Program-made: the position numbers and the translations under genes
Shown: positions 1-64,000 of the stretch, one piece after another
Position numbering within the stretch: the stretch's first letter is position 1
Layout of the letters: every line of letters starts with the position of its first letter
From: Anaerolineae bacterium
GTDB taxonomy: Bacteria > Chloroflexota > Anaerolineae > Promineifilales > Promineifilaceae
DNA: 64,000 bases
Assembly (NCBI GenBank): GCA_023954475.1
Contig: JAMLHW010000009.1
Location: 124,001-188,000, forward strand
Direction of reading: 5' to 3'
The notes under the pieces: model-generated
Database searches by the model: none
Told to the model about the DNA's origin: nothing
Seen by the model: the letters and a program-made list of their open reading frames with translations, nothing else

Positions 1-194
1 CCATTGCGCCCGACGCCCCGCTGCTCGACGCGGCCCGCCTGCTGGTCGACCAACGCATACACCGCCTCGTTGTCACCACACAGGAAGACGGCAGCAATCG
101 GCCGATTGCCGTCATTTCAACCGCCGATCTCGTCTACCACATGACACGTGCAAATATGCGCAGCAGCAAAGGCGGATTGCTTACCGACAGGTAA
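1..194 (+). CDS. CBS-domain protein, C-terminal end (5' truncated by window)
   Basis: An open frame enters from the left edge (first full codon at base 3) and stops with TAA at 192-194, giving about 63 visible residues. The stretch reading LLVDQRIHRLVV, a polar turn, then PIAVISTADLVYHM has the beta-alpha pattern of the last half of a CBS domain, a module that usually binds adenosyl nucleotides as a pair. What the full protein does cannot be told because its N-terminus lies outside the window. It converges on the next gene, with the two stop regions overlapping by about 14 bp. A copy of the TCGGCCGA palindrome lies inside the frame at 98-105. Confidence 0.7.
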   Translation, partial: IAPDAPLLDAARLLVDQRIHRLVVTTQEDGSNRPIAVISTADLVYHMTRANMRSSKGGLLTDR

Positions 195-771
195 CAAACT
201 GATCGGCAAACGAAACAGTCACCGGTTCACCAAACGTCGTCGCCCACACACCCGATTGAAGTTCCCCGGCGGCTACGCCTGTAAACGGCATCTGCCACGC
301 TATCTCGCGGTTGAGGCGCACCGTCAATTCCCCATTGTGCCAATCAAACCAAAACTCGTTGGGCAGCGCCGCACGCTTGACGTGCACCCACGGCTGCCAC
401 GGCAATAGCGTGATGGTCTTATTTTCGGCCGATTGCCAAACCGTCATGTAGCCCAGTGGGGAAACAGCGACACCGACATAATTTTCCGGACTCCCCAGCA
501 ACACACCATAACCCGCATTCTGTTCACCGTCGCGCCACATGGCCGTCAGTCGCACGCCCGTTGCACCATTTGGCAGTGGATCGAGCCAGGTCGTTTGCTC
601 CTCGGTCATTGCGGCCAACGTCAGCGCTGTTGTCGGCAGTGGGCAGCAAGGCAACGGCGGATCAAATACGCCTGCCAACACCGCGATTACGCCGAAAACA
701 ACGACCAGAGCGACGCCGCCAAACATTACTTTTGCCCAATGAGCTGACCCATCTGCTTTGCGCGGTTTCAC
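181..771 (-). CDS. Membrane-anchored hypothetical protein
   Basis: Not recognised. From the GTG at 771 the protein has about 196 residues: a short basic N-terminus, one hydrophobic helix (about residues 16-36, ending in VLAG), then an exported domain rich in beta-prone and aromatic residues (W, Y, F) that could be a jelly-roll or laminin-G-like fold; that is only an impression. An upstream in-frame GTG at 810 would lengthen it by 13 residues. I prefer 771 because a perfect TATAAT lies 6 nt upstream of it, the spacing of a leaderless start. It is divergent from the M23 lipoprotein gene. Confidence 0.6.
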   Translation of the reverse strand: MKPRKADGSAHWAKVMFGGVALVVVFGVIAVLAGVFDPPLPCCPLPTTALTLAAMTEEQTTWLDPLPNGATGVRLTAMWRDGEQNAGYGVLLGSPENYVGVAVSPLGYMTVWQSAENKTITLLPWQPWVHVKRAALPNEFWFDWHNGELTVRLNREIAWQMPFTGVAAGELQSGVWATTFGEPVTVSFADQFVTCR

Positions 772-777
772 GCCATC

Positions 778-783
778 ATTATA
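778..783 (-). promoter_or_regulatory. -10 box TATAAT, leaderless arrangement
   Basis: On the minus strand TATAAT (783-778) is followed by six bases (GATGGC) and then a GTG codon at 771 in frame with the downstream gene. Transcription normally starts about 7 nt after a -10 box, so the message would begin at or next to the start codon. No convincing -35 is visible at the standard distance. Confidence 0.45.
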
Positions 784-861
784 GCAGTCAACACTATTGA
801 GTTGAGCCACGAGTCATCGGTTGCCCGTTTCGGCCGATGCGGAGACAATTACACGCCGACC

Positions 862-2067
862 ATGCACAGCTTAACCAAAATGATGCGCCTGTTTGTTTTG
901 ATCGCCGGCTCACTCACGGTGGTAATCGCCTGCACGCCGCAACAGCAACCGACGCCGACAGTTACACAAGCGCCAGTCGCCGAGGTTGCAGCAGTGCAAC
1001 AGCCGTCGCCAACGCCCGAGCCAAGTGCCACCGCGACGCCCGCACCTGTCTTGCTGCCCACACCGATTCCAACTGAGACGCCGACGCCGACACCAACCGC
1101 AACCCCATCGCCGACAGTTGAACCGACGCCGACAGTCGATCCGGTTGATCGCACCTGCCCCGACCCGATCCCGCTCAAACCGATTTACGACCGGTATTTT
1201 GTACCTGCGCAGCCGTGGCCGACACCGGTCCCTGCGCCGGAGCTGCATTTCCGCCTGTCAAAGCCTTTGCCGCCGGGATTCGGCCGAATGCTGCACAATG
1301 AAGATTATCCGTACGGCTTTGATTATGACGGACGCCTACTGCTGCACAACGCGGTCGATGTCAGCATGGAACTGGGCACGCCGGTCCTGGCCGCCGGTGA
1401 CGGCACCGTAATTGTTGCCGGTGACGACTACACAGCGCTTTACGGCTGGCGCTGCGATTGGTACGGCCACCTCGTCGTCATCGAACACGACGAATTATGG
1501 CTCGATCAGCCGATCTATTCACTCTACGGCCATGTGCTCAACATCAACGTCGAGCCGGGACAACGGGTCAAACGCGGGGAGCAAATCGCCGAAATTGGCG
1601 TCGGCGGTGCGGCGACGGTACGCCACCTGCACTTCGAGGTACGTGTCGGCAGCAATGAGTTTGGCGCAACGCGCAATCCGCTATTGTGGCTCATTCCCGG
1701 ATTCAATCGTGGGATCATTGCCGGTCGCCTGGTCGATGAAGCGGGCCGACCGTGGCAAGGTGTCGTTATCCACGCCTTCAGTCAGGAAGCAGACGGTGAA
1801 GCCAAAAAGACGTGGACCTACCTCGGTGATCCGGACGACATCAGTAATCCGGACGAACATCTGGCCGAAAATTTCGTCTTTGGCGACCTCAAACCGGGCA
1901 CGTATCAGATTTACACTGAGCTAAACGGTGAAAGCTATTCGGCCGAAGTGATCGTGATTCCCGGTGAGTTGGCGCAGGTTGAAATTGTGGTCCCGTCACC
2001 CATAAATGAAGGGATTGCTGATGAAACGCCGCAGCCGGAAGAAGAACCGACCACAGACACGCCTTGA
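862..2067 (+). CDS. M23 (LytM-type) peptidase lipoprotein
   Basis: Predicted secreted lipoprotein of 401 residues with a zinc endopeptidase fold of the M23/LytM family, which cuts peptidoglycan cross-bridges. From the ATG at 862 there is a signal peptide ending in a lipobox (V-I-A-C, Cys24), then a Pro/Thr-rich linker of TPTPT type (about residues 28-105) suited to spanning the envelope. The peptidase domain follows: His162 and Asp166 (HNAVD), a LYGH segment, and H-L-H at 255-257. All expected zinc ligands and the catalytic His are present, so it is probably active. The C-terminal part (about 285-401) looks like a carboxypeptidase-regulatory or Ig-like beta domain. A start at 802 is open but would put 20 extra residues before the signal peptide. 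Confidence 0.85.
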   Translation: MHSLTKMMRLFVLIAGSLTVVIACTPQQQPTPTVTQAPVAEVAAVQQPSPTPEPSATATPAPVLLPTPIPTETPTPTPTATPSPTVEPTPTVDPVDRTCPDPIPLKPIYDRYFVPAQPWPTPVPAPELHFRLSKPLPPGFGRMLHNEDYPYGFDYDGRLLLHNAVDVSMELGTPVLAAGDGTVIVAGDDYTALYGWRCDWYGHLVVIEHDELWLDQPIYSLYGHVLNINVEPGQRVKRGEQIAEIGVGGAATVRHLHFEVRVGSNEFGATRNPLLWLIPGFNRGIIAGRLVDEAGRPWQGVVIHAFSQEADGEAKKTWTYLGDPDDISNPDEHLAENFVFGDLKPGTYQIYTELNGESYSAEVIVIPGELAQVEIVVPSPINEGIADETPQPEEEPTTDTP

Positions 2068-2145
2068 CCGGTCCCTTACTTTGCAGCAGTTAATACACTG
2101 AAATACACGCACGATGCTACCAACCACCGTAACAAAGAGGTCACT

Positions 2146-3423
2146 ATGACAGTCAGCGTTGATCAATTAGAACGGATCGACCACCTTGTTCTCCTTATGC
2201 TAGAGAACCGCTCGTTCGACCATATGCTCGGGTACTTATCACTACCCAAGTCAGCCGGTGGGCGTGGGCGCACAGATATCGACGGTCTCACTGGTGCAGA
2301 TGATCAGTTCAACGCTTACGACGGCGATATTTATAGGCCGCAGCCCTTGCACGATTACCTTAGCTTCCCCTGGGATCCACCACATGAACACAAATACGTG
2401 GTCAAACAAGTGGCGCACAATAATAGTGGATTCGTCGAACAATTCGCCAAGCATCATCACCAACTTTACAAACATATTCCGTTGGAAGACCCAGGTCTGG
2501 TGATGGGATACCATACAGCAGAGCACGTACCCATATTCGATCTATTGGCACAACAATTTTGTGTCTGCGACCGTTGGTTCAGCTCACTGTTAGGACCGAC
2601 ATTCCCTAACCGCTATTACGCAATGGCCGGAACATCAGATGGATATGTTCATGATCCCGATGAAGACGATCCGGCACCGGTCAATATGAAGACAGTTTTT
2701 GACTACCTGCCTAAAGATTCGTGGCGATTCTACTACCACGATGTCGCTTCGTCCTGGTTATTCAAAAAACACCGGCGGATTATTACGGGAAAGGAAGCAC
2801 GCGGTATTCGTCACTTCCGCAAGGATGCGAGGGAGAGGACGCTCCCCAGTGTCAGCTGGATCGATCCTTACTTTTATATTAAGCGAAATATTGCAAACGA
2901 CGATCATCCGCCGTCTGATGTTCGCAAGGCGCAGAAATTCGTCGCAGAAATCTACAATCAACTGGTTCAAAGCCCTGCTTGGGACAAGACGATGCTGGTG
3001 ATCTACTACGATGAGCACGGTGGATTCTACGATCATGTTGTACCGCCTGAGGTAGAAGATGATTATGATCATCTGACACGCTACGGCGTGCGCGTGCCTG
3101 CCATCGTCGTCTCGCCGTGGGTAGCCAAGCAGTCGGTATCCCATACTGTGTTTGATCACACATCGATAGTCAAGACGATTTTGCGGCGTTTCGGCCGAAA
3201 ACCAGATGGAAGCATACCGTCTATCAGTCGCCGTACCGATGCAGCAACGGATTTGAGCTGCCTGTTGACTGAAACGACGCCCCGCAAGTGTGAACCGATT
3301 GAACATGATGTTACATCTCACAGTTTTCAGTTCCATGAACGCGGCGAACCGGATGAAGACTGGGGGCTGCGCAAGCTGATGAAAGGCGTACACGAAAGCG
3401 CCAAGCTGGGTGCGGCCAGATGA
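2146..3423 (+). CDS. Phosphoesterase family protein (phospholipase C / acid phosphatase-like)
   Basis: A 425-residue protein of the alkaline-phosphatase superfamily, phosphoesterase branch (PF04185 type), which includes non-specific phospholipases C and AcpA-like acid phosphatases. Visible motifs are the N-terminal metal-binding E-N-R-S-F-D (residues 20-25), a middle G-P-T-F-P-N-R block with a following M-A-G-T-S, and Y-Y-D-E-H-G-G near 287-293 that supplies the second metal site. There is no signal peptide or Tat motif, unlike the secreted phospholipases, so it may act in the cytoplasm or leave by another route. An AAGAGG ribosome site lies just upstream of the ATG. Substrate cannot be told from sequence. 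Only one TCGGCCGA copy occurs in this gene. Confidence 0.85.
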   Translation: MTVSVDQLERIDHLVLLMLENRSFDHMLGYLSLPKSAGGRGRTDIDGLTGADDQFNAYDGDIYRPQPLHDYLSFPWDPPHEHKYVVKQVAHNNSGFVEQFAKHHHQLYKHIPLEDPGLVMGYHTAEHVPIFDLLAQQFCVCDRWFSSLLGPTFPNRYYAMAGTSDGYVHDPDEDDPAPVNMKTVFDYLPKDSWRFYYHDVASSWLFKKHRRIITGKEARGIRHFRKDARERTLPSVSWIDPYFYIKRNIANDDHPPSDVRKAQKFVAEIYNQLVQSPAWDKTMLVIYYDEHGGFYDHVVPPEVEDDYDHLTRYGVRVPAIVVSPWVAKQSVSHTVFDHTSIVKTILRRFGRKPDGSIPSISRRTDAATDLSCLLTETTPRKCEPIEHDVTSHSFQFHERGEPDEDWGLRKLMKGVHESAKLGAAR

Positions 3424-3497
3424 TAACATGATTTTTGAAGCAAGGAGAGTTAGTCGGATTGACAATCCGACCTCTGCTTGCAGATAGGAGTAAACCC

Positions 3498-3935
3498 ATG
3501 GAACTCATCATAGCCTTGATTGGATTGGGATTCGTGGTCGAGGCACCACGCTTGCGGTTGTTACGCCCCGTCGCAAAAGCAGTTGTCAAGGCCGGGATCG
3601 TTGCAACCGATGCAACGACAACTGTCGCTGCCGTTGCTACAGAACAGGTCAGCGATCTTGTGGCGCATATTAAAATCAACCGCACCAATGAGTTTACGGC
3701 AGATGGCATTCCAACCTGGCTCGACATCACCGATTTATTGTTAATCGATGGTGTCGGACCGAAAGTGAGCGGCCATCTAAACAATGCCGGTGTCAGCAGC
3801 CTCACGCAATTGGCAACAACTCCAGTTGAGAGATTGCAAGAGATACTTGATGCAGCTGGCCCAAACTTTGGAGCTATTGATTCTACCACCTGGCCTGAGC
3901 AGGCTCAGGCGTTGCTCGCTGGCTCCCGTGTTTGA
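3498..3935 (+). CDS. Small helix-hairpin-helix protein with DUF5132-like N-terminus
   Basis: 145 residues from the ATG at 3498, chosen because AGGAG lies 7 bases upstream; an open frame extends back to 3435 without a site. The N-terminal half (about 1-65) has a hydrophobic start followed by an A/K/V-rich amphipathic segment resembling DUF5132-type proteins. The C-terminal half (about 85-140) reads I-D-G-V-G-P-K, then L-A-T-T, then T-W-P-E-Q-A, which is the helix-hairpin-helix pattern used for sequence-independent nucleic acid binding, also seen fused to some ribosomal proteins. Function unknown; DNA or RNA contact is inferred from the HhH part only. It lies 74 bp after the phosphoesterase gene on the same strand. 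Confidence 0.7.
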   Translation: MELIIALIGLGFVVEAPRLRLLRPVAKAVVKAGIVATDATTTVAAVATEQVSDLVAHIKINRTNEFTADGIPTWLDITDLLLIDGVGPKVSGHLNNAGVSSLTQLATTPVERLQEILDAAGPNFGAIDSTTWPEQAQALLAGSRV

Positions 3936-4152
3936 CAGTTTACTTTCAGCATTGGAACACGAACCAATTGTTAGTCAAATCGATCTTGCTACCTTGAGCG
4001 AAAATTCGCTCAGGCAGATTTGATGTCAAGGACAACCAGACCTGGAAAGTCGTTCATAGGCCAGACAACAAACAGTATCTAAACATCTTCAACTGAGCTT
4101 GCAATGGATTGTGGATAACGGCTTTTCTGTAGAATCCACTGCTATAGAAATG

Positions 4153-4182
4153 GACAAGGCGCGGTAAAAACCGCGCCTTGTC
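4153..4182. repeat. Perfect 12-bp hairpin in a long intergenic region
   Basis: GACAAGGCGCGG (4153-4164) pairs with CCGCGCCTTGTC (4171-4182) around a 6-nt loop. There is no U-run on either side, so it is not a textbook terminator, though it may end transcription of the preceding gene with help or stabilise a 3' end. The surrounding gap (3936-4600) is AT-rich at 4260-4330 and otherwise holds no reading frame I can support, apart from the promoter/operator near 4500. Confidence 0.5.
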
Positions 4183-4492
4183 GCTTGAAGAGGGAGGGAC
4201 ATGAGGAGTTGTTACATCTCTCTTACGACAACACCAGGCTGGATTGGTGTTGTCATGTGATAGATAATAGCACGAATTCGATATTATGTCAAGTAATTGT
4301 AGATTTATTTTCAATATATTCGCAATAAGCCAGTTTTCCAGAGGGAAACTTCTCTTGAATACAATACATCGGAAAGGCCCCGCATTTACGGCTCGCATGA
4401 CTCCGGATCAGCATAGCTTCATCAATCGTGCAATCCCTCTCTTGCACACGATTAAATGACCTCAAAAATTAGGCAAGACCGACACCATCTGC

Positions 4493-4521
4493 TTTGTACC
4501 GGTTTAATGTACTGGTACAAT
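4493..4521 (+). promoter_or_regulatory. Promoter with overlapping inverted-repeat operator
   Basis: TTTGTA (4493-4498), 17 bp, TACAAT (4516-4521) forms a plausible sigma70-type promoter 80 bp ahead of the aminotransferase. Overlapping it is an imperfect inverted repeat with 9-bp arms, TGTACCGGT (4495-4503) and ACTGGTACA (4511-4519), differing at one position. An operator placed across a -10 box is the usual layout for a repressor such as a GntR or LacI family member. No regulator gene lies next to it. Confidence 0.45.
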
Positions 4522-4600
4522 TCTGTGGTAACTAACACAACCCATCATTTCCTTCGAGCGTTCAAATTTGACGCTCGTCAACGCACATTTGGAGGACAAC

Positions 4601-5965
4601 ATGAACATCAACTTGGCCGGCTGCGGTCCCATCGGGCGTGACATCATTGAGCGTGACAGACATGCCACCAGCACATCATATGCTCGCGAATATGCTTTGG
4701 TCATCGACCACGCTCAAGGCGCAGAAGTCTGGGACGTAGACGGTCGTCGTTTTGTCGACTTGATGGCCGGCGTCGCCGTCATGAACGTTGGCCATCGCCA
4801 TCCGTATGTGGTCGAAAAGGTCAAGGAGACGCTCGATAAATTCTGGCACGTCTGCCTCACCGATTTCTATTATCCGCAGGCGATGGAACTGGCAGAAAGA
4901 TTACAAACTATTGCGCCGATGCGTGGCAAAACACGCAGCTATTTCGGCAATTCCGGCACTGAAGCGGTTGAAGCAGCGATCAAGTTGGCGATGGCGCATA
5001 CACGTCGTCCTTACTTCATCGGTTTTCGCGGTGCATTTCATGGTCGCACATTGGGAGCACTCTCATTTACATCGAGCAAATATCTGCAGCGTTCGCACTA
5101 TCGCGTCGGCGTGCCGGTAACACACATACCCTATCCCAACCCATATCGGCCGACGCTGCATCGTGAAGCGGGCCAGGACGCAGCGGACGCCGTGCTCAAT
5201 TTCCTGGAAAACGAAATCTTTCGCACGACGCTCGATCCGACCGATGTTGCCGGCATCCTGCTCGAACCAATTCAGGGCGAAGGCGGTTATGTCCTGCCTC
5301 CCGATGGCTTTTTAACCCGCTTGCGCGCACTGTGCGACAAATACGGCATCATGTTGATGGTCGATGAAGTCCAGAGCGGTGCTGGTCGCACCGGAGACAT
5401 GTGGGCTGTCGAACACGAAGGTGTCGAGCCGGACATCCTCTGTTTTGCCAAAGGCATTGCCAGCGGCATGCCGCTAGGTGGCATCATAGCCAAAGACGAC
5501 GTCATGACCTGGAAACCGGGTACGCATGCCAGCACGTACGGCGGCGGGCCGGTAGCCTGTGCGGCTGCTCTGGCTACATTGGACGTGATTGAGGAAGAAG
5601 ATCTGCTGGCGCGTGCTGACGAAACCGGCGCCTACATCCTGGATCGCTTGACCGCCATGCAGCAACGATATTACACGATGGGCGACGTGCGCGGGCGCGG
5701 CTTAATGATCGGCGTGGAGTTTGTCAAAGATCGCGAAACGAAGGAGCGCTATCCGGAGATGCGCCATACCGTTATTCAGAAGGCGTTTGAAAAAGGCGTC
5801 CTGATGTTGCCGTGTGGTGCCAACACGATTCGTTTGACACCGGCACTCAATATCGGCCGAGATCTGGTCGACGAAGGACTCGATCTATTCGAATCCGCCC
5901 TCATCGAAGCTGAAAGGCTGCATCCGTATCAGGGACACGTTCATATCGTTCCCGCCCTCGCCTAA
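4601..5965 (+). CDS. Class III aminotransferase (acetylornithine / 4-aminobutyrate family)
   Basis: PLP-dependent aminotransferase of fold type I, subgroup II, 454 residues. The ATG at 4601 has GGAGG seven bases upstream; an open frame reaches 4568 without a site. Visible landmarks are G-N-S-G-T-E-A for phosphate binding, G-A-F-H-G-R-T (the aromatic-stacking region), D-E-V-Q-S-G contacting the pyridine ring, and F-A-K-G-I with the Schiff-base lysine at 284. The family includes acetylornithine, ornithine, lysine 6- and GABA aminotransferases plus amino-acid racemases; sequence alone does not choose between them, so no symbol is given. The next gene on the strand is a DapA-family aldolase, but a hairpin at 5979-6010 lies between, so they may be separate units. 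Confidence 0.9.
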   Translation: MNINLAGCGPIGRDIIERDRHATSTSYAREYALVIDHAQGAEVWDVDGRRFVDLMAGVAVMNVGHRHPYVVEKVKETLDKFWHVCLTDFYYPQAMELAERLQTIAPMRGKTRSYFGNSGTEAVEAAIKLAMAHTRRPYFIGFRGAFHGRTLGALSFTSSKYLQRSHYRVGVPVTHIPYPNPYRPTLHREAGQDAADAVLNFLENEIFRTTLDPTDVAGILLEPIQGEGGYVLPPDGFLTRLRALCDKYGIMLMVDEVQSGAGRTGDMWAVEHEGVEPDILCFAKGIASGMPLGGIIAKDDVMTWKPGTHASTYGGGPVACAAALATLDVIEEEDLLARADETGAYILDRLTAMQQRYYTMGDVRGRGLMIGVEFVKDRETKERYPEMRHTVIQKAFEKGVLMLPCGANTIRLTPALNIGRDLVDEGLDLFESALIEAERLHPYQGHVHIVPALA

Positions 5966-5978
5966 TCCGGACAAAACA

Positions 5979-6010
5979 CGGCGCGACCCGATAATTGACG
6001 GGTCGCGCCG
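5979..6010. terminator. Perfect 12-bp hairpin after the aminotransferase
   Basis: CGGCGCGACCCG (5979-5990) pairs with CGGGTCGCGCCG (5999-6010) around the 8-nt loop ATAATTGA. It starts 14 bp after the stop codon and ends 12 bp before the next ATG. No U-run follows, so termination efficiency is uncertain; it could also shield the upstream mRNA end. Confidence 0.55.
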
Positions 6011-6022
6011 ATTCCCTACCCC

Positions 6023-6931
6023 ATGCATATGACAATTGAAACACTTACCGCACAGCTTAGCGGCCATGTCGCCCCGGCAATGGCTACACCTTTGACACCA
6101 GACGGCTTTCGTCTCAATGCAAACGTCATTCCGCAACTTGTCGACTTTCTGATCGAGCGTGGCGTCGGCGGTCTGTTTGTCGGCGGCACGACCGGTGAAG
6201 GCATTTTGCTCAGTGATGCTGAACGCAGACAGTTGCACGCGCTCTCTGTAAGCGCCGCAGCCAGGCGCGTTCCCGTGCTGCTCCACGTCGGCACGAATGA
6301 CACGCAGAGTGCCGTAGCGCTGGCGCAACACGCGGCCAGCATCGGTGCGGATGCCATCGTCGCCGTCACGCCGACGTTTTACGGCGTGTCTGACGAAGCG
6401 CTCCTGACTCATTTTGCAGCGATAGCTGGTGCAGCACCGGAAACACCTTTTTTTGCTTATGACATTCCGCAAATGGCCGTCAACGGCATCTCGACGGCGC
6501 TTGCACAACAAATGATAGCGGACATTCCGACATTTGCCGGGGTCAAATGCAGTCGCACCGACATGCAGGCAATCCGTCGCCTGATCGATGCGGTCGCCGA
6601 CAGCGTTCTTATTCTGGCCGGCAATGAACCCATTATGCTGGGATCGTTGGCCCTGGGTGCACACGGCGCGATCAGCGGGTTGGCAACGGCGATTCCAGAG
6701 CCGTTTGTGGCGTTGTTAGCAGCTTTCGCTGCCGGAAATTGGGAAGCGGCACGGCAACAGCAACGGCTGATCAACCGCCTTTTAGCGCACATGGCAGCAG
6801 GACCACGCATCGGCAATATCAAGGCGATTTTGCATGCACGTGGTGTACCGGTCAATCGGCCGATGCCTCCTCGTTCACCTGGTTCGGCCGAATTGTGGGA
6901 TGAGCTGCAACTAATTCTGGACAATCCATAG
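6023..6931 (+). CDS. DapA/NanA-family aldolase (dihydrodipicolinate synthase-like)
   Basis: A 302-residue (beta/alpha)8 class I aldolase of the dihydrodipicolinate synthase / N-acetylneuraminate lyase family. It has the pyruvate-carboxylate motif G-T-T-G-E (about 55-59), the catalytic tyrosine at about 146 (F-A-Y-D-I-P), and the Schiff-base lysine at about 175 (G-V-K-C-S). The usual Asn after the tyrosine (YNxP) is Asp here and the second motif residue after GTTGE is Gly rather than Ser, which hints at a substrate other than aspartate semialdehyde, such as a 2-keto-3-deoxy sugar acid. Start could be 6023 or the ATG at 6029; no clear ribosome site is visible for either. Confidence 0.87.
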   Translation: MHMTIETLTAQLSGHVAPAMATPLTPDGFRLNANVIPQLVDFLIERGVGGLFVGGTTGEGILLSDAERRQLHALSVSAAARRVPVLLHVGTNDTQSAVALAQHAASIGADAIVAVTPTFYGVSDEALLTHFAAIAGAAPETPFFAYDIPQMAVNGISTALAQQMIADIPTFAGVKCSRTDMQAIRRLIDAVADSVLILAGNEPIMLGSLALGAHGAISGLATAIPEPFVALLAAFAAGNWEAARQQQRLINRLLAHMAAGPRIGNIKAILHARGVPVNRPMPPRSPGSAELWDELQLILDNP

Positions 6932-7077
6932 CAGCTTTCCGGTTGCGGGGGTTGATTTTTCGGCCGAAATCCGTCATCATACAATCATACCCTACCGTCA
7001 CCTGCGTGTGCTCAAAAGCTTGCCAACAATTGCGGCAGGCAAACGAGCAACCCACAAACCTGGAAAAGGAGAACGCC

Positions 7078-7509
7078 ATGACTACTGTCAATCAATTGTT
7101 GCGCGTCAAAGGCTACCAGGTCATCTCGATAGAACCGGATGACACCGTCTACAACGCACTCGTTCGTATGGCAACTAACAATGTCGGCGCGCTCGTGGTT
7201 TTGCGCGAAGGACAACTGGTTGGCATTATTTCAGAACGTGACTACGCGCGTAAAGTAATCCTCTACGGCAAAGCGTCACGCGCTACGGCTGTCAGCGAAA
7301 TCATGACCACACAAGTGCAGTGCGTCGGCCCCGATCACACAATGCAAGAATGCATGAGCCTGATGACTGACAAACGTATCCGTCACCTGCCTGTCCTCCG
7401 GGATAATGTGGTCATCGGCATCATCTCCATTGGTGATGTTGTCAAAGCGATCATAGAGGAACAGAAAATCCTCATCAGTCACTTGGAAGATTATATCGTC
7501 GGTCAGTAG
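7078..7509 (+). CDS. Stand-alone CBS-pair protein
   Basis: 143 residues from the ATG at 7078, with AAAAGGAG seven bases upstream. The whole protein is two CBS repeats (about 7-65 and 73-132), each ending in the G-I-I-S-x-x-D pattern typical of the nucleotide-binding cleft: S-E-R-D-Y in the first, S-I-G-D-V in the second. Such small Bateman-module proteins bind AMP, ATP or related ligands and act as sensors on partners that cannot be named from sequence. The gene is single and is followed by a hairpin shared with the convergent glgC gene. Confidence 0.88.
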   Translation: MTTVNQLLRVKGYQVISIEPDDTVYNALVRMATNNVGALVVLREGQLVGIISERDYARKVILYGKASRATAVSEIMTTQVQCVGPDHTMQECMSLMTDKRIRHLPVLRDNVVIGIISIGDVVKAIIEEQKILISHLEDYIVGQ

Positions 7510-7528
7510 GATAGATTTACAATCTGGA

Positions 7529-7554
7529 GACCGGATTTATTTATAAACCCGGTC
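7529..7554. terminator. Bidirectional hairpin between convergent genes
   Basis: GACCGG (7529-7534) and CCGGTC (7549-7554) enclose an AT-rich inner part that can add three more A-U pairs. It sits between the CBS-pair gene and the convergent glgC, where a terminator serving both strands is expected. No long U-run is present. Confidence 0.5.
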
Positions 7555-7562
7555 CTCAAGAT

Positions 7563-8846
7563 CTAAATCGTCGTGCCATCAGGAATAATGGCATTCTTCG
7601 GCACGATGACAATCCCTTCGCGCGACACCCAATTGACTTCAGTGCCTAATTCGCCACCTGTCTCAGGTGTATCAGGACGCTCCGCCCAGGAACGAATGAC
7701 AACACCATTACCAATGCGCGCATTTTTGTCGATAATCGCGCCTTCGATAAACGAGCCTGAGCCAATACCGATATTCGGTCGGCCGATGCGCTGGTTTTCT
7801 GCACGATCTTTATCGTTCTCGTAAATATCACTGCCCATCATGATACTGGAATCCAGCGTGACATTATTGGCAATAATCGAACGCAAGCCGATGACCGAAT
7901 TGCGAATGGTTGCATCTTGCACGCGGCAACCGTCGGAAAGCAAAACATTGTGAATGCTGCCGCCCTGCACTTTGGAGCCAGGCAAAAAACGAGGACGCGT
8001 ATAGATTGGGTGATCGCGATCGTACAGATTAAAGCGCGGTAGTGCCGCTGCCATCTCCAAATTGACCTCATAAAAGCGGCGAATGGTTCCGATATCTTCC
8101 CAGAATCCGTCGAAACGATAACCGACAACTTTGTAATCACCGATAGCACCAGGGATAATCTCTTTGCCAAAGTCATCTCCGGGACGCGACAGCATCTCAA
8201 AGAGCAATTCAGTGCGGAACAAATAAATACCCATCGAAGCCATCAACGGCTTTTCCGCACCGGGCATGCTCTCCAATTCTTCGATACGTGCCGGATCTTT
8301 GGGCTTCTCTTCAAACTCTGTGATGACACTATCAGGATCCATCTTCAGGATACCAAGCCCCGGTGCATCGATGCGGGTTACAGGCTGTACAGCGATGGAA
8401 ATGTCCGCTTTTGCTGCGATATGTTTCTCCGCAAAATCGCGATAGTTCATGCGATAAAGATGATCGCCGCCTAAAATAAGTGTATATTCTGAACCCGCTT
8501 CGAGTAATTCAATAGCCTGCTTGCGCACCGCATCGGCCGTTCCCTGATACCATTCGCCACTTGTCGGTGTTTGTTCAGCAGCGAGAATCTGTACCCATCC
8601 CCGATGGAACATATCGCGTGTGTAGGTACGATACAGGTGGCGATGTAAAGAAGCTGAATTGAATTGGGTCAACACAGCGATCTTGTCGATGCCGGCATGA
8701 ATGCAGTTGCTCATGGGGATGTCGATCAACCGGTATTTGCCCGCCAACGGTACAGCCGGCTTGGCGCGCTCCGCCGTCAGAGGGTACAGACGTGTACCAC
8801 GCCCACCACCTAGAATAACACCCATCACTTTTGACATGTCTAGCAT
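7563..8846 (-). CDS. glgC: Glucose-1-phosphate adenylyltransferase
   Basis: Makes ADP-glucose from glucose-1-phosphate and ATP, the first committed step of bacterial glycogen synthesis. The 427-residue length is normal for GlgC. N-terminal nucleotidyltransferase motifs are clear: G-G-G-R-G-T-R-L-Y-P-L-T for the substrate loop, K-P-A-V-P-L-A-G-K-Y-R for the allosteric and ATP region, then I-L-G-G-D-H-L-Y for the catalytic Asp. The C-terminal third has the hexapeptide rhythm of a left-handed beta-helix. The ATG at 8846 has AGGAG at good spacing. No other glycogen genes are next to it in this window. Confidence 0.95.
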   Translation of the reverse strand: MLDMSKVMGVILGGGRGTRLYPLTAERAKPAVPLAGKYRLIDIPMSNCIHAGIDKIAVLTQFNSASLHRHLYRTYTRDMFHRGWVQILAAEQTPTSGEWYQGTADAVRKQAIELLEAGSEYTLILGGDHLYRMNYRDFAEKHIAAKADISIAVQPVTRIDAPGLGILKMDPDSVITEFEEKPKDPARIEELESMPGAEKPLMASMGIYLFRTELLFEMLSRPGDDFGKEIIPGAIGDYKVVGYRFDGFWEDIGTIRRFYEVNLEMAAALPRFNLYDRDHPIYTRPRFLPGSKVQGGSIHNVLLSDGCRVQDATIRNSVIGLRSIIANNVTLDSSIMMGSDIYENDKDRAENQRIGRPNIGIGSGSFIEGAIIDKNARIGNGVVIRSWAERPDTPETGGELGTEVNWVSREGIVIVPKNAIIPDGTTI

Positions 8847-8982
8847 AATAGTTCTCCTGTTCTAACTGCTCAAGTCGCCCCTTTTTCGCGTATTATACCT
8901 GTTTTTTCGGCCGAAATGCCCATTCGCCATCGCCTTACACGTTCTTAACTTGCAATGCTCCCAATCGCAGTAATTGCGATAA

Positions 8983-9522
8983 TTATACGGTGCTTTCTTC
9001 CAAATCCAGCGCCATTAAATAACCACGGGCACGCTCAGTGAGCGGATAGCGATTGACCAGTGCCCAGAAATCGGGCCCGTGGTTTGGCTGCACCAAATGG
9101 GCCAACTCGTGCACAAGGACGTAGTCAAGTACCCAGGCAGGCAATTGGGCAACCCGGTCGCTGATCCGTATGGTGCCATTCGCCGGTGTACAGCTTCCGT
9201 AGCGATGCTGCTGATTGGTGACGAAGCGGATAGAGTGCCAACTGAGCTTGCCGTCAAAATAGGTTTGATTGAGCTGAACAGCGCGTTGCTCGAGCTCTGC
9301 ATCAGCTGGCTTCTGCTGCCGACGCTGCATCCGCCTACGCAACTTTGCAATGATTGGTTGTAGCTCGGCATCAGACAACGTCGCCGGCGCTAGCACCACA
9401 AGAACGCCTTGCTCCAGTCGTGCCTGTACCGTTTTCTTACGACGCTTGCTGCGTACTACACGAATTTCAATCTCTTCTGTCTCAGTATCTGGAGCTGTTT
9501 TTGAATGAGTTTCAGGTGTCAT
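8983..9522 (-). CDS. YgjP/SprT-like zinc metallopeptidase (DUF45-type)
   Basis: 179 residues from the ATG at 9522 (a TTG at 9567 is also open). The C-terminal half carries H-E-L-A-H (138-142) with a third ligand at His148, the HExxHx5H zinc site of the YgjP/DUF45 metal-dependent hydrolase family. The preceding R-Y-G-S-C segment and the tail R-A-R-G-Y-L also fit that family. The first 70 residues are charged and basic. Family members sit beside restriction and DNA-repair genes in many genomes, but substrates are unknown. A TCGGCCGA copy lies in the gap behind glgC's start (8907). Confidence 0.82.
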   Translation of the reverse strand: MTPETHSKTAPDTETEEIEIRVVRSKRRKKTVQARLEQGVLVVLAPATLSDAELQPIIAKLRRRMQRRQQKPADAELEQRAVQLNQTYFDGKLSWHSIRFVTNQQHRYGSCTPANGTIRISDRVAQLPAWVLDYVLVHELAHLVQPNHGPDFWALVNRYPLTERARGYLMALDLEESTV

Positions 9523-9746
9523 TAGTGTGTCTTTTGTAAGCTGTACGTATAGCGCGAAATAGATCAATCAGAGCCGAATAGTGCGACTTTTCTCAGGTTT
9601 CCATACATTGCAGAGAGCAGCTCAACAAGGGCGATTTGGGCTTGATGACTATCAGTACACGAAATCAGCGTATCACTTGACAGAAATGCGACTATCGCTT
9701 ATTCTGGTTATAGCTCTATACGAAACCTTGACAGCCTGAACTACGC

Positions 9747-10715
9747 ATGAACAGTCGGCAACAATCGCCCTTATTTCCCGAATCATCTCTCCCACCCGAA
9801 AAAGACAGTTTGCAGCGTCTTGTATCGGCCGATACGTCGTTGAAAGCTGCTATCGGTGTTTTCGAGCAGCACATGCGGCAAGAGGGTTTCTCCATCCACA
9901 CTATTAAAGCATTTACCAGCGATTTACGCTTGCTCGGTAAATTCCTGGGCATCGGACAGCCCGTCGGCAACATCGGTTCAAAAGAACTCAACGATTTCCT
10001 GTTTTGGCTGAAAAACGAACGTGGCGTGCCATGCAGCCCTAAATCATACGCCCGTCGTGTGACGACACTCAAAGTGTTTTTTGAGTGGCTTAACCAGGGC
10101 GACGTTTTGACACACAATCCAGCCACTGCCGTCATTCAGGAATCAGTCACCAGCCCACTACCCAATTTGCCGACCGACTCTGAAATTGAGCAAGCGCTGG
10201 CAGTTTCGACAGCCTGGTTGACGGGCGAGAATCGGCGCAAACCAGATGCTCGCCCCCATTTGCTGCTCACGCTGTTGCTCAAAACAGGCATCAAAAAAGG
10301 TGAAGCGATGACCATTCACCCCAATCATATCGACCGGGGTGATGAAGACAACGAACCGACGCTGTTTATCCGTTATAAAAGTCCCCGTATGCGCTACAAA
10401 GAGCGCAAAGTACCGTTGGATGCGAGTTGGCTGGAGACGCTCGATCTCTATCTCGAACAATACGCACCGCCCGATACGCTGTTTACGTGTACAGCACGCA
10501 ATTTAGAATACATTTTGCGCGATATTGGTGACGAGGCAGAGTTGGAACGCGGCAAACTGTCGTTTGAGAATGTGCGCTGGGCATCGGCGCTGCGCGATTA
10601 TCGCGCCAATGTCGATCCCGACCAAATTCGTCAGCGTCTCGGCCTGTCCAAAGTAACCTGGCGCGAAACCAAAAACAAACTGGACAAGTTGGTCGCCAAA
10701 CTCTACCCCACTTAA
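9747..10715 (+). CDS. Degenerate tyrosine recombinase-like protein
   Basis: 322 residues with the two-domain plan of XerC/XerD-type integrases: an N-terminal SAM-like core-binding domain (about 30-125, with the typical L-x-x-F-F-x-W-L segment) and a C-terminal catalytic-like domain. The active site is not intact. The first catalytic Arg is Lys (T-G-I-K-K-G-E), the HxxR box reads E-N-V-R-W so only its Arg remains, and where the nucleophilic Tyr should follow L-G-L-S the sequence is V-T-W-R-E-T with no Tyr. It may bind DNA without cutting it. The frame is intact with normal codon use, so it is not an obvious pseudogene. No attachment sites or phage genes are nearby. Confidence 0.75.
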   Translation: MNSRQQSPLFPESSLPPEKDSLQRLVSADTSLKAAIGVFEQHMRQEGFSIHTIKAFTSDLRLLGKFLGIGQPVGNIGSKELNDFLFWLKNERGVPCSPKSYARRVTTLKVFFEWLNQGDVLTHNPATAVIQESVTSPLPNLPTDSEIEQALAVSTAWLTGENRRKPDARPHLLLTLLLKTGIKKGEAMTIHPNHIDRGDEDNEPTLFIRYKSPRMRYKERKVPLDASWLETLDLYLEQYAPPDTLFTCTARNLEYILRDIGDEAELERGKLSFENVRWASALRDYRANVDPDQIRQRLGLSKVTWRETKNKLDKLVAKLYPT

Positions 10716-10727
10716 ATGGGTGTAACG

Positions 10728-11123
10728 CTACTGCAACGTCACCTGCTTTTCGCCCGGCTCCAAGACATCAAACGTCACGACGCGCCGATCCACTTCCATA
10801 CGCGGAAATCCGTCTTCTAACACAGCATAATAGACGACAACCAACAATTCATACGTGTCGGTACCGTCACTGTCGCGCAAGAACGTGTTGAGATGAAAAT
10901 TGGACTCCGGCGTCTGCACAACGGACAACTGACCGGCCCACTCACCGCGTGCATTTCTGATATCGACATCCAGCGACGGGCGCTCGATAAAGGGTGTCAG
11001 GTCAAAGCCAACGGCGATGCGGCGACCGCCCGGATGGACGTAAATGCCAATGTCGTTGATCCGCACGTCTTCCCGGCTGCGTGGCGTGCGTGAGGGATCG
11101 TCAAAAAAGTCGATTTGCATCAT
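10728..11123 (-). CDS. Hypothetical beta-rich protein
   Basis: 131 residues from the ATG at 11123, not recognised. It is acidic and beta-prone, with no signal peptide, no membrane segment and no cysteine pairs. A block reading I-G-I-Y-V-H-P-G-G-R-R-I near residue 25 and a closing V-V-T-F-D-V-L-E-P-G-E are the most distinctive parts, compatible with an Ig-like or C2-like sandwich. It converges on the recombinase-like gene with a 12-bp gap. The start is placed at 11123 because TATAAT lies 9 nt upstream; a second ATG follows directly at 11120. Confidence 0.6.
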   Translation of the reverse strand: MMQIDFFDDPSRTPRSREDVRINDIGIYVHPGGRRIAVGFDLTPFIERPSLDVDIRNARGEWAGQLSVVQTPESNFHLNTFLRDSDGTDTYELLVVVYYAVLEDGFPRMEVDRRVVTFDVLEPGEKQVTLQ

Positions 11124-11132
11124 AGTATTGGC

Positions 11133-11138
11133 ATTATA
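11133..11138 (-). promoter_or_regulatory. -10 box TATAAT close to the start codon
   Basis: Minus-strand TATAAT at 11138-11133 lies 9 nt before the ATG at 11123, leaving room for only a few leader bases. No ribosome site can fit between. A TCGGCCGA copy lies further upstream at 11166-11173. Confidence 0.45.
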
Positions 11139-11203
11139 ACGCAACGCAGCCAGACCGCGTGATTTTCGGCCGAAAACAACGCATTTCGCACCCCTACACG
11201 AAA

Positions 11204-12460
11204 TTAAGAGTCGTTTTCTGACTCCAATTTACGCAGCAACCGCTCAGCACGATGTGCCAACGCCTGACGCTGTATCCAATCACGCGCCGGAACCAATGCC
11301 TGTGCCGCTTGCGTCCAATGTAAAGCCTGCGCCAAATCGCGATCGTGCCATTCGTAATATTTCGCGAGTTCAACATGGGCGGGCGTGAGTTGCGACGACG
11401 TATGGGCTACCTGCTGCCACAACGGCACCGCTTCAGCACGGCGGTCGCGCCGTTTGATGACAGCGCCTAATTCAAGCAAAATGGCATGCCATTGCTCAAT
11501 ATCGCAATCGAGTGACGCCGCATAACGCAAATTCGCTTCGGCCGAATCCCATAACCCCAATTGAGCTTGCCATTTCGCCAGGCTCAGCAAATCGAGCGGT
11601 TCGTGCAACTGCCGATAGTCGGCAAACGCCCGCACGATGTGTGTCGTCAACACGACCATCGACATCAAATCAATGCGATTGCGATAGAGCATGCGCTGTA
11701 TGTCAGTTGCATCACCGCTCCGCACAAATTCAGCGTAGATCAACGGAATCAGGTACCCTTCAATGTCCATGGCGCTGCGTTCCAGCCCCAAAACCGCGTT
11801 TTCCAGCGCGTGCAGCGAGTAGCTGCCCAGACGCCGGTGCCATAAACGCCGCGCAGGCAGCATCAAATCAAAATTCGGCAGGTCAGACAGCGGATCACGC
11901 ATCCGATTCATGAAGTAGCGATTTTGCACCAGCGGAACATCAAAACTACGCCCGTTGAACGTCACCAGGCCGACGCGATCCGGATCAGCAGTCAGGTCGG
12001 TAAACGCATGTAACACGGCGCTTTCTTCACCCGGATCGCGGGCAAAAAACTGCCGGGTAACAAATGTGTCACCGGAGAAAAAACCGGCACTGATGGTATG
12101 TGCCCATGCGCCAGCTCCGGCTAACCCGGTTGTCTCTACGTCGAAGAACAGACATCGGCCGAATTTTACATCGCTCAATTCGGCCGACGTGTACGGCACG
12201 ACGACTGCCGCGTCACATGTCCGCACATCGCCCAGCGCAATTTGGCCGTGTGTATGCTGCACCGGATAGACTGTATCGATGACAAAACAGGTGCCCATCC
12301 CGTTTTCAACCACATCGCCATTGGGAAACAACTGCTCGAGCGTCGTCTCTGCGCGGCGCGACGGCAGCGACATACGTGGTGGACGCGGCGGCACTTTCAG
12401 GTCCCGTGTCCCTTTGGTCACACCCAGTCGGCGCAATTTTTCTTGCCAATCCCCGTTCAT
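11204..12460 (-). CDS. YprB-type RNase H-like exonuclease with C-terminal TPR-like region
   Basis: 418 residues. The middle domain (about 100-270) has the DEDD nuclease residues of the YprB ribonuclease H-like family: Asp107 and Glu109 in F-F-D-V-E-T-T-G-L, Asp174 in F-N-G-R-S-F-D, and a final Asp264 in N-R-I-D-L. The family is predicted to be a 3'-5' exonuclease acting on nucleic acid; the substrate is unknown. The C-terminal 130 residues are helical with A/L/W periodicity resembling tetratricopeptide repeats, so a protein partner is likely. It is divergent from the MutS-like gene, and the shared 220-bp gap contains a strong hairpin. Four TCGGCCGA copies lie in or next to it. Confidence 0.82.
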   Translation of the reverse strand: MNGDWQEKLRRLGVTKGTRDLKVPPRPPRMSLPSRRAETTLEQLFPNGDVVENGMGTCFVIDTVYPVQHTHGQIALGDVRTCDAAVVVPYTSAELSDVKFGRCLFFDVETTGLAGAGAWAHTISAGFFSGDTFVTRQFFARDPGEESAVLHAFTDLTADPDRVGLVTFNGRSFDVPLVQNRYFMNRMRDPLSDLPNFDLMLPARRLWHRRLGSYSLHALENAVLGLERSAMDIEGYLIPLIYAEFVRSGDATDIQRMLYRNRIDLMSMVVLTTHIVRAFADYRQLHEPLDLLSLAKWQAQLGLWDSAEANLRYAASLDCDIEQWHAILLELGAVIKRRDRRAEAVPLWQQVAHTSSQLTPAHVELAKYYEWHDRDLAQALHWTQAAQALVPARDWIQRQALAHRAERLLRKLESENDS

Positions 12461-12513
12461 TTCGTTTCTACGGTATCTGCTTCGAGCCTCAATACATTGT
12501 AACGGAAGTTTTC

Positions 12514-12573
12514 AGAAGCCTGGCTTTTGCCATGAGTAGCGTTTGCACCAGACGAAAAAGCTAGGCTTCTTTT
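12514..12573 (+). terminator. 15-bp hairpin followed by TTTT in a divergent intergenic region
   Basis: Bases 12514-12528 pair with 12556-12570 (15 bp, one G-U), around a 27-nt loop, and the plus strand continues TTTG. This looks like an intrinsic terminator for plus-strand transcription, yet it lies upstream of the MutS-like gene and behind the start of a divergent gene, where no transcript is expected to end. It could close a short non-coding RNA or be a leader attenuator for the MutS-like operon. Confidence 0.5.
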
Positions 12574-12682
12574 GTTACAGAGTACTCAATGTTTAACTTC
12601 TCACGCATTATAACAAAAGTTTGAATGCAGTCGGGTACAATACGGGGCGCAATGTATACGCTGCAGGACTTGCCAAACCATT

Positions 12683-14545
12683 ATGTCAGCACCGACCAGA
12701 GAACTTCGACAGGCCACTTTAGCACGTCAAATTGAACGCGTTGCGACTCAATTGGAGAAACTGGAGCACACCAGTCGCATCTTCCATCGCGTGCGCCTGT
12801 CCGTGTTTTTTGTCGGTGTGGCGTTGGCGGTGATTGCTTTCTTTCAAGTTGGCATCGTCGCGTTCTGGCTGCTGATCTTGGCAACGGTCGTCGCCTTCTC
12901 AACCATCGTCTATTTTCATCGTACGCTGCTGCGCCAGATTGACCGTTATCGCGGGTGGCAGCGCATCAAATCGACGCATCTGGCGCGAATGACACTGGAT
13001 TGGGACGGTATTTCGGCCGAAATGCCCATCCGCGATCCACTGCCGCTGGAAACTGACCTCGACCTCGTCGGCGTGCATTCGCTGCACCGGCTGCTCGACA
13101 CCACCGTCACGACCAGCGGCAGCGAACGCCTGCGCGCATGGCTCACTGCGCCCCGCCCCGACCCTGATCGCATTGCAGCGCGACAGGCTTTGGTCATGGA
13201 ACTCGTGCCACGCCCGTTGTTCCGCGACAAACTCCTGTTACAGGCGCGTCTGGCAGCCCGCTCAGACGAAAAATGGTCGGCCGATACGCTGCAAAAGTGG
13301 CTGGAAAACAATCCGGCTACCGGATCGCTGCGACCCTGGCTGCTGCTGCTGTCGGCGCTGAGTATCGCCAATATCATTCTGTTCAGCCTGTATTTGGCAG
13401 GCATTGCCGCGTCGTGGTGGCTGGTCACGTTTTTACCGTATGTGGCTTTGAGTTTGCTGCGTTCACGAGATGTACAGCCCGTTTTTGCGCAAGCGGCACA
13501 GATGCAGGATGCGTTGGGACAGTTAGGCGCTGTTTTCGGCCGATTGGAACGCGATTCCTACCACAAGATGCCCAACCTGCGCCGGTTGTGCACGCCGTTT
13601 CTCGACGCCGATCATCGGCCGAGTCGGTATTTGCAGCGCATTGGCCGCATTGTCAACGCCATGGGCATACGCGGCAACGGCCTCGTCGCCTTGCTGCTCA
13701 ATGCGGTCGTGCCCTGGGACATCTACTTCACACACCGGCTGGCGGTAGAAAAAAGCGCCATTCGGCAGTTCCTGCCCGTCTGGATGGACACATGGTTCGA
13801 GGTCGAAAGCTTGTGCGCCCTGGCAACCTTTGCGTACCTGAATCCCGACTACGCCTTCCCGACCATATCGGCCGATGGTCCTGTACTCAGCGCGACCCGC
13901 CTGGGGCATCCGCTGATCCCACACGCGCAAAAAATCGCCAACGATGTGACCGTCGACAAAGTCGGTGAAATTCTACTCATTACCGGTTCCAATATGGCCG
14001 GCAAAAGCACATTTCTGCGCACCGTCGGGCTGAACGTCGCTCTGGCATACGCCGGCAGTGTCGTCGATGCAGCGGCGCTCGATTTGCGTCCGTATCGCCT
14101 GTTTACCTGTATTCGCGTGTCCGACTCGGTGATCGACGGCATTTCGTACTTTTACGCTGAAGTGAAGCGATTACGCGCTCTGCTTGACTCGCTACGCGAA
14201 GAAAATGACCTGCCCTTACTCTATTTTATCGACGAGATCTTCCGGGGCACCAACAATCGCGAGCGCCTGAGCGGCAGCCGTGCCTATGTGCGCGCTCTGG
14301 CAGGCGGTCACGGTGTGGGATTGATCTCGACGCATGATCTCGAACTGGTCCATTTAGCGGATGAGATGCCGGAACTGCGCAACTATCATTTCCGCGAAGC
14401 TGTCATCGACGGGCGCATGGTGTTTGATTACACGCTGCGGCCCGGCCCCTGCCCGACGACCAATGCGTTGCAGATCATGCGGCTGGAAGGATTGCCGGTT
14501 CCGACTGAGTGGCGCGATGAGACTGAAAAGCTGGAAAGCACATGA
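12683..14545 (+). CDS. Membrane-associated MutS-family ATPase
   Basis: 620 residues. The C-terminal part is a MutS ABC-type ATPase: Walker A G-S-N-M-A-G-K-S-T (Lys441), Walker B F-I-D-E-I-F-R-G-T, and S-T-H-D for the H-loop. A lever/clamp-like helical middle precedes it. The N-terminal mismatch-reading domain of MutS is absent. In its place are hydrophobic helices at about 33-72 and again at about 220-258, so the protein is probably membrane bound. Related short MutS-like proteins with membrane segments are known in bacteria but have no settled role; it should not be called a mismatch repair enzyme on this evidence. Its TGA overlaps the ATG of the next gene (ATGA), so the following two genes are translationally coupled. 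Confidence 0.85.
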   Translation: MSAPTRELRQATLARQIERVATQLEKLEHTSRIFHRVRLSVFFVGVALAVIAFFQVGIVAFWLLILATVVAFSTIVYFHRTLLRQIDRYRGWQRIKSTHLARMTLDWDGISAEMPIRDPLPLETDLDLVGVHSLHRLLDTTVTTSGSERLRAWLTAPRPDPDRIAARQALVMELVPRPLFRDKLLLQARLAARSDEKWSADTLQKWLENNPATGSLRPWLLLLSALSIANIILFSLYLAGIAASWWLVTFLPYVALSLLRSRDVQPVFAQAAQMQDALGQLGAVFGRLERDSYHKMPNLRRLCTPFLDADHRPSRYLQRIGRIVNAMGIRGNGLVALLLNAVVPWDIYFTHRLAVEKSAIRQFLPVWMDTWFEVESLCALATFAYLNPDYAFPTISADGPVLSATRLGHPLIPHAQKIANDVTVDKVGEILLITGSNMAGKSTFLRTVGLNVALAYAGSVVDAAALDLRPYRLFTCIRVSDSVIDGISYFYAEVKRLRALLDSLREENDLPLLYFIDEIFRGTNNRERLSGSRAYVRALAGGHGVGLISTHDLELVHLADEMPELRNYHFREAVIDGRMVFDYTLRPGPCPTTNALQIMRLEGLPVPTEWRDETEKLEST

Positions 14546-14991
14546 CACCGTTTGAGTGCCACCGCGACCCGTTCACGCTGAGTACAGACAAGGCACGCCT
14601 CGATGTCACTGTCATTCACGCGTTTCTGAGCAACAGTTATTGGGCACGCGGCATTTCACGTGCAACTGTGGAACAGGCGATTGCCGGAGCGCTGTGTTTC
14701 GGATTGTTTGCGGGCAATGAACAAGTCGGCTTTGCCCGTGTCATCACGGACCGGGCGACATTTGCATATTTGAGCGATGTGTTTATTTTAGAAGGGTATC
14801 GGGGAAACGGCCTGGGTAAATGGCTCATCGAGTCGATTTTGGCTCATCCGGAGCTGCAAGGATTGCGCCGGTGGTTACTGGCTACAGCGGATGCACACGG
14901 ATTGTATGCGCAATTTGGCTTTGCACCGTTAGCGCATCCTGAGAAATACATGACGATCCATCGGCCGAATAGCGATCAAACAGCAGTATGA
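14542..14991 (+). CDS. GNAT family N-acetyltransferase
   Basis: 149 residues. The acetyl-CoA binding motif A is clear: V-F-I-L-E-G-Y-R-G-N-G-L-G-K-W-L (about 75-90), preceded by the F-A-Y-L-S-D-V strand and followed by a tail L-Y-A-Q-F-G-F of motif B. It belongs to the short, freestanding GNATs whose acceptor (amine, amino acid or antibiotic) cannot be read from sequence. Both ends overlap neighbours by 4 bp (ATGA), so it is the middle gene of a tight three-gene operon. Confidence 0.88.
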   Translation: MTPFECHRDPFTLSTDKARLDVTVIHAFLSNSYWARGISRATVEQAIAGALCFGLFAGNEQVGFARVITDRATFAYLSDVFILEGYRGNGLGKWLIESILAHPELQGLRRWLLATADAHGLYAQFGFAPLAHPEKYMTIHRPNSDQTAV

Positions 14992-15641
14992 CCAGACGCA
15001 GAATCAACGAATTTTATACACGCGGCGAAGAGATCGCCAACGCATCGACTCATGGGTTGGGTGTCGTGCTCGCCGCTGTCGGCCTGGTGACGCTGACCGT
15101 CATGGCGGCACGCTACGGCAGCACATGGCACGTCGTCAGCTTTACCGTCTACGGCAGCACCCTGCTCCTGCTCTTTCTCGCCTCGACGCTCTATCACACC
15201 ATTCAGCAGCCACGCGTGCGCCACTGGATGCGCGTCTGCGACCATTCGGCCATTTATCTGTTTATTGCCGGGACGTACACGCCGTTTCTGCTGGTGACGA
15301 TGCGCAACACGACCGGCCTGGTGCTGCTGATTGTGGTCTGGACGCTGGCATTTTTGGGGATCGCATTCAAGACGCTGTTTATCGGCCGATTTCACAAGCT
15401 TGAAACAGCCGGTTATGTCGCGATGGGATGGCTGTGCGTGCTGGCATTCCGCCAGATGGTGGTCAACTTGCCCCCCGGCGGACTGTACTGGCTTTTTGCC
15501 GGTGGTATCGTCTACACCGTCGGCGTGATTTTCTTCATGTGGGAGTCGCTGCCGTACAACCACGCCATCTGGCACCTGTTTGTGCTGGCCGGCAGTGTCT
15601 GCCATTTCTGCGCCATCGCTTTCCACGTGTTACCGGCGTGA
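14988..15641 (+). CDS. Hemolysin III / PAQR-family membrane protein
   Basis: 217 residues with seven predicted membrane helices. Conserved PAQR/YqfA features are present: an N-terminal A-N-A-S-T-H-G, S-T-L-Y-H at the end of helix 2, D-H-S-A-I-Y-L-F-I-A-G-T-Y-T-P in helix 3, and H-A-I-W-H-L-F-V in the last helix. The His and Asp residues form the zinc-binding, hydrolase-like site known in this superfamily. Despite the name, most members are not toxins and probably act in lipid or membrane homeostasis. It is the last gene of the MutS-like / GNAT / HlyIII operon and is followed by a GC-rich hairpin. Confidence 0.9.
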   Translation: MTRRRINEFYTRGEEIANASTHGLGVVLAAVGLVTLTVMAARYGSTWHVVSFTVYGSTLLLLFLASTLYHTIQQPRVRHWMRVCDHSAIYLFIAGTYTPFLLVTMRNTTGLVLLIVVWTLAFLGIAFKTLFIGRFHKLETAGYVAMGWLCVLAFRQMVVNLPPGGLYWLFAGGIVYTVGVIFFMWESLPYNHAIWHLFVLAGSVCHFCAIAFHVLPA

Positions 15642-15689
15642 TAATTGAGGTGGAGAACCGGGTGTATTGAAGCCGTTGGTTTCGCGTGG

Positions 15690-15709
15690 CTGGGGGCTGC
15701 CGCCCCCAG
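15690..15709. terminator. GC-rich 8-bp hairpin between convergent genes
   Basis: CTGGGGGC (15690-15697) pairs with GCCCCCAG (15702-15709) over a TGCC loop, between the hemolysin III gene and the convergent EAD1-FGS gene. The surrounding bases are C- and G-rich rather than U-rich. Likely a shared transcription end or mRNA-stabilising element. Confidence 0.5.
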
Positions 15710-15745
15710 ACCCCCGCCAGAAGCCAGAAAACAGAAACCAGCAGA

Positions 15746-16798
15746 TCAGAAAGACGGGGCGCACACCCGAAACCCGAGGAGGTTGAGCGAAACCTCGGGA
15801 TCGAGCCTGAGGACAAAGGCGACGCGCGCACCGTCCTGATAGCTGTCAAACGAGCCGCCACGCAAGCGATAACCCCCTTCAACCAGTGTGGCTGTCCACT
15901 CCCAGACGTTGCCTACCATGTCGACACAGTCGTAGGGGCTATCGCTAATCGGTGAAAACCGGCCGACCGGCGTCGTGCCGCCGAATCCTGCTTCCGACGT
16001 GTTGCAATAGCCATTCACCCACTCATCACCCCAGGGGTAGATACGTCCATCGGTACCGCGTGCCGCCTTCTCCCACTGATGGTCTGTCGGCAACTGTTTG
16101 CCTACCCACTCGGCATACGCCACGGCATTGTGCCAACTGACATGCACGACTGGATGAATGTCCTTACCTTTTGGGTATGTCCGCGATGAAGTATCCCAGT
16201 CCCATGGAACTTTGTGAATTGGGTTCGCGTCGAGGAAGCGTTTGTATTCGGCATTGGTCACCGGCGTCTTGTCCATCCAGAATGGCGGCAAATACCACTT
16301 AACTTTGTCTTTACCGAACAGGAATTCGCCGCCGGGGACGAGCACCATCTCCTTGCCGTCGATCCGGCTGCGAATGCGCGTTGCGCTGATGAAGTCGTAA
16401 TCAAGCGCCGGTTCCGGCCAGTCATCCGGTACGACCGGGTCTACTTGAGCCGGCGTTTGGCGGCTGGGAATCGGGTCGCTGCTATCGGGTGGCGGTTCGC
16501 TGCGGCGTGGCAGCGCCGTGTCGCTGAACCCGGCGTCGGGAAAGTGGTCGGGCAATGCTATCACGCGTTTGTTGCTCGGATTGCTGCGCTTGAGGGCGGC
16601 GATGAGGCTGTCGATCCAATCGGCCGAAGCCGCTTGCTCAATGACGAAAAAGACGACTTCGGTGTAGTTGGCCGTCAATGGGACGAGTTGGGTCAGCGAT
16701 CGGCCGATGCCCCGCAGCGCCGCAGCCAGCGTCGTTGGCGTAAAGCCATCCAGCATGGCATCGCGCAATTGGTCGTAATGTTCGGGAGCGAGTCTCAT
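15746..16798 (-). CDS. EAD1-like domain fused to FGE-sulfatase (SUMF1) domain
   Basis: 350 residues in two parts joined by a Pro/Ser-rich linker (about 86-135). The C-terminal part (about 140-350) is a formylglycine-generating-enzyme / SUMF1 fold: M-V-L-V-P-G-G-E-F, P-V-T-N-A-E-Y, H-P-V-V-H-V-S-W, Q-L-P-T-D-H-Q-W-E-K-A-A-R-G, D-M-V-G-N-V-W-E-W, R-G-G-S and the closing G-F-R-V-C. The N-terminal 85 residues are helical, with the pattern L-R-D-A-M-L, then F-F-V-I-E-Q-A, then L-I-A-A-L-K-R-S-N-P-S-N, closely matching effector-associated domain 1, an adaptor of predicted bacterial conflict systems. It starts 3 nt after mrpG, so it is the last gene of the Mrp operon. No matching EAD partner is visible in this window. 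Confidence 0.8.
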   Translation of the reverse strand: MRLAPEHYDQLRDAMLDGFTPTTLAAALRGIGRSLTQLVPLTANYTEVVFFVIEQAASADWIDSLIAALKRSNPSNKRVIALPDHFPDAGFSDTALPRRSEPPPDSSDPIPSRQTPAQVDPVVPDDWPEPALDYDFISATRIRSRIDGKEMVLVPGGEFLFGKDKVKWYLPPFWMDKTPVTNAEYKRFLDANPIHKVPWDWDTSSRTYPKGKDIHPVVHVSWHNAVAYAEWVGKQLPTDHQWEKAARGTDGRIYPWGDEWVNGYCNTSEAGFGGTTPVGRFSPISDSPYDCVDMVGNVWEWTATLVEGGYRLRGGSFDSYQDGARVAFVLRLDPEVSLNLLGFRVCAPSF

Positions 16799-16801
16799 GG
16801 C

Positions 16802-17209
16802 TTACGTTTGGTCGGCATTTTCCGTGACCTGCTCATTATCCATCGTCCACGGCTCATTGTCACGCGTTCGGTAATAATACGCCTCGAGATCATCCTGCGT
16901 CGTGCGTTCAAACAGCGACACACTGCGCTTGCGGTACGCGGCACGGGCAATGACATGAGCGCCCACCGGCGCCGTCACCAACAGGAAAACAATGGTTGCA
17001 ACGACCTGCGTCTTAACACTCAGACCGGCAAAACTCAATGCCGCCGCCAGCAATAACGCAGCCGCTCCGACCGTCGACGCCTTCGTTGCCGCCGACATCC
17101 GCATGTACAAATCCGGCATGCGCATAATGCCGATACCGGCCACGACCATGAGCAGCGTGCCCACCACCAGCAAAACAGCGGCAGTAATCTCTAAAGCCGA
17201 CGGACTCAT
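16802..17209 (-). CDS. mrpG: Mrp-type Na+/H+ antiporter subunit G
   Basis: 135 residues. Three membrane helices and the family segment G-I-M-R-M-P-D-L-Y-M-R-M-S-A-A-T-K-A-S-T identify MrpG/MnhG. Subunit G is a small membrane part of the seven-subunit, complex I-related Mrp antiporter, which exchanges cytoplasmic Na+ for protons. The hydrophilic tail of about 35 residues after the last helix is longer than usual. The ATG overlaps the stop of mrpF by 4 bp. Confidence 0.93.
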   Translation of the reverse strand: MSPSALEITAAVLLVVGTLLMVVAGIGIMRMPDLYMRMSAATKASTVGAAALLLAAALSFAGLSVKTQVVATIVFLLVTAPVGAHVIARAAYRKRSVSLFERTTQDDLEAYYYRTRDNEPWTMDNEQVTENADQT

Positions 17210-17469
17210 CGGAATCGCTCCAGGTAGAAACCGAACGCTACGGTCCCCAGAAAGCTGAGCAATGCCAGAACCAGGGCAATATCAAGCACCTGTGGATTGT
17301 CGCTGGCAATGGCGTAGACGGCAATAATGCCAATCGCCAACGACGCCATCAAGTCGATGGCGACGACACGATCAGCCATGGTCGGCCCACGCAACACGCG
17401 GACAAACGTCAAAATCACAGCCAGCGTCAACCCCGGCAGTGCAAAGTACCAACTGATAGTCTGCAACAT
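17206..17469 (-). CDS. mrpF: Mrp-type Na+/H+ antiporter subunit F
   Basis: 87 residues, three membrane helices, with the subunit F signature G-P-T-M-A-D-R-V-V-A-I-D-L near residue 30. It overlaps mrpG by 4 bp and shares its first base with the end of mrpE, so translation is coupled through EFG. Confidence 0.93.
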   Translation of the reverse strand: MLQTISWYFALPGLTLAVILTFVRVLRGPTMADRVVAIDLMASLAIGIIAVYAIASDNPQVLDIALVLALLSFLGTVAFGFYLERFR

Positions 17470-17951
17470 TATTCAAATACCCTCATCACCCGACGCTCGT
17501 ATTGCTGTTTGATCTCGTCGCGAAATGCCGTGACATCTTTCCCGCCGACAATAGTGTGGATGAACAGCGCATCGAACTCATCGGACACATCCAGGCTGAG
17601 CGTGCCAGGTGTTAACGTAATCCAGTTGGCGAGCAATGTAATGGCAGTGGGGTCTTCAAGTGACAGCGGCACGCGAATAATGGCGGGATCGAGTCGAGAC
17701 ATCGGCAGCAAGACAGCGGCAAACATACGCAGGTTGGCGGTGATCACCGTCCAGATGAAATACAGGATCAGATCGATGGCAGCGAAAACACGACGGAAGT
17801 AGCTGAGAGCACGCTCGCGCGGTTCGATAGTGCGCTGGACGATATAGAGCATGCCAAAGCTGATGATGAAGCCAAAAATGAAGTTGCTGACGGTCGCTTC
17901 ACCGGTGAGCGCGATCCAGACTAAGGCAAAAAGCAGGTTGAGTGCAAACAT
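17469..17951 (-). CDS. mrpE: Mrp-type Na+/H+ antiporter subunit E
   Basis: 160 residues. Hydrophobic helices fill the first 70 residues and a cytoplasmic domain follows, containing L-A-N-W-I-T-L-T-P-G-T-L-S-L-D-V, the hallmark of MrpE/MnhE. AGGAAG precedes the ATG. Subunit E supports assembly and activity of the antiporter complex. Confidence 0.93.
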   Translation of the reverse strand: MFALNLLFALVWIALTGEATVSNFIFGFIISFGMLYIVQRTIEPRERALSYFRRVFAAIDLILYFIWTVITANLRMFAAVLLPMSRLDPAIIRVPLSLEDPTAITLLANWITLTPGTLSLDVSDEFDALFIHTIVGGKDVTAFRDEIKQQYERRVMRVFE

Positions 17952-17960
17952 CAGGTCTTC

Positions 17961-19466
17961 CTATGAGCCCAGAACGGCGCTGATATAGAGTGCCGGATTC
18001 ATGAGTTGATTGGCAGTCGCCTGCGCCAATGTGTAGACGGGTTCGGCCGATAATCCTATCAATACAGTAATCAACGTCAGCACCGCGATCGGCACCAAAT
18101 GCCAGATTCGTTCCCGCCGCGAATAATTGCGCGGATGATAAACCCGCTCAGGCGGACTACCCCAAAATCCATTCGACCAGATTTTGATCACCGAAAATAG
18201 CGTCAGCAAACTGACAAACAGCGATATGGCCACGATTAAAAACTGTTGCGCATCGAAACCACTGGTGATCAAAACCAATTTAGCCCAAAATCCGGACAAC
18301 GGCGGAATGCCGGCCAGCGCCAATCCGGCTACCAGAAATGACGCTGACACAAGCGGATTCGTCTGCAACAACCCACCCAACCGCTTCAAATCAGTCGTTC
18401 CGCGCAGCCAGCGCACCATGCCGGCAATGAGAAACAAATTCGTCATCACAACGACGTGATGCATGATATAAAACACCGTTCCCGTCATGGCTTCTACGGT
18501 AAAAATAGCCAGTCCCATCACCATAAAACCAATATGACTGACGATGTTAAACGACAATATGCGGCGCATTTCCATCTGTGATATGGCGCCGAAAATACCG
18601 ACCAACATCGTCGCCCCGGCAATGAGCAGCAGCACCGTATGATGCGTAAATCCGACATTGACCACATCACCGTTGAAAAAGAGCGTGTAAGTGCGAATCA
18701 GGGCGTAAATACCGACTTTGGTCAACAGGCCGGAAAAGATTCCGGAAACAGAGGCAGGTGGCGTGTGGTAGGATGCAGGCAGCCAAAAATAAAAAGGAAA
18801 AACGGCCGATTTTATGCCAAAAGCGACTAGCAACAACATGGCCAATGCCATGACAATGCCCGGTTGCGCAACCTCACGCAACTGAACAGCAATGTCAGCC
18901 ATATTCAACGTGCCAACCGTGCCGTATAACATGCCCAGCGCCGTCAGAAAAATGGTTGACGCCACCAAATTGATCATGACATATTTCAAAGTGCCCTGCA
19001 ACTGATCGTGTTCTCCGCCCAGACCCAACATCACGAATGATGAAATCAACAGCACTTCAAACCAGACGTAGAGATTAAAGATGTCACCCGTTAGAAATGC
19101 ACCGCAAACACCCATCAACAAAAAGCAGACAAGCGGATAATATGCCACTGCGACGGGTTGTCGATCGATATTGACCAGTGAAAATGTGACAACGGTTATG
19201 CCCATCAAAGCGGCCAATGTCACCATGATCGCGCTAAATAAATCGGCGACAAATGTGATGCCCACCGGTGCTGGCCAGCCGCCCACTTGCACAACCTGAA
19301 TGCCGTCGCGCCAAACCAGAGATAGCAACATGATGGCGACAGCCAACAATGCTGTCATACCGGCCATCGTCACAACGCGCTGCAACCTGAGCACGCGCCT
19401 GGCGAGAATGGAAAAGACGCCGGTAACAAACGGTATGACGATGGGAGCGATGAGGAGTGTGGACAT
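17961..19466 (-). CDS. mrpD: Mrp-type Na+/H+ antiporter subunit D
   Basis: 501 residues, about 14 membrane helices. It is a homologue of the NuoM/NuoN antiporter-like subunits of complex I. Visible features are the conserved W-F-E in helix 5 (N-L-Y-V-W-F-E-V-L-L), the K-S-A-V-F-P-F-Y-F-W-L-P motif with the pumping lysine, and S-H-I-G-F after it. MrpD is one of the two proton/sodium-conducting subunits. It starts 52 bp after mrpC ends. Confidence 0.95.
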   Translation of the reverse strand: MSTLLIAPIVIPFVTGVFSILARRVLRLQRVVTMAGMTALLAVAIMLLSLVWRDGIQVVQVGGWPAPVGITFVADLFSAIMVTLAALMGITVVTFSLVNIDRQPVAVAYYPLVCFLLMGVCGAFLTGDIFNLYVWFEVLLISSFVMLGLGGEHDQLQGTLKYVMINLVASTIFLTALGMLYGTVGTLNMADIAVQLREVAQPGIVMALAMLLLVAFGIKSAVFPFYFWLPASYHTPPASVSGIFSGLLTKVGIYALIRTYTLFFNGDVVNVGFTHHTVLLLIAGATMLVGIFGAISQMEMRRILSFNIVSHIGFMVMGLAIFTVEAMTGTVFYIMHHVVVMTNLFLIAGMVRWLRGTTDLKRLGGLLQTNPLVSASFLVAGLALAGIPPLSGFWAKLVLITSGFDAQQFLIVAISLFVSLLTLFSVIKIWSNGFWGSPPERVYHPRNYSRRERIWHLVPIAVLTLITVLIGLSAEPVYTLAQATANQLMNPALYISAVLGS

Positions 19467-19517
19467 GGATATTGGTCAGGGGACTTTTGCTGTCACAAAG
19501 TAGCTGGCAACTCCGGC

Positions 19518-19862
19518 TTATCTGTCGGAAAGTCGCATCTCCTGCACATCTCCTGTATCTGAAACGCGCACTGTCTCGCGAAACAGCACCAGCGCAAACG
19601 CCATCACGCCAAATCCAATCACAATGGCCGTCAAGATCAGCGCCTGTGGCACGGGATCGGCATAGTTTGTGATTGACTCCTCACCCGCGGCAATGATCGG
19701 TGGTTTTGTCGATTCAATTCGGCCGAGTGTGAAAATGAGCAGATCCGCGCCGTGTGCCAACAGGCCAATGCCGATGATGAGCTTCATGATGCTGCGTCGC
19801 ATGATCATATAAATACCGGTGGCGTACAAAACACCAATTACGACTGCTAAAAGTAACTCCAT
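19518..19862 (-). CDS. mrpC: Mrp-type Na+/H+ antiporter subunit C
   Basis: 114 residues, three membrane helices, homologous to NuoK. The stretch I-G-I-G-L-L-A-H-G-A-D-L and the later D-P-V-P-Q-A-L-I-L-T-A-I-V-I-G match MrpC/MnhC. AGGAAAAG lies ahead of the ATG. Confidence 0.94.
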   Translation of the reverse strand: MELLLAVVIGVLYATGIYMIMRRSIMKLIIGIGLLAHGADLLIFTLGRIESTKPPIIAAGEESITNYADPVPQALILTAIVIGFGVMAFALVLFRETVRVSDTGDVQEMRLSDR

Positions 19863-19894
19863 AATCTTTTCCTCGTCTGGCTATCGCCACCCGT

Positions 19895-20320
19895 TTACAT
19901 CTCAACCGTCTCTTGTTCTTCAGCCAGTGTAAACACAATCGTCAACACAACGCCGACGACGACCAGATACACACCCAGGTCAAACAAGAACGGCGTACCA
20001 ACTTTGCCGATAGCCGGGAGTGGATACGCCAGCCATTCGCCTTCCATAAATGCATCCCGGAAAAACAAGGGCAACAAGGTGCTAATCGCTGCTAGCAACA
20101 GTCCGATGCCGATCAAATCGCGATTGCTGATGCGAATGACCTGACGGGCACGGTCAACCCCGTACGCGATGCCGTACAATGCAAATGCCGATGCTGCTAC
20201 CAGTCCTCCGGTAAATCCACCGCCCGGCTCATTGTGTCCACGCAGGAGAACAAAAACCGAAAAGAGTAGCAACAGAGGCAGCAAGTAACGCGCGGCTGTT
20301 TTCAGAATCAATGATGGCAT
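19895..20320 (-). CDS. mrpB: Mrp-type Na+/H+ antiporter subunit B
   Basis: 141 residues, four membrane helices, with the subunit B signature [13 protein letters not shown] near residue 30 and F-L-F-D-L-G-V-Y near 110. The small subunit B is separate here from the DUF4040-type region that ends MrpA, the usual arrangement in group 1 Mrp operons. It begins 9 bp after mrpA. Confidence 0.94.
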
Positions 20321-20329
20321 GACAGGTGA

Positions 20330-22657
20330 TTATCCATCGTCGTCCGGACGACGACGCTTTTCTGATCGCAAACGTGACAAGACAAAAACGCCGATACCGG
20401 CGACAGAAAGCACCGTAATCTCGCCAAACGTATCCACGCCGCGAAAATCAACGAGAATGACGTTGACGACGTTGCGGCCTTTGGCGATGAGATAGCTGTC
20501 AGCTACGATGTCCGGTGTAATCTGCGATGTCAGTGGCGTAGCCGTAATGACCAGGACAAACAGCGTCATGAGCAAACCGGCCGCAACAGCGATAACTACA
20601 TCTTTGATGCGGTCACCACGTTTGGTCAAATTCTCAAAGTACGGCAGTTTCCAGATAACAAGCACAATGACAACGACGGTCAACGTTTCGACAGAGAACT
20701 GCGTCATAGCCAGGTCCGGTGCGCCAAACAATAGAAACAAGATGGCGATGCTGTAACCGATTACGCCCAAGACAGCGATGGCAGCAAGGCGTGAACGAAA
20801 CAGGGTAGCAGAGATAGCCGCGACAATGATCATACCCGATAGACCCGCGGCAATAACAGATACATCATTTATATCGGTATTGAGCGTCATGTCAGGCAGC
20901 GTGTAGAAGAGAAATACGCTGCCGACAAGAAGGACAGCCGTACCGATGATGACGTTGAGATAGACGCGCAGATTGCCGTTTTGCAGGAACAAGGTCAATT
21001 TATCGGCCGAACGCAACATCCAGTCCAACGACCATTCGTAGAAATGTGCCGGTCCAAAGCGACCGCTCGTCGTTCGCTTTGTCATGACCTGCAAGCGGTT
21101 GCGCAGCAGATAAACGACGACGGCCAAACCGATTGTCAGCACGCTCAGCCCCATCGGCACGGTCAGCCCATGCCACAATGCCAGATGCTCGAGTTCCGTT
21201 GCACCGGTCACAGCCACTGTGGCCGGCACGATGAGGGTGTCGTCGACGAGAGCCGGCATCAAGCCAAACAACAGACCCAAAGCGGCCAGCAGCAGTGGAC
21301 CGAGCCACATGGAGAGCGGCGACTCGTGGGGATCGCGTTTCAACATCGGTTTTCGGCCGAAAAATGGCTTGATCACCACCAGTCCCGCCGCTACTCCAAC
21401 CAGCGCATTGGCTGCAACCAGCGCAACGATCACCAGAACAGGATATGCGCCTGCTTCATGGAGCAGCGCATCGTACTCCAATTCCTTGGCGATAAAACCC
21501 AGCAGCGGTGGCAATCCGGCCATCGACAGCCCGGCAACCAACGCGGCGACAAATGTGACAGGCATCTTGGCAAGCAAACCGCCTAACCCGTCGATGTTGC
21601 GCGTCCCCGCCGCTTTGTCCACCGACCCGGCGACCATAAACAAGGCCCCCTTGTACAGTGCATGTGCCAGCAAAAAGACCATTGCCGCCTCAACTGCCAG
21701 TTCAGTTCCAATCCCGAGCAGCAACACAATCGTTCCCAGTACGCTGATCGTGGCATATGCCAGAATGCGTTTGAGATCGCGCTTCTGCCACGCGAGATAG
21801 GCGCCGAGCAGCATCGTCAACCCGCCGATGCTGACAACGATGGTCGTCCAGGCTGTTGTCCCGCCCAGAATGGGCGTAAAACGGGCCAGTAAATAGATGC
21901 CGGCTTTGACCATCGTCGCTGAGTGCAGGTAAGCGCTGACCGGTGTCGGCGCTTCCATAGCATTGGGCAGCCAGAAATGGAACGGGAACTGGGCTGATTT
22001 CGCAAATGCTCCGAGCAGGATCAAGATCAGGACAGCGCCGTACATGCTTGAAGATGAACTAAACAGGTTGTCGTTGATGATGGTGGATATGGTGGCAGAA
22101 TCGGCCGAAGCTGACAGCAATACAAAACCGGCCAGCATCGCCAGACCACCGCCGGCCGTGACCAACAAGGCTTGCAATGCTGCATCCCGTGACGTCTGAT
22201 AACGGTATTTGAAACCGATAAGCAGGTACGAGCTGATGCTGGTCAGTTCCCAGAAAATAAACAGCGTAAAGAGGTTATCAGACAGAACCAGACCCAGCAT
22301 CGACGCCATGAAAAAGAGCAAATAGGCATCCAATCGGCCGATTCCAGGGTCATCGCGCATGTATCCGGAAGTATAAATAAGGATCAGTGCGCCAATACCG
22401 CTAACCAGTAAAGCCATCAACAACGCCAGGCCGTCCAGATTGAAAGTCAGATTGACCTTCAGTGACGGAACCCACACGATTTCAGTGACAACGGTTTGAC
22501 CATCTGCAATAGCCGGAATCAGGCGCACGAGATAAGCAAAAATACCCAACGGCAATAAAGCCAGCAGCCAACCGGTCGCTCGGCGCGCGACGTGGGCAAT
22601 CACCGCCGCGATGAGTGCCAGTAAAAATCCAGAAAATACAATCAGGGGAAGGGCCAT
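20330..22657 (-). CDS. mrpA: Mrp-type Na+/H+ antiporter subunit A
   Basis: 775 residues, first gene of the operon. The N-terminal 500 residues are a NuoL-like antiporter module: F-W-E-L-T-S-I-S-S-Y-L-L-I-G in helix 5, A-K-S-A-Q-F-P-F-H-F-W-L-P with the conserved lysine, H-S-A-T-M-V-K, and H-A-L-Y-K-G-A-L-F. The C-terminal 220 residues contain a NuoJ-like part (G-A-P-D-L-A-M-T-Q-F-S-V-E) and end with V-D-T-F-G-E-I-T-V-L. This is the full-length form, so the operon codes for a complete seven-subunit complex. The plus-strand gap upstream (22658-22929) shows no further gene. Confidence 0.95.
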   Translation of the reverse strand: MALPLIVFSGFLLALIAAVIAHVARRATGWLLALLPLGIFAYLVRLIPAIADGQTVVTEIVWVPSLKVNLTFNLDGLALLMALLVSGIGALILIYTSGYMRDDPGIGRLDAYLLFFMASMLGLVLSDNLFTLFIFWELTSISSYLLIGFKYRYQTSRDAALQALLVTAGGGLAMLAGFVLLSASADSATISTIINDNLFSSSSSMYGAVLILILLGAFAKSAQFPFHFWLPNAMEAPTPVSAYLHSATMVKAGIYLLARFTPILGGTTAWTTIVVSIGGLTMLLGAYLAWQKRDLKRILAYATISVLGTIVLLLGIGTELAVEAAMVFLLAHALYKGALFMVAGSVDKAAGTRNIDGLGGLLAKMPVTFVAALVAGLSMAGLPPLLGFIAKELEYDALLHEAGAYPVLVIVALVAANALVGVAAGLVVIKPFFGRKPMLKRDPHESPLSMWLGPLLLAALGLLFGLMPALVDDTLIVPATVAVTGATELEHLALWHGLTVPMGLSVLTIGLAVVVYLLRNRLQVMTKRTTSGRFGPAHFYEWSLDWMLRSADKLTLFLQNGNLRVYLNVIIGTAVLLVGSVFLFYTLPDMTLNTDINDVSVIAAGLSGMIIVAAISATLFRSRLAAIAVLGVIGYSIAILFLLFGAPDLAMTQFSVETLTVVVIVLVIWKLPYFENLTKRGDRIKDVVIAVAAGLLMTLFVLVITATPLTSQITPDIVADSYLIAKGRNVVNVILVDFRGVDTFGEITVLSVAGIGVFVLSRLRSEKRRRPDDDG

Positions 22658-22929
22658 GCTACCGTCGTTGCTCCGCTACCAGTTGCGCATTCAATACCGC
22701 CCACAAAGGGCTTATTATGCCGTCTTTGCAGCCAGGCAACAACCGACTCGTGCGCCGCAAGGCGCTATCACAACAATCTGCACGTCAGCGATTTCGGTTT
22801 TGTGAATATCTCCGCTCTGGTTTCACGGCAATGACTACCAACCCACAATAGCAATTCGGCCGAATCAATAGTTGCATTGGCCTGCTTTCCCCACTAACAT
22901 ACACGCATTGGTAACAGGGAGAATTTTGC

Positions 22930-23505
22930 ATGTTGAATCCGTTAACCGGCAATTACACTTATCGAGAGTTGGCAACGGATGAATTTGTACCGCTGTTCGA
23001 ACAATATCGCCAGCAGGTATTCGCTTCAGAGCTGCACTTTGATCTCAACGCGCCGCTCGATGCCGACGAATTGCAGCGTTTCGGCCAGCTTGTCAAAAAT
23101 ATGGGTACGCCGTACCGTCTGCATATCGGCATTTATCACGACTCCGAGTTTGTCGGCTGGACGACCGGCTGGCAGCGCGACGGACGCAGCTTTTACATGG
23201 CAAACAGCGGCATTTTACCTGCTCATCAGGGCAACGGCATTTATACAGCGCTCCTGCCCATTGTCATCGTCAAACTGCGCGACAAAGGGTTTCAGACCAT
23301 CTATAGTCGACATCACCCCGGCAACAGCACTGTTTTAGTTCCGAAGCTGAAAGCGGGCTTTGTCATCACCAGTTTTGAGTTGTCGCCCATGTTTGGATTG
23401 CTCGTCCATCTGACCTATTTCACTAATCCAGTACACCGCAAAGTGATCGATTTTCGTGCCGGCGAGCGCTTCGACGATGAATTGCGCACCTATTTTGACT
23501 TTTGA
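22930..23505 (+). CDS. GNAT family N-acetyltransferase
   Basis: 191 residues from an ATG with AGGGAG upstream. Motif A reads G-I-L-P-A-H-Q-G-N-G-I-Y-T-A-L-L (about 95-110), with the strand F-Y-M-A-N-S-G before it and S-R-H-H-P-G-N-S-T-V following, all typical of GNATs. The last 50 residues are unusually hydrophobic and aromatic for the family. The acceptor is unknown. It is monocistronic or leads into the SpoU gene 54 bp downstream. Confidence 0.85.
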   Translation: MLNPLTGNYTYRELATDEFVPLFEQYRQQVFASELHFDLNAPLDADELQRFGQLVKNMGTPYRLHIGIYHDSEFVGWTTGWQRDGRSFYMANSGILPAHQGNGIYTALLPIVIVKLRDKGFQTIYSRHHPGNSTVLVPKLKAGFVITSFELSPMFGLLVHLTYFTNPVHRKVIDFRAGERFDDELRTYFDF

Positions 23506-23559
23506 TGCACGCAGCCAGGCCCGAAATCGCAACCGGGGCCGACAGCAGTCAAGAACCGA

Positions 23560-24207
23560 ATGAGTAGCTTGTATCAGTTTCGGGAATGTCAGAACAGCTT
23601 GTGCCGCTTTCGGTTTCCGGTCGATGCATCGGCCGAAAACGGCGATCACTGTCCACTATGCAACACACCGACACGCTTCGCCGCACAATCGCTGCCGCAA
23701 TCACCCACCATGTCTACAAATGGTGCCGCGCACCGGCAGGTCGTCGCCGTACTCGATAATTTGCGCAGTGTCCTCAATGTCGGTTCCATTTTCCGATCGG
23801 CCGATGGTGCCGGCATCGAGCATCTGCATTTGTGTGGCACCACGGCAACACCCGACCACCCCAAATTTGCAAAGACTGCATTAGGCGCAGAAACAAATGT
23901 ATCCTGGTCGTACCATCGCAATGGTGTCGATCTGATCGAAACGCTTCAAGCCAACGAGTATACAATTTGGGCACTGGAAGCCACACAATCATCGCAATCG
24001 CTATTTACCACTCTGCTACCCGATACGCCGCTCGCACTGGTGGTCGGCAACGAACGCGCCGGAATCGATCCCGATATTCTGGCTCTGTGTCATCGTGTGC
24101 TGCACCTGCCGATGTGCGGTGTTAAAGAGTCGCTCAACGTCGCCGTCGCCTTTGGCATCGCCGCCTACCACCTGACATACCAAATGATTGACCAGGAACC
24201 AAACTAA
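23560..24207 (+). CDS. SpoU/TrmH-family RNA methyltransferase with N-terminal zinc-ribbon-like segment
   Basis: 215 residues. The C-terminal 150 residues are a SPOUT methyltransferase: motif 1 N-L-R-S-V-L-N-V-G-S-I-F-R-S-A-D-G, motif 2 L-V-V-G-N-E-R-A-G-I-D, motif 3 L-P-M-C-G-V-K-E-S-L-N-V-A-V-A. These bind S-adenosylmethionine in a trefoil knot and methylate 2'-O positions of tRNA or rRNA. The N-terminal 40 residues hold Cys10, Cys15, Cys31 and Cys34 (C-P-L-C), a likely zinc knuckle for RNA contact, not standard in the family. The target nucleotide is unknown. It is 3 bp ahead of the AhpD-like gene, so the two are cotranscribed. Confidence 0.87.
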   Translation: MSSLYQFRECQNSLCRFRFPVDASAENGDHCPLCNTPTRFAAQSLPQSPTMSTNGAAHRQVVAVLDNLRSVLNVGSIFRSADGAGIEHLHLCGTTATPDHPKFAKTALGAETNVSWSYHRNGVDLIETLQANEYTIWALEATQSSQSLFTTLLPDTPLALVVGNERAGIDPDILALCHRVLHLPMCGVKESLNVAVAFGIAAYHLTYQMIDQEPN

Positions 24208-24210
24208 TCC

Positions 24211-24825
24211 ATGCCGTATATCAAGGTTTTTTCCCTCGCAGAAGCACGCGGCAATCTCAGACGCGAATACGAAAAGGCGCTCGACCGTGCCGGACGTATC
24301 TGGCATATCGTCAGCATCATGAGTCAAAATCCGCGAGCGATGAAAAGTTCAATGGACTTTTACAGCGCCATTATGACCGGCAAATCACCGTTGAGCCGGT
24401 CGCAGCGCGAAATGCTGGCAGTCGTCGTTTCAGTTACAAACGGCTGCATTTACTGACTGCGTGCCCACGCATATGACCTCCGTGCTGAGGTTATGGAAGA
24501 TTTCGGGTTTGAAGACGAAGTAGAAGCGGATTTGTTTGTACACCACATTGCCTCTGATTGGCGCAAAGCAAATCTAAATGCGGCTGATCGCGCATTGTGC
24601 CGTTATGCTGAGAAGTTGACAAAGGAGCCGGAGAAAATGGATTCGGCCGATATCGGGACTCTACATACCTTTGGCTTCGACGACCGTGCCATCCACGATG
24701 CGACACAAGTGATCAGCTACTTCAACTACATCAACCGCATCGCCGATGCACTCGGGGTCGAGCAAGAAGAATTCATCCGCCCGTGGGAAAAATCACCTTA
24801 CCTCAATCATCAGAACAAGGAGTAA
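24211..24825 (+). CDS. AhpD-like peroxidase, probable selenoprotein (in-frame TGA = Sec at residue 82)
   Basis: Read through the TGA at 24454-24456 the frame runs 204 codons without another stop. The part before the TGA ends L-S-R-S-Q-R-E-M-L-A-V-V-V-S-V-T-N-G-C-I-Y and the part after begins L-R-A-H-A-Y-D-L-R-A, together the complete core of an AhpD-like alkylhydroperoxidase (peroxidase-related family). Homologues have C-x-x-C at this point; here it is C79-x-x-U82, with the proton-relay His at 86. Sec in place of the resolving or attacking Cys is known in AhpD-like proteins. A 9-bp hairpin starts 15 nt after the TGA (next entry). The alternative is a point nonsense mutation or sequencing error; intact downstream coding argues against decay. 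Selenium genes are not in the window. Confidence 0.78.
24472..24495 (+). promoter_or_regulatory. Candidate bacterial SECIS hairpin
   Basis: TATGACCTC (24472-24480) pairs with GAGGTTATG (24487-24495) in nine consecutive pairs (two G-U) around the 6-nt loop CGTGCT. The loop begins 24 nt after the TGA. Bacterial SECIS elements sit immediately downstream of UGA, inside the coding frame, with a short stem and a loop containing G/U about 16-37 nt away, so position and shape fit. The folding was done by eye. Confidence 0.65.
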
Positions 24826-24827
24826 CC

Positions 24828-27380
24828 ATGTCTTATCCAATCCGACGCATTGCACTGCTTTGCAGTTTATCAGCCGGCGTACTACTGACCCTGCTTGTCG
24901 TTATACTTGCCGCAAGCGGCTCAGTCACTGCTGCGAGTGAAGCGACAGCAACAGCGAAAAAAGTTATTGCCACTGACATCTTTACCAATGTCACCGGGTC
25001 TGCCGGTATTTCGGCCCCCCACAACAAGGATGAATTGGGCACAGGCCAGGTGTTTTTCGATTTCGATAATGACGGATGGCTCGATCTATTTTTGACCAAT
25101 CAGCTCGGCCCGAACCAACTGTACCGCAACAACGGCGATGGAACATTCACGCTCTCACCGCTATCCGCACAAGTTGCCATTACCGATTCGCTGAGCCTGG
25201 GTGCATCGGCCGCCGACTTCGACAATGACGGTTATCGCGACCTGTTTGTCGCTGTATGGGGCGGGCCAAATGCATTGTTCCACAACGATAACGGCACAGG
25301 ATTTACCAATGTCGCCGCCGACGCGGGCGTTGCCAATATCGGGCCGAGTGAAGCCAATGCGTGGGGCGACTACGATGATGACGGTTTTCTTGATCTTTAT
25401 GTCGCCAACTATTCTTGCGACACGTGTGGCACATCTCTGCCGGACCAACTGTATCACAACAACGGCGATGGCACATTCAGCGATGTCAGTCACCTGCTCA
25501 GCCTGGAACAACGCAGCAAGATGGGTTTTCTCGCCGGCTTTGCGGACTATGACAACGACGGTGATGCTGATCTATACGTTATCAACGACCGCCTGCTGGC
25601 TAACACGTTGTGGCGCAACGATGGCGCAGGCTGTGGCGGTTGGTGCTTTACCGATGTCTCGGTTGCGGCTGGCGCTGATACGCGCGTCTATGGCATGGGA
25701 CTGGGCACCGGCGACTACGACAACGATCTCGATCTCGATTTCTACTTTACTAACATTGGGCCGATGGTGTTATTGCAAAACCAGACCAGCCAGGGTTCGG
25801 CCGAATTCATCGACGTAGCCCCGGCAGCCGGCGTTGCCTACGATACTGTCGGCTGGGGTGCGATCTTTTTCGACTACGACAATGATAGCTGGCTCGATCT
25901 CTATTTCGCTGCGATGGCATCTGACAACATGAACCGTCTATTCCACAATGAGCAAGACGGCACGTTCAGCGATGTCACAGCCAGCAGCGGGGCAAGTGAC
26001 CCGCTCGACTCAATTGGCGTCGCTTATGGAGATTACGATCAGGACGGCCTACTCGATCTGATCGTCGGCAATTTTGACACCGACTATCGACTGTATCGCA
26101 ACACAGGCAGCACAAATGCCGTCACCAACAACTGGCTGCGCGTCAAACTGATTGGCGCTGCGCCGATCAATCGCGATGCTATTGGCGCACGCGTTTACCT
26201 CACCACCAGTGACGACTTGGTCCTCATGCAAGAAGTGAAGAGCGGATCCAGCTTCGGTGCAGGTAGTGATTTGGCACTGCATTTCGGACTGGGGCAAGCA
26301 ACTATCGCTGAACTGACTGTGCGCTGGCCTAACGGGGAAGAAGAGACCTACAGTGATGTGCCGCTCAACCAGCAATGGTCATTGACATACTCACCAGCCG
26401 AACTGGCGCTTGCTCCCAACTATGATCTGACAGCAGAGCCAAATACAGTCGTGACGCGTACCCATTGGCTGACGAATAGTGGCATCACAACCGACACGAT
26501 CACGTTAACGGTTGCTTCTGCGCAGGGCTGGACGGCGATTGAACCAGCAGAAGTCACATTGGCCAGCGGTGCTTCGGCCGAAATTATCGCCACCTTTACT
26601 GTCCCCAACGTTATCGAAACAATGGAAACAGCCTCGATCACCGCCAGGTCAACACTGGACAGCGCCGTTTCGGCTACCGTCACCGATACCGTGACAGTCG
26701 GATCGCCTGATGTCGGTGTCGTCCTGATACCAGATCACGCCGTGACTGCTGAACCAAACTCGCTTGTCGTGTTGACGCACACGCTGACCAATACGGGGAC
26801 ATGGACAGATACATTTGCGGTCACGTACGAGTCTGCACAGGGCTGGACGACGGTGGCACCACTGTCGGTTGAACTGGCGAGTGGCGCTTCGGCCGAAATT
26901 ACGGCACTCGTCACAGTTCCGGCCGTCGTCGCAATGACTGAGGTTACAACCATTACGGTGACATCGTCCCAGGACGGCGCTGTTGCGGCCGAAGTGACCG
27001 ACACCGTGACGGTACCACCACCGACAGCCGCTGTTGCGCTGTCACCCGGCCAGCAAATTACGGTTACACCAGGCACAACGGCGCTATTCACGCACACCAT
27101 CACGAATACCGGCACATGGACTGATACGTTTACCGTAGAAGCTGTTTCCAGTCAGGGATGGACGGTTACCATACCGGGAATGGTGACGCTGACATCCGGT
27201 GCATCAGATTCTCTCGTTGTGCAACTGAGTGTGCCGGATGATGCCACCGGCATCGACATCGTGACAATTATGGCTACCTCTCAAACTGATCCGACCGTTA
27301 CTGCGTCGGCAATCGATTCGGCCGAAGTCGTCATCCCACAAACGGATGTGGTGATCTTCCTACCTGTGGTCACGAGATAA
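24828..27380 (+). CDS. Secreted FG-GAP/VCBS repeat protein with ASPIC/UnbV domain and three NEW3-like repeats
   Basis: 850 residues from the ATG at 24828; its AAGGAG is the tail of the previous gene, 2 bp upstream, so the two are coupled. A signal peptide covers about 1-36. Residues 45-430 contain about seven FG-GAP/VCBS blades marked by D-F-D-N-D-G-W, D-Y-D-D-D-G-F and similar calcium-binding loops, a beta-propeller. Residues 433-515 are an ASPIC/UnbV domain. Three repeats of about 100 residues follow, each with T-N-T-G, T-D-T-F and Q-G-W-T, like NEW3 adhesion domains. The protein ends V-V-I-F-L-P-V-V-T-R, a tail resembling the LPxxxR endings of many Chloroflexota exoproteins. Probably a surface or extracellular binding protein; the ligand is unknown. 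Confidence 0.85.
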   Translation: MSYPIRRIALLCSLSAGVLLTLLVVILAASGSVTAASEATATAKKVIATDIFTNVTGSAGISAPHNKDELGTGQVFFDFDNDGWLDLFLTNQLGPNQLYRNNGDGTFTLSPLSAQVAITDSLSLGASAADFDNDGYRDLFVAVWGGPNALFHNDNGTGFTNVAADAGVANIGPSEANAWGDYDDDGFLDLYVANYSCDTCGTSLPDQLYHNNGDGTFSDVSHLLSLEQRSKMGFLAGFADYDNDGDADLYVINDRLLANTLWRNDGAGCGGWCFTDVSVAAGADTRVYGMGLGTGDYDNDLDLDFYFTNIGPMVLLQNQTSQGSAEFIDVAPAAGVAYDTVGWGAIFFDYDNDSWLDLYFAAMASDNMNRLFHNEQDGTFSDVTASSGASDPLDSIGVAYGDYDQDGLLDLIVGNFDTDYRLYRNTGSTNAVTNNWLRVKLIGAAPINRDAIGARVYLTTSDDLVLMQEVKSGSSFGAGSDLALHFGLGQATIAELTVRWPNGEEETYSDVPLNQQWSLTYSPAELALAPNYDLTAEPNTVVTRTHWLTNSGITTDTITLTVASAQGWTAIEPAEVTLASGASAEIIATFTVPNVIETMETASITARSTLDSAVSATVTDTVTVGSPDVGVVLIPDHAVTAEPNSLVVLTHTLTNTGTWTDTFAVTYESAQGWTTVAPLSVELASGASAEITALVTVPAVVAMTEVTTITVTSSQDGAVAAEVTDTVTVPPPTAAVALSPGQQITVTPGTTALFTHTITNTGTWTDTFTVEAVSSQGWTVTIPGMVTLTSGASDSLVVQLSVPDDATGIDIVTIMATSQTDPTVTASAIDSAEVVIPQTDVVIFLPVVTR

Positions 27381-27383
27381 TTG

Positions 27384-27432
27384 TGTAGCGCAGGATTGTA
27401 AACCGCGCTGTCGGATGCAATCCTGCGCTACA
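27384..27432. terminator. Perfect 15-bp hairpin between convergent genes
   Basis: TGTAGCGCAGGATTG (27384-27398) pairs with CAATCCTGCGCTACA (27418-27432) around a 19-nt loop. It starts 3 bp after the FG-GAP stop and covers the last codon and stop of the convergent metallophosphoesterase. Shared terminator or dispersed palindromic element; no U-run on the plus side. Confidence 0.6.
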
Positions 27433-28282
27433 AACGCACCAGCGTGATCTCTGTCACTTCCGGTGCCGCATCGAGGCGAAAATTGCCACCGGTCGTGCCA
27501 ATACCGCGATTGACATAGAGTTGTGCAGCGCCCAGGAGATGATGACCGCGCACGTATTTACGCCCGTAGCGTGGCAAATATGGCGCACCGAAGATGGGCA
27601 GATTGATCTGCCCACCATGCGTGTGACCGGACAGCATCAGGTCAAGGCGCGGATCGGTCGCAAACAAATCGAAGAAATCCGGCTCGTGTGCCAGTAGTAC
27701 GACCGGCTGCTCGGCTTGAATGCCTTCCAGGGTTGCTGCCAAATCGGGCATACCGCTCCAGGGATCATCTAGCCCGGCGATGACAACGCCATTGGGCAAT
27801 GTCACATGCTCATTCTGTAACAATCGAATGCCTTGTTCGGCAAATCCTTGCGCAATCACGGTCGCATTTGTCCAGTAATCGTGATTGCCCATCGCTGCCA
27901 GGAAAGCGGTACGCGGATTGAGTTGAGCCAGGGTAGGCGCGAGATCGAAGATCGCTTCGGCCGATTCCAGCACATAATCACCCGTCAATACGATTACATC
28001 CGGCTCCAGGCTGTTGGCTAACACAATCGCGCGCTCAATGTGTGGCAATTTGGTGAACGGGTAGAGGTGAAAGTCGGAGAGCTGGACAATGCGCATGCCT
28101 TCAGCCGCAGACGGCAAATTGCGCAACGCAATTTGAACGCGCTCAACAACCAGGCTGTACGGTCCGGTAACTGCCGCCAGACCGACACCGCCAGCGGTGA
28201 GAATGCCTGCTGCAACAGTGCCGCCAACGACCATTTGCAAAAACTGGCGACGCGTAACTTGCGCTTCAAGATTGTCTGACAT
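27428..28282 (-). CDS. Tat-exported metallophosphoesterase (YkuE/YaeI-like)
   Basis: 284 residues from the ATG at 28282. The first 35 residues carry a twin-arginine signal, T-R-R-Q-F-L-Q-M followed by a hydrophobic A/G/V stretch, so the folded enzyme is exported or membrane anchored. The calcineurin-like phosphoesterase motifs are all there: Q-L-S-D-F-H-L-Y, L-T-G-D-Y, M-G-N-H-D-Y-W, A-H-E-P-D and S-G-H-T-H-G-G-Q, giving the two-metal site. This matches the YkuE/YaeI group acting on lipid-linked or UDP-linked phosphoesters; the substrate is not known. An upstream extension to 28444 is open but would bury the Tat signal, so it is rejected. Confidence 0.88.
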   Translation of the reverse strand: MSDNLEAQVTRRQFLQMVVGGTVAAGILTAGGVGLAAVTGPYSLVVERVQIALRNLPSAAEGMRIVQLSDFHLYPFTKLPHIERAIVLANSLEPDVIVLTGDYVLESAEAIFDLAPTLAQLNPRTAFLAAMGNHDYWTNATVIAQGFAEQGIRLLQNEHVTLPNGVVIAGLDDPWSGMPDLAATLEGIQAEQPVVLLAHEPDFFDLFATDPRLDLMLSGHTHGGQINLPIFGAPYLPRYGRKYVRGHHLLGAAQLYVNRGIGTTGGNFRLDAAPEVTEITLVRL

Positions 28283-28304
28283 ACTCTGTGTCGCACGCTG
28301 GAAC

Positions 28305-29261
28305 TTATTTCGGCCGAGCATACATCCGGATAATCTTACGCTTGATCGCCACCGGCCCAGCATTGATGGACAGCAGATTCGCCAAAGGAACCCATTCCAG
28401 TTGATAGCGATTAGTACTGGACTGCCGCATTCGTTCCGGTCCACCCAGATGCAGTTCGCCGCGAAAAGCGTTTACGGCGAAATAAACATTGCGATTGCCG
28501 TAACGCCATAATTCACGACCCAGTGTCACATCAAGCCCGGTCTCTTCTTTGGCTTCACGGATCGCAGCAGCTTCCAGCGTCTCTCCCGGCTCAACCCCAC
28601 CACCCGGTATGGTGTAGTACTCGGCACCGTTCTTGAAACGATGCAACAATAGAATCGCATCGTCTTTTATGATGATTACACCGGCGCGTTGGCGTTGATT
28701 GCCGCTCAAAGCAGCGCTCCATACCGTCTCAGTCGTCGCGATCTGCGCAAATTCACCTTTGAGATTGGCGAGTGAGATGTTGTGGACGATTTCGGCCGAA
28801 TACATCACGCCGTTCAATTCGTTTTCGTGAGCCGCTGTTGCATCTGACACGATTATCGGCCGAAATCCAATATCCGACGCCATACGCACCGTTGTCGAGA
28901 CACAATGATTGGTTGTCAGCCCGACAAACACGACAGTTTCCGCACCAATACCACGCAATCGCGCTTCCAAATCGGTGCCGACAAACGCATTGTTGACTTG
29001 TTTGTGCAGCACCGGCTCGCCTTCATGCGGGGCGACATCCGGTTTGAAATCCCAGCCCGGCTGGCCGGGGCGCAGAGGCGAATCGGGTCTCGTTGAACTA
29101 TGCTGCACATGGAAAATCGGCCGATTTGTCCAGCGCCACGCCCACAGCAACAACGACGCGTTTTCCTCAGCGTGGAGATTGCACCGCTTACCGTAAACCG
29201 GATCATCAAGTCCCTGCTGAATATCGATCAAAATCAAGGCTGCATTGGCCGGCAAATCCAT
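28305..29261 (-). CDS. Isochorismatase-family hydrolase fused to Nudix hydrolase
   Basis: 318 residues in one frame. Residues 1-180 are a cysteine hydrolase of the isochorismatase/nicotinamidase family with the triad Asp13 (L-I-D-I-Q), Lys87 (V-L-H-K-Q) and Cys120 (T-N-H-C-V). Residues 190-318 are a Nudix domain with a perfect box from Gly221 to Leu243 (G-x5-E-x7-R-E-x-x-E-E-x-G). The fusion suggests two steps on one metabolite; NAD turnover, where one half removes the amide of nicotinamide and the other cleaves ADP-ribose, is the simplest guess, but it is inference. GGAG precedes the ATG at 29261. It lies upstream of the metallophosphoesterase with a 22-bp gap, so the pair is probably an operon. 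Confidence 0.86.
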   Translation of the reverse strand: MDLPANAALILIDIQQGLDDPVYGKRCNLHAEENASLLLWAWRWTNRPIFHVQHSSTRPDSPLRPGQPGWDFKPDVAPHEGEPVLHKQVNNAFVGTDLEARLRGIGAETVVFVGLTTNHCVSTTVRMASDIGFRPIIVSDATAAHENELNGVMYSAEIVHNISLANLKGEFAQIATTETVWSAALSGNQRQRAGVIIIKDDAILLLHRFKNGAEYYTIPGGGVEPGETLEAAAIREAKEETGLDVTLGRELWRYGNRNVYFAVNAFRGELHLGGPERMRQSSTNRYQLEWVPLANLLSINAGPVAIKRKIIRMYARPK

Positions 29262-29331
29262 ACCTACTCCGCAATCCTACAGGCTAATCGTTCTGACAGT
29301 ATAAAGGGTCAACGGCATTGTGTCCCGACGT

Positions 29332-29360
29332 TTGACCTACTCTCATGGTGTCATTAGAGT
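29332..29360 (+). promoter_or_regulatory. Candidate promoter for hppA
   Basis: TTGACC (29332-29337), a 17-bp spacer and TAGAGT (29355-29360) match the sigma70 pattern, about 270 bp before the hppA start. The gap 29262-29629 otherwise has no gene I can support, so hppA would have a long untranslated leader. Confidence 0.35.
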
Positions 29361-29629
29361 GAAAAGTCGCTCCATCTGGCGTCATTCCTCATATTTTACA
29401 CGTGACAATCATCATCAATCCTGGTAGCGTCCATTTTCACCATTGATCTATGCATGACATCTGATTTAGAATGGCAGGAGCAGCCGTCTGCGCTGCGGAT
29501 GGGGGGTGACGCAGTACCCTATCAGCGCTCCCCTCAATGCAATCTTCGTATTACCGTCATCTACAAGATCATTAACAACCTAGCCAACACCTTACAGATC
29601 GGCCTTTGCCGACTGCTTGCGGAGGAACA

Positions 29630-31798
29630 ATGGAACTCGCCTGGGTAATTCCGGTTTCAGGTGTCATCACACTCATCTTTGTCACTTTCCTTTCCTGGGA
29701 TGTATTGCGGCGCGATCGGGGCACGCCCCAAATGCAGGAAGTCGGCCAAGCGATTTATCAAGGCGCAGTGACCTTCATTACGCGCCAGTATAGCACTATC
29801 GCCATTTTGGCCATTGTCACTGCCGTCGTCGTCGGTTTTCTCGTCGGCCTATTCGAGCGCGTTTCAGAAACCGGCGTTGTCGGAGTCGAATTGGGTTGGA
29901 AAACGGGTGTTGCGTTTCTCGTGGGTGCGGGCATCTCCGCCTTGAGTGGCATCATCGGCATGACCGTCGCCGTCCTCTCTAATCAGCGTGTCGCATCAGC
30001 CGCACGCAACGGAGTTGTGCCTGCTTTTAACGTCGCGCTGCGCGGCGGCGCTGTCAGTGGCTTCCTCGTTGTCGGCTTGAGTCTAATCGCTGTTTATGTC
30101 ATGTTCGCCCTCTACGGCGGTTTTGAAAACCCGGAAATTGCGCCGTTTCTCATTGTCGGGATGGGATTTGGGGCCAGTTTCGTTGCCCTTTTTGCCCAGT
30201 TAGGCGGCGGCATTTACACAAAAGCGGCCGATGTCGGCGCGGATTTGGTGGGCAAAGTCGAAGCCAATATTCCTGAAGACGATCCACGCAATGCTGCTGT
30301 CATTGCCGATCTGGTCGGCGATAATGTTGGTGACTGTGCCGGACGAGGCGCTGATTTGTTTGAATCAACCGTCGGCGAAAACATCGGCGCGATGATTCTG
30401 GGCATCGCCCTTTACGCCGCGACCGGACAGGAAGAATGGATTTTCTTCCCGCTTATCGTACGGTCATTCGGTCTGCTGGCATCCATCGTTAGCGTGTTTG
30501 CAGCCACGTCATTGCCGTGGTTCAGACTGCGTGAAGACGAAGAACCCATGAATGCACTGTTTCGCAGTTACGGTCTCGCCGTTATCCTCTCTGGGATCGC
30601 GCTCTATTTCGTTGTCAACATAATGTTGCCAAACGCATGGTTTTTCTGGGCCGGCATAGTTGGGCTGACCGCCAGCGTCGCCTTTGTGCTGATCACCATG
30701 TATTACACGGAAGCACGCTGGCGTCCTGTACGCACCATCGTTCGTGCCAGTTTGCGCGGCAGCGGCCCCAATATTATCACCGGTTTATCAGTTGGTTTTG
30801 AAAACACGGCAGCACCGGTCATTGTAATCAGCGGGGCATTGATTGCCAGCTACTGGATGGGCACGCAGGGTGCTACTGTAATTGATATGCCTACCCATAT
30901 TGGCGGCATATACGGCACAGCCGTAGCGACGATGGGTATGTTGATGACGGCAGCGTTCATCCTGACGATGGATACGTTTGGCCCGATTGTCGATAACGCG
31001 GGCGGTATTGTCGAAATGGCAGGAGCACCAAAAGAGATTCGCGCAGGTACGGATGCGTTGGATTCGGCCGGTAATACAACGAAAGCACTGACCAAAGGGT
31101 ATGCCATCGGATCGGCAGCGCTGGCAGCGTTTCTCCTGTTTAGCGCGTATCTGGACAAGATTGCACTGGTAAGGGTGGCAAATGGGGAATCGGCCGAAAT
31201 CATTGGCTCGTCCAGCGTCGTCGATCTCGGCAAAGTCAACGTGTTCACCGGAGCCATGATCGGCGCCATGTTGATCTTTCTCTTTTCGGCATTGGCTATG
31301 CGCGCCGTATCCGCCGTAGCCGAAAACGTCATCGAAGAAGTGCGCCGTCAATTTCGCGAAATTCCCGGGCTGCTCGAAGGACGAAAAGACGCTGTCGCTG
31401 ACTATAGTCGCGCCGTCGACATCACGACGCGCGGCGCACTCCAGGCGATGATTCTGCCCGGCGTCATCGCGTTGGTCACACCCATAATTGTCGGTGTGCT
31501 GCTGCGTGCCGAAGCGGAAGCCGGTTTCCTCATGGTGGGCACAATCTCCGGTGTGCTGCTGGCAACGACGATGAACAACGGCGGCGGGGCATGGGACAAT
31601 GCCAAGAAATATATTGAAGCGGTGGGCGTCAGAGATCACGACGGTGTTATTCAAGGGAGGGGATCTCATGCTCACAAAGCGGCCGTGGTCGGTGATACGG
31701 TTGGCGACCCGTTCAAAGATACGGCTGGGCCGAGTGTCCACGTATTGATTAAGTTGTTGGCGACGATCACATTGGTGTTGGCACCGTTGTTTGTCTAG
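29630..31798 (+). CDS. hppA: Membrane-bound H+-translocating pyrophosphatase (K+-independent type)
   Basis: 722 residues, about 16 membrane helices, start at 29630 with GGAGG upstream. The enzyme splits pyrophosphate and pumps protons, coupling biosynthetic PPi to the membrane gradient. Catalytic motifs are seen: D-V-G-A-D-L-V-G-K-V-E for Mg-PPi, then D-N-V-G-D-C-A-G, and a C-terminal D-N-A-K-K-Y-I-E. At the diagnostic site the sequence is G-N-T-T-K-A, with Lys where K+-dependent enzymes have Ala, so this should be the K+-independent, proton-pumping class. It runs alone, converging on the GDPD gene with a 3-bp gap. Confidence 0.95.
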   Translation: MELAWVIPVSGVITLIFVTFLSWDVLRRDRGTPQMQEVGQAIYQGAVTFITRQYSTIAILAIVTAVVVGFLVGLFERVSETGVVGVELGWKTGVAFLVGAGISALSGIIGMTVAVLSNQRVASAARNGVVPAFNVALRGGAVSGFLVVGLSLIAVYVMFALYGGFENPEIAPFLIVGMGFGASFVALFAQLGGGIYTKAADVGADLVGKVEANIPEDDPRNAAVIADLVGDNVGDCAGRGADLFESTVGENIGAMILGIALYAATGQEEWIFFPLIVRSFGLLASIVSVFAATSLPWFRLREDEEPMNALFRSYGLAVILSGIALYFVVNIMLPNAWFFWAGIVGLTASVAFVLITMYYTEARWRPVRTIVRASLRGSGPNIITGLSVGFENTAAPVIVISGALIASYWMGTQGATVIDMPTHIGGIYGTAVATMGMLMTAAFILTMDTFGPIVDNAGGIVEMAGAPKEIRAGTDALDSAGNTTKALTKGYAIGSAALAAFLLFSAYLDKIALVRVANGESAEIIGSSSVVDLGKVNVFTGAMIGAMLIFLFSALAMRAVSAVAENVIEEVRRQFREIPGLLEGRKDAVADYSRAVDITTRGALQAMILPGVIALVTPIIVGVLLRAEAEAGFLMVGTISGVLLATTMNNGGGAWDNAKKYIEAVGVRDHDGVIQGRGSHAHKAAVVGDTVGDPFKDTAGPSVHVLIKLLATITLVLAPLFV

Positions 31799-31801
31799 AG
31801 A

Positions 31802-32602
31802 TTACATTCGGCCGAAAATCGTCAGCAATTTCTCGGGGTAGTCGGACATAATGCCATCAACACCCCACGCTTCGAAACGGCGCATATCTGCCTCTTCATT
31901 TATCGTCCACACATGGACATGCAAGCCCAGCCGATGCAGATTGCGAATGGATCGCGGTGACACGATGCGCCAGCGCCCATGCGTTTCCGGCACTTGAAAC
32001 GCGTACGCTTGTGTGCGAAAAAGACGCGACAATCCCACCATATCGAGTAGCGTGAACCGGCGCACTTCCTGAGGGGAAGCCGACGTGGGTATGTCCGGCG
32101 CTAGCCGGCGAAACGCGGCCAACGTATCGTCGTGAAATGACCCGACCATCACGTTTTGTTCCATTGCATGTCGTCGAATCAAGGCGATAAACGGCTCGAC
32201 AAGTGGCGGTTGGCGCTGCTTGATGTCGATATTGAGACGCAGATGTCCGAAGCGTTCAAACATTTCTGCCAATGACGGCAATGTGTAGTCGAGATTGCGA
32301 TAGGGGAATGTGGTATTATCGGCCGAATACCAGTATCCTGCATCAGCCTGCCTGACCTCAGCCCACGTCTTTTCGCGAATCAAACCCTTTCTGTCCGAAA
32401 TACGGTCGAGTTTCTCATCGTGTGCCGTGACTAAAACACCATCTATCGTGCTGTGAATATCCAGTTCCAACCCGTCGACACCCATATCGGCTGCCATTTG
32501 AAACGCCGGTAGCGTATTTTCAGGCAAACGTCCACTCGCGCCGCGATGGGCAAAAACAAGCGGCTTCTGATCACGCTGTAAGTAAGGAATGGTGTGTTTC
32601 AT
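31802..32602 (-). CDS. Glycerophosphodiester phosphodiesterase
   Basis: 266 residues from the ATG at 32602, which has GGGGA 10 bases upstream. TIM-barrel GDPD motifs: F-A-H-R-G-A-S-G and P-E-N-T-L at the N-terminus, then G-L-E-L-D-I-H metal ligands, A-H-D-E-K-L-D-R catalytic His, and W-T-I-N-E near the C-terminus. There is no signal peptide, so it acts on cytoplasmic glycerophosphodiesters, releasing glycerol-3-phosphate. An extension to 32638 is open but has no better site. Confidence 0.92.
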   Translation of the reverse strand: MKHTIPYLQRDQKPLVFAHRGASGRLPENTLPAFQMAADMGVDGLELDIHSTIDGVLVTAHDEKLDRISDRKGLIREKTWAEVRQADAGYWYSADNTTFPYRNLDYTLPSLAEMFERFGHLRLNIDIKQRQPPLVEPFIALIRRHAMEQNVMVGSFHDDTLAAFRRLAPDIPTSASPQEVRRFTLLDMVGLSRLFRTQAYAFQVPETHGRWRIVSPRSIRNLHRLGLHVHVWTINEEADMRRFEAWGVDGIMSDYPEKLLTIFGRM

Positions 32603-32671
32603 AAATGCGTGTTCCCCACGATATGATTTCAAATCCACGTTAACACGAAAAAACGAATTGAGGCAAGCAAT

Positions 32672-32700
32672 TACTGCATGTAGTGCAACTACAAGCAGTA
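32672..32700. repeat. Hairpin upstream of the ilv leader
   Basis: TACTGC-A-TGTAG (32672-32683) pairs with CTACA-A-GCAGTA (32689-32700), 11 pairs with one A-A mismatch and a 5-nt loop. It lies in the 352-bp gap between the GDPD start and the ilv leader peptide, about 255 bp before the latter. It could be an operator or part of an upstream leader. The rest of the gap is AT-rich. A weak promoter candidate, TAGACG-N18-TACACT, lies at 32893-32922. Confidence 0.4.
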
Positions 32701-32954
32701 TTGTCGTAGTTGAAGCCGAGGAGAATCAGCTTAATCGGATTTGTCCTGTGTCGTCGTCGAATAGTATTCTGAAAAACGCAGATAGAAAACAACACAAAAT
32801 AATCCCCAATATCCGGCAAACAACTCACTACCACCCGATATTCTGGCTATTTTGTACAACTTCCATATAGTTGTTTTGTGCGTTATTGGCAATAGACGAC
32901 ACCCGCCCAAGACCAGTACACTACTATTAGTCTGTGAAAAACAGAACAAATAAC

Positions 32955-33047
32955 ATGAGTACCAACCTGCTTGCCCTTATTATTGTCGTTCTTATTGGGA
33001 TTCTCATTGAGAATCCTAATACCGCATGGGCAGCTTACAAACGCTAA
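32955..33047 (+). CDS. ilv operon leader peptide (attenuation)
   Basis: A 30-codon frame, ATG 32955 to TAA 33047. Residues 5-18 read [14 protein letters not shown], with 12 of 14 being Leu, Ile or Val, the exact end products of the operon that follows. This is the classic sign of a transcription-attenuation leader, whose translation speed reports charged-tRNA levels for Leu, Ile and Val. It could also be read as a small membrane helix, but the terminator and antiterminator downstream make the regulatory role far more likely. No strong ribosome site is visible; the upstream sequence is A-rich. Confidence 0.85.
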
Positions 33048-33106
33048 GCACGACAGGAACCACTCTGAATTCTCAAGAGGCTGCCCACAAAAGGCAGCCT
33101 TTTTTG
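33027..33106 (+). promoter_or_regulatory. Transcription attenuator of the ilv-leu operon
   Basis: Terminator: AGGCTGCC (33078-33085) pairs with GGCAGCCT (33093-33100) over a 7-nt loop and is followed by TTTTT (33101-33105). Antiterminator: TGGGCAGC (33027-33034), inside leader codons 25-27, is perfectly complementary to GCTGCCCA (33080-33087), which includes the terminator's left arm, so only one can form. A ribosome stalled on the Leu/Ile/Val codons (32967-33008) leaves 33027-33034 free and the operon is read; a ribosome that reaches the stop covers it and the terminator forms. This logic matches known ilv attenuators. Confidence 0.85.
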
Positions 33107-33168
33107 TTATTTGGAATCGTTCAGAAACGCATGCAATCGCTGAACTCGCAGAAGTCAAGGAGATATTG

Positions 33169-34872
33169 ATGGAAAAGACAGGAGCCGAAATTCTCTGGGA
33201 ATGTCTGGTACGCGAAGGAGTCGAAGTCGTCTTTGGATATCCGGGCGGTGCCATCATGCCGGTGTATGATGCCATGCTCGACTATCCAGTGCATCATGTC
33301 CTTGTGCGCCATGAGCAGGGCGCTGCCCACATGGCTGACGGGTACGCCCGTGCCTCCGGCAAAGTGGGTGTTGCAATTGCTACGTCTGGTCCGGGCGCAA
33401 CCAATCTCGTCACCGGAATCGCCACAGCGATGATGGACTCCGTGCCCATAGTCTGTATCACAGGCCAGGTTCCAATCAGTGCAATTGGTGGGGACGCGTT
33501 TCAGGAATGCGATGTGACCGGCATCACCTTGCCCATTACCAAGCACAACTTCCTGGTCACATGCGCTGATGAAGTTGCCCAAACTGTGCGCGAAGCATTC
33601 TACATCGCCCGCAGCGGTCGTCCCGGCCCCGTCCTCATCGACTTCCCGAAAAACGCGCAGATCGCAAAAACTGAATTCGTCTATCCTGCTGAACTGAAGC
33701 TTCCAGGCTATCAACCTCCCAAACACGCGCCGTTGGTTGATCTGGAACGCGCGGTCGAACTGATCGCTGAAGCTGAACGCCCTGTGATTTTGGCTGGACA
33801 CGGTGTACTCAAATCTCATGCTTTTGACGAGCTGCGCGAGTTCGCGATGAAAACGCAAACACCGGTTGCCATGACGCTGTTGGGCTTGGGCAGTCTACCG
33901 GCATCACATCCGCTGAGTCTGGGGATGATGGGCATGCACGGGGAAGCGTATGCCAACAATGCCATCCAGAATGCCGACCTACTGCTGGCTTTTGGCATGC
34001 GCTTTGACGATCGGGTGACGGGTAATTTGCGCACATATGCGCCGCGAGCACGCAAGATTCACGTGGAGATTGACGCAAGTGAAATCCACAAGAATGTACA
34101 TGTCGATGTACCGCTGGTCGGCGATTTGAAGACCGTTCTCAGCGATTTGCTGCCGTTGGTGCAGCCGACTGAACACGAAGAGTGGATGGATCAAATTGCC
34201 GAATGGAAAGCGGACACGGAAGCACGCGACATTTTGGCGTGGCCGAATGACGGCTTGCTCTATCAATCGCACGTGATCCGCGACATCTGGAGCAATACCG
34301 GCGGCGATGCGATTATCACGACTGACGTAGGCCAACACCAGATGTGGGCGGCCCAGTATTACCATTTGGAGCAACCGTATCGCTGGCTGACCAGTGGCGG
34401 TGCGGGCACGATGGGCTATGGGATGCCGGCAGCCATTGGTGCGTGGTTTGCCACCAGGGACGAGCGCGAAATTTGGGCCATCGTCGGTGACGGTGGTTTC
34501 CAAATGACGATCACGGAGTTGGGTACAGCCATGCAGGAGCAAGCCAATATCAAGGTGTGCATTTTGAACAACAGCTATCTCGGCATGGTGCGCCAATGGC
34601 AGGAGTTTTTCTTTGACAAGCGCTATTCGGCCGTTTATATGCAGAATCCCGACTTTGTGAAGGTGGCGGAAGCGTATGGCATCGCCTCCCGGCGCGTGAC
34701 GAGGCGCGAGGATGTGGTGGGTGCGCTGGAGTTCGCGCGCAGTGTCAACGGCCCGGTTGTGCTGGAGTTTGTGGTCGAAATGGAAGAGGCTGTTTTCCCA
34801 ATGGTGCCGGCGGGTGCGGACCTGGACGACATGATTCGTCGGCCGATTCGTCGCACAGATTCGGCCGATTAA
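33169..34872 (+). CDS. ilvB: Acetolactate synthase large subunit
   Basis: 567 residues from the ATG at 33169, with AAGGAG seven bases upstream; an open frame extends back to 32971 across the attenuator but is not a real start. ThDP-dependent enzyme making acetolactate or acetohydroxybutyrate, the first common step to Val, Leu and Ile. Motifs: the cofactor-activating Glu in [21 protein letters not shown] for FAD and substrate, and the ThDP motif V-G-D-G-G-F ending with [12 protein letters not shown]. Length is normal. It starts 63 bp after the attenuator terminator. Confidence 0.97.
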
Positions 34873-34917
34873 TCGTGCAAATCGGAAAGATTATCCAAAC
34901 AATGCGGAGAGAATATC

Positions 34918-35463
34918 ATGCGTCAAACCTTAATCGCAATCGTAGAAAACAAACCGGGCGTCCTCAACCGGGTCGCCTCCCTCTTTCGCCGCCGTAACTT
35001 CAACATCGACTCGCTCAACGTCGGCCGAACTGAAGACCCGGACCTGTCACGCATGACCATCGTCGTCGACAGTCGGGATGTGCCGGCCCGTCAGGTCGAG
35101 GCCAACCTGTACAAACTGGTCAACGTCGTCGATGTGCAGGATGTAACCAACCAACAGGCAATCGTTTCCGAGCTGGCGCTGATCAAGATCGACTGTTTGC
35201 CGGAGCGTCGCTCCGAGGTGATCAGTCTGGCCAGTGTCTTTAACGCCACGGTCGCCGATGTCAGCAAGCACACGATGGTAATTCAAATTGCGGCCGAGTC
35301 GGAAAAAGTCGACAGCCTACTGAACATTCTGCGCCCGTTTGGCATTCGCGAAAGTGTGCGCACAGGCCATGTAGCCATGACGCGCGGCTCGTCTTCCGGT
35401 GTGCGCCACACACCGGGTGCAGTGGGCTATTCGAATGGGAAGAGTGCAGTTTCGGCCGATTAA
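34918..35463 (+). CDS. ilvN: Acetolactate synthase small (regulatory) subunit
   Basis: 181 residues. The N-terminal ACT domain reads V-E-N-K-P-G-V-L-N-R-V-A-S-L-F-R-R-R-N-F-N-I-D with the valine-site Asn and Gly residues, and a second ACT-like domain fills the C-terminal half. It binds IlvB and confers valine feedback inhibition. CGGAGAG precedes the ATG. The last 20 residues are Gly/Ser-rich and poorly conserved. Confidence 0.96.
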   Translation: MRQTLIAIVENKPGVLNRVASLFRRRNFNIDSLNVGRTEDPDLSRMTIVVDSRDVPARQVEANLYKLVNVVDVQDVTNQQAIVSELALIKIDCLPERRSEVISLASVFNATVADVSKHTMVIQIAAESEKVDSLLNILRPFGIRESVRTGHVAMTRGSSSGVRHTPGAVGYSNGKSAVSAD

Positions 35464-35546
35464 GAAGTCGTTGGTTTGATAGTTGACAAGTTGGAAAGCT
35501 TGATCTACTCCCACCAAACCATCCAAACCAAGCAACAGGATTCTTC

Positions 35547-36560
35547 ATGGCAACAATGTATTACGAAAACGACGTCAATCCCAAGCTGATCAAGGCGAAA
35601 AAAGTCGCCGTCATCGGCTACGGCTCGCAGGGACACGCCCACGCCCTCAACATGCGCGACAACGGCGTCAACATCATGGTCGGCTTACGCGAAAGCAGCA
35701 AGTCGCGAGCCAAAGCAGAAGCGGACGGCCTTAGAGTCGGCACAGTTGCAACAGCGACTGAATGGGCAGACGTCATCATGGTGCTTGCACCCGACACCAT
35801 GCAACCTGAAATCTATCGCGAAGAAATCGCGCCGAATCTCGCTCCCGGTGACACGCTGATGTTTGCGCACGGCTTCAACATCCACTACGAGACAATTGTG
35901 CCGCCCGGCGATGTCGATGTTAGTCTGTTAGCGCCCAAAGCGCCCGGCCATCGTGTACGCCAGGTCTTTGTTCACGGCGGCGGCACACCGTCGCTCGTTG
36001 CCGTCTATCAAGACGCCAGCGGCCAGGCGCTCGACAACGCCCTCTCGTATGCCTGGGCAACCGGCGGCACGCGCGCTGGCGTGTTGTTGACGACGTTCAA
36101 AGAGGAGACAGAGACTGACCTGTTTGGCGAGCAGGCTGTATTGTGCGGTGGCGTTTCTGAATTGGTCAAAGCCGGTTTTGAAACATTGGTCGAAGGCGGT
36201 TATCAGCCCGAACTGGCTTATTTTGAGACGATGCACGAGCTGAAGTTGATCGTCGATCTCTTCTATCAGGGTGGCCTCAACTACATGCGCTATTCCGTGT
36301 CTGATACGGCCGAATACGGCGATTACGTTTCCGGCCCGCGTGTGGTCGGCGAGCAGGCTAAATACGAGATGAAGCAAGTATTAGCCGACATTCAGAGCGG
36401 CAAATTTGCCCGTCAGTGGATTGCCGAAAACGAATCGGGTCGCGTTGAGTTCAATCGCATGCGACAAGCGGATCAGGACCACATGATCGAGCGCGTTGGA
36501 GCCAAACTACGAGCGATGATGCCGTTTGTGGAACCGGTTGAGGTCAAGCCGGGAGAATAA
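35547..36560 (+). CDS. ilvC: Ketol-acid reductoisomerase (class I)
   Basis: 337 residues, the short class I form. The Rossmann NAD(P)H motif is [11 protein letters not shown], followed by G-L-R-E-S-S-K-S with the Arg and Ser residues that favour NADPH. The catalytic region has A-P-K-A-P-G-H and D-L-F-G-E-Q plus the metal-binding Glu residues in E-T-M-H-E-L. Second enzyme of the branched-chain pathway. AGGA lies at the ribosome site. The 80-bp gap after it holds a hairpin. Confidence 0.96.
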
Positions 36561-36574
36561 GATAGATAGAGCAA

Positions 36575-36609
36575 GGAGATAGAGAACAAAGTTTATCCCC
36601 TCTATCTCC
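36575..36609 (+). repeat. 10-bp hairpin between ilvC and leuA; CTCTATCTC motif
   Basis: GGAGATAGAG (36575-36584) pairs with CTCTATCTCC (36600-36609) over a 15-nt loop. The nonamer CTCTATCTC returns twice in the leuC-leuD gap (39713-39721 and 39726-39734). There is no U-run after the hairpin. It may be a processing or stability element that sets relative expression within the operon. Confidence 0.55.
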
Positions 36610-36640
36610 ACACGCCAGCTCTATCCGGAGCAAAGCGATA

Positions 36641-38263
<1,623 letters not shown>

Positions 38264-38284
38264 GAAATCTCACCCCAAACCAAT

Positions 38285-39709
38285 ATGACCGCACCGCAGA
38301 CATTACTCGACAAAATCTGGGACTCTCACGTCGTTCTCGCCGAACCCGGCGCACCGACTGTACTCTATATCGACCTGCATCTCGTCCACGAAGTCACGTC
38401 GCCGCAAGCCTTCACAGGACTGCGGGCGAAAGGGCTGAAAGTGCGCCGCCCTGACCGCACGGTGGCGACGATGGATCACTCGACGCCAACGCGTGACATG
38501 GCTGATCCGACAGCGCGGCTGTTACTGGTCAAAGATCAGATGGCGGCAAAACAGTTGAATATGCTTGCCAAAAATTGCACTGATTTTGGCATTCGACTCT
38601 ATGACATGGCGAGCGATCACCGCGGCATTGTCCACGTCATTGGGCCGGAGCGTGGGCTGACACAGCCGGGCATGACCATCGTTTGCGGTGACTCGCACAC
38701 GGCGACACACGGTGCTTTTGGCGCGCTGGCGTTTGGCATCGGCACGTCCGAGGTCGAAATGGTCTTGGCGACACAAACTTTGCTCCAATATCGGCCGAAA
38801 ACCTTCCGCGTCAACTATGAAGGCCGCCTGCGCCACGGCGTTACATCAAAGGACATGATTCTCGCCCTGATCGCTAAAAACGGCGTCGGTGGCGGCACAG
38901 GTCACGTCTTCGAATACATGGGCGACGCTGTGCGCGGCCTGGGTATGGAAGCGCGCATGACGATGTGCAACATGTCCATCGAAGGCGGCGCACGTGCCGG
39001 CATGATCGCACCCGACGATACCACGTTCGAATACATCGCGGGACGCGACTTTGCGCCCAAAGGCGTAGCGTGGGACAAAGCCGTCGCCCAATGGCGCACA
39101 CTGCGCAGTGACGATGGCGCAACTTACGACAAATCGATCACAATTGATGTCGACAAAATGGAGCCGATGATCACCTACGGCACCAATCCCGGGATGGGCA
39201 TGCCGATCAACGGACGCGTTCCCGATCCGGCGACCATTCGCGACAGCAACCAGCGTCAATCACTCGATAAGGCACTAACTTACATGGATTTGCAGCCGGG
39301 CCAACCACTGATCGGCCAGAAAGTGGATGTCGTTTTTGTCGGTAGCTGCACCAATTCGCGCATGACCGATTTGCGCGAAGCGGCGGCCATGATCGACGGG
39401 CGCAAAGTCGCCGACAACGTACGCATGATGATTGTACCGGGTAGCGAAGATGTGCGCCGTCAAGCTGAGGCCGAAGGACTGCACGAGATTTTCCAGCGTG
39501 CCGGAGCCGAGTGGCGCAGCGCAGGCTGTTCGATGTGCATCGCCATGAACGGCGACCAGTTAGCTCCAGGACAATACGCTGTCAGCACGAGCAATCGCAA
39601 CTTTGAAGGGCGCCAGGGCAAAGGCGGACGCACGTTTCTCGCCAGTCCACTGACTGCCGTTGCCTCAGCCGTGAATGGAGTAGTCACCGATCCCAGAACA
39701 TTAGGATAG
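38285..39709 (+). CDS. leuC: 3-isopropylmalate dehydratase large subunit
   Basis: 474 residues. Aconitase-family iron-sulfur enzyme interconverting 2- and 3-isopropylmalate with LeuD. Cluster ligands are visible as V-G-S-C-T-N-S-R (first Cys) and C-S-M-C-I-A-M-N (second and third Cys); [11 protein letters not shown] is the usual substrate segment. It begins 21 bp after leuA; no clear ribosome site, suggesting coupling to leuA translation. Confidence 0.96.
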
Positions 39710-39712
39710 AGC

Positions 39713-39734
39713 CTCTATCTCAAAACTCTATCTC
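39713..39734 (+). repeat. Two direct copies of CTCTATCTC between leuC and leuD
   Basis: CTCTATCTC occurs at 39713-39721 and 39726-39734 in the short leuC-leuD gap. The same nonamer forms the right arm of the hairpin before leuA. The reverse complement GATAGAG appears at 39705. Possibly the relic of a duplicated spacer or a site for an RNA-binding protein. Confidence 0.45.
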
Positions 39735-39745
39735 TACACTCAAAC

Positions 39746-40336
39746 ATGCAACCATTTAATACACTCAACTCAACTGTGATGCCGTTGCCCATCAATGATG
39801 TGGACACGGACCAGATCATTCCCGCCGTTTATTTGAAAGTTACCAGCAAGGATGGGCTGGTCGATGGGCTGTTTTCGCGCTGGCGCTATTTGCCGGACGG
39901 CTCACCCGATCCCGATTTCGTTTTGAACAAGCCGGAATACGCTGGTGCTAAAGTGCTGTTGGCCGGTGACAATTTCGGCACCGGCTCATCCCGTGAACAT
40001 GCACCGTGGGCGTTGACTGGCTGGGGCTTTCGCGCTGTGATCAGCACGTCGTTTGCCGACATTTTCCGCAGCAATTCGCTCAAGAACGGCTTGCTGCCCA
40101 TCGCCGTTGACGAGGAAACACATAAACAGCTATTTTCGCTAACGGCTGAGGACCCAGGGGCTGCTGTTGCAATCGATCTGGCGAAGCAAACGCTGACGCT
40201 GCCCGACGGGCGTGCCGTCCCGTTTCCCATCGATGCATTCAGCAAGCAATGTATGCTCGACGGCGTTGATCAACTCGGCTACTTACTAAACCAAACAGAA
40301 GCCGTCGCTGCCTACGAAACAAACACCGGCAAGTAG
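39746..40336 (+). CDS. leuD: 3-isopropylmalate dehydratase small subunit
   Basis: 196 residues, the swivelling domain partner of LeuC. Signature motifs: N-D-V-D-T-D-Q-I-I-P-A near the N-terminus, and G-D-N-F-G-T-G-S-S-R-E-H-A-P-W-A-L that binds the substrate carboxylates. Length is that of the standard bacterial (not archaeal) type. Confidence 0.96.
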   Translation: MQPFNTLNSTVMPLPINDVDTDQIIPAVYLKVTSKDGLVDGLFSRWRYLPDGSPDPDFVLNKPEYAGAKVLLAGDNFGTGSSREHAPWALTGWGFRAVISTSFADIFRSNSLKNGLLPIAVDEETHKQLFSLTAEDPGAAVAIDLAKQTLTLPDGRAVPFPIDAFSKQCMLDGVDQLGYLLNQTEAVAAYETNTGK

Positions 40337-40383
40337 ATTGATCCGAGAAGCCGGGTATTTGCGAAAAAATCGGTTGTTTTGAA

Positions 40384-40863
40384 ATGATGACAGAAAGAGA
40401 CCGCGCTGCGCTCATAGAAGAAATGAGAAACTTTCCGGACAGGCTCGAACTGTTAGTAGCCGGGCTTTCGGCCGAACAACTCACGACAGCCGTCATCGAC
40501 GGCGAGTGGACAATAGCGCAGAACGTGCACCACGTTGTCGATTCACACATGAACAGCTACGTGCGCTGCAAACTCATGGCAACAGAAGACAATCCACCGC
40601 TCAAGCCGTACGACGAGGTCGCGTGGAGTCGGTTTGTGGATGCCAAATCGGCCGATTTGACGGCCACATTCCAACTCCTGCACGGTCTGCATGCACGCTG
40701 GGTCATCTTTTGGGAAAACCTGCCCGACGCAGCATGGTCGCGCACCGGCGATCACCTGGCGAGCGGGTCGGTCACTCTGGCCGAACAATTACAGCTATAC
40801 GTCGACCACGGCAACGCTCATCTCGACCAGATCAGGCGTACCCTGCGCGCCATGAACAGGTAA
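40384..40863 (+). CDS. DinB/YfiT-family putative metal-dependent hydrolase or thiol transferase
   Basis: 159 residues, a four-helix bundle of the DinB superfamily. The three metal-binding His residues can be placed in N-V-H-H-V-V-D-S-H and in Y-V-D-H-G-N-A-H-L-D-Q-I near the C-terminus. Members transfer low-molecular-weight thiols (bacillithiol, mycothiol) or hydrolyse small amides. Its position between leuD and cimA, with short spacing, makes it part of the operon, though nothing suggests a role in amino acid synthesis. ATG at 40384 or 40387. Confidence 0.75.
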   Translation: MMTERDRAALIEEMRNFPDRLELLVAGLSAEQLTTAVIDGEWTIAQNVHHVVDSHMNSYVRCKLMATEDNPPLKPYDEVAWSRFVDAKSADLTATFQLLHGLHARWVIFWENLPDAAWSRTGDHLASGSVTLAEQLQLYVDHGNAHLDQIRRTLRAMNR

Positions 40864-40867
40864 AAGC

Positions 40868-42427
40868 ATGTCAGACACAGTGTTCATCTATGACACAACC
40901 CTGCGCGACGGTACACAGCGCGAAGGAATCTCGCTCTCGCTTGCCGACAAGCTCAAGATTGCCCGGCGGTTAGACGAATTTGGCGTCCACTACATCGAAG
41001 GTGGCTGGCCCGGCTCCAATCCGAAGGACGTCGAATTCTTCAACGCCGTGCGCACGATGGATTTCAAGCACGCCAAAATCGCCGCTTTCGGCTCGACGCG
41101 TCGCAAAGACACGCGTCCTGAAGATGATCCCAATTTGCGTGCGTTGCTCGACGCCGGGGCACCCGTTTGCACCGTTGTCGGCAAAAGCTGGGATTTGCAC
41201 GTGCGCGATGTGTTGGTGGCTGATTTGGAAGAAAATCTGGCGATGATTGCCGAGAGTGTTGCCTACCTCAAGTCACAGGACAAAGAAGTCGTCTACGACG
41301 CCGAGCATTTCTTTGACGGATACAAAGCTAACCCGGAATACGCGCTGATGACGGTCAAAATTGCGGCCGAAAACGGCGCAGATTGCGTCGTGTTGTGCGA
41401 CACAAACGGTGGCTCGCTGCCGTGGGAGATTGCCCGTATCACCAGAGAGGTGATGGACGCGATTGATGCGCCGGTAGGCATACACACACACGATGACGGC
41501 GGCTGTGCTGTCGCCAATTCGCTGGCAGCCATTGATGTTGGCGCGATTCACGTGCAGGGAACGATCAACGGGTATGGCGAACGGGTCGGCAATGCCGATC
41601 TGTGCAGCATTATCCCGGATCTACAGCTCAAAATGAGGCGAAACTGTGTTTCGGCCGAATCCCTCACCCACCTCACCGATCTCGCCCATTACGTCGCCGA
41701 AATCGCCAATCTGCCGCACGACACACACGCGCCCTACGTCGGTGACAGCGCCTTTGCCCACAAGGGCGGCATTCACGTCGCGGCCATGCGGCGCAATGTC
41801 CTCAGTTACCAGCACATCGACCCAACCCTGATCGGCAACCAGCAGCGCACCGTTGTATCGGAGTTGTCCGGGCGCGGTAATGTGTTGGACAAGGCGGCTG
41901 AGTTCGGCGTGGATGTCGATTCGGCCGAAGCACGCGCCATTCTCGACCAGATCAAACAATTGGAAGCTGAAGGCTTTGCTTTCGAAGCCAGCGAAGCATC
42001 CATGGCGCTGCTCATGCGGCGCATGAAACCCGATTATAAGCCACCGTTTGAACTAATCGACTTCACAACCTGGATCACGCACCGCAGTGGCTTGGGCATG
42101 GTTTCAGACGCTTCGGTCAAAATCCGCATAGACGGCGAGCAAATCCACACAGCATCGGATGGCAATGGCCCGGTGAATGCACTCAGCTACGCACTGCGCA
42201 AGGCGCTGTTCACCAAATACCCGCAGTTGCAAACGGTACATTTGAGCGATTATAAAGTGCGCATTCTCGACGGCGAAAACGGCACCGGCGCGCGCGTCCG
42301 CGTCCTCATCGATTTCATCGACGGGGAGCGCCGCTGGAGTACGGTTGGCGCCAGCACAAACATCATCGAAGCCAGCTACCATGCGTTGGCGGATAGCTAC
42401 GAGTACGCATTACTAAACGGAAATTAG
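40868..42427 (+). CDS. cimA: (R)-citramalate synthase
   Basis: 519 residues. DRE-TIM enzyme condensing acetyl-CoA with pyruvate to make citramalate, which LeuCD and LeuB then turn into 2-ketobutyrate for isoleucine. It is told from LeuA by the CimA-type start Y-D-T-T-L-R-D-G-T-Q-R-E-G-I and the motif Y-I-E-G-G-W-P-G-S-N-P-K-D. H-T-H-D-D-G-G holds the metal ligands and N-G-Y-G-E-R-V-G-N the CoA loop. The C-terminal regulatory domain is present. It starts 4 bp after the DinB gene, preceded by AGG. Its presence explains isoleucine synthesis without threonine deaminase in this locus. Confidence 0.93.
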   Translation: MSDTVFIYDTTLRDGTQREGISLSLADKLKIARRLDEFGVHYIEGGWPGSNPKDVEFFNAVRTMDFKHAKIAAFGSTRRKDTRPEDDPNLRALLDAGAPVCTVVGKSWDLHVRDVLVADLEENLAMIAESVAYLKSQDKEVVYDAEHFFDGYKANPEYALMTVKIAAENGADCVVLCDTNGGSLPWEIARITREVMDAIDAPVGIHTHDDGGCAVANSLAAIDVGAIHVQGTINGYGERVGNADLCSIIPDLQLKMRRNCVSAESLTHLTDLAHYVAEIANLPHDTHAPYVGDSAFAHKGGIHVAAMRRNVLSYQHIDPTLIGNQQRTVVSELSGRGNVLDKAAEFGVDVDSAEARAILDQIKQLEAEGFAFEASEASMALLMRRMKPDYKPPFELIDFTTWITHRSGLGMVSDASVKIRIDGEQIHTASDGNGPVNALSYALRKALFTKYPQLQTVHLSDYKVRILDGENGTGARVRVLIDFIDGERRWSTVGASTNIIEASYHALADSYEYALLNGN

Positions 42428-42436
42428 AAGCGCATT

Positions 42437-43522
42437 ATGCAAGCAAACATCGTCGTATTGCCCGGTGACGGTATCGGGGTTGAAGTAGTGACCGCAGCGC
42501 TGGCTGTCCTGGAAGCAATCGGCCGAAAATTCGGTCACGAATTCGATACCGAAGAATATCTGATCGGTGGCTGCGCCATTGACGCACACGGGACAGCATT
42601 GCCGGACGAGACGAGACAGGCGTGTTTATCGGCCGATGCCGTCTTACTCGGCGCTGTAGGCGGACCCAAATGGGACGATCCCAACGCACCGGTGCGGCCT
42701 GAACAAGGGCTACTGGCGATTCGCAAAGCGATGGGACTCTACGCCAACCTGCGCCCAGTCAAACTCCATCCCGACCTCATCGACGCATCCCCGCTGCGAC
42801 CGGAGCGGCTGGCCGGCGTCGATCTGCTCGTCATCCGCGAGTTGACCGGCGGTCTCTACTTCGGTGAAGGCGGACGCTGGGTTGAAAACGGCGAAGAATG
42901 GGGCAAAAATACGATGATCTACAGCGCCGGCGAGATTCGTCGTATTGCCAAACTGGCTTTCGACGCCGCTCGTGGTCGTCGTAAGAAGCTGGCCTCCATC
43001 GACAAAGCCAACGTACTCGATGTCATGCGACTGTGGCGCAAGACGGTTGCGGAAGTCGCCGAGGATTATCCCGATGTTGAACTCGAAAACGTCCTCGTCG
43101 ACGCTGCCACGATGCATTTGCTCAGCCGTCCGGCGTCATTTGATGTCATGGTGGCAGGCAACATGTTCGGCGACATCATCACCGACGAAGCATCCATGCT
43201 GTCCGGATCGATGGGGAATTTGCCATCGGCGTCACTTGGTCAACATCTCAATCGGCACGGCAAACCACAAGGCTTGTACGAACCGATACATGGCTCTGCA
43301 CCTGACATTGCCGGACGTGGCATTGCCAATCCGATCGGCACAATTTTATCGCTGGCGCTGCTGCTGAGACATTCCCTGGGGCTTGAACTTGAAGCGACAG
43401 CAATCGAAAACGCGGTTGACCAGGCTCTGAGTGATGGTGTTCGCACGGCCGATCTGGCAAGCGACGGCAAAAAATCAGTTAACACGCAACAAATGACCGC
43501 AGCAATTTTAGTCCATATTTGA
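42437..43522 (+). CDS. leuB: 3-isopropylmalate dehydrogenase
   Basis: 361 residues. Beta-decarboxylating dehydrogenase; converts 3-isopropylmalate, and probably citramalate-derived methylmalate, using NAD. Motifs: [10 protein letters not shown], the Arg-rich substrate loop L-R-P-V-K and [20 protein letters not shown] for NAD, and [11 protein letters not shown]. It starts 9 bp after cimA. Its stop overlaps a potential early start of the next gene by 4 bp. Confidence 0.95.
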
Positions 43523-43548
43523 ACGGTGTAGAATCAGAGGGACACGCA

Positions 43549-44322
43549 ATGACAACTAATTACGTATGGTTCGATGGTGAATTTGTCGCGCTGGCAACGG
43601 CGCGGGCTTACTTCAAGGATAACCCTCGGTATCAGTCACCGAGCATCGTTGAAGGGTTGCGCTGCTACGCAACGGAACGGGGTGCGGCTGTATTTCGGTT
43701 ACAAGATCATGTGGCGCACTTCGTTTCTCGAGTTGAAGAGATGGGCTTCACGTTGGATGCGTATCGTGAATTGAGCCTGGCAAGTGCTGTACTGCGTACC
43801 ATTATGGTCAACAATCTGTACGAATCCCATGTGCGGTTGCAGTTGTTTATGGAGCTGCCGGACCAGTCGCAACCTGCCGGCAATATTCGGCCGAAAATTC
43901 TGATCACGGCCACAGCCATCGACAGCGACCCGCTCACCTTGTCGGTAGACGGCTATGAAGCCGACTTCACACAACCAACGCGCTTTGTCGTGTCGGACAA
44001 CATTGTGTTTACGGAACCGGCGGTCGATTCCTGTGACATGGTTGCACGCGAAACGGTAATCGAATTCATTGCGAAAACAGGATACAAACTCGTCGAAACA
44101 CCCTTTTCGGCCGAATTACTGCACGCATGTGATGAGGCTTTTCTCTGCTCGACACAGGATGAAATCAAGCGCATTGACACGGTAGCCGGCATCGCCATTA
44201 TCGGCCCGGAAACCCATCGTATTACCAATGCTTTGCAGGAACAATACCGGGCAACAGCACGTGGCGAAACGCAACGGTCATTGGGCTGGGTCAATTATGT
44301 CACAATGGAGCCATTATTTTAG
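43549..44322 (+). CDS. Class IV (branched-chain type) aminotransferase lacking the PLP-lysine segment
   Basis: 257 residues from the ATG at 43549; an in-frame start at 43519 overlaps leuB. N- and C-terminal parts follow E. coli IlvE closely: Y-V-W-F-D-G-E-F-V, I-V-E-G-L-R-C-Y, V-F-R-L-Q-D-H at the start, then V-I-E-F-I-A-K-T-G-Y, A-C-D-E-A-F-L-C-S-T and G-W-V-N-Y at the end. Between them about 45 residues are missing: the sequence passes from F-T-Q-P-T-R straight to F-V-V-S-D-N, skipping the region that in IlvE holds the Schiff-base lysine (A-K-A-G-G-N-Y) and the following E-G-x-G-E-N. No other lysine stands in that context. By position it should be ilvE, but it appears unable to form the internal aldimine. 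Confidence 0.8.
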   Translation: MTTNYVWFDGEFVALATARAYFKDNPRYQSPSIVEGLRCYATERGAAVFRLQDHVAHFVSRVEEMGFTLDAYRELSLASAVLRTIMVNNLYESHVRLQLFMELPDQSQPAGNIRPKILITATAIDSDPLTLSVDGYEADFTQPTRFVVSDNIVFTEPAVDSCDMVARETVIEFIAKTGYKLVETPFSAELLHACDEAFLCSTQDEIKRIDTVAGIAIIGPETHRITNALQEQYRATARGETQRSLGWVNYVTMEPLF

Positions 44323-44400
44323 GCAATTGACTGGCTGCCAACTGTCTTTTCCTGCCGTCTCTGTTGGCTAATCATCGCGTTAGCACCCGATTATGATGGT

Positions 44401-44428
44401 TTGTCGCACCAAAACGATACAGTATAAT
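44401..44428 (+). promoter_or_regulatory. Promoter for the chlI-chlD gene
   Basis: TTGTCG (44401-44406), a 16-bp spacer and a perfect TATAAT (44423-44428). The expected transcript start near 44435 gives a leader of about 77 nt before the ATG at 44512. Confidence 0.6.
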
Positions 44429-44511
44429 CTTTAGCGAATGCGTCGCGTTTGCCTCTAGCGTCAACCAGCGACCAATAACTGACCATTCAGAATCGATTTT
44501 TCGGAGCATTT

Positions 44512-45639
44512 ATGGCCCGCCGAGCAGTTTTTCCGTTTACCGCCATCGTCGGTCAAGACAAAATGAAACGCGCTCTGATTCTCAACGCGGTCAGCCCTCG
44601 CATCGGCGGGGTGCTGTTGCGTGGGGAGCGTGGTACAGCCAAGTCAACGGCTGCCCGTGCGCTGGCAGCGCTACTACCCGACATCGAAATTATCAAGGGC
44701 AGCCGCTTTAACAGTGATCCCAATCGGCCGAATCAGTGGAGCGATGAATGTGTCACCAAATTCAGCGACGGCAACTACGAAGTGATGATCCGACGGACCC
44801 CGTTCGTCGACCTGCCCGTCAGCGCCACCGAAGACCGGGTTGTCGGCACCCTTGACATCGAAAAAGCAATTCAATCCGGAGAAAAACACTTTGAACCCGG
44901 TGTACTGGCTTCAGCCAATCGCGGCATCCTGTACGTCGACGAAGTCAACTTACTCGATGACCATGTCGTCGATCTGCTCCTGGACTCTGCCGCCATGGGC
45001 ATCAACATTGTAGAACGCGAAGGCATCAGCTTCACCCACCCTGCCAAGTTTGTCTTGATCGGGAGCATGAATCCTGAAGAAGGGGATTTGAGACCCCAGC
45101 TTCTCGACCGGTTCGCTTTTTCCGTCAACATCGGCGGTCTGCTCGACACACGTCAGCGCGTCGAAATCATGGATCGCCGTCTCGGCTTTGAAATTGATCC
45201 CGACGGTTTCTGCGAAGAGTGGCAAGATCGCGAAGCTGAAATGTCAGAACGCATCGCCAAAGCCCGCGACATTGTCAACGATGTGCATCATACGCGGCGT
45301 GACCTACTCAAAATCGCCACATTGACCAGCCATTTCAAAGTCGACGGGCATCGCGGTGACCTCGTCATTTTACGTGGTGCTCAGGCTCATGCCGCCTTTC
45401 AGGGTCGCACACACATCACCGACGAAGATATCGCGCTTGCTGCCGAATTAGCCCTGCCCCATCGCATCAAGGGACGCCTGTTTGAAGATACCAGCGTGTC
45501 GGCGCAGCAATTGCAGGATTCTCTGCAACAGATCAGCGACAGCATGGAAAGCGGTGATGTCGAGCAGATCCAACAAGACGACCAGGAAACGGTCCCCAGT
45601 GACGTAAAAAAAAAGCCCTGGACGTGGACTCAGAAGTAG
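44512..45639 (+). CDS. chlI: Chelatase AAA+ ATPase subunit (ChlI-like; zero-frame product)
   Basis: 375 residues when read in the zero frame. AAA+ ATPase of the magnesium/cobalt chelatase family: Walker A G-E-R-G-T-A-K-S-T (38-46), Walker B I-L-Y-V-D-E-V-N-L-L (139-148), sensor 1 G-S-M-N-P-E-E-G, then D-R-F-A-F-S-V. The last 40 residues are acidic and end right after an A9 run, where the VWA part begins in the minus-one frame. With no chlorophyll genes in view, the likely partner is the CobN cobaltochelatase subunit of B12 synthesis. No cobN lies in the window. Confidence 0.93.
   Translation: MARRAVFPFTAIVGQDKMKRALILNAVSPRIGGVLLRGERGTAKSTAARALAALLPDIEIIKGSRFNSDPNRPNQWSDECVTKFSDGNYEVMIRRTPFVDLPVSATEDRVVGTLDIEKAIQSGEKHFEPGVLASANRGILYVDEVNLLDDHVVDLLLDSAAMGINIVEREGISFTHPAKFVLIGSMNPEEGDLRPQLLDRFAFSVNIGGLLDTRQRVEIMDRRLGFEIDPDGFCEEWQDREAEMSERIAKARDIVNDVHHTRRDLLKIATLTSHFKVDGHRGDLVILRGAQAHAAFQGRTHITDEDIALAAELALPHRIKGRLFEDTSVSAQQLQDSLQQISDSMESGDVEQIQQDDQETVPSDVKKKPWTWTQK
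45606..45615 (+). other. Candidate programmed -1 frameshift site (A9 run, A_AAA_AAG)
   Basis: Nine A residues (45606-45614) followed by G contain the dnaX-type slippery heptamer A_AAA_AAG in the zero frame. A -1 slip joins the acidic tail of ChlI to the VWA frame, which is closed by a TGA at 45600-45602 just before the run. The zero frame stops at 45637. No ribosome site precedes the first GTG (45624) of the second frame. A weak hairpin of seven pairs (near 45615-45650) could assist; a clear upstream SD-like stimulator is not seen. Confidence 0.7.
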
Positions 45640-46583
45640 AGGACGGGGCTGACGTTGCCGATACTGAAGCAGGCGCACAATCCGTTCCGACCACACCACA
45701 GCAAGGCAAATGGTGGGAAGGCGGTCAGAAAAAACAATCACAGCAGGAATTTGACGCCCGTCGTCTTGACACACCGCTCGACCGGTTGATGCGCAAGACG
45801 TCTGGACGTCGCTCTGTTACCAAGACCGACCGCAAGCGTGGACGCTATATTCAAGCCAAATTACCCAAGCCGGATCGCAAAGTAAGAGACCTCGCTTTTG
45901 ATGCCACCATTCGCGCTGCCGCTCCCTACCAGAGAGAACGCGATCGTTCACAAATGGCGCTGGCGCTGCGCAGGAGCGATTTGCGCGAAAAAGTACGCGT
46001 GCGTCGTTCGGCCAATCTGATTTTGTTCGCTGTCGATGCCAGTTGGAGCATGGCGGTGTCTGAGCGCATGGAAGCAACAAAAGGGGCGATCATGTCGCTG
46101 CTGACTGATGCTTACCAGCGCCGCGATCGTGTGGGGCTGATCGTCTTTCACAAAAACGATGCCCACCTTGTCCTGCCACCGACCAACTCTGTTCAACTTG
46201 CTAAAGATGCGCTGGAAGACATCGCTGTAGGCGGTAAAACACCGCTATCGGCCGGTTTGATGATGGCGTTGGAAGTGTTCCGCAAGGAAGCATACACACA
46301 TCCGGATGTGATGCCAATGTTGATCTTGCTGACGGACGGTGCCGGCAACGTGAGCTTGGGCGATTTGCCACCGCAACCGGAAGCGCACCGCATTGCCGGC
46401 ATGATCAAAGAGATGGGCGTGCGTTCTATTGTCATCAATATGGAACATCCGGCATTTGATCAGGGGCTAGCCCAATTGCTGGCTGACAAGCTGGACGGAC
46501 CATGTCATACGCTGGAGGATTTGCGCGCTGAAACGCTGTATCAAACTGTGGTCAGCGAACTAGACCACAAACCACGCCGCTAA
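45624..46583 (+). CDS. chlD: Chelatase VWA subunit (ChlD-like), probably made as a ChlI-ChlD fusion by frameshift
   Basis: The second frame gives 319 residues from the GTG at 45624, though translation probably enters by the -1 shift at 45606-45614 to give one protein of about 690 residues with AAA+, acidic linker and VWA parts, the normal plan of ChlD. The linker stays acidic on both sides of the junction. The VWA domain (about 125-310) has the MIDAS set F-A-V-D-A-S-W-S-M, a Thr in G-K-T-P-L-S-A-G-L, and L-L-T-D-G-A-G-N. A -1 frameshift in chlD-type genes, yielding both small and medium subunits, has been described for cobalamin producers. Confidence 0.85.
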   Translation: MDSEVEDGADVADTEAGAQSVPTTPQQGKWWEGGQKKQSQQEFDARRLDTPLDRLMRKTSGRRSVTKTDRKRGRYIQAKLPKPDRKVRDLAFDATIRAAAPYQRERDRSQMALALRRSDLREKVRVRRSANLILFAVDASWSMAVSERMEATKGAIMSLLTDAYQRRDRVGLIVFHKNDAHLVLPPTNSVQLAKDALEDIAVGGKTPLSAGLMMALEVFRKEAYTHPDVMPMLILLTDGAGNVSLGDLPPQPEAHRIAGMIKEMGVRSIVINMEHPAFDQGLAQLLADKLDGPCHTLEDLRAETLYQTVVSELDHKPRR

Positions 46584-46589
46584 ACAGAA

Positions 46590-46615
46590 AGGGCGTGACT
46601 AATTGGCCGCGCCCT
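46590..46615. terminator. Hairpin between convergent chlD and dnaN
   Basis: AGGGCGTG (46590-46597) pairs with CGCGCCCT (46608-46615), eight pairs with one G-U and a 10-nt loop. It starts 7 bp after the chlD stop and is suited to end transcription from both sides. Confidence 0.5.
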
Positions 46616-46670
46616 CGTTCTACCACCCACGTTTCACCCTTTGTTAAGCTATCGTTGTTGTAGTAAGCCG

Positions 46671-47801
46671 TTATCGGCCGAAATGCATTGGCATAATGAT
46701 ATGCGTAAACTTCTCGCTGCCGACGGGTTTAATCACGCCGGGTTCTGTCGCTGTCGTCGTCTCCAGCGCCACCTGCGGCGTATCAATGACATTGAGTACA
46801 TCTGTCAAATACTTGACATTAAATGCGATTGAAATGCCATCTCCATCGACATTGGCATCGATCACTGCTTCATTGTTACCCGTTTCCGCACTGGTTGCTG
46901 AAATAACCGCTTGCGGAGGTGTCAACTCATCGCCGGGTTCGACATGCAAACGCGCCGTATGACTGGATTCACGTGCAAAAATATCGGCCGTTTTGCTTGC
47001 GTTGAGCAATGCCATCGTACTGAACACTGTCCGCGTCGTATACTTCGTCGGGATAATAGGCGTAAAGTCGGGGAAATCGCCATTGATCAATTGACTGACA
47101 ATGACGATATTTTCTAGACGAAAGATGATTTGTTTGCGTTTTTCGGGCAATAGCAGTTCCACAATTTGATCATCGTCAGATATGACACGGGCGACCTCAC
47201 TGAGGGTACGAGCGGGCACAATTATCGTGCCTTTTTGGCTGTGGGCAGGGATTTCGGCCGAACGGACAGACAAGCGAAACGCATCAGTCGCAGCCATACG
47301 CAGCTGATTGCCTTCAAATGCCATCATGACCCCGGTGAGAATTGGCCGCGTATCATCCGTTGCCGCAGCAAACGCGACCTGCTGAATCATGCGTTTGAAG
47401 CCACCTGCTCCGATACGAACGCCATCTGCGCCGTCTGCTTCAGGCGTCAACGGAAACTCCTGTGCGTCAATTCCTTTGATGTTGGCTTCCGTGCGACCAC
47501 ATGCCACATGTACCGCTTGCGTCTCTTGCGATAATTCCAGTTCAACGCGCGCTTGTGGCAAGGCGCTGACCAAATCGCTAAACGTACGAGCCGGTATGGT
47601 GATGGCCCCTTCTTCTTCGACTGTCGCATCGATCCAGCACGTAATAACGATCTCCAAATTGGTAGCCGACAGCTTTAGGCGTCCATTGTCGGTTGCCACA
47701 AGGACATTGGCTAGCACCGGGAGTGTGGAACGTGTGCTAACAGCACGCGCTACAATTCCCAGACCTCGGGCCAGATTTTCTTGTAAAATGGAAACCTTCA
47801 T
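46671..47801 (-). CDS. dnaN: DNA polymerase III sliding clamp (beta subunit)
   Basis: 376 residues from the ATG at 47801, which has GGAGAG seven bases upstream; an in-frame extension to 47882 has no site and does not fit the family. Three clamp domains are seen, beginning M-K-V-S-I-L-Q-E-N-L, with S-T-R-S-T-L-P-V-L-A-N-V-L-V in domain I, T-D-A-F-R-L-S-V-R in domain II and the ending I-M-P-M-H-F with G-R in place of the usual L-R-L. The last point is a small variation in the pocket-lining tail. It stands alone, not beside dnaA or recF, which suggests an extra or relocated copy, or simply this lineage's layout. Confidence 0.94.
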   Translation of the reverse strand: MKVSILQENLARGLGIVARAVSTRSTLPVLANVLVATDNGRLKLSATNLEIVITCWIDATVEEEGAITIPARTFSDLVSALPQARVELELSQETQAVHVACGRTEANIKGIDAQEFPLTPEADGADGVRIGAGGFKRMIQQVAFAAATDDTRPILTGVMMAFEGNQLRMAATDAFRLSVRSAEIPAHSQKGTIIVPARTLSEVARVISDDDQIVELLLPEKRKQIIFRLENIVIVSQLINGDFPDFTPIIPTKYTTRTVFSTMALLNASKTADIFARESSHTARLHVEPGDELTPPQAVISATSAETGNNEAVIDANVDGDGISIAFNVKYLTDVLNVIDTPQVALETTTATEPGVIKPVGSEKFTHIIMPMHFGR

Positions 47802-47948
47802 AGCAACTCTCCAAAAGTTTTGTTGTACTATCCCGCATAGGGAGCATAAACCTAGTATAGCGAAAGGTCGGCCGAACGGCAATAGTACGCTCTATTTTTC
47901 GGCATTCGCCCAAGGTCAATGTGCGGCAGCACGTGATCAGCGATCAAA

Positions 47949-48479
47949 TCAAGGGGCAGTATGCAAAACGTGATATGTCGTGATGGCAGCGGCTACATGA
48001 ACATTGAGCGAGCGACCTTTGCCATACATGGGCAAAAACACGGCAGCATCGCAAGCCGCTAATGTCGTTTTTGTAATACCATGATCTTCATGACCAACGA
48101 CGAGGCAAACGCGCTCGCGAAAATTAAACTCATAATATGGCACTGCACCGGTAGCGAGTTCAACGGCCACTATCTGATAACCACCGTCACGCAGTTGGGC
48201 AATTGCAGTCAACGGGTCTTTCTCGTAGCGCCAATTGAGACGTGTGTGCTTGTTGCGGGCAATCTTGTCGATTGTCGGATGCGGGGGTGTCGGGGTTATG
48301 CCAGTCAGGACGAGTTCGGATACATCTGCACCGTCAGCCATTCGTATGATGGAGCCGACGTTGGCGGGATATTCAACACTTTGTAACAAGAGGGCGACTA
48401 TGCGCTTCGGCCGATACACACGCTTATAATCCCGCAAAAATCGCTTCAACTCCGTTCCAATCAATGGTTTCATCGACAT
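47949..48479 (-). CDS. SpoU/TrmH-family RNA 2'-O-methyltransferase
   Basis: 176 residues, a compact SPOUT enzyme: S-V-E-Y-P-A-N-V-G-S-I-I-R-M-A-D-G (motif 1), C-L-V-V-G-H-E-D-H-G-I (motif 2) and L-P-M-Y-G-K-G-R-S-L-N-V-H-V-A-A-A (motif 3). It lacks the L30e-like RNA-binding extension, like tRNA enzymes of the TrmL/TrmH type. It is the second SpoU protein in the window (the other at 23560) and has no zinc-ribbon segment. Confidence 0.88.
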   Translation of the reverse strand: MSMKPLIGTELKRFLRDYKRVYRPKRIVALLLQSVEYPANVGSIIRMADGADVSELVLTGITPTPPHPTIDKIARNKHTRLNWRYEKDPLTAIAQLRDGGYQIVAVELATGAVPYYEFNFRERVCLVVGHEDHGITKTTLAACDAAVFLPMYGKGRSLNVHVAAAITTYHVLHTAP

Positions 48480-48489
48480 TGTGTATAAC

Positions 48490-48530
48490 GAAAAACAGGG
48501 TTACGAACCAACTACGGCTCATAACCCTGT
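48490..48530 (-). terminator. Intrinsic terminator behind the subtilase/peptide unit
   Basis: On the minus strand ACAGGGTTA pairs with TAACCCTGT (arms 48522-48530 and 48495-48503), nine pairs or more, followed by TTTTTCG. It closes transcription coming from the subtilase and the short peptide before the SpoU gene begins. Confidence 0.75.
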
Positions 48531-48557
48531 CCTTTTAAGCTTCTAATCGCGCTTGAA

Positions 48558-48653
48558 CTATGATACAGCTTGCGCTGTGCCTAATTCTTCGCGAATCTGC
48601 TCATCAGAAAAAGTTGTCACAACGGGCGATTCGTACACTTTCGTGTTTTCCAT
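48558..48653 (-). CDS. 31-residue peptide, RiPP-precursor-like
   Basis: ATG at 48653, stop TAG at 48558, with a strong GGAGAG site six bases ahead. The peptide begins M-E-N-T-K-V-Y-E-S-P-V-V and ends E-E-L-G-T-A-Q-A-V-S. The Y-x-x-P element near the N-terminus is the one recognised by PqqD-like leader-binding domains in lasso-peptide precursors, and the E/D-rich middle with a short Gly-containing tail fits a leader-core plan. It lies 72 nt behind the large subtilase on the same strand, and a terminator follows, so the two share a transcript. No maturation enzyme is seen nearby. It could instead be an unrelated small protein. Confidence 0.6.
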   Translation of the reverse strand: MENTKVYESPVVTTFSDEQIREELGTAQAVS

Positions 48654-48725
48654 TTTTCTCTCCGTCTATCACAATTCCAGACTGACTCCGAGCAAGCCCG
48701 GAGCCAGACTGAATTGAGATCATAA

Positions 48726-51700
48726 CTATGCCTTGCGGCGATTGACAAACGCAGCGCCAAGCAGGGCCACAGCCAGGACAGCGACCAACACCAACGGCAA
48801 CGCCGTGCTGCTGCCACCACCAAAGCCAGACAAACCAGCCGAAGTCGGCGCTTGCGTCACCGCTTCCACCGGGCCATGGGCAAACGTCGTGCCATCCGTC
48901 GCCACCGCTTCTACCCAGTAGTAGAAGATACCGGCACCGACCGCACTGTCCGTGAAGCTGTACGACGCACCGGCACCAGCCGACGCCGTACTCGCAATCA
49001 ACGCACCGTTCACCATCTCACCCAGCGCATCGGCCGACACACTGCGATAGACATTGAAGCCCGCATTCGCCACTTCCGCAGCCGTCTCCCAGGCCACCGT
49101 CACCGACCCGTCCGCATTCACCGTCGCGCTCAGGTCCGCCATCTCGACAGCCGTCGGCGGTTCCTCAACCCACAGTTGCAGCAAGACCGTCACCAACGGA
49201 TTCTGGGGGTCATTGCTCTCGACACACAACGTGCCTTCATACTCACCCGGCAGCAAACCGGTCGAGTCAAACGTCACCGTCACCGTGTCACTGCCCATCG
49301 CCGGCGTCGTGCCCATATCCGGTGCAACCGATGCCCAGCTGATGTCCGAAGCCACGTCACAGACGTCTGCCATCGGCGGTGTCGTATCACCCGTCACATT
49401 CATGACGATGTGCATGCCTGGGAAGCCCAAAGCAGCTGTATCCAGCGGTTCCGGTACGCCACAGGCAGCTGCGGCCAGATAGCTCGGGCCCGTCTGTCCG
49501 TCCGGATTGGAGCCGATGAAGAAGCTGTTACCCGTCGTCTGCCCATCCGGTGTGAAGATTTCTACCACCAGCATTGAGCCGGCCGGAGCGGTTCCCATTA
49601 CCGGTGTTGACCACAGGCTCAGGGATTGATCACTTACCATCGTGCTTGTGCTGCCAATCGGCGTCAGATTGCCGAAGGTCAACGGGGCATTCGGATCAGT
49701 GAGGATATACAGATTGACGTCTATCGGTTGGCTACCTGTCGCGCCAAGTGCTTGCTCGACACCGATTTCAACCTCGGTAACGTCAAAGTCATCTGTAATA
49801 CCATACGACATCAGATCGAATACACGCAGATAGCTGTTGTCCGTGTGCAGACCACCGGCGTTGCAGGAGACTGAGTTGAACTGAACGATGTTGTTCGTAG
49901 CCGACTGAGTAATCGTAACCAGATCGCGGTTAGCCTGGCTTTCAGGTGTCGCGCGAACGCCGGTATCTGTACCCGCAGCAGTGAAGCTTGCATCGCCAAT
50001 TGCAGTACCATCAATACCCTTTGCATTCAAAGTAGCAACGGTGCGACCAGCGGAGACTGGCCCCATTGGGAACGCCGCATCTTCGTAGATGTTCCAGTCG
50101 AGGTCGGCATCACCCAGGTTGTTGATGTTGAACGTCTCATCGTTGGTCGTGTTCGTCTGTTGTGACGAGTGGACCGTGTCCGGGTCGACTTCGATGATCG
50201 GTCCGACACCGGCATCAGCACAGGTCAGCGACACGTCGTCGACTTGCGCCCACCAGTCCCAGCCCAGGCCGGCATAGCGGAAGCGCACGAGGACGTTGGC
50301 GTTGCCGCCATAGCTGCTCAGGTCAACGGAGGCGATTTCGTTGTGGTCACTGTTCCACGACAGTTCGCTCGTCCAGGTGGCACCGCCGTCAGTGGAGACT
50401 TCCACCGAGAACATGTCGCCGCCGGACGCGTCGATGTCGTTGTAGTTGACCGCAAAGTCGAGTGAAACGGAGTTGTATCCGCTCAGGTCGATGGCGTTGG
50501 TCACCAGCGAGGTGTCGTACGGATCGCCGGGGACGTTGGTCTCGTCGGAGTCAGCACAGGCTGCTTCGCCGCTGCCCAATGTCTGGTTGCCGCCGTTGTC
50601 GCACGCTGCCAGGTCGTCAGTTGTCGACCAGTAGACGGTGCCGAACGGGGTGTCAACCGACCAGCTTGCCGGCAGACCGCTTTCGAACGCGATTGGGTCA
50701 ATGTTACACGCCAGGTCTCCACCACCTGCACCTGCATCCACGATCAGTTCAACTGGAACTTCAACCAGTGGTTGAGCTGCATCGTTGCTTTCAACACACA
50801 GGGTGCCATTGTACGTGCCTTCAGCCAATCCGGTCGAGTCGAATGTTACATCAACTGGCGTGCTGCTATTACCAGCAGTTGAACCTGAGGTCGGATTGAC
50901 GCTAACCCACGGGATGTCGCTAGACAAATCACAGGTACCGGCTACTTGCTCAATGAGGCTCATATCGTCATAGTAGACAGATGTGCCCGTATTGGCGAAC
51001 AGGTCAACCGCGCCTATGGAAGTGATACCACCACCGGAGACACCGTCAGACCAGGAACCGGAGTAGAGCAATTGGTTATCGTAGTAGAATTCCTGGAAGT
51101 CGTTTACCAGGTCGATTTCCACACGTAGCTCTACCCATTGATCACGAATCAACGGCAACTGTGAGCCGGCTCCAATACCATCGGCAAGAACAAGGTTCGT
51201 GTCGCCGTTCATATGGACCTGAACAGACCAGTTATTTGACGCGCCGGCATCATCGTACTGATTGAGCAAGATGAAGAACGAGTCACCGGTCATGTTACCC
51301 GGGACATACTGGTATGCAGTATAGGTCCAGAACCCGTCATCAACACTGTACTCGTGAACAAGGTCAGCGGCGCCAACAATATCCACAGAATTAGGTGCAC
51401 TCAGAGCTTGTGCATCCGTTGTCGATGCGGAAGCAGCCGGATCGTTGAACCAACCTTTCCAGCCACCAACGCCGTGCAAATCCTGACCAGTAGCATAACT
51501 ATCGAAGTTATCCATCCAGTCGACGAAGTTACGCGTGGCACCGGCATCCTCGTAGATCGACCAGTCAAGCGTCTGATCACCGACATTGCCGACATTCAGG
51601 GTCTGCATAGTCGTGGTATCTGGCGCTTGTGTCGCGGAGAGTAGAGCCGGATCAAGTACGATGCTGGGCGGTGTACCTGAACCAGACGGTATGATGGCAA

Positions 51701-54700
51701 TTGGCATGTGGGCTGCGAGAACATCACCGCCGCCACCACCAGTGCCGACCGTACCTTCAATAACGAAGGGGAAACCTTGCTGCGTCGCTGAACCAGTATC
51801 GTTGGCAGGGGCCCACGCATTAGTACCGGCAAGGGACTGCAAACCATTACCTGTCGTCGTTTGACCATTGATGGTGATCGGTGGTGCCCATGGGCCAGAT
51901 GCCAAAGTGCCGTCAGTTTGCCAGGCGAGCCAGTAATTGCCGGCAGGCAAGCTTATTGCACCCAGACCAACAGTCGTCGCCATAATCGGACGTGCGGTGT
52001 TACCGGCACTGGTCTCCGAGTCACGATAAATACCGGACCAAACACTGGCATCGATGCCACTACCGGAGTAAATCATCGTACCACCGGCACCGGGTTGACC
52101 ATCATACAGTATCCAGTTGACATCGGTCATCGTCGATGTTGTGGTTGAATTGGTCTGATAGGCAAAGAATGTCACACTGTCGAGCGTCCAGCCTTCAGCA
52201 TCGGAAACGGTAAAGTCATCAGCGACCCAGTTATCATTGAGAACCTGATGGCCGAAACCAAGGGTGGTCATACCCAAGCTGCTTTGAAGACGACTGGCAT
52301 CAGCACCACCACCGCCGCAACCGGCGCAGTTGACCAATGGACCATTGTCATACAGCACTGCTGATGGAGCTTGCCATATTTCAACACCTGCCGGAGGCAG
52401 AACGTTATTGGCACCTGCGTTATCAGTAACTTCGTCGGTCCAAGTGTCCGGTGTACTGGCAGCAGTTGTTTCAGGAGCGGAAATCGGTGCCCGGGCAGGA
52501 GCCGGATCGAGGTTCAGCTGAGCAAAGGCCCAGCTTCCTGCTGGCAAGCCGCTTCCATCAACTTCAATTGTCAGTTCCTGGGTTGCGCCTGGAGCCAGCG
52601 TAAAGTTGCTAGGAGTCACCGAGCCGGTCATACCTACAGGCATTACCAGTGATGCATCCCACTCTTGTGTCGTATCGAGGACGCTTTGTACCGTCCGTGT
52701 CCAACTACAGGAGCCGGCGCAGTCACTGTTCTGCATGCTGGCAACGTTCAATGCAGCCGGATCGCCACCAAGTATTGGATTGGCAGCTATGAAGTTGGCG
52801 GTGGTCTCGTTCAAGGTCAAACCGGCGACGGCTGCCTTGTTAACACGTACGCTACCAGCGCCTTGATCAAACGCATCGGCCGGTGTTGATCCGTCTTCTT
52901 TGACCACCGTGGCATTCACGGCTGACATCATGATAGCCGATTTGATTTGATGCGGTGTCCAGTCAGGATGTACCTCAGCCATGAGCGCGCCGGCACCGGC
53001 TGCATGGGGGCTGGACATCGATGTACCTTGCAGGTAATCGTATTCCGGAGGGCTTTCTGGATGACCAACACCACCGTCGGCGACAGCCGCCAGAATGGTA
53101 ACGCCTGGAGCAGTTACGTTAGGCTTCAAGACATCAAAAGTATTATTGGGCCCACGCGAACTGAAGTCAGCCATAATGTCGCCATTGGCCGGATCGAGAT
53201 CCGTACCGAGGAACCCTTCAATTTCAGCTGTCAGAGAACCAACCGGATTGGCTGCAAGCCAGGCACGCAGTTGGTCACCATTGGTATCACCGACGTGAAC
53301 GGCCGGCAAGAAGTGGCGATCTCCGGCGATAGATTCACCCTGAGCATCGACATTAGCCAGCACAAAGCCACCAGCACCACCGGCGAGGACGTTGGCACCC
53401 TTGTCAACACGCGCAATCGTACCGCGGTCGCAGACAACGATTTCACCATTTGTCCACGTTCCAGGGGGGAATGGATTGAGGCATTGCTCTGGGTTGGGAT
53501 CGCCGTTGCTGAAGTCACCAGCATAAACGATGGGAGCCGGGCCATAACCGTCGGTGATGCCGGCACCGTTCATATCAGCAGGTGCTGCGCCACCGGCCAT
53601 GTTGATTAGGCGGTTAGGATACGTGCGGTTGTGGGTTGAAGCTGCTGTCGTATTAACCCAGGGGGAGACATGGGCAACTGTACCAGGGGTTGGCCCACTG
53701 TTACCGGCAGAAGCTGACACAAACACGCCCAAGTCTGAAAGGTTCAGGAATCCCAATTCGACTGCATCGTTGTAGGGATTCGAACCACCGGAAATGGAGT
53801 AGTTGAGTGCGCGAATGTTTGCGCCGTCAACCATGATGTTCATGGCTACAATGTCGGGTGCTGCAGCCAGAGCTGCACCTGAGCAAGATTGTCCACCGTT
53901 TGAACTACATACGTCATAGGTGATCAGGTTAGCATGCGGGGCCACACCAGAAATCTGCGAAACCAGATCTCCTGTCAATGCGGGCGCCTCAACGACAGCA
54001 TCAACAAAGTTACCGCTGGTTGTGCTGGCTGTATGGCTGCCATGACCATTTTCGTCTTCACCATTGGGAAGCGTCGGGCTGCCATTCAACACGTCATATG
54101 CACCGATTAGCTTGCTGTTGCAGGTGGCATTGGGATCGTATTGTTCCACGTTTGTGGGGTCACAGGCACCGAGGTAAACGCCATCGCCTAACGGATTGGT
54201 GATGGTGTAACCAAATTTGTCGGTTGCGGCAAATGAAATGTGGTCGTAGTTGACACCAGAGTCGAGCACGGCGATGACTACACCGTCCCCGAGGGCTTCC
54301 ATGCCGGTTGCCGTGCCATCCCACACTTCGTTTGCTCCAATCCAGGTTGGACCGGCGTCAGTGAGGATTTCTTGATCTACTGCACGCTCTATGTGAGTTA
54401 CAGCAGGGTTTGACACCAATGCGACGGCTTCATCGGGTTCGAGCACCATGATGACGCCGTTGAGTGCATATTGCATGGTGGTGACGACATCGATGTTTCG
54501 GCCGAATTGCGTCTCGATGCCGTTTACAAAATCATTTTGCTGTGCCTGGAGATACCCGGCATAGGCCAATGCTGCATCAGCACTGGAACGTGCCGGAGCC
54601 AGACCCTGAACACCGCCAGTATAAACGGCGGCCGCTGGTTCATCCAATAAAACGATATATTCGGCCGCGCCGCTTGTATTCGCTTCATGGTTTATGACAG

Positions 54701-54818
54701 CATACCAATTGCTGGTTTGACCATCAGCTGATCGATTACCAGAATCTGTTGCCGCACCAGCCGTGGCTGCGATTGCAAAAAGAGCCACGAGTATTAACAG
54801 ATATTTTACTTGCTTCAT
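48726..54818 (-). CDS. Very large secreted subtilisin-like serine protease (S8)
   Basis: 2030 residues. Signal peptide about 1-23, an inhibitor-I9-like propeptide (about 50-145), then an S8 catalytic domain with Asp186 (A-V-L-D-S-G-V), His259 (N-G-H-G-S-H-T-A), oxyanion Asn373 (A-G-N-S-G) and Ser600 (Q-G-T-S-M-S-S-P-H). A PA domain is inserted at about 430-540. About 1300 residues of beta-sandwich modules follow, including two repeats of I-x-W-x-S-V-x-P with F-D-S-T-G-L and L-C-V-E-S-N-D, jelly-roll modules and a final Fn3-like domain (about 1870-1980). The C-terminus is Gly-rich, then a membrane helix and N-R-R-K, like a GlyGly-CTERM anchor. It has no TCGGCCGA after 49036, unlike everything around it. 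GGAGG lies 12 nt before the ATG. Confidence 0.93.
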   Translation of the reverse strand: MKQVKYLLILVALFAIAATAGAATDSGNRSADGQTSNWYAVINHEANTSGAAEYIVLLDEPAAAVYTGGVQGLAPARSSADAALAYAGYLQAQQNDFVNGIETQFGRNIDVVTTMQYALNGVIMVLEPDEAVALVSNPAVTHIERAVDQEILTDAGPTWIGANEVWDGTATGMEALGDGVVIAVLDSGVNYDHISFAATDKFGYTITNPLGDGVYLGACDPTNVEQYDPNATCNSKLIGAYDVLNGSPTLPNGEDENGHGSHTASTTSGNFVDAVVEAPALTGDLVSQISGVAPHANLITYDVCSSNGGQSCSGAALAAAPDIVAMNIMVDGANIRALNYSISGGSNPYNDAVELGFLNLSDLGVFVSASAGNSGPTPGTVAHVSPWVNTTAASTHNRTYPNRLINMAGGAAPADMNGAGITDGYGPAPIVYAGDFSNGDPNPEQCLNPFPPGTWTNGEIVVCDRGTIARVDKGANVLAGGAGGFVLANVDAQGESIAGDRHFLPAVHVGDTNGDQLRAWLAANPVGSLTAEIEGFLGTDLDPANGDIMADFSSRGPNNTFDVLKPNVTAPGVTILAAVADGGVGHPESPPEYDYLQGTSMSSPHAAGAGALMAEVHPDWTPHQIKSAIMMSAVNATVVKEDGSTPADAFDQGAGSVRVNKAAVAGLTLNETTANFIAANPILGGDPAALNVASMQNSDCAGSCSWTRTVQSVLDTTQEWDASLVMPVGMTGSVTPSNFTLAPGATQELTIEVDGSGLPAGSWAFAQLNLDPAPARAPISAPETTAASTPDTWTDEVTDNAGANNVLPPAGVEIWQAPSAVLYDNGPLVNCAGCGGGGADASRLQSSLGMTTLGFGHQVLNDNWVADDFTVSDAEGWTLDSVTFFAYQTNSTTTSTMTDVNWILYDGQPGAGGTMIYSGSGIDASVWSGIYRDSETSAGNTARPIMATTVGLGAISLPAGNYWLAWQTDGTLASGPWAPPITINGQTTTGNGLQSLAGTNAWAPANDTGSATQQGFPFVIEGTVGTGGGGGDVLAAHMPIAIIPSGSGTPPSIVLDPALLSATQAPDTTTMQTLNVGNVGDQTLDWSIYEDAGATRNFVDWMDNFDSYATGQDLHGVGGWKGWFNDPAASASTTDAQALSAPNSVDIVGAADLVHEYSVDDGFWTYTAYQYVPGNMTGDSFFILLNQYDDAGASNNWSVQVHMNGDTNLVLADGIGAGSQLPLIRDQWVELRVEIDLVNDFQEFYYDNQLLYSGSWSDGVSGGGITSIGAVDLFANTGTSVYYDDMSLIEQVAGTCDLSSDIPWVSVNPTSGSTAGNSSTPVDVTFDSTGLAEGTYNGTLCVESNDAAQPLVEVPVELIVDAGAGGGDLACNIDPIAFESGLPASWSVDTPFGTVYWSTTDDLAACDNGGNQTLGSGEAACADSDETNVPGDPYDTSLVTNAIDLSGYNSVSLDFAVNYNDIDASGGDMFSVEVSTDGGATWTSELSWNSDHNEIASVDLSSYGGNANVLVRFRYAGLGWDWWAQVDDVSLTCADAGVGPIIEVDPDTVHSSQQTNTTNDETFNINNLGDADLDWNIYEDAAFPMGPVSAGRTVATLNAKGIDGTAIGDASFTAAGTDTGVRATPESQANRDLVTITQSATNNIVQFNSVSCNAGGLHTDNSYLRVFDLMSYGITDDFDVTEVEIGVEQALGATGSQPIDVNLYILTDPNAPLTFGNLTPIGSTSTMVSDQSLSLWSTPVMGTAPAGSMLVVEIFTPDGQTTGNSFFIGSNPDGQTGPSYLAAAACGVPEPLDTAALGFPGMHIVMNVTGDTTPPMADVCDVASDISWASVAPDMGTTPAMGSDTVTVTFDSTGLLPGEYEGTLCVESNDPQNPLVTVLLQLWVEEPPTAVEMADLSATVNADGSVTVAWETAAEVANAGFNVYRSVSADALGEMVNGALIASTASAGAGASYSFTDSAVGAGIFYYWVEAVATDGTTFAHGPVEAVTQAPTSAGLSGFGGGSSTALPLVLVAVLAVALLGAAFVNRRKA

Positions 54819-55178
54819 CTCTTGGGAGTTCCTCCAACTTGTGAATTAAACATGTCACTTATTGACAGGCGAACGATCAATTGAAGTCAGTCGCCATTGC
54901 CAAACATCAAACACATGCACTTTACATTTCAGGTCGTATATACACCTCCTCAATTGTCACTGTAACCGTATTTCAAGCCGATTAGTCGTAGGCTAACAAA
55001 ATTCTGTCGCTGCATTTGGGGATCATTCAACGTCGCACATCACCCTGATAAGGCATAATGCGTGTCGTAAATGCATAGCTAATAAGGTTATCTTCATTTA
55101 TTGAAAACAACATGTATCAGAATAGGACTGGTACCATTGGACATCTGAACCATCTTTGTAGTTATTGTCAATACTGAA

Positions 55179-55196
55179 AAGCGCTGAAAGGCGCTT
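55179..55196. repeat. Small hairpin in the subtilase-lctP gap
   Basis: AAGCGC (55179-55184) pairs with GCGCTT (55191-55196) over a TGAAAG loop. The gap 54819-55491 is AT-rich and must hold the promoter of the subtilase on the minus strand; I see no clear -35/-10 pair there and no supported reading frame. Confidence 0.35.
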
Positions 55197-55478
55197 GCAG
55201 ATAGGTCACTTGTTAAGACCGAAATGCATATTCACAAATAATTACTGTTATGTTACCCCTGAGACGGCTCCATTTGTTACTTGGCAACTGCAAGCTATTT
55301 TAGGGTGAGCAAGTTGGAAGCAATACTCCAAGTTACTCAAATAGCTTGCGCCAACTCATTAATGGCTCATAGAAACATTGTATCATCTAACGAAGTTGCG
55401 TCAAGTAATTTTAGCGTGCAAACGAATTGTCCATGCGCAGCCAGGCAAAGCACACGGACGATTTTCGGCCGAATCTGT

Positions 55479-55484
55479 TATACT
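55479..55484 (+). promoter_or_regulatory. -10 box TATACT directly before the lactate permease start
   Basis: TATACT (55479-55484) lies 7 nt before the ATG at 55492, so the message would begin at the start codon. A TCGGCCGA palindrome (55465-55472) occupies the spacer just upstream of the box. No ribosome site is present. Confidence 0.5.
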
Positions 55485-55491
55485 CCCGACC

Positions 55492-57066
55492 ATGTCATTG
55501 CCACCTGTCAATTGGGGTACGATTCTACTGGCACTATCGCCTATTTTACTCGTTCTCTTCCTCATGATCGGGCTTAAATGGGGCGGCAGCAAAGCGGGTT
55601 TGGCAGGTTGGTCGCTCGCAATTCTCGTCTCTGTCCTCTTTTTTGGGTCAGGAATTGACCTGTTGGTGATTGCTTTCGGCAAATCACTTCTTTTGTCCCT
55701 GTTCGTCCTCTATCTGATTTGGATGGCACTGCTGCTCTACAATGTCGTCAATGACGCCGGTGCGATTGATGTTATAGGCGCCGAATTACCTCGTTTGGCC
55801 CACACGCAACCGGCGCAAGCATTGTTGCTCGCGTTTGTTTTCGGATCGTTTTTGCAGGGTGCGACTGGATTCGGCGTTCCGGCCGCTGTAATCGCGCCAC
55901 TTCTCGTAGGCGTTGGCTTTACGCCGACAACGGCGGTGGTGGTGGCGCTGTTGGGCCATGGTTGGGCGGTCACCTTTGGTTCGCTCGGCTCATCCTTTAT
56001 TTCATTGATGGCGGCAACAGGATTATCGGGTGAACAATTGGCGGGCAATTCGGCCGAATACCTGTTCTTTTGCTGTCTGCTCTGCGGAATCGCCGTATTG
56101 TGGGCGACAGCGGGGAAAACGGCACTGCGGGAACAATGGCTGCGGCTAATCGTCCTCACAGTCGTCATGGGTAGTACACAATGGGCTTTGGCCGTAGCCG
56201 GATTCTGGAACTTGGCAGCGTTCGGCGCCGGACTGGTCGGACTGACCGTTGCCATCATCGATTTCCGCTACGGCATTTTCGAAATCGGCCAATCACGCAA
56301 GACCTACACAGGGCAAACCGTCAACATCAGGCGATTGGCAATCGCATTTACGCCGTATTTCATTCTGATAATTGTCATCCTGGTTGCTTCATTCCTTCTC
56401 AAAGAACCGCTAAATGCAATACAACTCAACTACGAATTCCCGGCAGTGACAACCCGATTCGGTTGGCAAACGGAAGCCGGGCCCGGTCGTTCGATTAGCG
56501 TGTTCGGTCATCCCGGTGCGTTGTTGCTGTACACCAGTCTACTGGCATTTTTATGGTTTCGCTGGCGTGGCACATTCGTCAAACGCGAATCGGCCGATCA
56601 ACCACATTACAGTTTCGGCCCGCTCGTCAGAAAAACGATACAAGGATCACGCAAAAGTACAGTCAGTATCGTCGCATTGGTTGCGATGGCTGTCACAATG
56701 CAATATGCCGGTATGACACAACTGCTGGCCGAAGTCTTTAGCGCCAATACAGGCCAATTCTTCCTGTTTCTCAGCCCTTTCATTGGCGCATTGGGCGCAT
56801 TTATGACCGGCAGCAACACAAACAGCAACGTCGTTTTCGGATCACTGCAAATGCAAACAGCAGGCGCGCTAGGCGTATCGATCTCTGTGATTCTGGCAGC
56901 ACAAACAGCAGGCGGCGCAATCGGCAGCATTTTTGCACCGGCAAAAGTCGTCGTCGGCGTCAGCACGGTGAAAGACGGAGACGAATCGGCCGTTTTACGG
57001 CAGGTGACGATCTACTCCCTGGCGATATTGTTTATTCTGGGAATCGTAACGTGGTTTGCAGCATAA
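55492..57066 (+). CDS. lctP: L-lactate permease (LctP family)
   Basis: 524 residues, about 13 membrane helices. The LctP motifs are clear: Q-G-A-T-G-F-G-V-P-A-A-V-I-A-P-L-L in the first half, then T-G-S-N-T-N-S-N-V-V-F-G and A-Q-T-A-G-G-A-I-G-S-I-F-A-P-A-K near the C-terminus. Proton-coupled uptake of lactate, possibly glycolate, is the known family role. The open frame goes back to 55378, but the family alignment and the -10 box support 55492. It is a single gene; no lactate dehydrogenase is beside it. Confidence 0.92.
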   Translation: MSLPPVNWGTILLALSPILLVLFLMIGLKWGGSKAGLAGWSLAILVSVLFFGSGIDLLVIAFGKSLLLSLFVLYLIWMALLLYNVVNDAGAIDVIGAELPRLAHTQPAQALLLAFVFGSFLQGATGFGVPAAVIAPLLVGVGFTPTTAVVVALLGHGWAVTFGSLGSSFISLMAATGLSGEQLAGNSAEYLFFCCLLCGIAVLWATAGKTALREQWLRLIVLTVVMGSTQWALAVAGFWNLAAFGAGLVGLTVAIIDFRYGIFEIGQSRKTYTGQTVNIRRLAIAFTPYFILIIVILVASFLLKEPLNAIQLNYEFPAVTTRFGWQTEAGPGRSISVFGHPGALLLYTSLLAFLWFRWRGTFVKRESADQPHYSFGPLVRKTIQGSRKSTVSIVALVAMAVTMQYAGMTQLLAEVFSANTGQFFLFLSPFIGALGAFMTGSNTNSNVVFGSLQMQTAGALGVSISVILAAQTAGGAIGSIFAPAKVVVGVSTVKDGDESAVLRQVTIYSLAILFILGIVTWFAA

Positions 57067-57127
57067 AGAAATGGGAACGGTTTACCAAAGAAATCACGGC
57101 AAAATTCGCAGATGCGCTTAGATCAAA

Positions 57128-57159
57128 AGAAGCCGAGTTTTATCAGGAACTCGGCTTCT
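57128..57159 (-). terminator. 12-bp terminator hairpin behind the CpXC gene
   Basis: AGAAGCCGAGTT (57128-57139) pairs perfectly with AACTCGGCTTCT (57148-57159), 8-nt loop. On the minus strand the arm is followed by TTTGAT, giving a short U-run, so it mainly ends transcription of the minus-strand gene at 57189; it also lies behind lctP. Confidence 0.65.
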
Positions 57160-57188
57160 GAGAACGTCAAACGATAACGGTTACTCTG

Positions 57189-58541
57189 CTAAATTCGCAG
57201 TGCCAGATTGGCGTTAATCATGCGTTGCACAGCGCGAACGCGCTCAAGCAATTCAGGATTGCCCTGGGCAGCCGGGTTGTTTTCGAGTTGCTTCAAAGCC
57301 TCTGCCAATTCCGGTGTCACCATGTGGCTGTTTTCATTGAGAATGCGGCGGGCTTCCGCTTCTGACTCGGCGCTGATCATGTCGTTAATCATGCGAATCT
57401 CCGGAGGCACCGATTCCATTGCCAGTTCCTGTAACGTCTCCTGAACCTCGGTCAAACGGGCCAGGGCAGCTTCATTGCCGGTGGCTTCAGCCTGATCAAT
57501 ATTGGCAGCCAACACATAAGTGAATGTTTCATCCAGATCATCCAGATGTGTCAGCAATGCCTCACGTATGTCCGGCGCAGTGATGACTTCCTGCAATATG
57601 TCGGCCGCATGGCGCACGATTTCTTCGGACGCTGAGCGCATTTCGTCGTACACAGCCAGGAGACGGGTACGCAGCGCGGTGAGCTTTTTAACGGTGGCTT
57701 TGTCATGCGCGCGGGCTTTGCTTTCAATTTCGGCCGATAATTCCGCAAAGAACTCGTAGTTTAAGGCGCTGCCTCCGGCCATGACCAGTGCATCGACCAC
57801 ATCATCATCGTCAACATGACGCAAAATGTGCTCTAGCAACAGGCCCGGCGTGAGTGCATCGTCTTCCTTGGCTGCTCTCGTCAGGGCGTGCACTGCCAGT
57901 TGCTGTCTTTCCAGCCGCCGACCTGTCTCAGTTTCAGTCATCAACCGCCACTGCAAGTTCGTCATCTTGACCAATTGCTCCGTTTGCCCGGATTGGGATG
58001 CACTTTCCATGGAAGAGCGCAGCACGGAAAAAGCTAGTTCTCCCAACTCATCACCGCGCTCGCGAATCAATATGTCCAGCGTTTCTGTGTCAGCGTCGAG
58101 CATTTCCTGCAATAATTGAACTTGTTTTTGTTGATCGGCCAACATCTCGGCAGTGACACCTTCTGTCTCCAATACTTTTTCAACAAAAGTTTGCCAGCGC
58201 ATCACACGCATGGGGGGCTGCAGCATGTAGCCGCGCCGTTTTTCCATCGGCGTCTCGTCGACAATGGCACGCGTCAATCGGCCGATTAGCTGTTGTTCGT
58301 CCATATGCGACAATCCCATTTCAGACGGGATAAAGGCCATGAACAACTCATGTGCCGACTCGTGATAAACGAGCGGTGTCCCCACCTGCCCTGCCCAACC
58401 ACACGTCGGGCATTGCGCTACATTCAGTTGCCCGGAAAGCAGCATATTCTTGAGCTGTGGATAGCGATCAACGTTGATCACTTGAATGATTTGCGCCGTA
58501 ATCGGCGTGCTGCATTGCGGGCATGTCAACTGTGTCTGCAT
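57189..58541 (-). CDS. CpXC-domain zinc-ribbon protein
   Basis: 450 residues from the ATG at 58541 with AGGAG upstream (an open frame reaches 58595). The N-terminal 110 residues are the CpXC domain, with two zinc knuckles C-P-Q-C and C-P-T-C-G and the typical I-N-V-D-R-Y-P-Q-L-K, L-N-V and V-Y-H-E segments. The remaining 340 residues are helical, rich in E, L, A and R, likely long coiled-coil or bundle structure. CpXC proteins are found with membrane or stress functions but have no proven activity. It lies just ahead of the sensor kinase stop on the same strand, so it may be expressed with it. Confidence 0.82.
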   Translation of the reverse strand: MQTQLTCPQCSTPITAQIIQVINVDRYPQLKNMLLSGQLNVAQCPTCGWAGQVGTPLVYHESAHELFMAFIPSEMGLSHMDEQQLIGRLTRAIVDETPMEKRRGYMLQPPMRVMRWQTFVEKVLETEGVTAEMLADQQKQVQLLQEMLDADTETLDILIRERGDELGELAFSVLRSSMESASQSGQTEQLVKMTNLQWRLMTETETGRRLERQQLAVHALTRAAKEDDALTPGLLLEHILRHVDDDDVVDALVMAGGSALNYEFFAELSAEIESKARAHDKATVKKLTALRTRLLAVYDEMRSASEEIVRHAADILQEVITAPDIREALLTHLDDLDETFTYVLAANIDQAEATGNEAALARLTEVQETLQELAMESVPPEIRMINDMISAESEAEARRILNENSHMVTPELAEALKQLENNPAAQGNPELLERVRAVQRMINANLALRI

Positions 58542-58635
58542 GAAATCTCCTGTTTGTTGCGCTGTAAAAAAGCTATCCGGTTTGCTCACGTGCAATCCGG
58601 ACAGTTTGTGTACTGTGTTTACGAATTGAAAACCG

Positions 58636-60264
58636 TCACGACATCAATTCGGCCGAACGCGGCAATGAAAACGTGAACGTCGTTCCCGGCTCGTCCCCGT
58701 TATCGATAAACCAGATACAGCCATGATGCGCCTCGACAATTGCCTTCGTCAAGTAAAGACCAAGTCCTGTTCCTTCCGTCTTGCGGCTCAGCGCATTGTC
58801 CAGACGTGAGAATTTCTGAAAAATCCGATGTTTCTCGTGTTCCGGAATGCCAATACCACCATCGCGAACTGAAACAGTGACATATTCAGGCAGCGCACTA
58901 CCTGAAATGACAATATCACCACCGTCAGGCGAATACTTAATCGCATTGCTCAACAAGTTATTCAATACTTGCGTCAAGCGCTTCTCATCGCCTGGCACAA
59001 CGGGAAAATCGTCGGGGAAATGCACCTCGAGATCGTGGTTGTCTGTTTGTGTCGCAAATTTACGCGCCACGCTGTGGGCAACTGACGCTACCGAAACATC
59101 GCTGTGCAAATCAAGCGAAAATGTACCGCCCTGCAAACGCGATGCCTCCAACAGATTGTCGATCAGATCAGTCAGTGCATCCGCTTCTTCTTCAATCGTT
59201 GCCAGGTAATCATTGACCAGTTCACGTGGCCAATCGACATCATTGCGCAGCAGCGTACCTGCGTAACCTTTGATAATTGAAACCGGCGTTTTAAGCTCGT
59301 GGCTCACTACTGAAATAAACGTCTTTTGCAGACGCTCTTCCTCTTTATAACGCGTCAAATCACGCACATTGGCAATGATGTTTACCATATTGCCTTTATC
59401 GTCAATAAGCGGTGCATAGGTAACACCCAGACTGATGGTTTTGTCACCATTGCACCGGAACTCGCCTTCAACATACAACGGATCTCCCGTCGCATATGGC
59501 CATCCCTCTTCCAACGCTTGTGCCAGACTCATCGCCGAATTCAACGAACACCACTTAAAAACGTCGTGATGCAGATGACCAATCGCATCTTCGGCCGAAA
59601 TTCCGGTCATACGACTCAAAGCAGCATTAAAGACTGTGATGCGCAGTAGCGGATCGAGAATCATTACGCCTTCTGCATTTTGCTGCAAGATGGCGTTGAG
59701 TCGTCGTTTTTCGGCGATGACCGCTTCGTACAAACGAGCGTTTTTGACGGCAATCGCAGCCTGTGCTGCAAAGCTCTGCAAGAAACGCGCCAGGCTATGA
59801 GTGATATGGTATTGTCGCGTGTGGAAAACGAAGATCACGCCAACAATGGCATCGCCGTCGTACATGGGTAAGCCAAGCGACTGCGTCAAAGTCGGATTCG
59901 TCGCCTCTGCCATCGACTTGACCAGTTGCTTTACCGTGTCGAGCGTATCTTGTTTTGTGCCGTCAGCGTAAGGGATTCCGATCAACAATTCGTCAAAGCG
60001 GCGAAAAACGCGCGCAGGAATGCCGTAGGAAGCAACCGCCCGGAAGGTCTGATCGGATGGCTCGGCCAGCATGACCACGCCTGCGCGGGACGAAATCAAT
60101 TCGGCCGAAGCGCGTAAAATAACCCGGAGCACCTCAGTCAACTCCAATTCTGCCGTCAATGCCCGACCAATGGCGAGCATGTATTCGCGTTCGCGCACAC
60201 GCGGATCGAGAATTGCGTGAGTGGTGTTTTCTTCTTCCTCTACAACCATTTCCTCTACAACCAT
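58636..60264 (-). CDS. Soluble sensor histidine kinase (GAF-PAS-HisKA-HATPase)
   Basis: 542 residues without membrane segments. GAF domain about 41-176, PAS about 190-305 (I-L-D-P-L-L-R-I, then G-I-S-A-E-D), HisKA about 315-380 with His322 in V-S-H-E-L-K-T-P, and an ATPase domain about 425-540 with N-box L-S-N-A-I-K-Y-S, G1 D-G-G-I-G-I-P and G2 G-T-G-L-G-L-Y. No response regulator is adjacent, so its target is unknown. The start is unusual: the 15-nt unit ATGGTTGTAGAGGAA is repeated, so the protein begins M-V-V-E-E-M-V-V-E-E, and GAGGAA of the first copy sits as a ribosome site before the second ATG (60249). Confidence 0.9.
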   Translation of the reverse strand: MVVEEMVVEEEENTTHAILDPRVREREYMLAIGRALTAELELTEVLRVILRASAELISSRAGVVMLAEPSDQTFRAVASYGIPARVFRRFDELLIGIPYADGTKQDTLDTVKQLVKSMAEATNPTLTQSLGLPMYDGDAIVGVIFVFHTRQYHITHSLARFLQSFAAQAAIAVKNARLYEAVIAEKRRLNAILQQNAEGVMILDPLLRITVFNAALSRMTGISAEDAIGHLHHDVFKWCSLNSAMSLAQALEEGWPYATGDPLYVEGEFRCNGDKTISLGVTYAPLIDDKGNMVNIIANVRDLTRYKEEERLQKTFISVVSHELKTPVSIIKGYAGTLLRNDVDWPRELVNDYLATIEEEADALTDLIDNLLEASRLQGGTFSLDLHSDVSVASVAHSVARKFATQTDNHDLEVHFPDDFPVVPGDEKRLTQVLNNLLSNAIKYSPDGGDIVISGSALPEYVTVSVRDGGIGIPEHEKHRIFQKFSRLDNALSRKTEGTGLGLYLTKAIVEAHHGCIWFIDNGDEPGTTFTFSLPRSAELMS

Positions 60265-60437
60265 GTTGGCATCCTATACCGTTCCATGCGACTTGCAAGC
60301 CACATCGCGTTTCCCAGATTCTCAACACGACAGTTATACACCAGGCACCATAGAATCCTGTTAACATTACGGGCATGCATATGACTTTCAATTGAGAGGA
60401 CGCGGTATAGGGTAAAAGAGTAAAGGAAAGAAGCAAA

Positions 60438-60460
60438 CAGAGCGCACCAAGTGCGCTCTG
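60438..60460 (-). terminator. 10-bp terminator behind the repeat membrane protein
   Basis: CAGAGCGCAC (60438-60447) pairs with GTGCGCTCTG (60451-60460), loop CAA. On the minus strand it is followed by TTTGCTTC, a short U-run. It ends the transcript of the gene at 60489 before the sensor kinase. Confidence 0.65.
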
Positions 60461-60488
60461 TCAAGTTAGATCTGAAATGCTGTTCTGA

Positions 60489-61520
60489 CTAGATCGTTAC
60501 GCTGCTCGGATCAATTCCGGCTGCTTTGAGTGCTTTCTTGTATGCAGACGTTGCCTTGGAATTGGCAATACGCGCCGCACGGATGTCTTCAGGAGCCATA
60601 TCATCTGTTATTTCGATGAGTTCGGGTTTGGGAATGCCAGACACGTCAGCGCCACCGGTTTCCGGTTGTGCCTCTGCTGGCGTAGCGGCAGGGGCAGTTG
60701 GTGCAGACGCAACCGCACTCACTGCACTCGGATCAACGCCGGCCGCTTTGAGCGCCTTATTGTAAGCTGACTTGGCTTTTGAGTTGGCGATGCGTGCCTT
60801 GCGTTTGTCATCGGCCGACATGTCGTCAGTTATTTCAATATATTCCGGTTCCGGAATCGCGGTGGCTGCAGCGGGAACAGCGGCAGTCGCAGGTGCAGCA
60901 GGCGCAGCCACAGTTTCGGCAACCATCATCTGACCGGATTCTTTCAACGCTTTATAGGCGGCCGATTTGGCTTTGGCGTTGGCAACGCGTGCCGCACGTT
61001 TCTCCTGCGGCGACATGCTGTCTGTAATTTCCGTAACCGGATAATCTTTGCCCGGTTCCAGTTTGCGTTTCACCATTTTGGTCGAGCCTGTCGCCGCTGC
61101 GGTTGGCGTGGCTACTTGAGTCCGGTCAATTTGCAATCCCTGCCACGTATGGAATTTTGCGATCTTGACGGCAGTGATGGGATCGCTTTCAACGCCTTTA
61201 CTGGCTGTCTTTTTGTTTTCGCGGGCATCGGTCGTATCCAATCGGCCGATACCGAGATTGCCGCCACGTGGTAAAGCAGCCGCCTGCTTTGCAGCCAACA
61301 GACGCGCCTGTCTCAACTGCTCTTCACTATCACCCTGTAGATTGATGGCAAAACCAGCCGTCGCTTGCGGATTGACCGCTTTACGCGCCCGATCTTCCGT
61401 TTCAATGGCAATCGAGTTCCTTTCAACGGCAACGCTGAAACGCGTAAATAAAACCATGAAGAGAAACCCTAGCAATATTGTCACTATGGCAATGGCTGCA
61501 GCCAAGACGATGACGTTCAT
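60489..61520 (-). CDS. Membrane-anchored protein with three ~40-residue basic helical repeats
   Basis: Not recognised. 343 residues from the ATG at 61520 (GAGGA upstream). One N-terminal membrane helix (about 5-26), a charged juxtamembrane part, then three copies of a repeat linked by Ala/Pro-rich spacers. Each repeat reads (E-I-T-D-x-M-S/A), three to four charged residues, A-R-I-A-N-S-K-A-K-S-A-Y-x-K-A-L-K, then A-A-G-V/I-D-P-S: about residues 165-205, 240-285 and 300-343. The K/R/A-rich helices suggest binding to acidic partners or nucleic acid; it is inferred that the repeats face the cytoplasm or periplasm depending on topology, which is not resolved. tRNA-Leu lies upstream on the same strand. 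Confidence 0.7.
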   Translation of the reverse strand: MNVIVLAAAIAIVTILLGFLFMVLFTRFSVAVERNSIAIETEDRARKAVNPQATAGFAINLQGDSEEQLRQARLLAAKQAAALPRGGNLGIGRLDTTDARENKKTASKGVESDPITAVKIAKFHTWQGLQIDRTQVATPTAAATGSTKMVKRKLEPGKDYPVTEITDSMSPQEKRAARVANAKAKSAAYKALKESGQMMVAETVAAPAAPATAAVPAAATAIPEPEYIEITDDMSADDKRKARIANSKAKSAYNKALKAAGVDPSAVSAVASAPTAPAATPAEAQPETGGADVSGIPKPELIEITDDMAPEDIRAARIANSKATSAYKKALKAAGIDPSSVTI

Positions 61521-61717
61521 ACAATTGTCCTCATTGTGCCCATTTGACAGGGATTGAAAAGCGTGACGCAAGCCTTTACACTCTGTAGTGTTTCCCACGC
61601 CCTATCGACAACGCGATTATAACGGTTTGTGCAGGATTTCTCAAATGATTTGCTCGGTTGCAAAGCATTGTTTTCTGAGTTTGGTGTTGTCTCACACAGA
61701 GGCGGGTTGAAACAGAG

Positions 61718-61739
61718 AACCCCGGCTGTGACCGGGGTT
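61718..61739 (-). terminator. Hairpin downstream of tRNA-Leu
   Basis: AACCCCGG (61718-61725) pairs with CCGGGGTT (61732-61739), 6-nt loop, a few bases after the tRNA 3' end. Plus-strand reading gives TTTT after the arm; minus-strand reading gives TCTCTGTTTC. It most likely terminates the tRNA transcript. Confidence 0.6.
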
Positions 61740-61744
61740 TTGTG

Positions 61745-61829
61745 TGCCGAAGGTGGGAGTCGAACCCACACTCCTGTAAAAGGAACTACGCCCTGAACGT
61801 AGCGCGTCTGCCTGTTCCGCCACTTCGGC
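61745..61829 (-). tRNA. tRNA-Leu (anticodon CAG)
   Basis: An 85-nt cloverleaf on the minus strand. Acceptor GCCGAAG pairs with CTTCGGC; the anticodon stem CTACG/CGTAG encloses TTCAGGG, so the anticodon is CAG, reading CTG, the commonest Leu codon here. A long variable arm (TTCCTTTTACAGGAG region) and a T arm with GTTCGACTC mark it as class II leucine. Discriminator base A; the CCA end is not encoded. Confidence 0.95.
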
Positions 61830-61984
61830 TGAGTAACGCGCATTTTATCAGGCATGCGTGTGGATGGCAAATTTCAAATCGGCCGAAAAACACCAGTCAA
61901 ACAGGCAATCAATTTGGCAAATTCGGCCGAATTCCAGCCCCATATACCGACCCGGCACCACCAATTTCGGCTAGGCTTTGCTTC

Positions 61985-62001
61985 GAATTGTGTTACAATT
62001 C
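61985..62001 (+). promoter_or_regulatory. sdh promoter -10 within a perfect inverted repeat
   Basis: GAATTGT (61985-61991), GTT, ACAATTC (61995-62001) is a perfect 7-bp inverted repeat that contains TACAAT (61994-61999) as a likely -10 box, about 50 bp before sdhC. A regulator binding here would block transcription. No -35 of good quality is seen. Two TCGGCCGA copies lie upstream (61878, 61922). Confidence 0.45.
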
Positions 62002-62046
62002 ACAAAGCCTTCGTTTGATTTTCACTAACACTTTGGAGGTACGTCC

Positions 62047-62532
62047 ATGGGTACGCTCATCACAACCGTCACTGAGAGCATCCGCTACCGTGGTCGATCC
62101 GGTCAATACACCTGGCTGGCTCACCGCCTCGCTGGTCTCGGAATCCTCGCCTTCCTCGTTATCCACGTTTGGGACACAGCCAATGCCAGCTTTGCGCCAA
62201 ACGTCTACGCCTGGACAATTGAGGTGTTCAAAACCCCGTTTTTCGGTCTCGGTGAAATCGCCGTCTTTGGTGCCGTCTTATTCCATTCCTTTAATGGGCT
62301 ACGCATCACACTGCTCGACTACAAGCCAACCTGGTGGCATCAGCAAAAACGCAGCGTCACGATTGTCTGGGTTCTATTCCTGATCGTCTTCGTACCGCTC
62401 GGCCTTTATCTGCTCCTCGGCATCGTCGATAGTTGCCAGCATCCACCAGTATGGGAATGGGCAGGTCAAACAGCAACCGGCGCAAGTTGCTTCAGCTTCC
62501 CTCCAACCAGCTTGTACGGCATCGGTTCATAG
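62047..62532 (+). CDS. sdhC: Succinate dehydrogenase cytochrome b subunit
   Basis: 161 residues, with GGAGGT ahead of the ATG. Three membrane helices; A-H-R-L-A-G-L-G and the following V-I-H-V-W-D hold conserved His for heme and quinone binding, and F-H-S-F-N-G-L-R is the SdhC family motif in the second helix. It anchors the succinate:quinone oxidoreductase. Order sdhC-sdhD-sdhA is typical. Confidence 0.9.
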   Translation: MGTLITTVTESIRYRGRSGQYTWLAHRLAGLGILAFLVIHVWDTANASFAPNVYAWTIEVFKTPFFGLGEIAVFGAVLFHSFNGLRITLLDYKPTWWHQQKRSVTIVWVLFLIVFVPLGLYLLLGIVDSCQHPPVWEWAGQTATGASCFSFPPTSLYGIGS

Positions 62533-62543
62533 AGGTACAAATC

Positions 62544-62969
62544 ATGGCAACAACGATTAGCAACACTGACAGCAGAACCATACGCAATGTCCGTGTCAAA
62601 GCCAACTTCGAACGCACAGCCTTCATGTTCATGCGCTCATCAGGCATCATACTGGTCATTCTGGCCGTCGGCCATGTGATGCTGCAACTGATCTTCAACA
62701 ATGTACATTATCTCTCCGTAGAATTCGTCGCCGAACAATGGTCATCCTGGGGCTGGAAAGTGTATGACATGGCCCTGCTCGTTTTCGCACTCACGCACGG
62801 CATCAACGGCTTCCGCAATGTTCTTGAAGATTACATTCACAATCGCGGCGCGATGAAAGTTATCAACATTTTATTGGTCATCTTCCTCGTTGTCAGCATC
62901 GTCTGGGCCGGTTATGCAATCGCTTCGGCCGATCCGGCTGCGATGGATGCCGCCGCACTAGGCCAATAA
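62544..62969 (+). CDS. sdhD: Succinate dehydrogenase hydrophobic membrane anchor subunit
   Basis: 141 residues from the ATG at 62544; GAGGTAC precedes it. Three helices, with A-V-G-H-V-M and [15 protein letters not shown] as the conserved heme/quinone pieces. It begins 11 bp after sdhC and forms with it the membrane part of complex II. The final residues P-A-A-M-D-A-A-A-L are a non-conserved tail. Confidence 0.88.
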
Positions 62970-62985
62970 TCAAGAGAGTTTTACA

Positions 62986-64000
<1,015 letters not shown>

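Follow-up and report, generated by a model that had tools for sequence, protein, structure and literature searches.

Background: AhpD-like selenoproteins with CxxU

AhpD-like proteins in which a CxxU motif carries selenocysteine (Sec) are already in print: their reports in the Sargasso Sea survey (PMC1088965) and the GOS survey (PMC2398784) concern CxxU selenoproteins, and among the families listed in a 2026 review (PMC13188914) there is an AhpD-like selenoprotein assigned to TIGR01926 with CxxU, for which the listing gives MCB9421940.1 as an example record and cites as reference 59 what is apparently the Sargasso Sea survey (COG2128). The legend to Fig. 2 of the same review models the bacterial SECIS as a hairpin with a loop of 3-9, a stem of 4-16, a spacing of 16-37 and an energy of ≤ -7.5, with a G in the first two loop positions. 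A further point of reference is PA0269 of P. aeruginosa (2O4D), for which the account of the active site in PMC3141380 gives a relay of Glu36, Cys48, Tyr50, Cys51, and His55 and weak reduction of H2O2.

The window analyzed here is a 64,000-nucleotide stretch of an Anaerolineae genome, and 24211-24825 of its forward strand (on which all window features described below lie) is, in our judgment with very little room for doubt, the gene of a Sec-containing AhpD-like TIGR01926 protein whose UGA is decoded by way of a SECIS hairpin inside the coding region (24472-24495). It shares both the NCBIfam model and the CxxU motif with the AhpD-like selenoprotein of the review; measured against that entry, nothing basic differs, the window host being a Chloroflexota genome, and the clade of the window gene also takes in marine Actinomarina members of the family. 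The gene adds one more member to a published family and is not new in kind, in agreement with a sequence-only reading of this DNA that had called AhpD-like proteins a known selenoprotein family.

One gene read through a TGA

The gene comprises 204 codons and a TAA stop (24823-24825) and is read through a single in-frame TGA at 24454-24456, the UGA for Sec82 and the second redox position of C79-I-Y-U82. Cys79 (24445-24447), the first residue of CxxU, is invariant in alignments of 30 and 47 rows. The read-through product has 204 residues, with the TGA at codon 82 followed by 122 more. Standard ORF calling returns two pieces, of 81 aa (24211-24456) and 110 aa (24493-24825), and for this reason an automatic pipeline may well break the gene in two, as the sequence-only reading had foreseen; the basis for taking 24211-24825 as one gene is the conservation of homologues on both sides of the TGA. 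That reading had also placed the TGA where AhpD homologues have the second Cys of CxxC and had followed the frame through 122 further codons that include the family His. Homologues do have either TGA or Cys at this column, the frame is open as far as the TAA, and His86 is invariant.

The read-through protein scores 140.1 bits against TIGR01926 'peroxidase-related' (peroxid_rel, NCBIfam; cut-off 81.8) and 43 bits against Pfam CMD (cut-off 23), and falls below the cut-offs of AhpD proper (TIGR00777; 19.2 bits versus 191.95) and of AhpD_rel_CFYUT (NF041238; 64.1 bits versus 175).

Selenocysteine machinery of the source genome

The source genome (G000; 5.12 Mb in 26 contigs, 97.9% complete), to whose contig 26 the window belongs, contains all four of the components whose presence had been proposed as a check. 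Its tRNA-Sec scores 63.1 bits, over the gathering score, and is called SeC with anticodon TCA by ARAGORN; selA (546 bits), selB (354 bits), and selD (370 bits) are all on contig 12.

Several other genes of this genome carry candidate Sec codons. The selD gene (L044, contig 12, 502257-503192) itself contains an in-frame TGA, in a CAGU motif close to the N-terminus, a SelW-like Rdx gene with CVPU lies on the minus strand of contig 20 (L162, 524969-525181), and two peroxiredoxin-like genes have an in-frame TGA in UPFC (L159, contig 24, 122812-123180) and UIHC (L167, contig 1, 707314-707769). As judged from these reading frames, Sec is likely used in at least five proteins. Formate dehydrogenase alpha gave no match over cut-off in the source genome; a formate-dehydrogenase-like stretch on contig 1 (172413-172865), interrupted by two TGA codons and a TAA, adjoins a longer open match.

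Homologues and the TGA column

Matches at 1e-10 occur in 38 of 98 genomes of relatives; by manual count, a TGA lies inside 46 of the 63 matching places, including all 39 best matches. TGA stands at the Sec82 column in every one (80/80) of the best 80 of 573 loci in the genome collection. A tree of 92 sequences together with 20 more distant Sec and 12 Cys sequences unites the window gene and its closest homologues in one group (support 100/99). All 92 distinct sequences of this clade have TGA at the Sec82 column, a count to be read with the scope of genome searches that were led by a Sec query and could have under-sampled Cys members. The 92 are what is left of 96 clade loci once the duplicates L047, L079, L095, and L102 are dropped, and repeat loci among L138-L155 (11/18) were likewise removed before counting. 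When 400 genomes were drawn from the phylum, 10 had a match at 1e-35, with TGA inside 11 of 11 places. One of these matches (G157, contig 8, 5439-5936) holds both a TGA and a TAG.

Clade records are labeled Chloroflexota, Gemmatimonadota, Planctomycetota, Actinomycetota, Latescibacterota, and Myxococcota; they are mostly metagenome-assembled genomes (MAGs), so single phylum labels may be wrong. By codon comparison, the sequence after the TGA is under purifying selection: dN across ten homologues is 0.25-0.32, with dS saturated (not computable) in nine and 2.5 in one. A manual comparison found selA over cut-off in 51 of 64 genomes that have no TGA homologue and in 30 of the 34 that have one; with selA so widespread in the class, this co-occurrence carries no information. 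The four genomes with a TGA homologue and no selA over cut-off (G020, G026, G062, and G067) are MAGs of 490-1270 contigs. Viral contigs gave 39 pattern matches to the gene, none confirmed as a relative.

A SECIS hairpin inside the coding sequence

The hairpin at 24472-24495 has a 9-bp stem (24472-24480 with 24487-24495) and a 6-nt loop, CGUGCU (24481-24486), with 24 nt between UGA and loop and a folding energy of -9.3 kcal/mol. The sequence-only reading had described a 9-bp hairpin with a 6-nt loop at the distance typical of bacterial SECIS elements, and this description stands: loop, stem, loop sequence, spacing, and energy all lie within the published constraints without difference from the model, the loop having, like the model (PMC13188914), a G in second position and then a U. 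None of 200 dinucleotide shuffles folds as well. Synonymous recodings are as stable in the same register in 418 of 20,000 cases (2%), and 244 of 5,000 have some model-allowed hairpin of equal stability. Taken by itself, the window hairpin is weak evidence.

Comparison across the clade, by contrast with that single sequence, is decisive and indicates that the hairpin is kept by selection there. Of the 92 clade sequences, 90 (all except L028 and L075) have a stem of 5 bp or more in register 24/6 or 25/4, so that the loop starts 24-25 nt after the UGA; synonymous recoding gives a mean of 14.2 of 92 and a maximum of 23 in 100 rounds. None of the 12 Cys homologues has such a stem, and neither does any of the 20 other Sec sequences. 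Most homologues retain the inner seven pairs (alignment columns 21-27 with 34-40), and the outer two are mostly absent, being unpaired in 65 and 89 of the 92. Cells changed on both sides of the stem number 43, versus a shuffled mean of 18.3 (SD 7.2; 0 of 500 as high), and slid versions of the stem reach at most 27.

Codon bias within the hairpin is extreme. Leu is CTC in 88 of 91 sequences (background 0.27), Glu is GAG in 91 of 92 (background 0.49), and Ala is GCT in 37 of 63 (background 0.11). Arg is CGG in 50 of 91 and CGT in 41, with CGC at 0 although CGC makes up half of Arg codons elsewhere; the third base of this codon is the G or U wanted by the SECIS model after the loop G. Eight of the 12 Cys homologues have D-L-R at the same place, with Leu as CTG in all eight. 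The loose SECIS model lacks specificity: some other hairpin passes it in 7 of 12 Cys homologues. When the energy limit is applied strictly to a perfect stem, only 72 of the 92 sequences in the clade pass, and 15 of the 20 other Sec sequences. The check proposed earlier, a comparison with bacterial SECIS prediction, has two outcomes, a window hairpin that fits the published model and a structure that is under selection across homologues.

Alternative explanations

Sequence evidence establishes the gene, its column of TGA, the presence of Sec machinery, and selection on the hairpin. Other accounts of the TGA were considered and set aside. Were it an ordinary stop, marking a recent pseudogene or two separate genes, the two pieces returned by mechanical ORF calling would be natural, and TGA does close 8 of the window's 35 longest ORFs of 200 aa or more; against this stand the same TGA column throughout the 92 clade sequences, low dN with near-saturated dS downstream, and residues invariant on both sides, and close relatives show no other stops. 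We regard this account as scarcely credible. A true TGC or TGT misread in sequencing or assembly is just as hard to credit, given that the same TGA recurs in independent assemblies from many projects and that the sampled Cys homologues are without the hairpin register.

Reading of the TGA as Trp or Cys, through near-cognate read-through or a changed code and with no part for a SECIS, is possible in principle, as TGA can be read through by other means. It is nonetheless very improbable: TGA serves as a stop elsewhere in the window, the source genome has the complete Sec set, and selection acts on a hairpin and its codons exactly downstream of the TGA, where Cys homologues with D-L-R use CTG rather than CTC. 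The hairpin could also be a by-product of the conserved peptide H-D-L-R-A-E-V with no role of its own, and the single-sequence recoding test (418 of 20,000 as stable) is weak enough to leave room for this; yet recoding of the clade falls far short of the observed 90 of 92, Cys homologues with D-L-R lack the register, and related Sec sequences keep the hairpin in another codon phase, so that we consider a by-product very unlikely as well. The preferred reading thus remains Sec at 24454-24456, which the earlier reading had judged credible and which is supported by the machinery, by a column of TGA or Cys, and by the selected hairpin; neither a lack of Sec machinery nor an unrelated stop in relatives was encountered.

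Related Sec sequences and a shifted register

Outside the window clade, 18 of the 20 other Sec sequences form one group, and in 18 of 20 the hairpin lies 16-18 nt after the UGA (register +16 to +18, as against 24-25 in the window clade). It is commonly CGGAGC-CGGGCT-GCTCCG, and the loop CGGGCU is often common to both sets. A position 7 nt nearer the UGA means another codon phase, with the same loop lying over A-G-L rather than R-A. Register 17/6 is found in 13 of the 20, versus a recoding mean of 1.2 and a maximum of 4. A separate covariation count, made on a set of 13 related Sec sequences, shows no excess and no pair changed on both sides; it is weakened by three of its members (L036, L038, and L041) that fit a neighboring register better. 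The case for a hairpin in these sequences is therefore one of register and codon choice, not of covariation. The sequences with a hairpin mostly 7 nt nearer are L029-L041, L139, L141, L144, L149, L150, and L152. L148 (G057, contig 76) is a Sec homologue without the usual registers and has a possible third one, in which 28 nt separate the UGA from a hairpin with loop AGTT.

The related Sec sequences are not one clade in the tree, which calls for two changes (L038 and L148 branch outside, on long branches), and their common history is therefore unsure. We lean, with some reserve, toward the view that the SECIS of the TIGR01926 family has moved by a distance that is not a multiple of 3, and that in the window clade, all-Sec as sampled, Sec is old and has rarely been lost. 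The all-Sec clade (in this sample) and the 7-nt register shift are the points of novelty, and mildly new ones; literature searches not closely aimed at a phase shift of a SECIS, with subscription journals mostly outside their scope, found nothing on it.

Fold, relay, and a possible mechanism

By prediction, the product is an all-helical protein of the AhpD fold (AlphaFold2 with 47 sequences; mean pLDDT 91.9, pTM 0.88). The best solved-structure matches are the peroxidase-related and AhpD-type proteins 2PRR, 6K40, 2OYO, 2PFX, and 3C1L, in which the fold is the same (Z 23.8-24.5 over 176-181 residues); 3C1L has Cys where the window protein has Sec. The AhpD-type relay of E, C, Y/H, C/U, and H is found with correct spacing as E67, C79, Y81, U82, and H86, matching Glu36-Cys48-Tyr50-Cys51-His55 of PA0269 in residue and spacing. 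The invariant Glu67 (24409-24411) is the counterpart of Glu36 in PA0269 and Glu118 in AhpD of M. tuberculosis, and the invariant His86 (24466-24468) that of His55 and His137, with spacing as in the relay described in PMC3141380. PA0269 differs in being shorter, at 23% identity, and in having Cys instead of Sec.

These features suggest a mechanism in which SelB with Sec-tRNA-Sec would decode the UGA at 24454-24456 under the direction of the hairpin at 24472-24495, itself inside the coding sequence. Going by the relay as described for PA0269, Sec82 and Cys79 would form a redox pair; homology points to a peroxidase, and most likely the product would reduce H2O2 or organic hydroperoxides through a Cys79-Sec82 selenenylsulfide, which a cellular thiol may then reduce. 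Sec insertion in the source organism, the reaction, its substrate, and its reductant are all proposed here in this conditional sense.

Gene neighborhood

A gene for a SpoU/TrmH-type RNA methyltransferase (23560-24207) lies directly upstream with a 3-nt gap, and its spacing suggests that it is probably on one transcript with the selenoprotein gene. Downstream is a gene for an FG-GAP / ASPIC-UnbV repeat protein (24828-27380), whose likely ATG at 24828 comes 2 nt after the stop, ORF calling starting the frame at GTG 24783; going by spacing, a transcript common to all three genes is likely. None of the window's flanking families recurs in the 92 homologue loci, among clusters listed with at least 4 loci. 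An Ada-like gene lies downstream, mostly within ~1 kb, in 14 of the 92 (for example, L074, 4237-5268, the one in which domains were checked: an AraC helix-turn-helix and a 6-O-methylguanine methyltransferase). In scans for promoters and terminators, the number of candidates was close to or lower than the shuffled means.

Implications

What looks truncated at 24211-24825 would be a whole selenoenzyme gene, of a kind that gene callers likely miss here and in related genomes. Its many homologues form a compact collection in which to follow how a SECIS within coding sequence persists as the protein changes, with codon choice, compensatory changes, and the shift of phase from one related group to another directly visible. 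If the proposed history of the clade is true, Sec in these proteins would be an old feature rather than a recent Cys-to-Sec change.

Follow-up and report, generated by a model that had tools for sequence, protein, structure and literature searches.

Introduction

The attenuators of the E. coli ilvGMEDA and ilvBN operons have leader peptides rich in Ile, Val and Leu. In attenuators of the leader-peptide kind, the decision is usually a kinetic one. T-boxes usually act by transcription termination.

The E. coli attenuator work is cited in PMC10272879. In Corynebacterium, the published model of the ilvBNC leader has three hairpins (PMC10272879, PMC11857589). Hairpin 1 is described there as an anti-antiterminator, the peptide has 15 residues, and a change of the leader start codon brings expression down by 80% (PMC11857589). 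Frames rich in branched-chain codons also lie upstream of ilvB in the ilvB-OMG motif of various phyla and in the Leptospira ilvB motif (PMC10272879). At the time of a 2010 survey, which added Firmicutes, leader-peptide systems were known only in Proteobacteria and Actinobacteria (PMC2965389); Corynebacterium ilvB-II, ilvB-OMG in various phyla and Leptospira are later additions (PMC10272879). T-boxes are known in Chloroflexi (PMC2494555, PMC3766115). A literature search for leader-peptide attenuation in Chloroflexi, Chloroflexota or Chloroflexus, the scope of which did not include another 2010 survey, that of Lopatovskaya and colleagues, found none.

The window, which is the whole 64 kb stretch of DNA that was analysed, contains an ilv-leu operon preceded by a leader of this general type. 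Read from its sequence and from fold models, the operon is very probably controlled by ribosome-mediated transcription attenuation.

The leader region and its operon

The leader region has the following features, all on the plus strand:

32893..32922, +, candidate promoter inferred from sequence: TAGACG (32893-32898), 18-nt spacer, TACACT (32917-32922)
32955..33048, +, leader peptide ORF of 30 codons, ATG at 32955, TAA stop at 33046-33048
32967..33008, +, control codons 5-18, of which 12/14 are Leu, Ile or Val by translation of the ORF
32993..33021, +, hairpin 1, a perfect 13-bp stem with a 3-nt loop within the leader ORF, found by folding; candidate pause hairpin
33027..33036, +, antiterminator 5' arm, core TGGGCAGC at 33027-33034, found by pairing and covariation
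33075..33106, +, intrinsic terminator, stem 33075-33103 and T-run to 33105, found by fold and terminator scan
33078..33087, +, shared strand: antiterminator 3' arm (core GCTGCCCA, 33080-33087) and terminator 5' arm

The candidate promoter matches the consensus at 8 of 12 positions and lies under the threshold of the promoter scan. Several relatives in the family have similar TAGACGA ... TACACT/TATACT boxes at the equivalent place, and other members of the class have near-consensus TTGACA/TATAAT boxes there. Judged from these sequences, transcription is expected to start at about 32930. No Shine-Dalgarno sequence is seen upstream of the leader ATG of the window. Most leader ORFs, in the window and in relatives, share this feature; the ilvB gene of the window has AAGGAG before 33169.

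The leader is followed by ten co-directional genes with short gaps, spanning 33169-44322, which were assigned by NCBIfam matches:

33169..34872, +, ilvB, acetolactate synthase large subunit (TIGR00118, 762 bits)
34918..35463, +, ilvN, acetolactate synthase small subunit (TIGR00119)
35547..36560, +, ilvC, ketol-acid reductoisomerase (TIGR00465)
36641..38263, +, leuA, 2-isopropylmalate synthase (TIGR00973)
38285..39709, +, leuC, isopropylmalate dehydratase large subunit (TIGR00170)
39746..40336, +, leuD, isopropylmalate dehydratase small subunit (TIGR00171)
40384..40863, +, DinB/YfiT-like protein, operon passenger (NF009807, 139.5 bits, cut-off of 160 not reached)
40868..42427, +, cimA, citramalate synthase (TIGR00977)
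42437..43522, +, leuB, 3-isopropylmalate dehydrogenase (TIGR00169)
43519..44322, +, ilvE-like branched-chain aminotransferase of class IV, the last gene (TIGR01122, E 2.8e-31, below cut-off)

The products of the operon fit the Leu, Ile and Val codons of the leader; ilvD is absent from it. The gene between leuD and cimA (40384-40863) belongs to the DinB/YfiT-like, bacillithiol-transferase family. The next genes, which resemble cobaltochelatase or Mg-chelatase, begin at 44512 after a gap of 189 nt that holds a promoter-like TATAAT, and they are probably separate from the ilv-leu operon. At 44512-46583 the chelatase-like protein is split into two adjacent ORFs, corresponding to its N-terminal and C-terminal halves.

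The terminator stem has 11 pairs, six of them GC, and a loop of 7. The core of the antiterminator arm, TGGGCAGC, forms a perfect 8-bp pairing with GCTGCCCA, extended to 10 pairs when wobble pairs are included. Since GCTGCCCA overlaps the 5' strand and the loop of the terminator, antiterminator and terminator are mutually exclusive. Most of these elements had been claimed in an earlier sequence-only reading of the same DNA. Its leader of 30 codons with 12/14 Leu, Ile or Val at residues 5-18 agrees exactly in coordinates and translation, its strong terminator at 33078-33106 is found at 33075-33106, and its 8-bp antiterminator excluding the terminator is a perfect pairing on a strand that the two structures share. 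The operon of ten genes that it described is likewise borne out by the family matches, with the seventh gene now seen to be DinB/YfiT-like and to have no known role in the pathway.

Hairpin 1 is absent from that description. It adjoins the antiterminator arm and does not overlap it, and the segment 32990-33090 folds into a structure far more stable than its shuffles (z -4.8). Most relatives likewise form a hairpin where the control codons end, immediately 5' of the arm, for example CCTTATT...AATAAGG. Among 66 leaders, compared with a null in which the peptide is kept and synonymous codons are drawn from the pooled leaders, the mean z for this hairpin is -0.98, and 17-18 of the 66 are individually significant. 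These results give modest support to selection on the RNA structure itself. By analogy with known leaders, hairpin 1 likely pauses the polymerase. Upstream pairing with the arm, of the protector type, is marginal (z 2.0 versus swaps), and the compared leaders show no clear conservation of an upstream segment that would pair with the arm as in the classical protector 1:2 pairing.

The host genome has a single copy of the element. A detector that requires all three parts, namely a short ORF rich in L/I/V, a terminator close behind it and an antiterminator pairing, gives one match on both strands of the window, the ilvB leader. On 60 dinucleotide-shuffled strands it gives 0 matches, and not even a short ORF with L/I/V at 9 of 10 residues is present in them.

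Conservation of the arrangement

Relatives were located by means of IlvB, and the DNA upstream was then read. Among 52 genomes of the family, 39 have an IlvB match, and the arrangement is present before the first ilv gene in all 39; the same detector finds it in 0/39 of the reverse complements of these upstream regions. In five of the 39 loci (L043-L047) ilvD is directly before ilvB, and the leader sits before ilvD. In the rest of the class, where 60 genomes were read, the leader precedes ilvB in 27 (20, and 7 more with a relaxed terminator rule). In the genomes with ilvD first that were followed up, an L/I/V leader is found before ilvD in 19/19, a count that leaves out nine further genomes, among the 60 read, that have ilvD in front. 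Overall, the wider class has the leader before ilvB, or before ilvD where that gene is first, in 46 of the 51 genomes tested; it was not found in the remaining five (L053, L060, L061, L066 and L088). The strict rule finds the leader before ilvB in 18/60 genomes of the wider class and before ilvD in 14/20, with 0 in reverse complements. When the detector is applied to 2,400-nt upstream stretches from distant phyla, some matches are probably spurious, and the claims made here are confined to Chloroflexota.

The family ilvB genes form two groups, one 74-100% identical to that of the window (L002-L011) and the other 55-59% identical (L012-L040). The leader is of one kind in both groups, with arm motifs of the TGGGCAGC or TGGACGG type in one case and of the GTTGGG type in the other. 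The comparison suggests that, when the ilvB gene was replaced in the family, the attenuator was either retained or built anew. Four loci (L238, L243, L076 and L103) have a terminator-like hairpin with little or no T-run, and may therefore terminate transcription differently or be controlled in another way.

Covariation of the two helices

The antiterminator arm pairs much better with its own shared strand than with swapped ones. The z score is 13.5 with 66 leaders and 12.8 when the test is limited to 51 unique terminator strands, and 0 of 20,000 permutations reach the observed value; the permutations ignore phylogeny, and the strands of the 51-strand test are all different. Tabulated by position, the arm, the shared strand and the terminator partner change jointly. 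At the fourth stem pair from the loop, the three positions read U-G-C, C-G-C, A-U-A and G-C-G in different leaders, a triple covariation in which the arm position hinges on the best-pairing register and the terminator partner is independent of that register.

Counted from the leader start, the arm falls in each of the three reading frames. In the window it reads TGG GCA GC, encoding Trp-Ala-Ala, and in many relatives GTT GGG TAA, encoding Val-Gly-stop. Since its frame varies in this way, it is the RNA pairing rather than the peptide that is conserved, and the end of the leader peptide is therefore a by-product of the RNA requirement. This bears on a different reading of the ORF, as the gene for a small hydrophobic membrane peptide that has a function of its own, followed by a terminator that is ordinary operon punctuation. 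The peptide is indeed hydrophobic, as would be any peptide so rich in L/I/V, but its sequence is barely conserved beyond that richness while the arm is kept in three frames, and covariation links the terminator strand to an arm that lies within the ORF. We consider a membrane peptide extremely improbable. A comparison of the 30-residue peptide with a plasmid collection gave no match.

These data also bear on the evidence that the sequence-only reading had named as able to refute it, a lack of conservation of the leader or of the alternative pairings. All 39 family relatives conserve the arrangement, and both helices covary. Its remark that the locus is a clear example in this type of genome stands, and the class-wide spread of the attenuator goes beyond what it covered.

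The absence of a T-box at the leader

A second alternative is that a T-box leader controls the operon and that the short ORF is incidental. The host genome does use T-boxes. Six matches are present, three of them over the Rfam cut-off; with neighbours judged by eye, these three precede an alanyl-tRNA-editing-like gene (L189), a serS-like gene (L190) and a trpB-like gene (L191), and those below the cut-off precede leuS-like (L192), thrS-like (L193) and weakly asd-like (L194) genes. Outside the class, moreover, a T-box is found at ilvB in 5 of the 20 upstream regions scanned in the phylum (L204, L207, L217, L218 and L227). However, the T-box covariance model (RF00230) has no match in the window or in the 48 class loci scanned, the likely transcription start and the terminator are about 175 nt apart, a distance mostly filled by the ORF, and the ORF and its L/I/V codons are conserved. 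A T-box at the ilv-leu leader is refuted at the sensitivity used, and we regard control by one as practically inconceivable. Since the T-boxes of the host lie at other genes (L189-L194), two sensors of tRNA charging exist side by side in this organism.

No Rfam family, T-box, Leu leader or other, matches the window leader over its cut-off. The amino-acid leader families, such as the Leu leader RF00512, do not reach the gathering score in the window or in the 48 class loci; in one of these scans the best Leu_leader match scored 22.5 bits, where 50 are needed, and lay on the opposite strand.

Leaders or candidate leaders rich in L/I/V were also seen outside the class. One locus, L228, has a leader MVAHFVSLILLVLVLLLSLIGGWSKRV with L/I/V at 10/10 residues, together with terminator and antiterminator; it lies 418-502 nt before ilvB. 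Three relatives with large genomes (L222, L224 and L234) have, before ilvB, long L/I/V-rich frames that begin at codons other than ATG and have terminators behind them, which are candidate leaders or chance occurrences.

Proposed mechanism

In the proposed attenuation mechanism, transcription would start at about 32930 and a ribosome would begin to translate the leader peptide, with hairpin 1 probably pausing the polymerase and keeping the two machines in step. When charged Leu, Ile or Val tRNA is scarce, the ribosome would stall within codons 5-18 and leave the arm at 33027-33034 free. The free arm would pair with the newly made 33080-33087 before the 3' strand of the terminator exists, allowing read-through into the ten genes. 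With an ample supply of all three charged tRNAs, the ribosome would reach the stop codon and cover about 33028-33059, hiding the arm, so that the terminator could form and the RNA would end at about 175 nt.

The geometry of the window fits this scheme. The fold model assumes a ribosome footprint with its leading edge 17 nt away from the codon in the P-site, counted from the first base of that codon. With codons 1-19 in the P-site, the arm is predicted to be exposed, and the antiterminator has a modelled probability of 0.87-0.96 in an RNA that ends before the 3' strand of the terminator. Past codon 20 the modelled antiterminator is unable to form, and with the stop codon in the A-site the assumed footprint covers about 33028-33059. 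The sequence-only reading had placed the arm so that it is free on stalling and hidden at the stop, and the model agrees, the arm being free to codon 19 and covered at the stop. Its broader claim of ribosome-mediated attenuation thus gains support from the window geometry, the 39/39 relatives and the covarying helices. In some members of the class the arm sits too far ahead of the stop for a terminating ribosome to cover it completely; it is at least half covered in 48 of 65 leaders.

Equilibrium folds of the full leader come out on the side of the terminator in all states that were modelled, and the switch would therefore have to be kinetic. Without a ribosome, the model has both hairpin 1 (0.98) and the antiterminator (0.96) forming early. 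Since the antiterminator would form early in this way and no clear conserved upstream partner competes for the arm, the prediction is read-through when the leader is not translated.

An early antiterminator could in principle serve another sensor, and a protein or small molecule, rather than the ribosome, might set it as in a riboswitch, with the ORF merely keeping the region translated. The predicted ribosome-free fold (0.96) would allow this, but the compared leaders have no conserved unpaired sequence resembling a ligand core between hairpin 1 and the terminator, and the codon bias fits all three end products. Such a sensor appears very unlikely, and ribosome-mediated attenuation remains the preferred reading. 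A more general proposal is that the attenuators of the whole class work without a protector hairpin, such that an untranslated leader reads through, only completion of the peptide terminates transcription, and the system stands at this gene in place of the T-boxes of other lineages in the phylum. We put this forward tentatively, leaning slightly against it.

Comparison with known systems

Like the E. coli ilvGMEDA and ilvBN attenuators, the window has end-product codons in its leader, a strand common to antiterminator and terminator, and a branched-chain operon downstream. Unlike them, its hairpin 1 does not overlap the arm, there is no clearly conserved protector, and the untranslated leader is predicted to read through.

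In Corynebacterium ilvBNC and ilvB-II, as in the window, an L/I/V leader peptide is encoded ahead of ilvB and is accompanied by a terminator and an antiterminator (PMC10272879, PMC11857589). The window leader differs in having 30 codons and a hairpin 1 that lies beside the arm; the sequence relation was compared through Rfam only. The predicted read-through of an untranslated Chloroflexota leader is also unlike the result of the start-codon change in Corynebacterium. The ilvB-OMG and Leptospira motifs, which were compared by description only, resemble the Chloroflexota leaders in having a frame rich in branched-chain codons before ilvB, and the Chloroflexota leaders have no Rfam match.

The ilvB T-boxes of other Chloroflexota classes likewise sense charged tRNA pools before the same gene, but with a different sensor, the leader of the window being read by the ribosome. 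Within one phylum, ilvB thus has a T-box in certain lineages, while elsewhere its leader is read by the ribosome, so that sensor switching can be tested by comparison. The set of leaders could also serve as the seed of an additional Rfam entry.

Most descriptions of leader-peptide attenuation come from Proteobacteria and Actinobacteria, and a few from Firmicutes, Leptospira and metagenomes; the present leaders extend it to a whole class of Chloroflexota. The mechanism is of a known kind; its class-wide use in Chloroflexota is, as far as the literature was searched, new, and it may operate without the classical protector hairpin.
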